A stretch of 34,116 bases of DNA from Geminicoccaceae bacterium (GTDB taxonomy: Bacteria > Pseudomonadota > Alphaproteobacteria > Geminicoccales > Geminicoccaceae), in NCBI GenBank assembly GCA_020445645.1, contig JAGRGG010000013.1, positions 15,088-49,203 of the forward strand. The letters are read 5' to 3'. Both the position numbers and the translations under genes were made by a program. The notes under the pieces are model-generated. The model did not search any database. It saw nothing but the letters and a program-made list of their open reading frames with translations, and was not told the origin of the DNA. Positions 1-34,116 of this stretch are shown piece by piece; the stretch's first letter is position 1; each line of letters begins with the position of its first letter.

Positions 1-348
1 AACCAGATCTGCATCGCCGGGCTCGTCCAGGCGCTGGGCGAGGCGGTGGCGTTCGCCAAGGCGGCGGGGCTCGACACCGACCGGGTGGTCGAGGTGATCT
101 CGAAGGGGGCGGCGCAGAGCTGGCAGATGGAGAACCGCTGGAAGACGATGGCGGCGGGCAGGTTCGACTTCGGCTTCGCCGTCGACTGGATGCGAAAAGA
201 CCTCGGCATCTGCCTGAGCGAGGCGAAGCGCAACGGCTCGCCGCTGCCCGTCACCGCCCTCGTCGACCAGTTCTACCGCCTCGTCCAGCAGCGGGGCGGC
301 GGGCGCTACGATACGTCGAGCCTGATCCTCAACATTGAGAAGCCTTAA
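1..348 (+). CDS. 3-hydroxyisobutyrate dehydrogenase-family protein, C-terminal part
   Basis: The reading frame is open from base 1 and ends at a TAA at 346-348, so the N-terminal Rossmann domain lies outside the window. The visible 115 residues begin NQICIAGLVQALGEAVAFA, which matches the all-alpha C-terminal domain of the 3-hydroxyisobutyrate / 2-hydroxy-3-oxopropionate (tartronate semialdehyde) reductase family. There the conserved N follows the catalytic lysine by a few residues. The later DFGFAVDWMRKDLGICLSEA segment is the typical K-D-L stretch of this family. The enzyme would oxidise or reduce a beta-hydroxyacid with NAD(P). The substrate cannot be told from the C-terminus alone. There is no ATG near the window edge that is needed as a start; an internal ATG would cut into the conserved helix. 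Confidence 0.85.
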   Translation, partial: NQICIAGLVQALGEAVAFAKAAGLDTDRVVEVISKGAAQSWQMENRWKTMAAGRFDFGFAVDWMRKDLGICLSEAKRNGSPLPVTALVDQFYRLVQQRGGGRYDTSSLILNIEKP

Positions 349-368
349 CCCCGGGCAACACAATGGCA

Positions 369-399
369 CCCTTCCATGCTTTCCCCGCAAGGACCATAT
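369..399 (+). promoter_or_regulatory. Possible heat-shock (RpoH-type) promoter of hspQ
   Basis: CCCTTCCA (369-376) and GACCATAT (392-399) are separated by 15 bases. They resemble the sigma-32 consensus (CCCTTGAA, then CCCCATNT). The -35 half has two mismatches in the GAA part, so this is a candidate only. The site is correctly placed upstream of hspQ, a heat-shock gene in E. coli. Confidence 0.35.
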
Positions 400-408
400 T
401 GACGGCAA

Positions 409-466
409 GGGCCGGAATGCCGGCTAGTGGGTTCCGGCCCGTGGGCACGCCCCCTTGCGGGGGTGT
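409..466 (+). promoter_or_regulatory. Two consecutive hairpins in the hspQ leader
   Basis: A perfect 9-bp stem (GGGCCGGAA 409-417 with TTCCGGCCC 432-440) is followed by a second stem (ACGCCCCC 447-454 with GGGGGTGT 459-466, one G-T pair). They end just before the Shine-Dalgarno sequence AGGAGG. No T-tract follows, so a transcription terminator is unlikely. Stabilisation of the transcript or temperature-dependent folding are possible roles, by inference. Confidence 0.45.
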
Positions 467-482
467 CACAGGAGGTAACGAG

Positions 483-812
483 ATGCAGGCCAGCCAAGCC
501 AAATTCCAGATCGGCCAAGTCGTGCGCCACCGCACCTACCCGTTCCGGGGGGTGATCTTCGACGTGGACCCGAAGTTCGCCAACAGCGAGGAGTGGTACG
601 AGTCGATCCCGGAAGAGGTCCGGCCGAAGAAGGACCAGCCCTTCTACCACCTGCTCGCCGAGAACGCCGAGAACTACTACGTCGCCTACGTGAGCGAGCA
701 GAACCTGCTCGTCGACGAGGACGGCGCGCCCGTCGACCATCCCCAGGTGGGCGAGCTGTTCGAGGCGGCGCCGGGTGGGCTCTACCGACCCAAGCACGTC
801 AACGTCCACTAG
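483..812 (+). CDS. hspQ: Heat shock protein HspQ
   Basis: The 109-residue protein matches the HspQ/YccV family (hemimethylated-DNA-binding-like fold), the full usual length. Recognisable family signatures are [20 protein letters not shown] near the N-terminus, the [11 protein letters not shown] segment, and [10 protein letters not shown] with [10 protein letters not shown] near residues 58-80. In E. coli HspQ is a small cytoplasmic heat-shock protein that stimulates Lon protease and is itself a Lon substrate; that role is inferred here. The ATG at 483 is chosen because AGGAGG sits 7-8 bases upstream. An in-frame start at 363 would add 40 residues that the family lacks. A hairpin terminator follows the gene. 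Confidence 0.93.
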
Positions 813-826
813 AGGCCCTGCGGGGG

Positions 827-852
827 CGGCGGCCGGAACCCTCCGGCCGTCG
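827..852 (+). terminator. Hairpin terminator after hspQ
   Basis: A GC-rich stem of about 11 bp (CGGCCGGA 830-837 paired with TCCGGCCG 842-849, extended on both sides) with an ACCC loop stands 15 bases after the hspQ stop. It is followed by a modest T-containing run (TCGTTCGTCGTTCG), so termination may be partial. Confidence 0.55.
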
Positions 853-933
853 TTCGTCGTTCGGGGGCAGGCTGTTCAACGCGATCCGCCCGCACTAGAG
901 TGCACGGCCCAACGCCCAAGGACGAGAAGGCCC

Positions 934-1593
934 ATGAAGTTCTTCATCGACACCGCCGACATCGACCAGATCCGCGACCTCGCCGGTTCGGGGCTCGTCG
1001 ACGGCGTGACGACGAACCCCTCCCTGGTCGCCAAGAGCGGCCGCAACTTCCTCGAGGTGATCGAGGAGATCTGCGGCATCGTCGACGGCCCCGTGAGCGC
1101 CGAGGTCGCGGCCCTGGACCACGCGACCATGCTGAAGGAGGGGCGCAGGCTCGCCCAGATCGCCGGCAACGTCTGCGTCAAGGTGCCGCTTACCTGGGAC
1201 GGGCTGAAGACCACGAGGGCGCTCGCCGACGAGGGCACCCCCGTCAACGTCACCCTGTGCTTCTCGGCGGCGCAGGCGATCCTGGCGGCGAAGGCCGGCG
1301 CCGCCTTCGTCTCGCCCTTCGTCGGCCGCCTCGACGACATCGGCCACGAGGGCATGGACCTGATCGCCGACATCGTCGAGATCTTCGCCGCCTACCCCGA
1401 CACGATCGACACCGAAGTGCTCGTCGCCTCGGTGCGCACCCCCGTCCACGTCATCCAGGCGGCGAAGATGGGCGCCCACGTCGCCACCCTGCCCCCCGCC
1501 GTGCTCCGCCAGCTCGCCCTCCACCCGCTCACCGACAAGGGGCTCGCCGCCTTCGTCAAGGACTGGGAAGGCACGGGCCAGAGCATCCTCTAG
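934..1593 (+). CDS. tal: Small transaldolase / fructose-6-phosphate aldolase family
   Basis: The 219-residue protein is a single-domain class I aldolase of the TalC/MipB (short transaldolase) type, which is usually about 215-220 residues. The start [13 protein letters not shown] and the [12 protein letters not shown] segment (residues 25-36) are family hallmarks. The Schiff-base lysine is K83 in CVKVPLT. The enzyme transfers dihydroxyacetone units between sugar phosphates in the pentose phosphate pathway, in the cytoplasm; some relatives act instead as fructose-6-phosphate aldolases. An AGAAGG ribosome site lies upstream of the ATG at 934. The next gene starts 7 bases after its stop, so the two are probably cotranscribed. 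Confidence 0.93.
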
Positions 1594-1600
1594 GGACCCC

Positions 1601-2062
1601 ATGTTCGCGCAACTCGGCCAGCTCCTCGGCCTCGCCGCCGACCCCTCGACCCCCGCCGACCCCCAAGCCCGCGTCAGGCTGGCGACCGCCGCCCTCATGA
1701 TCGAGGCCGCCCGGATGGACGGCCGCCTCGACGCCGCCGAGCAGGACGCGATCCACGGCCTCCTGCGCGAACGCTTCGCCCTGGGCGACGCCGAGGCCGA
1801 CGCCCTCGTCGACGCGGCCGGGGCGGCGGCGGCGGACAGCGCCGGCTGGCAGGGCTTCACCCGCACCCTCGTCGACGGCCTCGACCCGGACGAGCGGGTC
1901 GGGATCGTCGAGATGATGTGGGAGGTGGCCTACGCCGACGGCGTGCTCCACGACCTGGAGGCGAGCCTCATGCGCCGCCTCGGCGGTCTCCTCTACGTGG
2001 GCGAACGCGACCGGGGGGAAGCGCGCAAGCGGGTGCTGCGCCGCCTGGGGCTCGATCACTGA
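1601..2062 (+). CDS. TerB-fold protein
   Basis: This is a 153-residue all-helical protein of the TerB / DjlA-N-terminal type. Two acidic helical motifs typical of the fold are visible: MIEAARMDGRLDAAEQDAI at about residues 32-50 and VAYADGVLHDLEASLMRRL at about 107-127. Both carry the A-D-G/D-x-x-E metal-binding-like pattern. The family name comes from tellurite resistance, but most chromosomal members have unknown roles and none is implied here. No signal peptide or membrane segment is seen, so it should be cytoplasmic. It begins 7 bases after tal and ends just before a strong bidirectional hairpin. Confidence 0.8.
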   Translation: MFAQLGQLLGLAADPSTPADPQARVRLATAALMIEAARMDGRLDAAEQDAIHGLLRERFALGDAEADALVDAAGAAAADSAGWQGFTRTLVDGLDPDERVGIVEMMWEVAYADGVLHDLEASLMRRLGGLLYVGERDRGEARKRVLRRLGLDH

Positions 2063-2073
2063 AGCCTGAGCCG

Positions 2074-2105
2074 TTACGCTTCGCGCCCGCGGACGCGAAG
2101 CGTAA
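2074..2105. terminator. Bidirectional hairpin between converging genes
   Basis: A perfect 12-bp inverted repeat (TTACGCTTCGCG 2074-2085 and CGCGAAGCGTAA 2094-2105) with an 8-base loop lies between the terB-type gene and the end of the PEP carboxylase gene. It has A/T at the base on both sides and can serve both transcripts. Its right half is nearly identical to a segment at 29115-29131. Confidence 0.65.
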
Positions 2106-2107
2106 TC

Positions 2108-5077
2108 TCACCCGAACGCCCCGATGTGGTGGATGATCCCCGACCCCAGCCGCCGGATCAGGTCGTAGTCGCGGCTGATCGGGCGGAACAGGGTCTCGTG
2201 CTCGGCGGCGTAGGACTGGGCGCCGTTGGCGCCGCAGGTGGCGGGCTCGCCGTAGTCGAGGGCCTCCATGCTGCCGGTGAGCGGGAACACCTCGGCCAGC
2301 AGGTCGAGGGCGGACTCCACGTCGAGGCGCATGAGGCGCATGACGAGCTCGTCGTGGGTGGTCGCGTGGCGGTCGCTGAAGTCGGGGACGTGGATCGCCT
2401 TCAGCATCAGCGACTGGATGAGCGCGATCCGAAGGGCGTGCATGACGTGGAGGTTGTCGCGGGTCTCCTCGTCGATGGCGATCGGCTTCTCGCCGGTCTC
2501 GCGGGTCATCCGCCGGTGCTCGCGCAAGGCGCGGGCGAGGTCGGTGTAGTCGCGGGCGAAGACGCGGAAGATCCGCCCGAGCCGGTCGTGCAGGCGCATG
2601 GCCTCGACGAAGTCGCCGACGGTGCGCAGCTCCTTCGCCAGCGCCTCGTCGCGCTCGAGCTGCGCCCGGCGCAGCCAGACGCCGGGGTCGAACAGGGCGA
2701 GGTAGGCTTCGAGCACGTCGAGGTCGGTGAACTTGAAGGCGTGCTCGACCATGTTGAGCAGGCACCGAAAGCGCGGGCTCTCGCGGTAGAGGGCGTGGAA
2801 GCGCTCGGGGTCCTTGTCGACCGCCTGCCCGACGCCGCCGATCGTGTTGCCCAGGATGCCCAGCTGCTGGAGGATCGCGTTGTGCGGGATGGCGCGGATC
2901 TGGGACGGGTGCTCGAGCGGCTTCTCGGCGCCCCGGTCGTGCTGGCGCTTCATCGCGCGCGAGCCGGTGGGGTAGAGGAGGTTGACCCCGAACGCGCCGA
3001 GGAAGGTGGCGTAGCAGGGGTCGTCGATCACGCTCCGGTTGAACTGGCGGACGGCGGCGAAGAACTCGTCGGTGTAGAGGCGCTGGGCGTAGAGGGGGTC
3101 GGCCTCGCCTTCGGGCATCTCGTTCGCGGGCGCCAGGACGTGCTCGACGGCGCGGGTCAGCATCGCAAGGGCGCTCTCCCCGGCGAGGAACCACAGGTAG
3201 CCGTCGCCGCCCTGGAAGGAGGTTTCCTGGACGAGGCGGACCCCGGCCGCCTCGAAGCGGCGGCGCGATTCGGGGGTGTCGTAGTAGCGGAAGCGGTCGA
3301 CGACGCTCTCGGGGTGGGCGCCCCGGCCGATGCTCTCGCCGTGGGTGTCGAAGACGAGAAGTTCGATCCCCTCCAGCCCGTGCGCCTTCAGGGCGTCGAC
3401 GAGGTCGAGCCTGAGGCGCTCGATCATGAAGGAGGCGGCGGGCTGGCCGATGAAGCGGCCGGCGTCGGAGAAGCCGGTCTGGATGCACATCCTGCCTCGT
3501 GCCCGCAGGTAGTCGCGGTAGGGCTCGAAGGCGAGCACCTCGCGCATCAGGTCGGCGCCGTGCTCCAGCGCCTTCGCCGTCTCGAACAGGGGCGAGATGT
3601 CGACCCTTTTGTCGACCCCGAAGAGCTTCGCGTAGTAGAGCGCCGTAAGCAGGGTGAGCGGCGTCTCGGTCTCGGCGATGAGGAAGCGGATCGGCTCGCT
3701 GCCGTCGAGGTGCTTTAAGACCTGCTGGATCAGCATGAAGACGCGGGGCGCCGTCGCCCGCTCGCCCGCGAGCGAGCCGAAGTTGATCGTCTGCGGCTTC
3801 GCCTTGACGATCAGCTCCGCCACGTCGTGCAGGTAGCTCAGGCGGTGGGTGGGGTCGTCCGGCTGGCGTTCCATGCCGATCGTCTTGCGGATCGCGTTGT
3901 GGAGCTGGATCGCGTTGATCCGGAAGTGCGAGCGGGCGGCGCAGAGCCCCTGCGTTGCGATCTCGCTCCTGAGGACGAAGAGGGCGCGCTTCGTCTCGGG
4001 CAGGGCGGCGGCCTTGAGCGCCCGCTCGACGAGGGCGCGCAGGATGGCGGCGTCGGCGAGGCGCTCCTCGCCCTTGCCGACGACGGCGCGGGCGAGCGCG
4101 GCGAGGTCGGCCTCGAAGGAGGGGTCGCCGCCCTTCAGCGCCGCGAAGCCCCTGCACTCCTCCTCGAGGTTGCGGATGGCGAGCGCGAGCTTGGCCTCGA
4201 TCAGTTCGAGCGTGCCGTTGAGGGCGCCGCCGTCGCCCATCCCCCGGACGCGGCGCACGGCGTTCCGGTAGTAGCGCAACTGGCTCGCCTGGACGATCAT
4301 CCGCTTGGAAAGCGTCACCGTCCAGCCGATGTCGGAGCGCCCGTCGGTGTCGTAGCCGACCCAGGAGGCGATGCTGACGAGGCGCGGCACGACCTTCAAC
4401 GCCGCCTCCTCGCCGAAGCGGGCGACGGCGAGGTCGAAGAGCCAGCCGTAGAGGGTGTGGAGGGCGGCGCGCAGGTTGGCGATCGCCTCCATCGACCAGG
4501 CGTGCTCGACGTCGAGGCCGAGGTCGGCCTCGGGCCGGTGCGCCCGCGCCTCGACCCGGCCGAGAAGGTCCTCCCGCCCGGCGTCGTCCAGGGGCTCGCC
4601 GTCCTTGCGGCCGGTGGCGAGGGTCACGAGGTCGCGGGAGAGGTCGAGGGAGAGGCTGAAGGTGGGGTGGGCCGTGATGACGAAGCCGAAATGGACCCGC
4701 TCGACGAGGTCCTTGAAGGCGGCGAGGTCGCCCGATTCGCCCAGCGCGCCCTCGACCAGCGCCACGACCCGCCGCCGGTTCGCGTCCGGGTCCATCTCGC
4801 CCAGGTAGGCGCGGATGCGCTCGGCGCGCTTGAGAAAGGCGCGGGCCGTGAGGCGTCTTAGGATCGCGTCGACCCCCCGCTCGTCGAGGCGACCCCCGAT
4901 CAGGTCGCGCAGGATGTCGTAGGCCAGGAGCCTGATCGGGTTCGCGTGCGGGTTGACGTCGACCCTGTCGCGGTGCTCGCGCAGGCGCCCGGTGAGACGG
5001 TCCAGACGGTCGCCGACCTTGGCGCCGGTCTCGGGGACGGCGGGCTGCAGCGTCGTGATCTTCGCGGCCTTGACCAT
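2108..5077 (-). CDS. ppc: Divergent phosphoenolpyruvate carboxylase
   Basis: The 989-residue protein follows the PEP carboxylase plan, which would make oxaloacetate from PEP and bicarbonate. The first active-site block is present as VITAHPT (H137). A Mg/phosphate block is present as SWVGYDTDGRSDI (about 238-250), and a GFSDAGRFIG block (535-544) stands for the usual GYSDSGKDAG. Other blocks differ. The glycine/arginine loop reads HGESIGRGA (579-587) instead of HGRGGxxGRGG, losing one conserved arginine and two residues. The protein ends IIHHIGAFG, not in the usual RNTG C-terminus. Long, atypical homologues of this kind are known to me from Rhodospirillales. Fold assignment is safe; activity is inferred. 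The start at 5077 is the first good ATG, and a weak AGGGAT site precedes it. Confidence 0.85.
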   Translation of the reverse strand: MVKAAKITTLQPAVPETGAKVGDRLDRLTGRLREHRDRVDVNPHANPIRLLAYDILRDLIGGRLDERGVDAILRRLTARAFLKRAERIRAYLGEMDPDANRRRVVALVEGALGESGDLAAFKDLVERVHFGFVITAHPTFSLSLDLSRDLVTLATGRKDGEPLDDAGREDLLGRVEARAHRPEADLGLDVEHAWSMEAIANLRAALHTLYGWLFDLAVARFGEEAALKVVPRLVSIASWVGYDTDGRSDIGWTVTLSKRMIVQASQLRYYRNAVRRVRGMGDGGALNGTLELIEAKLALAIRNLEEECRGFAALKGGDPSFEADLAALARAVVGKGEERLADAAILRALVERALKAAALPETKRALFVLRSEIATQGLCAARSHFRINAIQLHNAIRKTIGMERQPDDPTHRLSYLHDVAELIVKAKPQTINFGSLAGERATAPRVFMLIQQVLKHLDGSEPIRFLIAETETPLTLLTALYYAKLFGVDKRVDISPLFETAKALEHGADLMREVLAFEPYRDYLRARGRMCIQTGFSDAGRFIGQPAASFMIERLRLDLVDALKAHGLEGIELLVFDTHGESIGRGAHPESVVDRFRYYDTPESRRRFEAAGVRLVQETSFQGGDGYLWFLAGESALAMLTRAVEHVLAPANEMPEGEADPLYAQRLYTDEFFAAVRQFNRSVIDDPCYATFLGAFGVNLLYPTGSRAMKRQHDRGAEKPLEHPSQIRAIPHNAILQQLGILGNTIGGVGQAVDKDPERFHALYRESPRFRCLLNMVEHAFKFTDLDVLEAYLALFDPGVWLRRAQLERDEALAKELRTVGDFVEAMRLHDRLGRIFRVFARDYTDLARALREHRRMTRETGEKPIAIDEETRDNLHVMHALRIALIQSLMLKAIHVPDFSDRHATTHDELVMRLMRLDVESALDLLAEVFPLTGSMEALDYGEPATCGANGAQSYAAEHETLFRPISRDYDLIRRLGSGIIHHIGAFG

Positions 5078-5160
5078 GGGGGATCCCTACCTCTCCATAC
5101 GGCGGTGCGGCGGGGCTGCATCGCCGGCAGGGGAACGCCCCCCATGGTCCCCCTCCCGGC

Positions 5161-5188
5161 TTGACCCCGTGCCAGGGCCTCCTAGGCT
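5161..5188 (+). promoter_or_regulatory. Candidate sigma-70 promoter
   Basis: TTGACC (5161-5166) and TAGGCT (5183-5188) are spaced by 16 bases, about 40 bases before the SYLF gene start. The -35 is close to consensus; the -10 is weak. Confidence 0.4.
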
Positions 5189-5229
5189 CGCCTGCCGAAC
5201 CTGCCTGAGCCTGTTTCGCGGGAGACCGG

Positions 5230-5904
5230 ATGCCGCGCAAGCCCCTATGGGTCCTTCTCGCCATCTTTTGCCTGTCGTTCCCGAGGACGGCCCCGGCGCA
5301 GAGCGAGCCCGAGGCGGTCGTGCGAAAGGCGACCGCCGTCCTGCACGCCTTCCTGGAGGGCGAGCAGGGGGTGCACATGCGGCGCTACGTCCAGAACGCC
5401 TACGGGGTCATGGTCTTTCCCGAGATGCTGCGGGCGGGCTTTCTCATCGGCGCCGAGCACGGGCTCGGCGTCTTCCTCACCCGCGACCCGGCGAGCGGGG
5501 CGTGGCGCGGCCCGGCCTATTTCGAGATCTTCGGCGGCAGCATCGGCCTCCAGCTCGGCGGGCAGAGCACCGACGTGGTGCTCGCCGTCATGAACAGGGG
5601 GGCCGTCGACAAGCTGGTCAGATCGCGCTTCAAGCTCGGCGCCGACGTCAGCATGGCCGTCGGGCGCGTCGGCGGCACGATCGGCGCCGGCACGACCGTC
5701 AACCTCGGCGAGGACGTCTACGTCTTCGCCATGAGCCGGGGCCTCTACGGCGGGGTCGCCCTCGACGGCTCGGTCGTGGTGCCGCGCGAGGACTGGACCT
5801 CCGCCTATTTCGGCCGACCCGTGCAGACCGTGCCGGTGCTGCGCGGCGAGGAGACGCCGCCGCCCTCCACCCGCGACCTGATGGCCGCCCTCGACCTGTT
5901 CTAG
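5230..5904 (+). CDS. Exported SYLF (Ysc84-type) lipid-binding domain protein
   Basis: The 224-residue protein has an N-terminal signal peptide, with a hydrophobic stretch over residues 5-17 and a likely cut after APA at about 21-23. The mature part is a SYLF/Ysc84 domain: VMVFPEMLRAGFLIGAEHG around residues 59-77, then glycine-rich strands FEIFGGSIGLQLGGQ and an IGAGTTVNLGEDVYVFAMSRG segment. In eukaryotes this domain binds lipids and actin. Bacterial exported members are common but poorly understood, so no pathway is assigned. It has its own likely promoter and is divergent from ppc. A second exported or anchored protein follows 30 bases later. Confidence 0.85.
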   Translation: MPRKPLWVLLAIFCLSFPRTAPAQSEPEAVVRKATAVLHAFLEGEQGVHMRRYVQNAYGVMVFPEMLRAGFLIGAEHGLGVFLTRDPASGAWRGPAYFEIFGGSIGLQLGGQSTDVVLAVMNRGAVDKLVRSRFKLGADVSMAVGRVGGTIGAGTTVNLGEDVYVFAMSRGLYGGVALDGSVVVPREDWTSAYFGRPVQTVPVLRGEETPPPSTRDLMAALDLF

Positions 5905-5934
5905 GTCTTACCCCGTCCTTGCCCGGAGCCCGCC

Positions 5935-6612
5935 TTGCGCCCTCTTTGGATCGTCCTCGCCCTTCTCGCCGTCCTCGGCACCGGCTACGCCGCCTACAGC
6001 CTGACGGCCGCCCCACCGCCCGCCGAACAGGGCTCCTCGGACGCGCTCGCCGGCGCCGTCGCCGAGATCGCCGAGCGCGACGCCGCGGCGACGGCGACGC
6101 TTCGTGAACGCTACCCGGCGCTCGCCGACCCCGACCTCGGGCGGCAGGTCGGCGCCGACGCGACGCGAGCGGACGTGGAGGCGCGGCGGCGGGCGCTCGA
6201 AGCGGCGGCGGAGGCGCTGCGCCGGTCGCGGCCGGAGCTGCGGGCGATGCAGGACGGGCTCGCCGCCGACCTGCCCCTGATCCTGGAGCGGAACGGGGTG
6301 GCGCCCGAGACGCGGCAGGCGCTGATCCAGGGCTTCACGGGCCGCGAGGCGTCGGGGACGAACCTTACCCTGGCGCTCGCGGACGCCACCGAGGCGGCCT
6401 ACGGGGCGGAGGCGGCGCTGCTCGCCCTCCTCGACGAGGCGTGGGGGACGTGGCGGCGCGGCGAGAACGGGCTCGTCTTCGAGGATCCGGCGGACCAGGC
6501 CCGCTTCGACGACCTGCGCGCCCGGACGCTCGAAGCGCAGGGCGCGCGGCGGGATCGGCTCGACGAATGGCAGAGCCATCGGCGGCGGCTGATGCAGGCC
6601 TTCGGCGGCTGA
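5935..6612 (+). CDS. Membrane-anchored or exported protein of unknown function
   Basis: The 225-residue protein begins with a TTG codon (MRPLWIVLALLAVLGTGYAAY). A GGAG ribosome site lies about 8 bases upstream and no better start exists nearby. Residues 4-21 form one membrane segment or an uncleaved signal. The rest is alanine- and arginine-rich, predicted from composition to be long helices with heptad-like spacing, which suggests a periplasmic coiled-coil protein. I do not recognise a family. It follows the SYLF gene closely on the same strand and is probably cotranscribed with it, which hints at an envelope role. It converges with the next gene, 19 bases away. Confidence 0.6.
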   Translation: MRPLWIVLALLAVLGTGYAAYSLTAAPPPAEQGSSDALAGAVAEIAERDAAATATLRERYPALADPDLGRQVGADATRADVEARRRALEAAAEALRRSRPELRAMQDGLAADLPLILERNGVAPETRQALIQGFTGREASGTNLTLALADATEAAYGAEAALLALLDEAWGTWRRGENGLVFEDPADQARFDDLRARTLEAQGARRDRLDEWQSHRRRLMQAFGG

Positions 6613-6631
6613 ACGCAGGGGGGCGGGACGC

Positions 6632-7126
6632 TCAGGCGGCGTGCCGGAAGGGCGCTTGACCCTCTCCGGAAGGCTCGGGCTTCGGCGGGGCCGCCATCGT
6701 GGCGCGGGCCTTCAGGTAGGCGCCGATCGCGGCGAGGTCGGCCTCGCCGCCGCCGAAGATGTGGCGGTACATCTCGAGGAACATGTCGACCGTGTCGGCG
6801 AGGCCCCAGGGCCTGCCGTCGCGGCGCAGGCGGTGGGTGATGACGGCGGCGGCCAGATCGTCGCGGAACTGCTCGACGACGCGGGGGGGTGCCCCCGCTT
6901 TGTCGAACAGGACCGCGATGAGGCGCAGAGCGCGGCCGGTCTCGAAGGCGCCCTTGGGCTCGCTGAGGCCGGCCAAGCGGTGCATGGCGAAGACCAGCGA
7001 CTCGCCGGGGCCGAGGGGAAGGCCGTCCTCGGACAGGCCGCCCGCGCGCCTGCCGCCCGTGAAGGGCTGGCCCAAGACCCCGGCGCGGAACGCGCGCTGC
7101 GGATCGTCCTGCGGCGAGAGCGGCAT
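6632..7126 (-). CDS. Hypothetical protein downstream of the sox operon
   Basis: A 164-residue soluble protein, starting MPLSPQDDPQRAF. The ATG at 7126 has an AGGACC-like site upstream. The open frame continues further upstream, but only through the soxG terminator region, so this start is preferred. No signal peptide or membrane segment is visible. The centre (FRDDLAAAVITHRLRRDG, then WGLADTVDMFLEMYRHIFGG) looks helical. I do not recognise the family. It is on the same strand as soxBDAG but separated from soxG by a hairpin with a short T/A tail, so it may be transcribed separately. Confidence 0.55.
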   Translation of the reverse strand: MPLSPQDDPQRAFRAGVLGQPFTGGRRAGGLSEDGLPLGPGESLVFAMHRLAGLSEPKGAFETGRALRLIAVLFDKAGAPPRVVEQFRDDLAAAVITHRLRRDGRPWGLADTVDMFLEMYRHIFGGGEADLAAIGAYLKARATMAAPPKPEPSGEGQAPFRHAA

Positions 7127-7211
7127 CGGTCCTGCGGTCCCCTGTCCGGCGGCGAAATTGTCGGAAAGCCTGACAGTTTTACGGGCGGTCGCGGGAACAG
7201 GGCAAGCGATT

Positions 7212-7232
7212 AAGAGGCCGGGAACGGGCCTC
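7212..7232 (-). terminator. Terminator of the sox operon
   Basis: On the minus strand GAGGCC (7232-7227), a 7-base loop and GGCCTC (7219-7214) form a perfect 6-bp stem followed by TTAAT. The stem begins at the soxG stop codon. Confidence 0.5.
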
Positions 7233-7800
7233 AGGCGGCGACGCCGAACTCCCGCCCCGCCTCGACCAGAAGCCCCCAGACGTAGGGGGCAAACGAACGG
7301 TTGACGAGGATGAGAATGCTGTTCGCCTTGAAGGCGAGAACCACGTCGGCCTTGCCGAAGACCGTGCGGGTGGCGAAGCCGGCGGCCGCCCGCTCCGGGT
7401 GCAGGTCGACGGGGCAGGCGGCGGCCAGCACGTCGCGGCGGGCAGGCCCCTCGACCTCGATGGCGGCAAAACGCATCGACAGGTCGACGAGCGCGTGGGG
7501 CTCGTCCCCGAACGCGCCGTCGAGCCCCGCCAGCATCGCCGGCCCCTCGCCTTCCCCGCCCAGGAGCAGCCACTCGTCCGGGCCGAGCTTCAGGGCGAGA
7601 CTGGCGCCCTCGCCCGTCATTCGGTTCATGTCCGTCGGCAGGCCGTGGCCGAACGCCCCCCCCGCCGACCGCGCCACGGGGTCCCCGCCGCGCAGGTCGA
7701 GGACGGCGAGGCCGCTGCGGTCGGAAAGGCGCAGGCCGGCGTTCGCCGCCTGCGGGCGGGGGGCGTCGGCGAGCGCCGAGCGGAAGACGGGCTCAGCCAT
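7231..7800 (-). CDS. soxG: Sarcosine oxidase gamma subunit
   Basis: The 189-residue protein matches the SoxG family in length and in its closing region (VFGKADVVLAFKANSILI, then VWGLLVEAGREFGV). It also has the LGPDEWLLLG motif shared with the aminomethyltransferase-like fold of SoxG. It is the structural fourth subunit of the alpha-beta-gamma-delta sarcosine oxidase, in the cytoplasm. I place the start at 7800 (MAEPVFRSAL), not at 7824, because AAGGAAAG sits about 7 bases before it while the upstream ATG has no ribosome site. With this start soxG overlaps the end of soxA by 8 bases, as in a translationally coupled operon. Confidence 0.88.
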   Translation of the reverse strand: MAEPVFRSALADAPRPQAANAGLRLSDRSGLAVLDLRGGDPVARSAGGAFGHGLPTDMNRMTGEGASLALKLGPDEWLLLGGEGEGPAMLAGLDGAFGDEPHALVDLSMRFAAIEVEGPARRDVLAAACPVDLHPERAAAGFATRTVFGKADVVLAFKANSILILVNRSFAPYVWGLLVEAGREFGVAA

Positions 7801-10795
7801 GGAGGCGCTTTCCTTCGGGATCAAGGAAGACGGGGTCGACGACGGAGACGGCGGCGACCGAGCCGTCGAGTTGCGGCACGTGGAGGGTCTGCCCCTTGCG
7901 GGTTTTGCCGCCCGCGACGAGCGCGAGCGCGAAGGAACGGCCGAGATCCGGGCTGTCGTAGCTCGACGTGACGTGGCCGATCATCGTCATCGGCACGGGC
8001 TCGCTCGGGTCGGCCACGATCTGCGCCCCCTCGTCGAGGACCAGATCCGGGTCCTCGGTCAGGAGGCCGACGAGCTGCTTGCGGTCGTCGCGCTTCAGGT
8101 CCGGGCGCTCCAGCCCGCGCCGGCCGACGAAGTCGCCCTGCTTCTTGACGATCCAGGACATGCCGAGATCGTGCGGCGTCACCGTGCCGTCGGTGTCCTG
8201 GCCGACGATGACGTAGCCCTTCTCGGCGCGAAGGACGTGCATCGTCTCGGTGCCGTAGGCGACGATCCCGTGCTTCTGCCCCGAGGCCCAGATCGCCCCC
8301 CAGACGTGGCGGCCGTAGCCCGCCGGCACGTTGACCTCGAAGCCCGTCTCCCCCGTGAAGCTGATGCGGAAGATCCGGGCCGGCACCCCCGCCACCTTCC
8401 CTGAGCGCCAGTGCATGTGCGGGAAGGCGTCGGCGTCCATGTCGATCCCCTCGACGAGGGGGGCCAGCACCTCGCGCGCGTTCGGGCCGTTGAGCGCCAT
8501 CGTCGCCCATTCCTCGGTGACGGAGGTGCAGTAGACCTTGAGGTCCGGCCACTCGGTCTGGAGCCACTCCTCCAGCCACGCGAGGACGCGGGGCGCGCCC
8601 CCCGTCGTCGTCGTCATGTGGAAGCGGTCATCCTTGAGGCAGGCGGTGACGCCGTCGTCCATCACCATGCCGTCGTCGCGCAGCATGAGGCCGTAGCGGC
8701 ACTGCCCGACCGGCAGCTTCATCCAGGCGTTCGTGTAGATCCGGTTGAGGAACGCCCGCGCGTCCGGGCCCTGCACGTCGATCTTGCCCAACGTGGAGGC
8801 GTCGAACAGGCCGCACGTCTCGCGCACCGCCTTGCACTCGCGCCGGACGGCCGCGTGCATGTCCTCGCCGGCCTTCGGGAAATACCACGCCCGCTTCCAG
8901 GTGCCGACGTCCTCGAAGACGGCGCCCTCCGCCTCGGCCCAGTCGTGGATCGGGGTCTTGCGGACCACGTCGAAGAGGGGACCCTTGCTGTGCCCGACCA
9001 TGGCACCGAAAGTCGCCGGGACGTAGGGCTGGCGGAAGGTCGTCGTGCCCACGGCCGGGACGCTCGTGTTCAGCTTGGCCGCGACGATGGCGAGCGCGTT
9101 GACGTTCGAGGTCTTGCCCTGGTCGGTGCCCATCCCCGTCGTCGTGAAGCGCTTGATGTGCTCGATCGAGCGCAGCCCCTCGGTGAGGGCGACGCCCAGA
9201 TCCTTCGCCGTCACGTCGTTCTGGAAGTCGACGAACGCCTTGGCGCGCAGCCCCTCCCGGTCGGAGGGGACGAGCCAGAGGGGAAGGAGGGGGGCGGCCT
9301 CGGGTTCGTTCGCGCCGAACGCCTCGCCCGGCTTCGCCTCGGCCCCGGCCGCGAGCCTGCCCGCCTCGGCGCCGCCTTCGAGGGCGCCCTTGAACGACAG
9401 GTCGCCGTTGCAGGCCCCGACGGAAACGTTCGGCTGCGGCGCCTCGCCCGGCACGAAGGCGGCGAGGCTATCGTCGAAGACGAGCAGCCCGCGCGCCTGG
9501 CTGTGCAGCGACACGTTCGGGTTCCAGCCGCCGGACATGAGCAGGCAGTCGCAGGGCAAGGGCTGGCCGAGCGCACCGACGATGCGTCCTTCCCCGTCGA
9601 TCTCGCTCAGGTACGCCCGCTGGACGCGCAGGCGCCCGTCGGTGTCGACGACGACGGTGCGGGGGCGGAGCGCCACGCCCGCCGCCTCGGCCTCGGACGC
9701 CAGCGCGCCCGCGTGGGGGCGCACGTCGGCGAGCGTCACCTTGGCCCCGGCGCGGGCGAGGTCGATCGCGGCCGCGTAGGCGCTGTCGTTGTTGGTGAAG
9801 ACGAGCACGTCCCGCCCCGGCAGCACGCCCCAGCGGTTGAGGTAGGCCCGGCCCGCCGACGCCAGCATGACGCCCGGCCGGTCGTTGCCGACGAAGACGA
9901 GCGGGCGCTCGATGGCCCCCGTGGCGATCACGACCCGCCGCGCCCGGATGCGCCACAGGCGCTGGCGGGGAAGGTCCGGCCCGCTGCCCGGCGGCAGGTG
10001 GTCCGTGACCCGCTCCAGGGCGGTCAGGTAGTTGTAGTCGTAGTAGCCGGTCAGCGTCGTCCGGGTGAGGACGCGCACCTCGGGCATGGCGGCGAGGTCG
10101 GCGGCCGCGCGGCGGGCAAACGCGAGGTTGCCGGGCTCGACCCGCCCCAGCGTCCCGCTCTCCATGAGGAGCGAGCCGCCGAGTTCCGGGTTCTCGTCGA
10201 CGAGGATGACCCGCGCGCCGGAGCGCCCCGCCGCGAGCGCCGCCGCGAGCCCAGCGGGGCCGGCGCCCACGACCAGCACCTCGCAGTGGACGTGGCGGTG
10301 GAGGTAGCGGTCGGGGTCGCCCTCGGTCGGCGCCTTGCCGAGCCCCGCCGCCTCGCGGATGCGGGGCTCGTACACCTTGTGCCAGGCCGACGCCGGCCAC
10401 TTGAACGTCTTGTAGTAGAACCCGGCCGGGAAGAGCGGCGAGAGCGCGTCGTTGACGGCGCCCACGTCGCGCTCCAGCGACGGGTTGCGGTTCTGGCTCT
10501 CGGCGTTCAGCCCATCGAACAGCTCGACCACGGTGGCGCGGGTGTTGGGGTCGGAGCGCCCGCCCCCCATCTCGACCTGGACCAGCGCGTTCGGCTCCTC
10601 CGAACCCGCCGCCACGATGCCGCGCGGGCGGTGGTACTTGAAGCTGCGCCCGACGAGGTGGACGCCGTTGGCGAGGAGCGCCGAGGCGAGCGTGTCGCCG
10701 ACGCAGCCTTGATAGGACTTGCCGTCGAAGGTGAAGCGGATCGGCTTCGCGCGGTCGACGCGGCCGCCCTCGGGCGTGCGGCAGGACTGGCTCAC
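7793..10795 (-). CDS. soxA: Sarcosine oxidase alpha subunit
   Basis: The 1000-residue protein has the full SoxA layout. An N-terminal ferredoxin-like domain spans about 17-100 (IRFTFDGKSYQG, then RSFKYHRPRGI). A dinucleotide-binding domain follows with VLVVGAGPAGLAAALA at 173-188. A second nucleotide-binding stretch lies near IATGAIERPLVFVGNDRPG. A C-terminal aminomethyltransferase (GCV_T-like) half starts near residue 610 and takes the methyl-derived C1 unit onto tetrahydrofolate. With SoxB it oxidises sarcosine to glycine, H2O2 and 5,10-methylene-tetrahydrofolate (or formaldehyde). It begins with GTG, and this GTGA overlaps the soxD stop by 4 bases, which fixes the start and indicates coupled translation. 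Confidence 0.96.
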   Translation of the reverse strand: MSQSCRTPEGGRVDRAKPIRFTFDGKSYQGCVGDTLASALLANGVHLVGRSFKYHRPRGIVAAGSEEPNALVQVEMGGGRSDPNTRATVVELFDGLNAESQNRNPSLERDVGAVNDALSPLFPAGFYYKTFKWPASAWHKVYEPRIREAAGLGKAPTEGDPDRYLHRHVHCEVLVVGAGPAGLAAALAAGRSGARVILVDENPELGGSLLMESGTLGRVEPGNLAFARRAAADLAAMPEVRVLTRTTLTGYYDYNYLTALERVTDHLPPGSGPDLPRQRLWRIRARRVVIATGAIERPLVFVGNDRPGVMLASAGRAYLNRWGVLPGRDVLVFTNNDSAYAAAIDLARAGAKVTLADVRPHAGALASEAEAAGVALRPRTVVVDTDGRLRVQRAYLSEIDGEGRIVGALGQPLPCDCLLMSGGWNPNVSLHSQARGLLVFDDSLAAFVPGEAPQPNVSVGACNGDLSFKGALEGGAEAGRLAAGAEAKPGEAFGANEPEAAPLLPLWLVPSDREGLRAKAFVDFQNDVTAKDLGVALTEGLRSIEHIKRFTTTGMGTDQGKTSNVNALAIVAAKLNTSVPAVGTTTFRQPYVPATFGAMVGHSKGPLFDVVRKTPIHDWAEAEGAVFEDVGTWKRAWYFPKAGEDMHAAVRRECKAVRETCGLFDASTLGKIDVQGPDARAFLNRIYTNAWMKLPVGQCRYGLMLRDDGMVMDDGVTACLKDDRFHMTTTTGGAPRVLAWLEEWLQTEWPDLKVYCTSVTEEWATMALNGPNAREVLAPLVEGIDMDADAFPHMHWRSGKVAGVPARIFRISFTGETGFEVNVPAGYGRHVWGAIWASGQKHGIVAYGTETMHVLRAEKGYVIVGQDTDGTVTPHDLGMSWIVKKQGDFVGRRGLERPDLKRDDRKQLVGLLTEDPDLVLDEGAQIVADPSEPVPMTMIGHVTSSYDSPDLGRSFALALVAGGKTRKGQTLHVPQLDGSVAAVSVVDPVFLDPEGKRLHG

Positions 10796-11163
10796 GGGCG
10801 TTCCCCCTCGACGCGCTCGGGCGCCACCCGGTTCTCGGCGTAGGCGTGGCGCGGGCTGCCCACGTCCGGCAGGCGGGCCTTCAGCTCTTCGATCGACGGC
10901 GCCTTCTCGCCCATCGGGTAGATGGCGAGGAACCTGTCGGTCACGGTGTCGCGCGCCGCGTTGAACCAGCGCCCGCAGCCGTGGCTATGGACCCAGCGCT
11001 CGAAGTGGACCCCCTTCGGCGACTTGCGCTGGAACAGGTAGTCGCGCCACGTCTCGTCGGAGGCGTCCTCCGGCTTCAAGGGCCGCGCGATGTGCGCCTC
11101 GCCGCCGCAGCGGAACTCGATCTCGGCGCGCGGGCCGCAGAAGGGGCAGTCGATCTGGAGCAT
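10792..11163 (-). CDS. soxD: Sarcosine oxidase delta subunit
   Basis: The 123-residue protein is a typical SoxD. It opens with the zinc-binding CPFCG (residues 6-10) and has a later HSHGCGRWFN segment (about 59-68) whose histidines and cysteine complete the zinc site. The delta subunit sits on the alpha subunit of the tetramer and is structural. The ATG at 11163 has AGAGG about 9 bases upstream, within the soxB stop. The gene starts 12 bases after soxB and overlaps soxA by 4 bases. It is slightly longer at the C-terminus than the shortest relatives. Confidence 0.95.
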   Translation of the reverse strand: MLQIDCPFCGPRAEIEFRCGGEAHIARPLKPEDASDETWRDYLFQRKSPKGVHFERWVHSHGCGRWFNAARDTVTDRFLAIYPMGEKAPSIEELKARLPDVGSPRHAYAENRVAPERVEGERP

Positions 11164-11175
11164 GGTTCGTTGCCT

Positions 11176-12426
11176 CTAGTGCGCCACCGCCGCCGCCGCC
11201 GCCTCGTCGATGAGACGGCCGGTCTTGAAGCGGTCCAGGGTGTAGGGGGCGTTGATCGGGTGCGGCTCGCCCTTCGCCACCGTGTGGGCGAAGACGTGGG
11301 CCGAGCCCGGCGTCGCCTTGAAGCCGCCCGTGCCCCAGCCGCAGTTGACGAACAGGTTCTCGACCGGGGTCCTGCCGATGATCGGGCTCCGGTCCGGGGT
11401 CACGTCGACGATCCCGCCCCACTGGCGCAGCATCCGGCAGCGCGAGAAGATGGGGAACAGCTCCAGGATCGCCTCCAGCGTGTGCTCCAGGATCTGCACG
11501 CCCCCGCGCTGGCTGTACGACACGTACTGGTCGGTGCCGGCGCCGATGACGAGCTCGCCCTTGTCCGACTGGCTGAGGTAGGCGTGGACCGCGTTCGACA
11601 TGACGACGCAGGGGAAGACCGGCTTCATCGGCTCCGAGACCAGCGCCTGGAGCGGCACGCTCTCGAGCGGCATCCGAAAGCCCGCCATCGTGCAGAGGAC
11701 CGAGGTGTGCCCGGCGGCGACGATGGCGACCTTCTTCGCCCGGATGGCGCCCCTGGTCGTCTGGACGCCCGTGACCCTGCCCCCCTCCACGTCGATCCCC
11801 GTCACCTCGCAGTTCTGGATTACGTCGACCCCGCGCGCGTCGGCGCCGCGGGCGTAGCCCCAGGCGACGGCGTCGTGCCGGGCCGTGCCGCCGCGCCGTT
11901 GCAGGGCGGCGCCGACGACGGGGTAGCGGGCGCCGGGGTCGATCGAGAGCGGCGGGCAGAACGCCTTCGCCTGCTCGGCCGTCAGCCACTCGTTGTCGAC
12001 GCCGTTCAGGCGGTTCGCGTAGACGTGGCGCTTGAACACCTGCACGTCGTGGACGTTGTGGGCGAGCATCATGACGCCGCGCGGGCTGAACATGACGTTG
12101 TAGTTCAGTTCGCCCGTGAGCCCCTCCCAGAGCTTCACGCTGTGGTCGTAGAGCTTCGCACTCTCGTCGTAGAGGTAGTTGGAGCGGATGATCGTCGTGT
12201 TGCGGCCCGTGTTGCCGCCGCCGAGCCAGCCCTTCTCCAGGACCGCGACGTTGGTGATCCCGTGTTCCTTGGCGAGGTAGTAGGCCGTGCCGAGCCCGTG
12301 CCCGCCGGCGCCGACGACGACGACGTCGTAGGCGGGCTTCGGCTCCGGGCTCCGCCAGGCGGTGTGCCAGTTCTTATGGTTCGTCAGCGCGTTGCGGGCG
12401 ATCGAGAAGATGGAGTAGCGCTGCAT
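11176..12426 (-). CDS. soxB: Sarcosine oxidase beta subunit
   Basis: The 416-residue flavoprotein carries out the dehydrogenation of sarcosine. The FAD-binding motif is [18 protein letters not shown] (about residues 35-52), and a [14 protein letters not shown] stretch follows. H184 in ARHDAVAWG corresponds, by family knowledge, to the histidine that covalently carries FMN in heterotetrameric enzymes. The C-terminal [16 protein letters not shown] and [14 protein letters not shown] complete the flavin site. I choose the start MQRYSIFS at 12426, because SoxB proteins begin this way; the open frame continues 38 low-complexity residues upstream through a hairpin. It is the first gene of the soxBDAG operon, divergent from the regulator at 12631. 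Confidence 0.96.
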
Positions 12427-12495
12427 CGCGGTCGAAGGCTCCGCTTGGGGCTGACGGGGACGGGGGCGGCAAGGGATCAGATAAACGGACCCCCC

Positions 12496-12515
12496 GCCCC
12501 CGCTTTGCAGGGGGC
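12496..12515. promoter_or_regulatory. GC hairpin in the soxB leader
   Basis: GCCCCC (12496-12501) and GGGGGC (12510-12515) form a 6-bp stem with an 8-base loop upstream of soxB. It resembles the second leader hairpin of hspQ. The role is unknown. Confidence 0.3.
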
Positions 12516-12550
12516 GACCTCCGCTTGCCCGTTTGCGCAAGGATCGCCCT

Positions 12551-12589
12551 TGTAGGCGCCTATGGCAAGCGGTTGATCGAACGCCTACA
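12551..12589. promoter_or_regulatory. Inverted repeat in the sox / regulator divergent region
   Basis: TGTAGGCG (12551-12558) and CGCCTACA (12582-12589) are a perfect 8-bp inverted repeat separated by 23 bases. It lies between the divergent soxB and GlxA/GbdR-type genes. The spacing would place two half-sites on the same DNA face region, suitable for a dimeric AraC-type regulator. Operator function is inferred from position only. Confidence 0.45.
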
Positions 12590-12630
12590 CTTCGGGCGTC
12601 ACGATACCGGGCCGGGAGGGGCGTTGCCGC

Positions 12631-13659
12631 ATGGACGGAGTTGGGGCGGAATCACGCGAGGCGGGCGAGGCGGCGGCGGCCGCGGCGACGGCCGGGGACC
12701 AGGCCGAGACGATCGTCTTCTTCCTCGTTCCCGACTTCTCGATGATCTCGTTCACGAGCGCCGTCGAGCCGCTCCGGCTCGCCAACCGCGTCGCCGGGCG
12801 GCGGCTCTACCGCTGGGTCGTCGCGTCCAAGGACGGCGGACCGGTCCGCGCCTCGAACGGCATCGGCGTACAAGTCGACACGGGCCTTGATCGGCTCGCC
12901 CCCGTCCCCGGCGAGCCTTTGCCCACCGTCTGCCTCGTCTCGGGCGTCGGCGGCGAACGCTACCAGGACAGGGACGTGTTCGCGTGGCTGCGGCGCCTCG
13001 ACCGGCACGGCGCCACGATCGGGGCGCTCTGCACGGGCGCGCACGTCCTGGCCCGTGCCGGCCTCATCACCGACCACCGCTGCACGATCCACTGGGAGAA
13101 CCTGCCGGGCTTCATCGAGGCGTTCCCCGACATCGACGTGGCCTCGGACCTGTTCGAGGTCGACCGGAACCGCTTCACCTGCTCCGGCGGCACCGCCCCT
13201 CTCGACCTCATGCTCAACCGCATCGCCGGGCGGCACGGCGACGAGCTGGCGACCAAGGTCTCCGAGCAGTGCCTCCTCGATCGCATCCGCGGCGCCCAGG
13301 ACCGGCAGCGGATGCCGATCCGGGTGCGCCTCGGCGTCCATCACCCGAAGCTCGTGCTGGCGATCGAGCTGATGGAGGCGAACATCGAGGAGCCCTTGGG
13401 CCAGGAAATGCTGGCCAAGTACGTGGGCCTGTCGCGCCGGCAGCTGGAGCGGCTGTTCCGCCGCTACCTCGGCCGCACGCCCGCGCAATACTACCTCGAG
13501 CTCCGCCTGGAGCAGGCGCGCCACCTCCTCTACCAGACCGACCTCCCGATCATGAACATCGCCTGCGCCTGCGGCTTCGTCTCGGCCTCGCACTTCTCCA
13601 CCTGCTACCGGCAGATGTACGGCAAGACCCCCCGCGCCGAGCGCAGCGAGGCGGCGTGA
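12631..13659 (+). CDS. GlxA-family transcriptional regulator, GbdR-like
   Basis: The 342-residue protein has a DJ-1/PfpI-like sensory domain (about 27-200) with the nucleophile-elbow-like [14 protein letters not shown] (C134). A C-terminal AraC-type double helix-turn-helix follows (about 240-338; [15 protein letters not shown] and the [18 protein letters not shown] second helix). This plan is that of GbdR, which in Pseudomonas activates glycine betaine, dimethylglycine and sarcosine catabolism. Being divergent from soxBDAG makes it the likely activator of that operon. The ATG at 12631 has a GGAGGGG site upstream. The last residues (AERSEAA) are encoded by a DNA repeat that is copied again just after the stop, so the tail is probably not ancestral. 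Confidence 0.9.
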
Positions 13660-13713
13660 AGGACAGGCCGAGCGCAGCGAGGCGGCGTGAGGGGTGCGCC
13701 CAGCGAGGCGGCG
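13636..13713 (+). repeat. Direct repeat overlapping the regulator C-terminus
   Basis: A 24-bp unit (core CGCAGCGAGGCGGCG) occurs exactly at 13636-13659 and 13667-13690, with a shortened third copy (CAGCGAGGCGGCGT) at 13700-13713. The first copy encodes the last residues and stop of the upstream gene. Confidence 0.85.
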
Positions 13714-13795
13714 TTGGCGGAGACAAGGGCCTCGTTAACCGGCCCTTAACCCGCAGCGTCTAGTCTCACGACACCCAACGCAGGATATCGAGGGC

Positions 13796-14281
13796 ATGAC
13801 GTTGAACATCAGCGCGCATCATTCGTCGGAAAACAGCGGTCTTCCGGTCCACGCTCGAGGCGACCGGGACACGAGGGCCGGGTCCGCCACGATCGACCCC
13901 GGCGCGGATCGCGCGTTCAGGATCGACGGGGGGATGCTGGGTTTCGATCACCTGTCCCTTTTCCATCTGTCCCCGTTGAGCGACGAGCCTTCCGAGTTCA
14001 GGCTGTTGCAGTCCGTGGAAGACCCGGACGTCGGCTTCGTCGTCATGAGCCTGAAGGACAAGGACTTCTACCTCGACCACGCGCCCGACGCCCGGGCCGG
14101 CGACGCGAGCCTCGACGACATCGAGATCATGAACGTGGTGAACATCGACAAGGATTCCAACGGCGCCGATTTCTACGTCAACCTGAGGGCGCCCCTGTTC
14201 TTCAACAGGAAGTCGCGGGTCGCCAAGCAGGTCGTCCTGAACGATAGCAAGTACCCCATTCGTCTGAAGATCCTTAAGTAG
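13796..14281 (+). CDS. fliW: Flagellar assembly factor FliW
   Basis: The 161-residue protein matches FliW. Signatures are GFDHLSLFHL (residues 49-58), FRLLQSVEDPDVGFVVM (about 68-84), the NIDKDSNGADFYVNLRAPLF segment and AKQVVLNDSKYPIR near the end. FliW binds flagellin and the regulator CsrA, so that free flagellin controls its own translation. About 30 extra N-terminal residues precede the usual start region. No flagellar gene or csrA is in the window, so it stands alone here. Ribosome site is weak (GAGGG just before ATG 13796). A strong terminator follows, so it is a single-gene unit. Confidence 0.85.
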   Translation: MTLNISAHHSSENSGLPVHARGDRDTRAGSATIDPGADRAFRIDGGMLGFDHLSLFHLSPLSDEPSEFRLLQSVEDPDVGFVVMSLKDKDFYLDHAPDARAGDASLDDIEIMNVVNIDKDSNGADFYVNLRAPLFFNRKSRVAKQVVLNDSKYPIRLKILK

Positions 14282-14317
14282 GAAGTGGTTTAAATCTCGT
14301 ACTGATTGGAAAATCGG

Positions 14318-14358
14318 GGCGCCTTGCGCGGGTTCACGTTCGCGCAAGGCGTCTTTTC
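14318..14358 (+). terminator. Rho-independent terminator of fliW
   Basis: An 11-bp perfect stem (CGCCTTGCGCG 14320-14330 and CGCGCAAGGCG 14341-14351) with a 10-base loop is followed directly by TCTTTTC. It lies 39 bases after the fliW stop. Confidence 0.85.
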
Positions 14359-14481
14359 GTCGAATCGACGCGGTAGAAACCCCTCCCGAGCGGCGACGCG
14401 CGGGCGCACGCGTCACCGCCCCGGACCGTGCCGACCGCGGGCGGCAGCGGGACGAAGACCCGCACGAGGCGACCGGCGAAC

Positions 14482-15324
14482 CTAGCCGATCCGGGCCATC
14501 GCGATGCCGACGACGATGACGGCGGCGGCGGCCGAGCGCCAGCGGGTCGGGGGTTCGCGCAGGAGCACGGCCGACAGGACGGCGGCGAACAGGACGCTCG
14601 ATTCGCGCAAGGCGGCGACGAGCCCGATCGGCGCCGCCGTCATCGCCCAGATCACGATCCAGTAGGCCCCGAGCGACATGGCGCCGCCGGCGAAGCCGCT
14701 TCGCCAGAAGGGCCGAAGGGCGGTCAGCCCGCCGACGCCGCGCGCGATCAGCAGCACGCCCAGCATCAGCGTGCCGTCGAGCAGGAACAGCCAGACCGCG
14801 TAGCCGTGCGCCGAGCCGTTGGCGCGGGCGCCGAAACCGTCGGTGACGGTGTAGCTGGCGATGAAGGCCGACGTCGCCAGGGAGAAGGCGACGGCGCGGC
14901 CTTCGAGGCGGGCAAGGTCGCGCCCGCCCCGGATCGACATGAGCCACACGCCGACGACGAGAAGCGCGACGCCCAGCATCGCCAAGGGGGTGAGCCGTTC
15001 GCCGAAGAGGAACAGGGCGCTCGTGACGAGGAGCGGCGCCGTCCCGCGCGCGATCGGGTAGACCTGCCCGAAATCGCCGGCACGGTAGGCCTGGATCAAG
15101 AACAGGTTGTAGCCGACGTGAAACAGCGCCGAGACGAGGAGCCAAGGCCACGCTTCCACGTGCGGGACGCCGACGAACGGCAAGGCGAGCGCCGAAAGGA
15201 CGGCCGCCGCGAACGTGATGAGCATCACCGACGAGAAGCGGTCCAGCCCCATTTTGACGATCGCGTTCCAGCCCGCGTGCAGGGCCGCCGCCGCCAGGAC
15301 CGCACCGAAGACGACCGGTTCCAT
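14482..15324 (-). CDS. EamA/DMT-family membrane transporter
   Basis: A 280-residue polytopic protein with about ten hydrophobic segments in two similar halves, as expected for the drug/metabolite transporter superfamily of the inner membrane. The pattern FLIQAYRAGDFGQVYPIARG (about 75-95) and the second-half equivalent AALRESSVLFAAVLSAVLLRE are the conserved ends of EamA repeats. The substrate is unknown. I place the start at 15324 (MEPVVFG): TCAGGG lies 6-7 bases before it, while the ATG at 15330 directly abuts that site. It faces fliW across a terminator and is probably transcribed alone. Confidence 0.85.
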   Translation of the reverse strand: MEPVVFGAVLAAAALHAGWNAIVKMGLDRFSSVMLITFAAAVLSALALPFVGVPHVEAWPWLLVSALFHVGYNLFLIQAYRAGDFGQVYPIARGTAPLLVTSALFLFGERLTPLAMLGVALLVVGVWLMSIRGGRDLARLEGRAVAFSLATSAFIASYTVTDGFGARANGSAHGYAVWLFLLDGTLMLGVLLIARGVGGLTALRPFWRSGFAGGAMSLGAYWIVIWAMTAAPIGLVAALRESSVLFAAVLSAVLLREPPTRWRSAAAAVIVVGIAMARIG

Positions 15325-15761
15325 CGTCATCCCTGAAAAACACCCCCTGAAACGACCGCCAACGACCCTCGCGCGCCCGTTCCGCCGGCACGGCATCGAC
15401 CTCGTCGCCCCGCCAACGCACCTGCCAGCCCTTCACCCTCCGGGGTTCCGCCGAACCGATCCGAAAAGGAAAGCCGCATCACCCCCGCCCTCGCGGCCGA
15501 GGGGTCCACCACCGTCGCCCGAAGGCCGCTCGCGCGCCCATGCCCGCCCCCGGCGCACCCACGACCGGCGGCCCCGTCCCCACCATGCGCCCGTTCCCGA
15601 TCCCCGCGCCAGCCCGTCCGTCAAGGTTCGAAGCGTCGCACGACGATGCGCTCACCCTTCGCTTCGCCTTAAGTCAAGGGATTACCGCCGTCTCCGGTAA
15701 AGACAACAATCCTAATTTCGTGTTAACCTCCCGGCACCACACTCTGTCAGGGAGTCTTTCC
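15325..15761. other. Intergenic stretch without a gene
   Basis: Open frames here have no ribosome site or recognisable protein pattern. The right part (15660-15760) is relatively AT-rich, with a small inverted repeat TTACCG (15682-15687) / CGGTAA (15695-15700). It probably contains the promoter of the gene at 15762. Confidence 0.5.
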
Positions 15762-16490
15762 ATGCCCGCCCTTGCCGCCGTCGTTTCCGCCGCGCCCGCG
15801 CTTTGCACGAACGAACCCAGGCCCCGCACCCCCGCGCAGGCCGAGGCCAGCCGGAGGAACGGCGCCCGCTCGCGCGGCCCCGTCACCGACGCCGGCCGGC
15901 GGCGCAGTTCGCAGAACAGCGTCCGCCACGGCCTGCGGAGCAAGGCGCCGGTGCTGGGCGCAGAAGACGCCCGCCACCTTGCCGCGCTCCGCTCGGACCT
16001 CCTGCGCCGCTGGCCGGTGGCGACGCCGGTCGAGCGCCACTGGCTGGAGCGCCTCGCGGCCTGCCACCTCCGTCAGGCGAAGCTGGAGGCGGTCGAGTTC
16101 CTGGCGATGGACGCCCTCCTGTTCGACGCGGACGAACCCGACGCCCCCCATGGGGGACAACGCCTGCCCTCGCTCGCCACGCTCTTGCGCTACCGCCGGC
16201 AGGTGGCGCGCGAGATGGAGGAGGCGGGACGGAACCTGCACCGCCTGATCGACGGGCGGCTGCACCGCATGGACGGCACGGACGAACCCGACGCCTGGGA
16301 GGAAGAGGAAGACGACGACGCGGATGAGGCGGACGGCTGGCGCGGCGCCGACGCCGGTACGGACGAACCCGGGCCCGAGGCGGCGCCGTCCGGCCCCGTC
16401 TTCCCCGACCCGCGCCGCGACCCCGTCGGCCGGTGCCGGGCAAAGCGCGGGGAGACGGAGGCCCGGTTCGAGGCGGGCGGGCGCGGGTGA
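15762..16490 (+). CDS. Hypothetical protein with RHGLRS-type core and acidic TDEP-repeat tail
   Basis: The 242-residue frame begins with ATG 15762 after an AGGGAG site. Residues 28-70 (EASRRNGARSRGPVT, then NSVRHGLRSKAPVL) match a widespread bacterial family of unknown function, which has the pattern A-N-x-x-N-A-x-x-S-T-G-P-x-T ... R-H-G-L. The following helix-rich part (AALRSDLLRRWPVATPVERH) also fits that family. The tail is different: very acidic, with TNEP, DEPDAP, TDEPDAW and TDEPGP repeats. It stops at a TGA at 16488, yet the same frame stays open for another 89 codons with the same repeat type. The gene may be shortened. No function is known to me; relatives sometimes lie near mobile elements. 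Confidence 0.7.
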   Translation: MPALAAVVSAAPALCTNEPRPRTPAQAEASRRNGARSRGPVTDAGRRRSSQNSVRHGLRSKAPVLGAEDARHLAALRSDLLRRWPVATPVERHWLERLAACHLRQAKLEAVEFLAMDALLFDADEPDAPHGGQRLPSLATLLRYRRQVAREMEEAGRNLHRLIDGRLHRMDGTDEPDAWEEEEDDDADEADGWRGADAGTDEPGPEAAPSGPVFPDPRRDPVGRCRAKRGETEARFEAGGRG

Positions 16491-16760
16491 CGGGACGGCA
16501 CGGACGAACCCGACATATGCGAGGAGGAGGGCGAGGGCGATGCGGACGGCTGGAGCGGTGACGGGGAAGCATGGAACGAAGGCGGAGACGGCGACGCCGG
16601 CCCCTGCACGAACGAACCCGAGGATGACGAGGACGCGCCTCGGCCCGAGAGCAGGGAGCCCGTCGGCGGGGATGAAGCCTGCGGGAGGCGCCGACCCGCG
16701 GACCGGTTCCCGCCACCGTTCGTCCAGGCCCCGGCACGAAACCCTCTTGGGAGCGCCTGA
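16491..16760 (+). pseudogene. In-frame continuation of the TDEP tail beyond the TGA
   Basis: The frame of the preceding gene continues without a stop from 16491 to the TGA at 16758-16760. The product would start RDGTDEPDICEEEGEGDADG, clearly a second copy of the MDGTDEPDAWEEEE unit upstream, and later includes CTNEPEDDEDAP. This suggests the tail was once longer, or read through, and that the TGA at 16488 is a later change. The final TGA lies inside the left terminal repeat of the IS remnant. Confidence 0.6.
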
Positions 16761-17809
16761 CAGAACCGCCGCCGCTTGACCCAGCGAAAGGCGGTGAGGG
16801 CGGCGGCAAGGTGGAAGGATTCGAAGAGGCGGGCGTGCGCTGGTGGCGGGTGTCGAGGCGGCGGAACGGGGCGAACTGTGCCAAGGTCCGCTCGACCGGC
16901 CGGCAGTGCCGGCCGAGCCCCTCATTGGCTTCGATGCCGCGCCTCGTGCCGGCTTGCAGCGCGAGACGGGGCGCGATCGCACGCCGTTCCGGCCCGCGCC
17001 GGCAGCGGTCGCAGCCGTAGCCGACCCGCCTTGCGGCTCGGCGTCGGCGCGCGGCTTCCCGGGCCGCTTTTGCGGTCGCCCCTGGCACTCGGCGGATCGG
17101 CGCGGCCGCATCGACCGGCGGGACGGACTCGCGGCCGCCATGCACGTTGGCGCCGGTCAGGTGCGAAGCCGGCGGCTCGCCCCCGCCGTCGACGATGCCG
17201 CGGCGCCCTCGTCAGGCTTTGCCTGCCGCCCCCCGATCAAGTCGGTGGCAGGCTCTGCGGGTCGGATGCTCGGTTTGCCAAGCATGGGGCCGGGCCTGAC
17301 CGTGAACCGGGCGTGAGGGCGCGAAGGCATCCGCACGCCCCGTCTCGCCGCCCCGCCCCCGATCGGGTCGGGGACGGGCTTTTCGACCGCACGCCGGCGC
17401 CGTCCACGGCGACACGGACCAAGCCGACGCCGTCGTGCCTGCACGGCGGGTCCGGCACGCGCCCGCGCATCGCCCGCTGGATGCCGCCTTGGCCTCTTGC
17501 CGGTCGCGCAGGCGTCGCCGGCGAAGCCTGCCCCCGCTTGAAAGGGGATCATGCCCGAACCTCCCGCCACCCTGTACGGCAAGCATTTCCAAGGATTGTC
17601 GGTGCGCGGCACGAACAGGATGCCGACCGAGGCTTGCCGGGCGGGCACGCGCCCGCCCTTCGGGACGGATCGACGCCTCGCGTTGATGGGGCATGGCGGA
17701 TCGGGTGGGATCGAGGGCGCGGTGCCCCCCACGGAACGTCGAAGGGGAAGGGCGCGGCCATGCCGAACCGCATGGCGGCAAGACCTCAACGTCCCGTTCC
17801 GTCAGGTGC
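16753..17809 (-). mobile_element. Decayed IS5-family insertion sequence with degenerate ends
   Basis: The ends carry an imperfect terminal inverted repeat: GCGCCTGACAGAAC (16753-16766) and, read from the right end, GCACCTGACGGAAC (17809-17796), 12 of 14 matching. Between them on the minus strand lie pieces of an IS5-type transposase (separate entry). At about 1057 bp it is a little longer than common elements of this type, so an internal insertion or duplication is likely. Target-site duplications cannot be recognised with confidence. Confidence 0.75.
16760..17740 (-). pseudogene. IS5-family transposase, broken by frameshifts and a stop
   Basis: Reading down the minus strand, conserved blocks of a one-ORF IS5 transposase appear in order but in different frames. 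KGGRVPARQASVGILFVPRT and a later GGSGM lie at about 17660-17550. DRGAAGKA-stop-RGRR and then HLTGANVHGGRE lie at about 17250-17125. GYGCDRCRRGPERRAIAPRL and GLGRHCRPVERTLAQFAPFR lie at about 17025-16855; the glutamate of VERT is the third catalytic acid of the DDE triad. After one more frameshift, ARLFESFHLAAALTAFRWV ends the protein near 16770. At least two frameshifts and one internal TGA make it inactive. The base composition resembles the host, so decay is probably old. Confidence 0.8.
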
Positions 17810-17992
17810 CCTGAGGTTGGCTCTTACGGCGGAAGCAGCCTCGAACGGGGTCGAAAAGGGAAGGCAAGGCCCCCACCAGCGGGCGCGAAGCGTCGCTCTT
17901 GTGCGAATGCTCGAACCGAAACGCGACCTCCCTCTGCCCGGAATCGGCGCCCGCGCCGATCAAGGGCGGGCGAGGCGGCCGCAGCGCGGCTT

Positions 17993-19024
17993 TCAGGGGC
18001 CGGCCGGTGCGGCGGCGATCGGAGGGGCGCCTTGCCCGTCCCGTGCGGGCAGGCGGAACCAGGCGGGACGCTCGAACAGCCAGGGGAAGCCGAGGCGGCG
18101 CATCAGGTGGTGGAAGAGGAGCGGCACGCCGATTCCGGCCGTCGTCGCCAGCAGGATGAGGATGGCCGGTTGGCTGACGAGGCCAAGGCGCAGCAGCGCC
18201 TCGCGCAACGCCGCCGTGACCAGGGTGTGCATGACGAAGATCGGGAGCGTGTAGCCGCCGAGGCGGACGAGGAAGCCCGCTTGGCCGCCCGCGGCAAGGC
18301 GCATGCAAAGCGCCAGGACGGCGGCGACGCCAAGACAGCGGACGACGAGTTCGACGAGGGGATAGGCGAGGAAGCCGAGATGGGTGGCGGTAAGGCAGAG
18401 GACGAGGTAGCCGGCGAGCCCGGCGAGCACGGCGGGCCAGCCGGGGCGACGCTCCAGGCCGAGGACGAAGCCCGAGCAGGCGTGGCCGAGGGCGAAGAAG
18501 ACGAAGAACTGCGTCGTCTGGGCCAGGGCGTAGTGGTAGCCCTCGTAGGGTGCCGCGAAGAGCACGGCGGCGGGTGCCACGACGAGCGCCGCCGGCAGGC
18601 GGGACGTGAGCTTGACGAGCACGTAGTAGATGACGAGCGCCCAGATGAACCACGTGATGTTGATCGGCCAGAACGGGAACAGGACGATCCGCACCGCGTC
18701 GATCGGATGGTTCGCGTAGGCCGCGAAGGCGAAGCGGGCGCCGTATTGCAGCACGTTCCAGACGAGGAAGACGTAGACGAGGTGGAGGAGGGTGCGGTCG
18801 GCGAAGGTCGCCCAGTCGCGCCGCACGCTTCTTGCGGCGAACAGGCCGGTGACGAAGAAGAAGAGCGGCATCCGGAACTGGCTGAAAGGCTTCATGACCG
18901 TATCGAACAGCCAGGGATCGAGCGGCACGTCGGCGTTCACGCCCATGACGGCGTGGCCGTAGACGACGAGGATGATCGACAGACCCTTGGCAAGGTCCGG
19001 CCAAACGATGCGCGCCTCGGCCAT
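17993..19024 (-). CDS. Acyltransferase 3-family membrane protein
   Basis: The 343-residue protein has about ten membrane segments and fits the acyltransferase 3 (OatA/NodX-like) family. The N-terminal pattern DLAKGLSIILVVYGHAVMG (about 10-28) contains the conserved histidine. FRMPLFFFVTGLFAARS (about 50-66) is the second family motif. Such inner-membrane enzymes add acyl groups to extracellular carbohydrates or other acceptors; the acceptor here is unknown. The start at 19024 has a GGAAGGAAGG site directly upstream. The gene lies between the IS remnant and a divergent SDR gene and seems to be transcribed alone. Confidence 0.87.
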   Translation of the reverse strand: MAEARIVWPDLAKGLSIILVVYGHAVMGVNADVPLDPWLFDTVMKPFSQFRMPLFFFVTGLFAARSVRRDWATFADRTLLHLVYVFLVWNVLQYGARFAFAAYANHPIDAVRIVLFPFWPINITWFIWALVIYYVLVKLTSRLPAALVVAPAAVLFAAPYEGYHYALAQTTQFFVFFALGHACSGFVLGLERRPGWPAVLAGLAGYLVLCLTATHLGFLAYPLVELVVRCLGVAAVLALCMRLAAGGQAGFLVRLGGYTLPIFVMHTLVTAALREALLRLGLVSQPAILILLATTAGIGVPLLFHHLMRRLGFPWLFERPAWFRLPARDGQGAPPIAAAPAGP

Positions 19025-19285
19025 GCCTTCCTTCCCGCAGTACGAGCGTTGATCGGGACGTTCTAGGCCCTTCGCCTGAACATCCCCTTAACGCCGACCG
19101 TTGAAATCGCGCTTGGCAGGCCGCGAGCGGGAGGCATGACGGCCTTGCGGAACCACCGTCGCCGCGATCGTCGTCCGCCTTGTCCCACGCGGCGCGAAAC
19201 GCCCGCGCCCGTCGCCCGAAGGCTTAATCCGGAACCCGTTTTGCCCTATGCCTCTTCAACGCAGGCGCAAGGGGAGGCAGGGCCG
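19025..19285. other. Divergent intergenic region
   Basis: It separates the acyltransferase and the SDR gene. One frame is open upstream of the SDR start, but the encoded residues look non-protein-like. Both promoters should lie here; no clear -35/-10 pair was recognised. Confidence 0.4.
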
Positions 19286-20035
19286 ATGACGTTCGAGGGG
19301 CGGTTTGCGGGGCGGCGCGCGGTGGTGACGGGCGGGGCGGCCGGGATCGGGGAAGCCATCGTCCGCCGCATCGCCGCCGAGGGCGGGCGGGTCACGGTCT
19401 GGGATCTGGACGCGAAGGGCATCGAGCGGATCAGGGGCGACCTCGGCGACGCGGTCACGGGCACGGCGCTCGACCTCGCCGACCCGGAGGCCGTGGCGGC
19501 GGCGGCGGAACGGACGGCGGCCGAGATGGGGGGCATCGACGTGCTGGTGGCCAGCGCCGGGATCACGGGGCCGAACGCCACCACCTGGACCTACCCGGTC
19601 GACGCGTGGCGGCGCGTCTTCGACGTCAACGTCCACGCGGTGTTCTACTGCAACCGGGCCGTCGTGCCGCACATGCTCGAAGGCGGCTACGGGCGGATCG
19701 TCAACATCGCGTCCATCGCCGGCAAGGAAGGCAACCCGAACGCCCCCGCCTACAGTGCGTCCAAGGCCGCCGTGATCGGGCTCACGAAGTCGCTCGGCAA
19801 GGAGCTGGCGCAGGCGGGCGTCACCGTCAACTGCGTGACCCCGGCCGCCGTCCGCACGGCGATCTTCGACCAGATGTCCCAGGCGCACATCGACTACATG
19901 CTCTCCAAGATCCCCATCGGCCGCTTCGGCACGGTCGACGAGGTGACGGCGCTGGTCACGTGGCTCGCCTCGGAGGAATGCTCGTTCACGACGGGCGGGG
20001 TCTTCGATGTTTCGGGCGGGCGGGCGACGTACTAG
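19286..20035 (+). CDS. Short-chain dehydrogenase/reductase (FabG-like)
   Basis: The 249-residue protein is a classical SDR. It has the nucleotide motif TGGAAGIG (residues 15-22), DLAD near 63, SAGITG (about 90-95), catalytic S143 and the Y156-SAS-K160 pair. FDVSGGRATY at the end is the usual C-terminus. It would interconvert an alcohol and a ketone with NAD(P)(H) in the cytoplasm. D40 after the second strand suggests NAD(H) preference. The substrate is unknown; FabG-like naming reflects the fold only. The ATG at 19286 follows a GGGAGG site; the open frame upstream adds 50 unrelated residues. It converges with the FAD oxidoreductase, with only 5 bases between the stops. Confidence 0.92.
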   Translation: MTFEGRFAGRRAVVTGGAAGIGEAIVRRIAAEGGRVTVWDLDAKGIERIRGDLGDAVTGTALDLADPEAVAAAAERTAAEMGGIDVLVASAGITGPNATTWTYPVDAWRRVFDVNVHAVFYCNRAVVPHMLEGGYGRIVNIASIAGKEGNPNAPAYSASKAAVIGLTKSLGKELAQAGVTVNCVTPAAVRTAIFDQMSQAHIDYMLSKIPIGRFGTVDEVTALVTWLASEECSFTTGGVFDVSGGRATY

Positions 20036-20040
20036 CGCCG

Positions 20041-21387
20041 CTACGAAAGCACCTCGTCCTTGAGGCCGAACAGGGCGTAGGCCGCGCGGAGCACAGGCAC
20101 GCGCAGGCGGGGCACCGGGAAGCGGGGCGGCGGGCGCCGGACGAAGTCGGGGAGCGGTCCCGGCTGGGGGCGGCCGGCGAGCAGCATGGCGGCGGCGCGG
20201 CCGAGGTAGCCGCTCATGGCGACGCCGTTGCCGTGGTAGGCGCCGGCCCAGAGGACGGACCGTTCCTCGTCGAGGAAGCCCAGATGCGGGTGGAGGCTGC
20301 GGGCGAGGGCGACGGGACCCCACCACGCGCGCTCGACCTCGACCCCGGCCCAGGCGGGAAAGCGCGCCCTGAACTTCGCCGTCAGCCACGCGACGCGACG
20401 GGCGAAGGCGGCGGGGCCGGCGTCGGTGCCGCCCCTGGACCCGAAGAGGAGCCGGCGGTCAGGAAGGAGACGGATGTAGTAGAGGAGGCTGCGGCTGTCG
20501 GCGAAGATCCAGGGCTCGGTCCAGCCCTGCGCCGCCAGCTCGGGCTCGGTGAGCCTGCGGGTGACGAGGATCGTCGACAAAGCGGGGAGGACGCGGCCGA
20601 CGAGGTCGGGGCGGAGACTCTCGGAGGGAAAGCCGTTGGTGGCGACGAGGACGCGGCGGGCCTTGAGGCTGCCCTGCGGGGTGACGAGGCGGTGGTGGCC
20701 GTCCTCCTCCCGCCACGCGACGACGGGCGAAGCGGGGTGAAGATGGACGCCCGCGCCCTGCGCCGCCTTGGCGAGGCCGTGGGCGTAGCGCAGGGGGTGG
20801 AGGCCGAAGCCGTGCGGGATCAGGATCGCGCCCTCGGCCTCGCCGGTTCGCCCGATCCGGGCCTGCACCTCCGCCTTGTCGAGGACGGGCCAGCGTTCGC
20901 CGCAGACCCGCTCGACGGCCTCGACCCAGGCGCGAAGGCCACGCATACGACCCGGCTTGTGGGCGACGAAGAGTTCCCCCCGCCCCGCCCGCTCGACGTC
21001 GATCCCGTGCTCTTCCGCCGTTTCGGCGACGTGGTCGATCGAGGCCCGCTGCATGGCGAAGAAGGCCCGCGCCGCTTCGATGCCGTGGCGTTTGGCGAGG
21101 TCGAGGGGTTCGAGCTTCGATCCCCCCAGGATGCAGAAGCCGCCGTTGCGCCCGGAGGCACCCCAGGCGAGCGGCCCCGCCTCCAGGAGCACCGTCTCGA
21201 CGCCGGCCCCGGCCAGATGGAGGGCCGCCATGAGGCCGGTGAAGCCGCCGCCGACGACGGCGACCTCGGCCGTCGCGTCGCCCGTCAGCGGGGGTGCCGC
21301 CGGGGCCGGTCCCGCCGTCGCCGCCCAGTGGCTCGGCTGGTGGGCGGCGGTGTCGTAGAGGTTTTGGTCGTAGAGTCCCTTCAGCAT
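20041..21387 (-). CDS. FAD-dependent amine/amino-acid oxidoreductase (DAO family)
   Basis: A 448-residue DAO-family flavoprotein. The FAD site is VAVVGGGFTGLMAALHLA (about residues 42-59), followed by LLEAGPLAWGASGRNGGFC. The central IPHGFGLHPLRYAHGLAKAA and the end region WAGAYHGNGVAMSGYLGRAA are typical of the gamma-glutamylputrescine oxidase (PuuB)/OrdL branch. The N-terminal LYDQNLYDTAAH segment also fits that branch. It would oxidise a secondary amine or amino acid with oxygen, or pass electrons on; the exact substrate is not deducible. Together with the sox operon it suggests N-methyl or polyamine substrates. The ATG at 21387 is divergent from the next operon, 71 bases away. Confidence 0.88.
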   Translation of the reverse strand: MLKGLYDQNLYDTAAHQPSHWAATAGPAPAAPPLTGDATAEVAVVGGGFTGLMAALHLAGAGVETVLLEAGPLAWGASGRNGGFCILGGSKLEPLDLAKRHGIEAARAFFAMQRASIDHVAETAEEHGIDVERAGRGELFVAHKPGRMRGLRAWVEAVERVCGERWPVLDKAEVQARIGRTGEAEGAILIPHGFGLHPLRYAHGLAKAAQGAGVHLHPASPVVAWREEDGHHRLVTPQGSLKARRVLVATNGFPSESLRPDLVGRVLPALSTILVTRRLTEPELAAQGWTEPWIFADSRSLLYYIRLLPDRRLLFGSRGGTDAGPAAFARRVAWLTAKFRARFPAWAGVEVERAWWGPVALARSLHPHLGFLDEERSVLWAGAYHGNGVAMSGYLGRAAAMLLAGRPQPGPLPDFVRRPPPRFPVPRLRVPVLRAAYALFGLKDEVLS

Positions 21388-21401
21388 CGGGCGGCCATCC
21401 T

Positions 21402-21416
21402 GGACAGGGCGTGTCC
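21402..21416. promoter_or_regulatory. Small palindrome in a divergent promoter region
   Basis: GGACA (21402-21406) and TGTCC (21412-21416) with a 5-base spacer lie midway between the divergent FAD oxidoreductase and the operon at 21459. It could be a shared operator. Confidence 0.3.
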
Positions 21417-21458
21417 CTCTCTAGTAGGGCAAGGGCGAGGAGGCGATAAGCCTGCACC

Positions 21459-21995
21459 ATGCACCACCCCCGCCTGCCGCCGCCCTTCAAGCTCGCCGTC
21501 CTGCAACAGGGGCGCGCGCCGCTGCCCGCGGCGCGGGCGCGCCCGGTGGCGCACGGTGAGGTGCTGTGGGAGGAGCGGCCGGACCGTCTCGCCTTCGCGC
21601 TCGTGCTGGAGGCGGACGGGGCGGACGCGCCCGCCTCCGGGCACGTGGCGCTGCTGGCCCTGTACAGGGCGCTCGCGGCCGGGCTGCCGCCGGGGGTGCC
21701 GCTCCACGTCCGCCGGCCGCCGGCGCTGCTGCTCGACGGCGCCCCGTTGGTCAAGATGGTCGCGGAGGCCGAGGCGGGGGCGCTTCGCTTGGCCGCGGAC
21801 GTGCCGCTTCGGGGGCCGGGCTCGCCGGCCGACATGGGGGCCGTCGACCTCGACGCGGCCGGGCTCCTGCTCGGCTTCTGCCGCCACCTCCTGCCCTTGG
21901 GCGACCTGTTCGCGGAAGGAGGGCTCGCCGCCGTGGCACCGCAGTGGAACGCGCTCGCCTTCGGGGACGAGGATCGCATGGAGGTAGGGCCTTGA
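21459..21995 (+). CDS. Biotin/lipoate-ligase-like protein
   Basis: The 178-residue protein resembles a subgroup of BPL_LplA_LipB-type proteins found in alphaproteobacteria. It has the opening PPPFKLAVLQQGRAPLPAARA, a VLWEERPDRLAFALVLE strand pair (about 34-50) and the later HLLPLGDLFAEGGLAAV. It is shorter than the usual members (about 230-250 residues), and the lysine/arginine-rich catalytic loop of true ligases is not evident, so enzyme activity is doubtful. It is the first gene of a four-gene unit with DUF6352, DUF6494 and a small membrane protein. The gene end (TTGA) overlaps the next start. No strong ribosome site is adjacent to the ATG; GAGGAGG lies about 15 bases before it. Confidence 0.6.
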   Translation: MHHPRLPPPFKLAVLQQGRAPLPAARARPVAHGEVLWEERPDRLAFALVLEADGADAPASGHVALLALYRALAAGLPPGVPLHVRRPPALLLDGAPLVKMVAEAEAGALRLAADVPLRGPGSPADMGAVDLDAAGLLLGFCRHLLPLGDLFAEGGLAAVAPQWNALAFGDEDRMEVGP

Positions 21996-22990
21996 GCGGG
22001 GTCTGGCGGACGAGCGGCCTCGCCCTCCTGGAGATCCTGCCCGACGGGCGGCTCGGGGTAACGGGGGACTGGCTGCGCGCCTACCTGCTCCGGCCGGAAC
22101 TCCGGCCGATCGAGGAGAGCTGCGCCGCCGAGGTCGCGCTGCACCAGGCCCTCATGGCGGACCCGTTCGCGCCGCTCACGCCCGTCGCGCTCGTCGCCGT
22201 CAGGGACGGGGACGCCGTCGAGAACTACGGGGTGTTCGCGGCGCTCCGCGACCTGCTCGTCGCCCACGGCACCTTGGAGGCCGCGTACATCGCCCACGCG
22301 CGGGCGCCGAAGGCCGCCCTCCCCGCCCTGTTCCTCGACCACATGGTCCACGCCATCATGCACCATGCCCTCGGCGATGCCGCCGATCCCTTCGTACTGC
22401 GCGCAGCCGAGTGCCTGTTCCGGCCGCAGCGGGCGACGATCGCCGACGGGCGGGCGCTGCTCGCCGACGCGGACACGCTCGACCTGAGGAAGCGGGCGGG
22501 TCACTCGCTCCTGGAGCTTGCCGCCGAGGCGGCGGGGGGCGCGACGCTCGACGTGCTGGGGCCGGACAACGCCGGATCCTACGCCGAACGCTCCGACCGC
22601 TTCGATCTGGCGCTCGACCTCGCCTTCGGCGGCCCCGGCCTCGACGGCCTCGCCCGCGCCCTGGAGGCGTGGCTGCGCCACATGCTGGAGATCGACGCCC
22701 GGCTCCAGCCGACGGGGGCGGTGCGCGACGAGCGCTGGTCGTGGCACGTCGGACTCGACGCCGAGGCGAGCCGGCTCCTGGACCGCCTCTACGCGGGGGA
22801 AGCGCCGGGCGAGGCGGAGCTGGCGCGGCTCGTCGCCCTGTTCCGGATGGCGCCCCTGGACCCGGCCCTCGTCCGGCCTTCCATGACGGGCAAACCCGTC
22901 TATCTTGGCCTCGCCATGACGGCGGGGGGGGATCTGCGCCTGAAGCCGCAGAACCTGATCGTCAACCTGCCCGTCGTCGCCAGAAGCTGA
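21992..22990 (+). CDS. DUF6352 family protein
   Basis: The 332-residue protein matches a family I know as DUF6352. It has the opening SGVWRTSGLALLEILPDGRL, an RPELRPIEESCAAEVALHQA stretch (about 29-48), HHALGDAADPFVLRAAECLF, and a closing KPVYLGLAMTAGGDL. Function is unknown; it is predicted cytoplasmic. The start is a TTG at 21992, forming a TTGA overlap with the preceding stop, with GGAGGTAGGG just upstream, so translation is coupled. A longer frame runs upstream but would overlap the previous gene throughout. The gene is followed 13 bases later by DUF6494. Confidence 0.82.
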   Translation: MSGVWRTSGLALLEILPDGRLGVTGDWLRAYLLRPELRPIEESCAAEVALHQALMADPFAPLTPVALVAVRDGDAVENYGVFAALRDLLVAHGTLEAAYIAHARAPKAALPALFLDHMVHAIMHHALGDAADPFVLRAAECLFRPQRATIADGRALLADADTLDLRKRAGHSLLELAAEAAGGATLDVLGPDNAGSYAERSDRFDLALDLAFGGPGLDGLARALEAWLRHMLEIDARLQPTGAVRDERWSWHVGLDAEASRLLDRLYAGEAPGEAELARLVALFRMAPLDPALVRPSMTGKPVYLGLAMTAGGDLRLKPQNLIVNLPVVARS

Positions 22991-23003
22991 AGGGATCGAC
23001 GCC

Positions 23004-23210
23004 ATGAACGAAGACGTCCTCAACATGAGCCTGCGCAAGTTCCTCAAGAAAGTCGGCGTCACCTCGCAGCGCGAGATCGAGCAGGCGATCCGGGCGGCGC
23101 TCGACGACGGCCGGATCAAGGACGGCAAGCCGCTCAAGGCCGAGGTGCGGCTCGTCATGGCCGAGATCGGGCTCGACGCGACGATCGACGGGGCGATCGA
23201 ACTCGAATGA
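23004..23210 (+). CDS. DUF6494 family small protein
   Basis: A 68-residue protein beginning MNEDVLNMSLRKFLKKVGVT and ending in a GLDATIDGAIELE tail. It matches the small DUF6494 family, which keeps company with DUF6352. The composition suggests a helical, charged, cytoplasmic protein. Start ATG 23004 has GAAGGGAT upstream. Its stop overlaps the next start (ATGA), indicating coupled translation. Function is unknown. Confidence 0.85.
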   Translation: MNEDVLNMSLRKFLKKVGVTSQREIEQAIRAALDDGRIKDGKPLKAEVRLVMAEIGLDATIDGAIELE

Positions 23211-23461
23211 AGGGGCGGGGCGGCTTCCTCGACGGTCCCCTCCCCCGCCTCCTCGCCTTCGCGGTCTTCCTCGCCTGCTGCGCCGGGATCTGGCTCACTT
23301 TGCCGGGGGCGGCGCCCTCGACGGGGGCAGGGGCGGGCGGCGACTGCCTCGCCGACGCCACGGCCGACATCGAGCGCCGACGGGGTGCCGGCGAGATCGG
23401 CGCCGAGCAGGCGATGGTCCTGCGCCAGCAGGCCGTCGGCGACTGCAAGGGCAAGGGCTGA
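23207..23461 (+). CDS. Small single-span membrane protein
   Basis: An 84-residue protein with a short basic N-terminus, one hydrophobic segment (about residues 13-32, LLAFAVFLACCAGIWLTLPG) and an outside part of about 50 residues with two cysteines (C47, C79). It could be a signal anchor or a cleaved exported protein. The ATG overlaps the DUF6494 stop by 4 bases. I do not recognise a family. It closes the operon; the GGGTTCGTTT repeat array starts about 50 bases downstream. Confidence 0.7.
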   Translation: MKGRGGFLDGPLPRLLAFAVFLACCAGIWLTLPGAAPSTGAGAGGDCLADATADIERRRGAGEIGAEQAMVLRQQAVGDCKGKG

Positions 23462-23505
23462 GGGGCGGGGTCCGGGTCGGACGCTTTTCCGGGAAGTTCT
23501 CGCCG

Positions 23506-23910
23506 CCTCGGGTTCGTTTCGCCGCTCCCTTGGACTCCACCACCGGCCCGAACGCCCGCTTTCGATCCCCTCCTCGGGTTCGTTTGGTAAAACGCCCTTC
23601 GACGCGACGCCCGCACGACGCGGACGATGCCTGCGGCCTTGGGTTCGTTTTTCCCCGCCTTCCGGGTTCGTTTCGCCGTTCGCTCGGATTCCGCCGTCGA
23701 CCCAAACTCCCACTTGCGACTCCCTCCTCGGGTTCGTTTGGCAGAACGCCCTTCGACGCGACGCCCGAGGCCGGCACGACAAGGGCAACGCCCGCCGGCT
23801 TGGGTTCGTTTCGTCGCCCGCCTGCACTCCGACACCGGCCCGAACATCCGCTTTCGATCCCCCTTCTTGGGTTCGTTTGGTAAAACGCCTTTCGACGCGA
23901 CGCCCACACG
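23506..23910. repeat. Array of GGGTTCGTTT repeats in three composite units
   Basis: The decamer GGGTTCGTTT occurs seven times, starting at 23510, 23576, 23641, 23664, 23730, 23802 and 23869, all in one orientation. Two kinds alternate. Type A (23510, 23664, 23802) is followed by CGCCG or CGTCG and a variable arm. Type B (23576, 23730, 23869), 66-67 bases later, is followed by a conserved block with TTCGACGCGACGCCC. The result is three A-B units with periods of 154 and 138 bp. Minus-strand frames through it encode repeated NEP/TNP-like peptides, but no start or ribosome site supports a gene. Confidence 0.85.
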
Positions 23911-23933
23911 GCGCGGGCACGGCGCCGGCAATA

Positions 23934-23951
23934 GGATAGTATACCTTATCC
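23934..23951 (+). promoter_or_regulatory. AT-rich palindrome before the HD-domain gene
   Basis: GGATA (23934-23938) and TATCC (23947-23951) flank GTATAC, itself a palindrome. It is the only AT-rich spot in this interval, and TATACC (23940-23945) could serve as a -10 box about 35 bases before the GTG start. No clear -35 is seen. Confidence 0.35.
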
Positions 23952-23979
23952 GGCCCGACACGAACAGGAGGATGCGGCG

Positions 23980-24546
23980 GTGCGGGACGAGGACATCGAG
24001 GGCGCGCTCGCCTTTCTCGAAGCCGCCGGGCGGCTGAAGGACACGCTGCGCAGCGCCCACACCGGGGCGGGGCGGCGGGAGAGCACGGCCGAGCACACGT
24101 GGCGCCTCTGCCTCATGGCCCTCGTCTTCGAGGACGGATGCGGCGGCGTCGACCTCCTCAGGCTCCTCAAGGTCTGCCTCGTCCACGACCTCGGCGAGGC
24201 GATCGGCGGCGACGTGCCCGCCGTCCTGCAACGCGAGGGCGACGGCCGCGCGGCGCGCGAGCGTGCCGATCTCGCCGATCTCGCCTCCCCCCTCGCCCCC
24301 GCCCTGCGCGCCGAACTCCTGGCGCTCTGGGACGAGTACGACGCCGGGGCGACGAAAGAAGCCGTCCTCGCCAAGGGGTTCGACAAGCTGGAGACGATCC
24401 TCCAGCACAACCAGGGTGCGAACCCGGAGGGGTTCGACTACGGGTTCAATCTGGAGTACGGGCGGGAAAGGACGGACGCGCACCCGATGTTGCGGGCGAT
24501 CCGGGCGGTGCTGGACGAGGGGACGAAGGCGCGGATGGGGGCGTGA
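23980..24546 (+). CDS. HD-domain phosphohydrolase (YfbR/HDDC2-like)
   Basis: The 188-residue protein has the HD metal-binding pattern: H in ESTAEHTWRLCLMAL (about 34-48), H-D in CLVHDLGEAIGGDVP (about 66-80) and D in FDKLETILQHNQG (about 133-145). This arrangement, and the length, match 5'-deoxynucleotidases of the YfbR/HDDC2 group, which remove phosphate from deoxynucleoside monophosphates in the cytoplasm. The start is a GTG at 23980 with AGGAGG 8 bases upstream. The nearby ATG at 23972 is out of frame. A hairpin terminator follows, and the gene converges with vapC. Confidence 0.87.
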   Translation: MRDEDIEGALAFLEAAGRLKDTLRSAHTGAGRRESTAEHTWRLCLMALVFEDGCGGVDLLRLLKVCLVHDLGEAIGGDVPAVLQREGDGRAARERADLADLASPLAPALRAELLALWDEYDAGATKEAVLAKGFDKLETILQHNQGANPEGFDYGFNLEYGRERTDAHPMLRAIRAVLDEGTKARMGA

Positions 24547-24555
24547 GGACGCGCT

Positions 24556-24580
24556 CCGCGTCCGCTGACGCGGGGCTCTT
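24556..24580 (+). terminator. Terminator of the HD-domain gene
   Basis: CCGCGTC (24556-24562), loop CGCT and GACGCGG (24567-24573) form a perfect 7-bp stem followed by GGCTCTTTC. It ends at the vapC stop codon. Its sequence is related to the inverted repeat at 29007. Confidence 0.6.
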
Positions 24581-24997
24581 TCACCTTGCTGTGAAGGGGT
24601 TGAACACTATCGCGCCCGAGTCCCGCATATCCGCCTCGTTGCGCGTGACAAGGGTGAGACCGTGGACGTAGGCGGTGGCGGCGAGCAGGGCATCGATGAC
24701 GGGAACGGAGCGGGCGGCGCTCGACTGTCCCCTGCGAGCGGCGACTGGCGCGTCGACGGGGAGAACGCGCGGGCCGAACCCGGTTACGATCTGCATCAGC
24801 CAACGATCGAGGGCGGCGGCCCTGGCGGGATCGCGCGGCCGGACGCGCTCGACGCCCTTACAGATCTCGCCGAGGACAAGAACGCTCAGGTAGATGTCGG
24901 CGGCGTCGGTCGCGGCGTACCATGCGGCGACGCCCGGATCGCAACGGGAACCCTTGCGGACTTCGGAAATGACGTTGGTGTCGATCAGGAAGCCCAA
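24581..24997 (-). CDS. vapC: PIN-domain toxin VapC
   Basis: The 138-residue protein is a PIN-domain ribonuclease. The acidic metal site is visible: D6 in LIDTNVISE, E44 in LVLGEICKG, D102 in VIDALLAATA, and D123 in TRNEADM. Length and the closing FNPF are typical of VapC. Such toxins cut tRNA or rRNA; the target is unknown here. The ATG at 24997 lies within the end of the antitoxin gene (13-base overlap), as in most vapBC operons. Base composition is that of the host. Confidence 0.92.
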   Translation of the reverse strand: MGFLIDTNVISEVRKGSRCDPGVAAWYAATDAADIYLSVLVLGEICKGVERVRPRDPARAAALDRWLMQIVTGFGPRVLPVDAPVAARRGQSSAARSVPVIDALLAATAYVHGLTLVTRNEADMRDSGAIVFNPFTAR

Positions 24998-25278
24998 AGA
25001 TCGACGTCGTGGCCGGTGTCGCGGTCCCGCTCCAAGGGCACGCCTTCGAGCGGCGCGGAAGCGAGGAGAACCTTGAGGTCCGGCGCTTCGCCAGGCTCGA
25101 CGAGCGTTCGCAGCGTCGCGCGGGTCTTCGCGGCGCGGGCTGGATCGGCGAGCGCGAGCGCCATGCTACGGACGAGCGCCACGTCCTCCTGAGACACGCG
25201 GACTTCGAGGCGGACGACGCCCGCCACGCTCTGCCGGCGCCGATGCTCGGCTAGGCGCTTGCGTGTGGTGCTAGGCAA
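24985..25278 (-). CDS. vapB: Antitoxin of the vapBC pair
   Basis: The 97-residue protein is upstream of and overlaps vapC, the usual antitoxin place. Residues 19-35 (GVVRLEVRVSQEDVALV) look like a ribbon-helix-helix strand plus helix, which would bind the operator. The acidic C-terminus (LEGVPLERDRDTGHDVDLWA) is suited to block the PIN active site. The start is a TTG at 25278 with only a weak AAAGAG site upstream, so a different start is possible. An AT-rich near-palindrome (about 25318-25335, TATCCGGAAACGGTA) upstream may be the operator. Just beyond it the base composition changes to AT-rich. Confidence 0.75.
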   Translation of the reverse strand: MPSTTRKRLAEHRRRQSVAGVVRLEVRVSQEDVALVRSMALALADPARAAKTRATLRTLVEPGEAPDLKVLLASAPLEGVPLERDRDTGHDVDLWAS

Positions 25279-25500
25279 GGGAGGCTCTTTCTGCCATCAG
25301 CGTCTGATCCAGTAACATATCCGGAAACGGTACCATGGGCAAGCAGATAAGGACTAAAGCGCTTCTCTTATACGACTCGGATATCAAAGACTATCTAGCA
25401 GCAGATCCCTCAAGATTTTTCTGGTCCTAAAAATAGATGCCAAAGCATAATAGCTCATGAGCAAGGTCATTCTCGCCAGATATGGATTATTCGTTCTTAA

Positions 25501-25614
25501 GCCGACGCGGTCACGTTCGAGCCGCAGGCGGCCCAGGTCAATATGCTCGTGCCCAAGCAGCTTCTGGATGCACTCAAAGCGCGGGCACGCGATTGTAAGA
25601 TACTTTATGCATAG
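25501..25614 (+). pseudogene. Fragment resembling a CopG/BrnA-type antitoxin
   Basis: The frame 25501-25614 encodes VTFEPQAAQVNMLVPKQLLD followed by ALKARARDCKILYA. This resembles the ribbon-helix-helix core of short antitoxins (pattern N-x-x-V-P-x-x-L-L-D-A-L-K-A-R-A). A TAA immediately upstream (25498-25500) and stops right after leave no start or complete end. It is GC-rich inside an AT-rich region, so it may be a host remnant cut by the insertion. Confidence 0.35.
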
Positions 25615-25642
25615 TTTCTTTAGAAGTGAATAGAGCAAAAGA

Positions 25643-25739
25643 TTTGGCGTTTATCCCCCTGACGCAGGGCAGGCAAAATTGCCAAAGATTTTTCAATTGG
25701 TTAGATTGCCTGCCCTGCGTCAGGGGGATAAACGCCAAA
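25643..25739. repeat. Perfect 34-bp inverted repeat with nested palindromes
   Basis: Arms at 25643-25676 and 25706-25739 are exact reverse complements, separated by 29 bases. Each arm contains its own palindrome CCCTGACGCAGGG. The spacer begins with GCCAAAGATTTTTCAATTGG (25681-25700, starting four bases in). A near copy, GCCAAAGATTTCAAAATTGG (25734-25753), begins in the end of the right arm. The transcript or single strand could fold into a large branched hairpin. It may be a MITE-like element, a bidirectional terminator or a protein-binding site. Confidence 0.9.
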
Positions 25740-25816
25740 GATTTCAAAATTGGCAGGCTAAAAATTTAGCGCATATGTTGAATTATTACATAAACTAAAA
25801 ACAGTTATAGGAAAAA

Positions 25817-26497
25817 TCATATAGCAGTCAATCTTTCAGGAAAGTGTTCCCAAAACGTTTTCAGAGTTTCAGCGAACTGGTCAAAATGTTCTTCGGCAAA
25901 TTGTGGATCGTCATATTCTAGCCTTACAAATGAACTTGCTTCAGCTCCCAAATTGTTGAAAATTTCAGGCCATTCGGCTGCCAAACGGGTACGGGATGGG
26001 CCATACCCATGCTTTACGGTATTCGCAATCAGGTGAAGACGGTTGAGGTCCTGCCAGAAAGCCTGTTGCGTCAAATCAAAATCAAAAGTTTTGAGACAAC
26101 TAACAATGTCAGAAAAATTCCATTTTCCTATGTCTTTTTTTGCTTGAAAGCCATGCCGCCGCAACTCGTCTCCGATAAAGCGCTTGATCATTCGTTCCCA
26201 AAGATGGAATAGACCTGCCAGACCCAAAGCTATAGTTTGCCGCTTGATAAAATCAAGCTCTTCATAAACTCTTAATCCATGCATATAAGCCTCTTCAGCG
26301 TATTGGTAAGCATCGTCAGGATCCATCATACCGCGTGCTAAATCAGCAAATTCATTAACCGCATTATTGGCTTCTAAATTGATATCAGCAAATGTGGGCA
26401 GTAATCTTGTACGAAACCCTTTGGCATAAGCAGCATTCAAACGCAGTGCATACTCTCTTGCAAATTCGTAAAAATGCAGTTCTGGTCCTCTAATCAT
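25817..26497 (-). CDS. AT-rich gene of unknown function, overlapping hicB
   Basis: A 226-residue soluble, mainly helical protein. It is AT-rich, unlike its neighbours, and so probably acquired by transfer. I do not recognise a named family. The stretch LNRLHLIANTVKHGYGPS (about 152-169), with a basic residue and N-x-x-x-H spacing, recalls the active-site region of HEPN-type ribonucleases and related stress or defence proteins. This is only a motif-level resemblance. The aromatic start HFYEFAREYALRLNAAY and DPDDAYQYAEEAYMHGLRVY are other clear helices. Its ATG (26497) overlaps the hicB stop (ATGA), so it may be translated from the hicAB transcript. The first 30 bases include no strong ribosome site, which supports coupling. 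Confidence 0.75.
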   Translation of the reverse strand: MIRGPELHFYEFAREYALRLNAAYAKGFRTRLLPTFADINLEANNAVNEFADLARGMMDPDDAYQYAEEAYMHGLRVYEELDFIKRQTIALGLAGLFHLWERMIKRFIGDELRRHGFQAKKDIGKWNFSDIVSCLKTFDFDLTQQAFWQDLNRLHLIANTVKHGYGPSRTRLAAEWPEIFNNLGAEASSFVRLEYDDPQFAEEHFDQFAETLKTFWEHFPERLTAI

Positions 26498-26799
26498 TGC
26501 ATGGGCCCGCCGGACAGGTCGACGGGGACGAGGAGGCGGGGCCAGCGGGCGGCGGTGCGCAGCTTGGCGAGGTGGTCGGGCAAGGGGGCATCGAGGGGGG
26601 CGGGGTCGGGAATCAGGTCGCCGTCGGCGAGCAGGAGGCCGAGGTGGCTGGCGAGCGCCTCGCGGGCGTTCGATGCGGCCGCGTCGGCGGTGTCGCCGGC
26701 GCTGACGCAGCCGTCCACCTCGGGGAAGATCACGCCGTAGCCGCCCTTGCGGCCGGGTTCGAGGAGGTTGCGGTCGTGACGCAGGGGCAAGAATGTCAC
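26494..26799 (-). CDS. hicB: HicB-type antitoxin, apparently lacking its DNA-binding end
   Basis: The 101-residue protein has the partial RNase-H fold of HicB: YGVIFPEVDGCVSAGDT (about 22-38) and DAAASNAREALASHLGLLLA. HicB neutralises the HicA mRNA-cleaving toxin. Longer family members continue from a VPVDL-type strand into RVNVTLPEDLL and a ribbon-helix-helix domain. Here the protein stops at LLVPVDLSGGPMQ, exactly where the AT-rich island begins, so the DNA-binding part is probably lost. Short HicB proteins without it also exist. The start is a GTG at 26799 overlapping the hicA stop (GTGA). Confidence 0.82.
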   Translation of the reverse strand: MTFLPLRHDRNLLEPGRKGGYGVIFPEVDGCVSAGDTADAAASNAREALASHLGLLLADGDLIPDPAPLDAPLPDHLAKLRTAARWPRLLVPVDLSGGPMQ

Positions 26800-27005
26800 C
26801 TCCGAAGCTTCGACCCGGCTCGCCGCTCGATCCGCCGCACGGTGCCGATGGGCGGATCCTTGCGCGGGTGCGGGGCCGTCGCCGCGCCGGGCTTGGTCGG
26901 GCGGATGACGTGGTGATGGCTGCCGGTCACGGCCTTCTCGTACCATCCGTCCCGCTCTAGCGCTTTGATAACGGCGACCGTCCATGCCGAACGCTGCCCA
27001 GCCAC
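26796..27005 (-). CDS. hicA: HicA-type toxin
   Basis: The 69-residue protein carries the HicA dsRBD-like fold: VIKALERDGWYEKAVTGSHH with the conserved GSH histidine, PTKPG, then PHPRKDPPIGTVRRIERRAG, the typical end. HicA toxins cleave mRNA. The start is uncertain. The family usually begins with M-N-S-R-D-V-I-K; here an ATG at 26985 reads MDGR and is one base out of register with VIKAL. That suggests a small deletion. The in-frame GTG at 27005 would restore the frame with extra residues (MAGQRSAWTVAVIK). It lies only 2 bases after the preceding gene's stop. Confidence 0.8.
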   Translation of the reverse strand: MAGQRSAWTVAVIKALERDGWYEKAVTGSHHHVIRPTKPGAATAPHPRKDPPIGTVRRIERRAGSKLRR

Positions 27006-27007
27006 CC

Positions 27008-28972
27008 TCACCTGTAATCGTCCGCCGTCCTCGGTCTCGGACGCGCCCCGCCCTGCATCGGGTTCTTCTGCTCGAACTGGGCCTTGATCCGGCAGTCGGC
27101 GCACATGCGGACGAGGTCGGTGCCGGCGTCGCCCTGGAACAGGGGGTGGGCGGCGAGCTTGGCGGCGATGCGGTCGATCGAGCCTTGGGTGCCGAAGGGC
27201 CTGCCGCAGCGGACGCAGGTGGCGGGGGCTTCCTCCTTGACGGTCCGGGGGCTCTTGGCGGCGGGGTCGAAGCTCGCCTGGGGGCGGAGGCGGATCACCT
27301 TTTCGGGGCAGGTGGCGGCGCAGAGGCCGCACTGGACGCAGGCGTCCTCGAGGAAGCGGAGGGTGGGCCTGTCGGGGTCGTCGAGCAGCGCGCCGGTGGG
27401 GCAGGCGCCGACGCAGGCGAGGCAGAGGGTGCAGCCGGGGACGTCGATGTCGAGCGTGCCGAGGGGTGCCCCCGGCGGGAGGGGGACGGCGACGACGGGG
27501 GCGGGGGCGTTGCCGTGCAGGTGGTCGAGGGCGAGGCGGAGGCGGTCGCGCTTCGAGCCTTGGGGGAGGAAGGATGCCGGAGTCAGGGTCGGGGGCGGGG
27601 CGGCGGCGAGGGCTTCGGCGAGGTCGTCGGGGTCGTCGGTGACGAGGAGGGACGGGCGGCCGGCGCCGTAGCCGAGGCCGTCGAGCACGGCGTCCAGTTG
27701 GGCGAGGACGGCGGCGGGGGCGTCGAGGTCGGCGCGCTTCTCGGGCGGGGCCAGGAGGACGAGGCGCTCGGCGCCGTAGGCGGCGGCGGTGGCGAGGAGG
27801 TCGAGCCCCAATTGGCCGATCTCGTCGACGCGGAAGGGGAGGACGTGCGGCGGCAGGCCGTCGCCGGCGCGGGCGAGCGCGGTGACGAGGGGGTCGCCGT
27901 GGCGAGCCTCGTAGGCGAGGAGGGTGGCGGGACCCCCCCGCCCTTCCCGCCACGCGGCGAAGAGGGTGCGCAGGCGCAGGGCCTGGAAGTCGGGGGGCGG
28001 GGCGGCGTAGGTGGCGGCGCCGGTGGGACATAAGGAACCGCAGGCGCCGCAGCCGGCGCAGATCTGGGGGTCGATGGCAACAAAGTCGCCGTCGGGGCGG
28101 ATGGCGCCGGTGGGGCAGTGGTCGAGGCAGCGGGTGCAGCCGATCCGGCCCGAGCGGGAATGGGCGCAGAGGTCGGCCCTGTAGGCGACGTGGCGGGGCT
28201 TCTCGAAGGCGCCGACGAGGTCCTTCAGGGCGAGGACGGCTTCGAGCACCTCGGCGGGGCGGGCGGGGTCGGCGCGGCGGTAGCCGTCGCGCTTGGCCGG
28301 TGCCGGGACCAAAGGGGGCTCGCGGCGCAGGTCGAGGACGAGGTCGGACTCGATGGCACTCGTCCGTTCGGCAAGGGGCGCGAAGGCGAGCGTCGCGCGC
28401 GACGAGGGGCGGAGCACGGCGGGGTCGGCGACGGCGAGGACGAAGCGGCCGAGGCTGCCGGTCAGCCGCTCGACGCGGGCGAGGAGGACGTTGAGGCGGC
28501 GGACGCGGGGCGGGAGGGCGTCGTTGGGGGGGGCTTCCAGGACGAGGGTGACGTCGAGGGAGTCGGCGAGGCGCCCGGCGATCGGCAGGGCCTCCGGGTC
28601 GGAGCCGCCCAGGACGAGGCAGCGGCCGGCGCTCTCCACGTCGAGGACGGCGACGGGCGGCGTCGGCAGGGCGGCGTCGGCGAGGAGGCCGCGGGCGCGG
28701 GCGGGGTTCGGGACGCGGCCCCAGCCGTCGCGGTCGCGGATGTCGGCAAACGCGAGGTCGGCCCCCTCCCCGGCCCGCTCCCGGAACAGGGGCGCCTCCT
28801 GCTCGCAGGCGACGAGGACGGGGGCGCCCGCCGCGATCGCGGCGTCGAAGGCGGCGAGGTCGCGGCCGCAGAGCGCGTGGTGGACGACGCCCCCGACGCC
28901 GAGCAGGGCGGGGTCGATCCGCATCGTGCCCTCGCACGAGCATAAGAGGCAGGTTCGCCCTCCGGTTCGCAT
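27008..28972 (-). CDS. Multi-cluster 4Fe-4S binding protein of the formate dehydrogenase locus
   Basis: The 654-residue protein has several iron-sulfur binding sites. The N-terminus has CLLCSCEGTM (C8, C11, C13). A ferredoxin-like pair lies at about 279-315 (CTRCLDHCPTG and CAGCGACGSLCPTG). A second pair lies at about 515-560 (CTLCLACVGACPTG, CVQCGLCAATCPE). CVRCGRPFG and CADCRIK motifs near the end could bind metal. It would carry electrons in the cytoplasm. This type is regularly found beside DUF3305, DUF3306 and formate dehydrogenase genes; its exact partner is unknown. GGGGGAG precedes the ATG at 28972. It is divergent from the DUF3305 gene and followed directly by hicA. Confidence 0.85.
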   Translation of the reverse strand: MRTGGRTCLLCSCEGTMRIDPALLGVGGVVHHALCGRDLAAFDAAIAAGAPVLVACEQEAPLFRERAGEGADLAFADIRDRDGWGRVPNPARARGLLADAALPTPPVAVLDVESAGRCLVLGGSDPEALPIAGRLADSLDVTLVLEAPPNDALPPRVRRLNVLLARVERLTGSLGRFVLAVADPAVLRPSSRATLAFAPLAERTSAIESDLVLDLRREPPLVPAPAKRDGYRRADPARPAEVLEAVLALKDLVGAFEKPRHVAYRADLCAHSRSGRIGCTRCLDHCPTGAIRPDGDFVAIDPQICAGCGACGSLCPTGAATYAAPPPDFQALRLRTLFAAWREGRGGPATLLAYEARHGDPLVTALARAGDGLPPHVLPFRVDEIGQLGLDLLATAAAYGAERLVLLAPPEKRADLDAPAAVLAQLDAVLDGLGYGAGRPSLLVTDDPDDLAEALAAAPPPTLTPASFLPQGSKRDRLRLALDHLHGNAPAPVVAVPLPPGAPLGTLDIDVPGCTLCLACVGACPTGALLDDPDRPTLRFLEDACVQCGLCAATCPEKVIRLRPQASFDPAAKSPRTVKEEAPATCVRCGRPFGTQGSIDRIAAKLAAHPLFQGDAGTDLVRMCADCRIKAQFEQKNPMQGGARPRPRTADDYR

Positions 28973-29006
28973 CCGTACTTTCTCCCCCTTGTGAGACGAC
29001 GCTTAA

Positions 29007-29121
29007 CGTCCGCCGCGCGGGGCCTCTCTTCTTTCTTTTTGTCTGTTTCGTCCGCACAAGCCCGAATGGCGGAATAAAACGACAATCAAAGACAAAAAAG
29101 AGAAGCCCCGCGCGGCGGACG
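29007..29121. repeat. 24-bp inverted repeat flanking the divergent promoter region
   Basis: CGTCCGCCGCGCGGGGC plus TCTCTT (arms 29007-29030 and 29121-29098, one mismatch) are separated by 67 bases. Each arm runs into a pyrimidine tract (CTTTCTTTTT, or TTTTTTG on the other strand). Related sequence occurs at 24556-24580 and 2089-2105. The arms may be dispersed repeats that act as terminators facing each other. Confidence 0.75.
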
Positions 29122-29142
29122 CGAAGCGCAACGGCGCCGCCC

Positions 29143-29171
29143 TTGACGCACGACCGACTTCGGCGTCAGAT
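29143..29171 (+). promoter_or_regulatory. Candidate promoter and operator for DUF3305-fdh
   Basis: TTGACG (29143-29148) with a 17-base spacer to TCAGAT (29166-29171). An inverted repeat TGACGC (29144-29149) / GCGTCA (29163-29168) overlaps it and could be an operator. The -10 is weak. Confidence 0.4.
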
Positions 29172-29200
29172 CATAGGCTAAATCGCGGCGGAGGCGAGCA

Positions 29201-29752
29201 CTGGACGATTCGTGGCTGCGGCGACCGGAGGCCGGGCTGGAGCTTGGGGCGCTGGTCGAGCGGCGGGCGGGGCGGACGCCCTGGCAGGCCTGGACCTGGA
29301 CGCCCGTGGCCGTCGGCCCGGCGCAGGGGGAGCGCGCGGCCTGGAGCCTCCTGCGGGAGGCGGGGGGGACGGGGCTGTTCTACGCGGGGCGCCTGCCTTT
29401 CCTGCTGCACCGCAAGGAGACGCCGGCCTACCTCGAGAACCTTTCCGGCGCGAGGCCCGCGGCCTACGTCGTGCTGGCGCCGGACGAGGGGGATGTCCCT
29501 TGGAGGCTGGCCCTGCTCACGGCCTCGCCCTGGGAGGCGCAGGCCTGGATGGAGAGCGGCGACAACGTGGTCGAGGGGGTGCCGCTGCCCGGCGGCCTCC
29601 GCCGCCTGATCGAACGCTTCGTGGAGCTGCACCATGTCGACGAACCTTTCCAAAAGCGCAGGCGGACGCCCCATTTCGGGGACGACGGAACGCCCTTCGC
29701 CCGGCCCCCAGGCTGGCGGGCGGGCGGGCAGGACGGCGACGATGACGGCTGA
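29201..29752 (+). CDS. DUF3305 protein
   Basis: The 183-residue protein matches DUF3305: ALVERRAGRTPWQAWTWTPV near the N-terminus, LPFLLHRKETPAYLENLSG in the middle, then YVVLAPDEGD, ASPWEAQAWM and FVELHHVDEPFQKRRR. This family occurs in formate dehydrogenase clusters, with unknown function. No ATG, GTG or TTG precedes the conserved N-terminal region. A CTG at 29201 does, with GGAGG 6 bases upstream, after an in-frame TAG at 29174. I therefore propose a rare CTG start. A GTG at 29306 would delete the first 35 conserved residues. The 3' end overlaps DUF3306 by 11 bases. Confidence 0.82.
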   Translation: MDDSWLRRPEAGLELGALVERRAGRTPWQAWTWTPVAVGPAQGERAAWSLLREAGGTGLFYAGRLPFLLHRKETPAYLENLSGARPAAYVVLAPDEGDVPWRLALLTASPWEAQAWMESGDNVVEGVPLPGGLRRLIERFVELHHVDEPFQKRRRTPHFGDDGTPFARPPGWRAGGQDGDDDG

Positions 29753-30251
29753 GGCGGACGGGGACGCCTTCCTCGCCCGCTGGTCGCGCCGCAAGCGCGC
29801 GGCGGCGATGGAAGCCGAGGCGGCGGCCTTGCCCGTTCCTGCGCCCGTTCCCGCGCCCGAAGACACGCCGCCGCCGGACCTGCCGCCGCCGGACCTGCCG
29901 CCGGTGGAGAGCCTAGAAGCGGGGTCGGACTTTCGGCCCTTCTTGCGGGCGAACGTGCCGGAAGCCCTGCAGCGACAGGCGCTGCGCCGCCTCTGGCGCA
30001 CCGACCCCACCCTCGCCTGCCTGGACGGGCTCGTCGACTACGCCGACGATTACACCGACGCCGCCGTGGCGCGGCCGGGGATCAAGACCGCCTTCAAGGT
30101 GGCCAGGATGCTGGACGAGGCGATCGGGGCCGTCGAGGGGGAGGAACCTGCGGTTGCGGTTGCGGCCGCCGCTCCCGCCGTGGCCGCGACGGACGGCCGC
30201 ACCGGGGAGGCGGGGGATGCGGGGCTTGTCGAAGGGGAAGGGCAAGCCTAA
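29742..30251 (+). CDS. DUF3306 protein
   Basis: The 169-residue protein matches DUF3306: FLARWSRRKRAA (about 9-20), a proline-rich linker with a repeated PPPDLPPPDLPP, FLRANVPEALQRQALRRLW and PTLACLDGLVDYADDYTD. Such proteins accompany DUF3305 in formate dehydrogenase operons and have unknown roles. I place the start at 29742, within the end of DUF3305, because the frame further upstream encodes residues unlike the family. GGAC upstream is a weak ribosome site, fitting coupled translation. The C-terminus is alanine- and glutamate-rich and not conserved. Confidence 0.88.
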   Translation: MTAEADGDAFLARWSRRKRAAAMEAEAAALPVPAPVPAPEDTPPPDLPPPDLPPVESLEAGSDFRPFLRANVPEALQRQALRRLWRTDPTLACLDGLVDYADDYTDAAVARPGIKTAFKVARMLDEAIGAVEGEEPAVAVAAAAPAVAATDGRTGEAGDAGLVEGEGQA

Positions 30252-30314
30252 AGTCATTCTAAGGTAACGGCCACCGCGCCGCGCAACGAACATTCAGGAA
30301 GGCAGGACAGGACG

Positions 30315-30896
30315 TTGATCGCGCCGGAAGACCAGGGACGCGCCTACCTCTACCGCCTGCTGGCGCGGCTGCTGGCGGCCGCGCCCGACGCCGCGACGCT
30401 CGGCCTGCTGCGCGGGCTCGGCGGCGACGGCTCGCCGGTCGGGGGGGATCTTCAGGGGCTGGCGGGGGCCGCGGCGACGGCCGGGCCGGGGGCGCTGGAG
30501 CGCGAGTACCACGACCTGTTCATCGGGGTCGGCCGGGGCGAGCTGGTGCCCTTCGGCTCCTGGTACCTCGCGGGCTTCCTGCACGAGAAGCCGCTGGCGC
30601 ACCTGCGCCGCGACCTCGGGACGCTCGGCCTCGGCCGAACCGCCGGCACGAAGGAACCCGAGGACCACGTCGCGTCGCTCTGCGAGGCGATGGCGCTGCT
30701 CATCGAGGGCAAGGGCGACCTCGGCGCGCAGAAGGCCTTCTTCGAGCGCCACCTGGAAGGCTGGGCGCCGGCCTTCTTCGCCGACCTGGAGCGCGCGCGG
30801 GCGGCGCGGTTCTACGCCGCCGTGGGGCGCTTGGGCGCGCGGTTGATGACGCTGGAGCGGGACGGCTTCGCCTTCGTCGAGGGGGTGGCCGCGTGA
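30315..30896 (+). CDS. TorD-family molybdoenzyme chaperone
   Basis: The 193-residue helical protein fits the TorD/DmsD-type chaperones, which bind the Tat signal of a molybdoenzyme until the cofactor is in place. The family pattern is seen in YLYRLLARLLAAAPD, LEREYHDLFIGVGRGELVPF (about 60-79), GSWYLAGFLHEKPL, and the EPEDHVASLCEAMALLI stretch (about 112-128) with E-x-x-D-H. It is encoded just before the Tat-signal FDH subunit, its likely partner. Start is a TTG at 30315 with AGGAC upstream. The next gene starts within about 20 bases of the stop, in one operon. Confidence 0.88.
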   Translation: MIAPEDQGRAYLYRLLARLLAAAPDAATLGLLRGLGGDGSPVGGDLQGLAGAAATAGPGALEREYHDLFIGVGRGELVPFGSWYLAGFLHEKPLAHLRRDLGTLGLGRTAGTKEPEDHVASLCEAMALLIEGKGDLGAQKAFFERHLEGWAPAFFADLERARAARFYAAVGRLGARLMTLERDGFAFVEGVAA

Positions 30897-30919
30897 TGCA
30901 ATCATACGGAGGGCGGACG

Positions 30920-31123
30920 ATGCGGGACGGCAAGGACGACGCGGCGCCGCGGGCGCGGCGGCGCTTTTTGAAGCTCGCCGGGCTCGGCACGGCGGCGAGC
31001 GGGGCGGCGCTGCTCGCCGGTAGCGGGGCCGCCAAGGCGGCGGCGCCGGCGGCGACGGAAGCGGCGAAGGGCTACCGGGTGACGGACCACGTGCGCCGGG
31101 TCTACGATCTGGCCCGCTTCTAG
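30920..31123 (+). CDS. Small Tat-signal protein of the formate dehydrogenase operon
   Basis: A 67-residue protein with a twin-arginine signal: RRRFLKLAG at residues 13-21, a hydrophobic stretch and AKAAAP as a likely cut site. The mature part is about 30 residues, ending YRVTDHVRRVYDLARF. Such mini-proteins are frequent in front of fdnG-type genes in proteobacteria and may help exporting or assembling the enzyme; this is inference. I choose ATG 30920, because GGAGGG lies 6-7 bases upstream. Starts at 30893/30896 overlap the chaperone stop and lack a good ribosome site. Confidence 0.85.
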   Translation: MRDGKDDAAPRARRRFLKLAGLGTAASGAALLAGSGAAKAAAPAATEAAKGYRVTDHVRRVYDLARF

Positions 31124-31166
31124 GGCTTCGGGCGGGCGCTGTCGGGAATTTCGAGGAGGGGCGGCG

Positions 31167-34040
31167 ATGTTGCGGAAGAAGAGCGGGACGCGGGCGGCGG
31201 GCGGTCATCTGGGCGCGCTGACGGCGGCTCTTGGAACGGCCACCCTCGACCGGCGCGGCTTCCTTGAGCGATCCGGGGTCGCGGCGGGCGGGCTCGCGGC
31301 GCTGGGCGGGCTGTCCAGCGGGATGATCGGCGAGGCCGAGGCGGCGACGCCGTCGGCGGCGGGCGGGGCGAAGCGGGTCAAGTCGGTCTGCACCCACTGC
31401 TCGGTCGGGTGCAGCGTCATCGCCGAGGTCGAGAACGGCGTCTGGACCGGGCAGGAGCCGGCGTTCGACAGCCCGTTCAACCTGGGTGCCCACTGCGCCA
31501 AGGGGGCGTCGGTGCGCGAGCACGGCCACGGCGAGCGGCGGCTGAAATACCCGATGAAGCTGTCGGGCGGCGAGTGGCAGCGGGTGTCGTGGGACGAGGC
31601 CATCGGCGCCATCGGCGACCAGATGCTGAAGATCCGCGACGAGAGCGGCCCCGACAGCGTCTATTGGCTGGGCTCGGCCAAGCACAACAACGAGCAGGCC
31701 TACCTGTTCCGCAAGTTCGCGGCCTTCTGGGGCTCGAACAACGTCGACCACCAGGCGCGCATCTGCCACTCGACCACGGTCGCGGGCGTTGCGAACACCT
31801 GGGGCTACGGCGCCATGACCAACTCCTACAACGACATCCACAAGTCGAAGTCGATCTTCCTCATCGGCGGCAACCCGGCGGAGGCGCACCCCGTCTCGCT
31901 GCTCCACCTCCTGAAGGCGAAGGAGCAGGGGGCGCCGCTCATCGTCTGCGACCCGCGCTTCACCCGCACGGCGGCGCACGCCGACGAGTACGTGCGCATG
32001 CGCCCCGGCACCGACGTGGCGCTCATCTGGGGCATCCTCTGGCACGTGTTCGACAACGGGTGGGAAGACAAGGCGTATATCGACCAGCGCGTCTGGGGCA
32101 TGGACCAGGTGCGGGAAGAAGTGGCGAAGTGGACCCCGGACGAGGTCGAGAAGGTGACGGGCGTGCCGGGGGCGCAGATCAAGCGCGTCGCCGAGCTGAT
32201 GGCGAAGAACCGGCCCGGCACGCTCATCTGGTGCATGGGCGGCACGCAGCACTCGACCGGCAACAACAACACCCGCGCCTACTGTATCCTCCAGCTTGCC
32301 TTGGGCAACGTCGGGGTGGCGGGCGGCGGCACCAACATCTTCCGCGGCCACGACAACGTCCAGGGCGCCACCGACTTCGGCGTCGTCATGGACAGCCTGC
32401 CGGGCTATTACGGCCTCACCGACGGCGCCTGGAAGCACTGGGCGCGCGTCTGGGACGTCTCCTACGAGGACGACCTCCTGCCGCGCTTCAAGAGCAAGGA
32501 CCTCATGGAGGCGCCGGGCATCCCCGTGTCCCGCTGGTTCGACGGCGTGCTCGAAGACAACGCCAACGTCGACCAGCCGGTCAACGTGCGGGCGATGGTG
32601 TTCTGGGGCCACGCGCCGAACTCGCAGACCCGGCTGCCCGACATGAAGCGGGCGATGCAGAAGCTGGACCTCCTCGTCGTCGTCGACCCCTATCCGACGA
32701 TGACGGCGGTGATGCACGGGCGGACCGACGGCGTCTACCTCCTGCCCGCCACGACCCAGTTCGAGACCTACGGCTCGGTCACGGCGTCCAACCGCTCGCT
32801 CCAGTGGCGCGAGAAGGTGATCGACCCGCTCTTCGAGAGCAAGGTCGACCACGAGATCCTGTACCTGTTCGCCGAGAAGTTCGGCTTCGCCGGGCCAATG
32901 TTCAAGCACGTCAAGGTGAACGGCAAGGAGCCGCTCATCGAGGACCTGACCCGCGAGTACAACCGGGGCATGTGGACGATCGGCTACACGGGCCAGAGCC
33001 CGGAGCGGCTGCGGCTGCACATGCAGAACCAAGAGACGTTCGACAAGACGACGCTGCGCGCCAACGGCGGCCCCGCCGACGGCGACTATTACGGCCTGCC
33101 CTGGCCCGCCTGGGGCACGCCCGAGCTGAAGCACCCCGGCACGCCGAACCTCTACGACACCTCGCTGCACGTGATGGACGGCGGGCTCACCTTCAGGGCG
33201 CGCTTCGGCATCGAGCGGAACGGCGAGAACCTGCTCGCCGAGGGCAGCTACTCGAAGGGCTCGGAGATCAAGGACGGCTACCCCGAGTTCACGATGGCGA
33301 TGCTCCAGCAACTGGGCTGGGACGGCGACCTCACCGACGACGAGCGGGCCGTCGTCGAGACGGTCGGCGGGCCGAAGGCGAACTGGAAGACCGACCTCTC
33401 GGGCGGCATCCAGCGGGTGGCGATCAAGCACGGCTGCGCCCCCTACGGCAACGCCAAGGCCCGCGCCGTGGTCTGGACCTTCCCCGACCCGGTCCCGCTG
33501 CACCGCGAACCGCTGTACACCAACCGGCGCGACCTGGTGGCGGATTACCCGACCTACGCCGACAAGAAGTTCTGGCGGGTGCCGACGCTCTATGCCTCGA
33601 TCCAGGAGAAGGACTTCTCGAAGGACTATCCGATCATCCTCACCTCCGGGCGACTGGTGGAATACGAGGGCGGTGGGGACGAAACCCGGTCGAACCCCTG
33701 GCTGGCCGAGCTTCAGCAGGACATGTTCGTCGAGATCAATCCACGCGATGCCAACAACCTCGGCGTGCGCGACGGCGCGCAGGTCTGGGTCGAGGGGCCG
33801 GAAGGCGGCAAGGTCAAGGTGATGGCGATGGTGACAGAACGTGTCACCAGCGGCGTGGCCTTCATGCCCTTCCACTTCGGCGGACACATGGAGGGCGTCG
33901 ACCTTCGGAACAAGTATCCCGACGGCGCCGACCCCTACGTTCTGGGCGAAAGCACCAACACCGCGCAGACCTATGGCTATGACTCGGTAACCCAGATGCA
34001 GGAGACGAAAGCCACTCTCTGCAAGATCTGGGCAGCGTAA
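31167..34040 (+). CDS. fdhA: Formate dehydrogenase catalytic (alpha) subunit
   Basis: The 957-residue protein is a molybdopterin (Mo or W) oxidoreductase that oxidises formate to CO2. A Tat signal is visible (DRRGFLERSG, about 28-37), so it acts in the periplasm. The 4Fe-4S site is C75-x2-C78-x3-C82-x27-C110. The active-site residue is C200 with H201 (ARICHSTTVAGVANTWG), a cysteine rather than selenocysteine. Later GGNPAEAHPV, MGGTQHSTGNNNTRAYC and the C-terminal MPFHFGGHMEGVDL bind the cofactor. Length and motifs match FdnG/FdhA-type membrane-associated formate dehydrogenases. GAGGGGCGGCG precedes the ATG. The iron-sulfur subunit gene follows after 14 bases. Confidence 0.97.
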   Translation: MLRKKSGTRAAGGHLGALTAALGTATLDRRGFLERSGVAAGGLAALGGLSSGMIGEAEAATPSAAGGAKRVKSVCTHCSVGCSVIAEVENGVWTGQEPAFDSPFNLGAHCAKGASVREHGHGERRLKYPMKLSGGEWQRVSWDEAIGAIGDQMLKIRDESGPDSVYWLGSAKHNNEQAYLFRKFAAFWGSNNVDHQARICHSTTVAGVANTWGYGAMTNSYNDIHKSKSIFLIGGNPAEAHPVSLLHLLKAKEQGAPLIVCDPRFTRTAAHADEYVRMRPGTDVALIWGILWHVFDNGWEDKAYIDQRVWGMDQVREEVAKWTPDEVEKVTGVPGAQIKRVAELMAKNRPGTLIWCMGGTQHSTGNNNTRAYCILQLALGNVGVAGGGTNIFRGHDNVQGATDFGVVMDSLPGYYGLTDGAWKHWARVWDVSYEDDLLPRFKSKDLMEAPGIPVSRWFDGVLEDNANVDQPVNVRAMVFWGHAPNSQTRLPDMKRAMQKLDLLVVVDPYPTMTAVMHGRTDGVYLLPATTQFETYGSVTASNRSLQWREKVIDPLFESKVDHEILYLFAEKFGFAGPMFKHVKVNGKEPLIEDLTREYNRGMWTIGYTGQSPERLRLHMQNQETFDKTTLRANGGPADGDYYGLPWPAWGTPELKHPGTPNLYDTSLHVMDGGLTFRARFGIERNGENLLAEGSYSKGSEIKDGYPEFTMAMLQQLGWDGDLTDDERAVVETVGGPKANWKTDLSGGIQRVAIKHGCAPYGNAKARAVVWTFPDPVPLHREPLYTNRRDLVADYPTYADKKFWRVPTLYASIQEKDFSKDYPIILTSGRLVEYEGGGDETRSNPWLAELQQDMFVEINPRDANNLGVRDGAQVWVEGPEGGKVKVMAMVTERVTSGVAFMPFHFGGHMEGVDLRNKYPDGADPYVLGESTNTAQTYGYDSVTQMQETKATLCKIWAA

Positions 34041-34054
34041 GGGAGGATCACCAC

Positions 34055-34116
34055 ATGGCACGAGCCAAGTTTCTCGTCGACGCCGAACGCTGCATCGAAT
34101 GCAACGCCTGCGTCAC
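34055..34116 (+). CDS. fdhB: Formate dehydrogenase iron-sulfur (beta) subunit, start only
   Basis: The window ends after 20 codons. The visible part, MARAKFLVDAERCIECNACV, contains the first C-x2-C-x2-C of a ferredoxin domain, typical of the start of the FDH beta subunit that passes electrons to the membrane cytochrome subunit. GGGAGG lies upstream of the ATG. Confidence 0.9.
   Translation, partial: MARAKFLVDAERCIECNACV

Follow-up and report, generated by a model that had tools for sequence, protein, structure and literature searches.

A 91-bp palindrome in a Geminicoccaceae genome is very probably a MITE of the IS1595 type

The window, i.e., the whole stretch of 34,116 nucleotides that was analysed, belongs to contig C130 of the draft genome of a Geminicoccaceae bacterium (3.78 Mb in 291 contigs; genome G000). 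It contains an A/T-rich intergenic stretch in which a long palindrome is located. On one side lies a PIN-domain (VapC-like) toxin gene that, together with its upstream partner ORF, occupies positions 24581-25278, and on the other a 226-aa orphan ORF (the island gene; 25817-26497, minus strand), followed by a HicB-like antitoxin gene. This 226-aa ORF, for which no Pfam, NCBIfam or PADLOC match was obtained, is A/T-rich and sits between the VapC-like and the HicB-like genes in a genome that is GC-rich; it was probably acquired horizontally. No functional tie of the palindromic element to its neighbouring genes is evident.

The palindrome has two 34-bp arms (25643-25676 and 25706-25739), each being the exact reverse complement of the other, with a spacer of 29 bases between them, as stated in the preliminary description, and the CCCTG-ACG-CAGGG motif described inside them is found at 25657-25669 and, as its reverse complement, at 25713-25725. 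The palindrome, which spans positions 25643-25739, is far beyond chance expectation and twice as long as the second-best perfect inverted repeat of the whole window (17 bp, with arms lying within 250 bp of each other). The RNA fold predicted for positions 25600-25800 has an energy of -91.8 kcal/mol (z of -12.4 with respect to shuffled sequences).

Comparison with other copies shifted the boundaries of the element to 25646-25736, so that it starts with GGCG and ends with CGCC. It consists of a left TIR of 31 bp (25646-25676, plus strand), whose outer 20 bp are conserved (GGCGTTTATCCCCCTGACGC), a central A/T-rich spacer (25677-25705) that is conserved in four copies and diverged in the copy of contig C26, and a right TIR, also of 31 bp (25706-25736, minus strand), that is the exact complement of the left one. 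This 91-bp unit has no coding capacity, its boundaries are common to the dispersed copies and it is 99% identical to the copies of contigs C136 and C275; being short, non-coding and bordered by 31-bp TIRs, it shows the features that characterize a MITE. The element is flanked by an 8-bp target-site duplication, AAAGATTT, at 25638-25645 and 25737-25744. The duplicated target includes the outermost three bases of either 34-bp arm (TTT and AAA), which pair fortuitously. The span initially assigned to the palindrome (25643-25757) exceeds the duplication on its right edge by about 13 bases of host flank. Two near-copies of GCCAAAGATTT-N3-AATTGG had also been reported and both exist (25681-25700 and 25734-25753, 17 of 20 positions being identical), but they are not a single unit: the second is composed of the terminal GCC of the element, the target duplication AAAGATTT and host flank. 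This 8-mer appears in three roles, namely as target duplication in the window, inside the spacer, and immediately to the right of the C136 copy; the simplest view is that the latter two are due to chance in A/T-rich DNA.

The search for further copies and flanking duplications, proposed when the palindrome was first noticed, revealed seven more copies in the genome. Thus, there are at least eight, all on different contigs: five full copies, including that of the window and four closely related to it (C136:54087, C275:2472, C276:6509 and C26:5573), and three divergent ones (C129:9172, C180:15940 and C271:2083). Copy lengths range from 84 to 93 bp, all of them measuring 91-93 bp except the C129 copy, whose loop is a run of N. 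Perfect 8-bp duplications flank four of the eight copies, those of C130, C275, C276 and C26 (AAAGATTT in the window and, in the other three, the sequences AAAGAAAA, TTTTCTTT and TAAAAATT), a clean duplication being missing in C136, C129, C180 and C271. Since matching 8-mers flank a 91-bp interval at 19 of 34001 positions of the window, the probability of finding at least four perfect duplications among eight copies by chance is about 7e-12. The C136 copy, situated about 60 bp from a contig end, has unmatched flanks, TTTTCTTT and AAAGATTT, which could result either from recombination between copies or from a chimeric join.

The arms of the C136, C275, C276, C26 and C180 copies carry mismatches, and a matched change on both sides was found in C129 alone (CACGG/CCGTG), pointing to a possible homogenisation of the arms. 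It had been argued that perfect arms of this length are rarely kept without function or recent origin. The mismatched arms of most other copies favour the second term of this alternative, recent origin of the window copy, and selection on the stem is not evident.

The ends of the element relate it to the IS1595 family. For instance, a relic in the same genome (C36:6629) carries the TIR GGYGTYTATCCCCYTGACG with one mismatch, directly followed by a transposase fragment that matches the NCBIfam IS1595 model NF033547 with an E value of 2.9e-9 and a score of 37 bits, below the cut-off of 75; the fragment has no Pfam match. A complete element of 2240 bp is present in Thiotrichaceae bacterium NORP24, with the TIR GGTGTTTATCCCCTTGACG at both ends, the duplication AATATTTA and an intact transposase containing the Zn_ribbon_IS1595 and DDE_Tnp_IS1595 domains. 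When 385 genomes of the class were searched for the TIR pattern, allowing one mismatch, four places were found in three other genomes, and all four adjoin an IS1595 transposase. Three of these places hold complete elements (2434, 2434 and 2048 bp), whose duplications match at 8 of 8 positions (TCGAGAAA, TAGAGTTA and AAATTGAT), and the same two domains were detected in them by a domain scan that covered just one of the two 2434-bp elements. In all, four complete IS1595 elements of other genomes have ends nearly identical to those of the palindrome, together with 8-bp duplications and a transposase of this family. These complete elements (2.0-2.4 kb) also show long ORFs beside the transposase, possibly passenger genes.

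Members of IS1595 generate 8-bp duplications and the related Merlin elements have a conserved terminal GG (PMC8101967), while the 8-bp duplications of ISApl4 are A/T-rich (PMC12561309). The terminal GG and the 8-bp, preferably A/T-rich duplication of the present element fit these published features. Like the insertion sequences of NORP24, G406 and G151, the element has the outer TIR GGNGTTTATCCCCTTGACG and duplicates 8 bp of its target. However, those insertion sequences are 2.0-2.4 kb long and carry a transposase and further ORFs, whereas the element studied here is a gene-less unit of 91 bp with a longer inner palindrome (CAGGGCAGGCA), the TIR homology being confined to about the outer 20 bp. 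With a TIR common to autonomous IS1595 elements and an 8-bp target duplication, the palindrome is thus very probably a 91-bp MITE, i.e., an IS1595-type transposon that is not autonomous, and the suggestion of a MITE-like element made in the preliminary description is borne out by its dispersed copies, target-site duplications and TIRs.

Judging from the shared ends, the MITE is most likely mobilised in trans by an IS1595 transposase. A full-length helper element with the same ends would supply this protein, which would bind the GGCGTTTATCCCCYTGACG terminal repeats and excise or copy the MITE; its insertion into an A/T-rich 8-bp target would then duplicate the target. None of the 291 contigs of the assembly contains an intact autonomous element bearing this TIR, and a TIR search around about eight other IS1595 transposase loci of the genome yielded no matching ends. 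TIR-like matches upstream of two of these transposases look, by eye, like a ribosome-binding site plus start codon. Contigs C55 and C268 end exactly at the TIR sequence GGCGTCTATCCCCTTGACGT, as expected if a repeat broke the assembly, which suggests an unassembled repeated element with these ends; this element may be the autonomous helper.

With respect to other sequences, the palindrome has no match in Rfam and no similar DNA was found in plasmid sequences; phage sequences yielded just a weak 28-base match to the flank, and the TIR is absent from viral contigs and from 30 other genomes of the family. No copy was detected in 60 relatives, the sole match being a weak one of 29 bases in G032. 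A wider scan of genome contigs gave 32 matches to the TIR pattern, the Thiotrichaceae element being the only confirmed IS1595 element; many of these matches share a recurring GGTGTTTATCCCCYTGACGGTNGG context and look like conserved-gene matches.

The element resembles other bacterial MITEs, such as MITEAba12, in being short and non-coding and in having TIRs, target duplications and dispersed copies (reviewed in PMC10969869), but those have other TIRs and a different parent family. Compared with bacterial MITEs in general, it is unusually short, consists mostly of stem and has only about eight copies. The copies together form a real family of short MITEs that is newly recognised and of an ordinary kind. 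A formerly unexplained perfect palindrome is thereby classified as a mobile element with defined ends, and its TIR signature can be used for annotating this IS1595 group and its MITEs.

Other interpretations have also been considered. One is that the palindrome serves the island gene as a structured RNA or as a dedicated terminator working in both directions: a very stable hairpin lies immediately 3′ of that gene, and MITE hairpins are thought to be capable of acting as terminators (PMC10969869). However, the full hairpin is not directly followed by a T-tract, Rfam gave no hit and the copies lie in unrelated places. In addition, the arms are mismatched in five copies, which gives no evident sign of selection on the stem. 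This explanation is very unlikely and a terminator is not supported as origin or purpose of the palindrome, as is also the case for the recombination or replication signal initially contemplated; the MITE may act as an incidental, putative block to read-through. Still less probable is a REP/REPIN-type element mobilised by a tyrosine transposase of the Y1 type (RAYT): the palindrome is intergenic and multi-copy and the genome contains two Y1_Tnp genes, but these are on other contigs, the copy number is low, and neither the IS1595 ends nor the perfect 8-bp duplications of four copies agree with it. REPs are not known to have target duplications or DDE-type TIRs. Finally, a false palindrome created by the assembly is hardly credible at this locus in spite of the draft state of the genome and the possibly chimeric C136 copy, since independent copies with different flanks and duplications of their own exist elsewhere.

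As for the insertion sites of the MITE, one flank of five of the eight copies (C136, C275, C276, C129 and C180) folds at -10 kcal/mol or lower beside a T-rich tract. In 114 kb of this genome, the corresponding share is 12% for A/T-rich 8-mers and 18% for poly-A/T ones. This excess has a P of 0.001-0.006, for a small sample of eight copies and a threshold set after seeing them; among the four copies with perfect duplications, two have such a flank. The placement of copies beside T-tracts of terminator-like hairpins is suggestive only and constitutes a lead; a preference of this IS1595-type MITE for the T-tracts of intrinsic terminators as targets is rather doubtful, but, if true, it would allow the MITE to spread without breaking genes.
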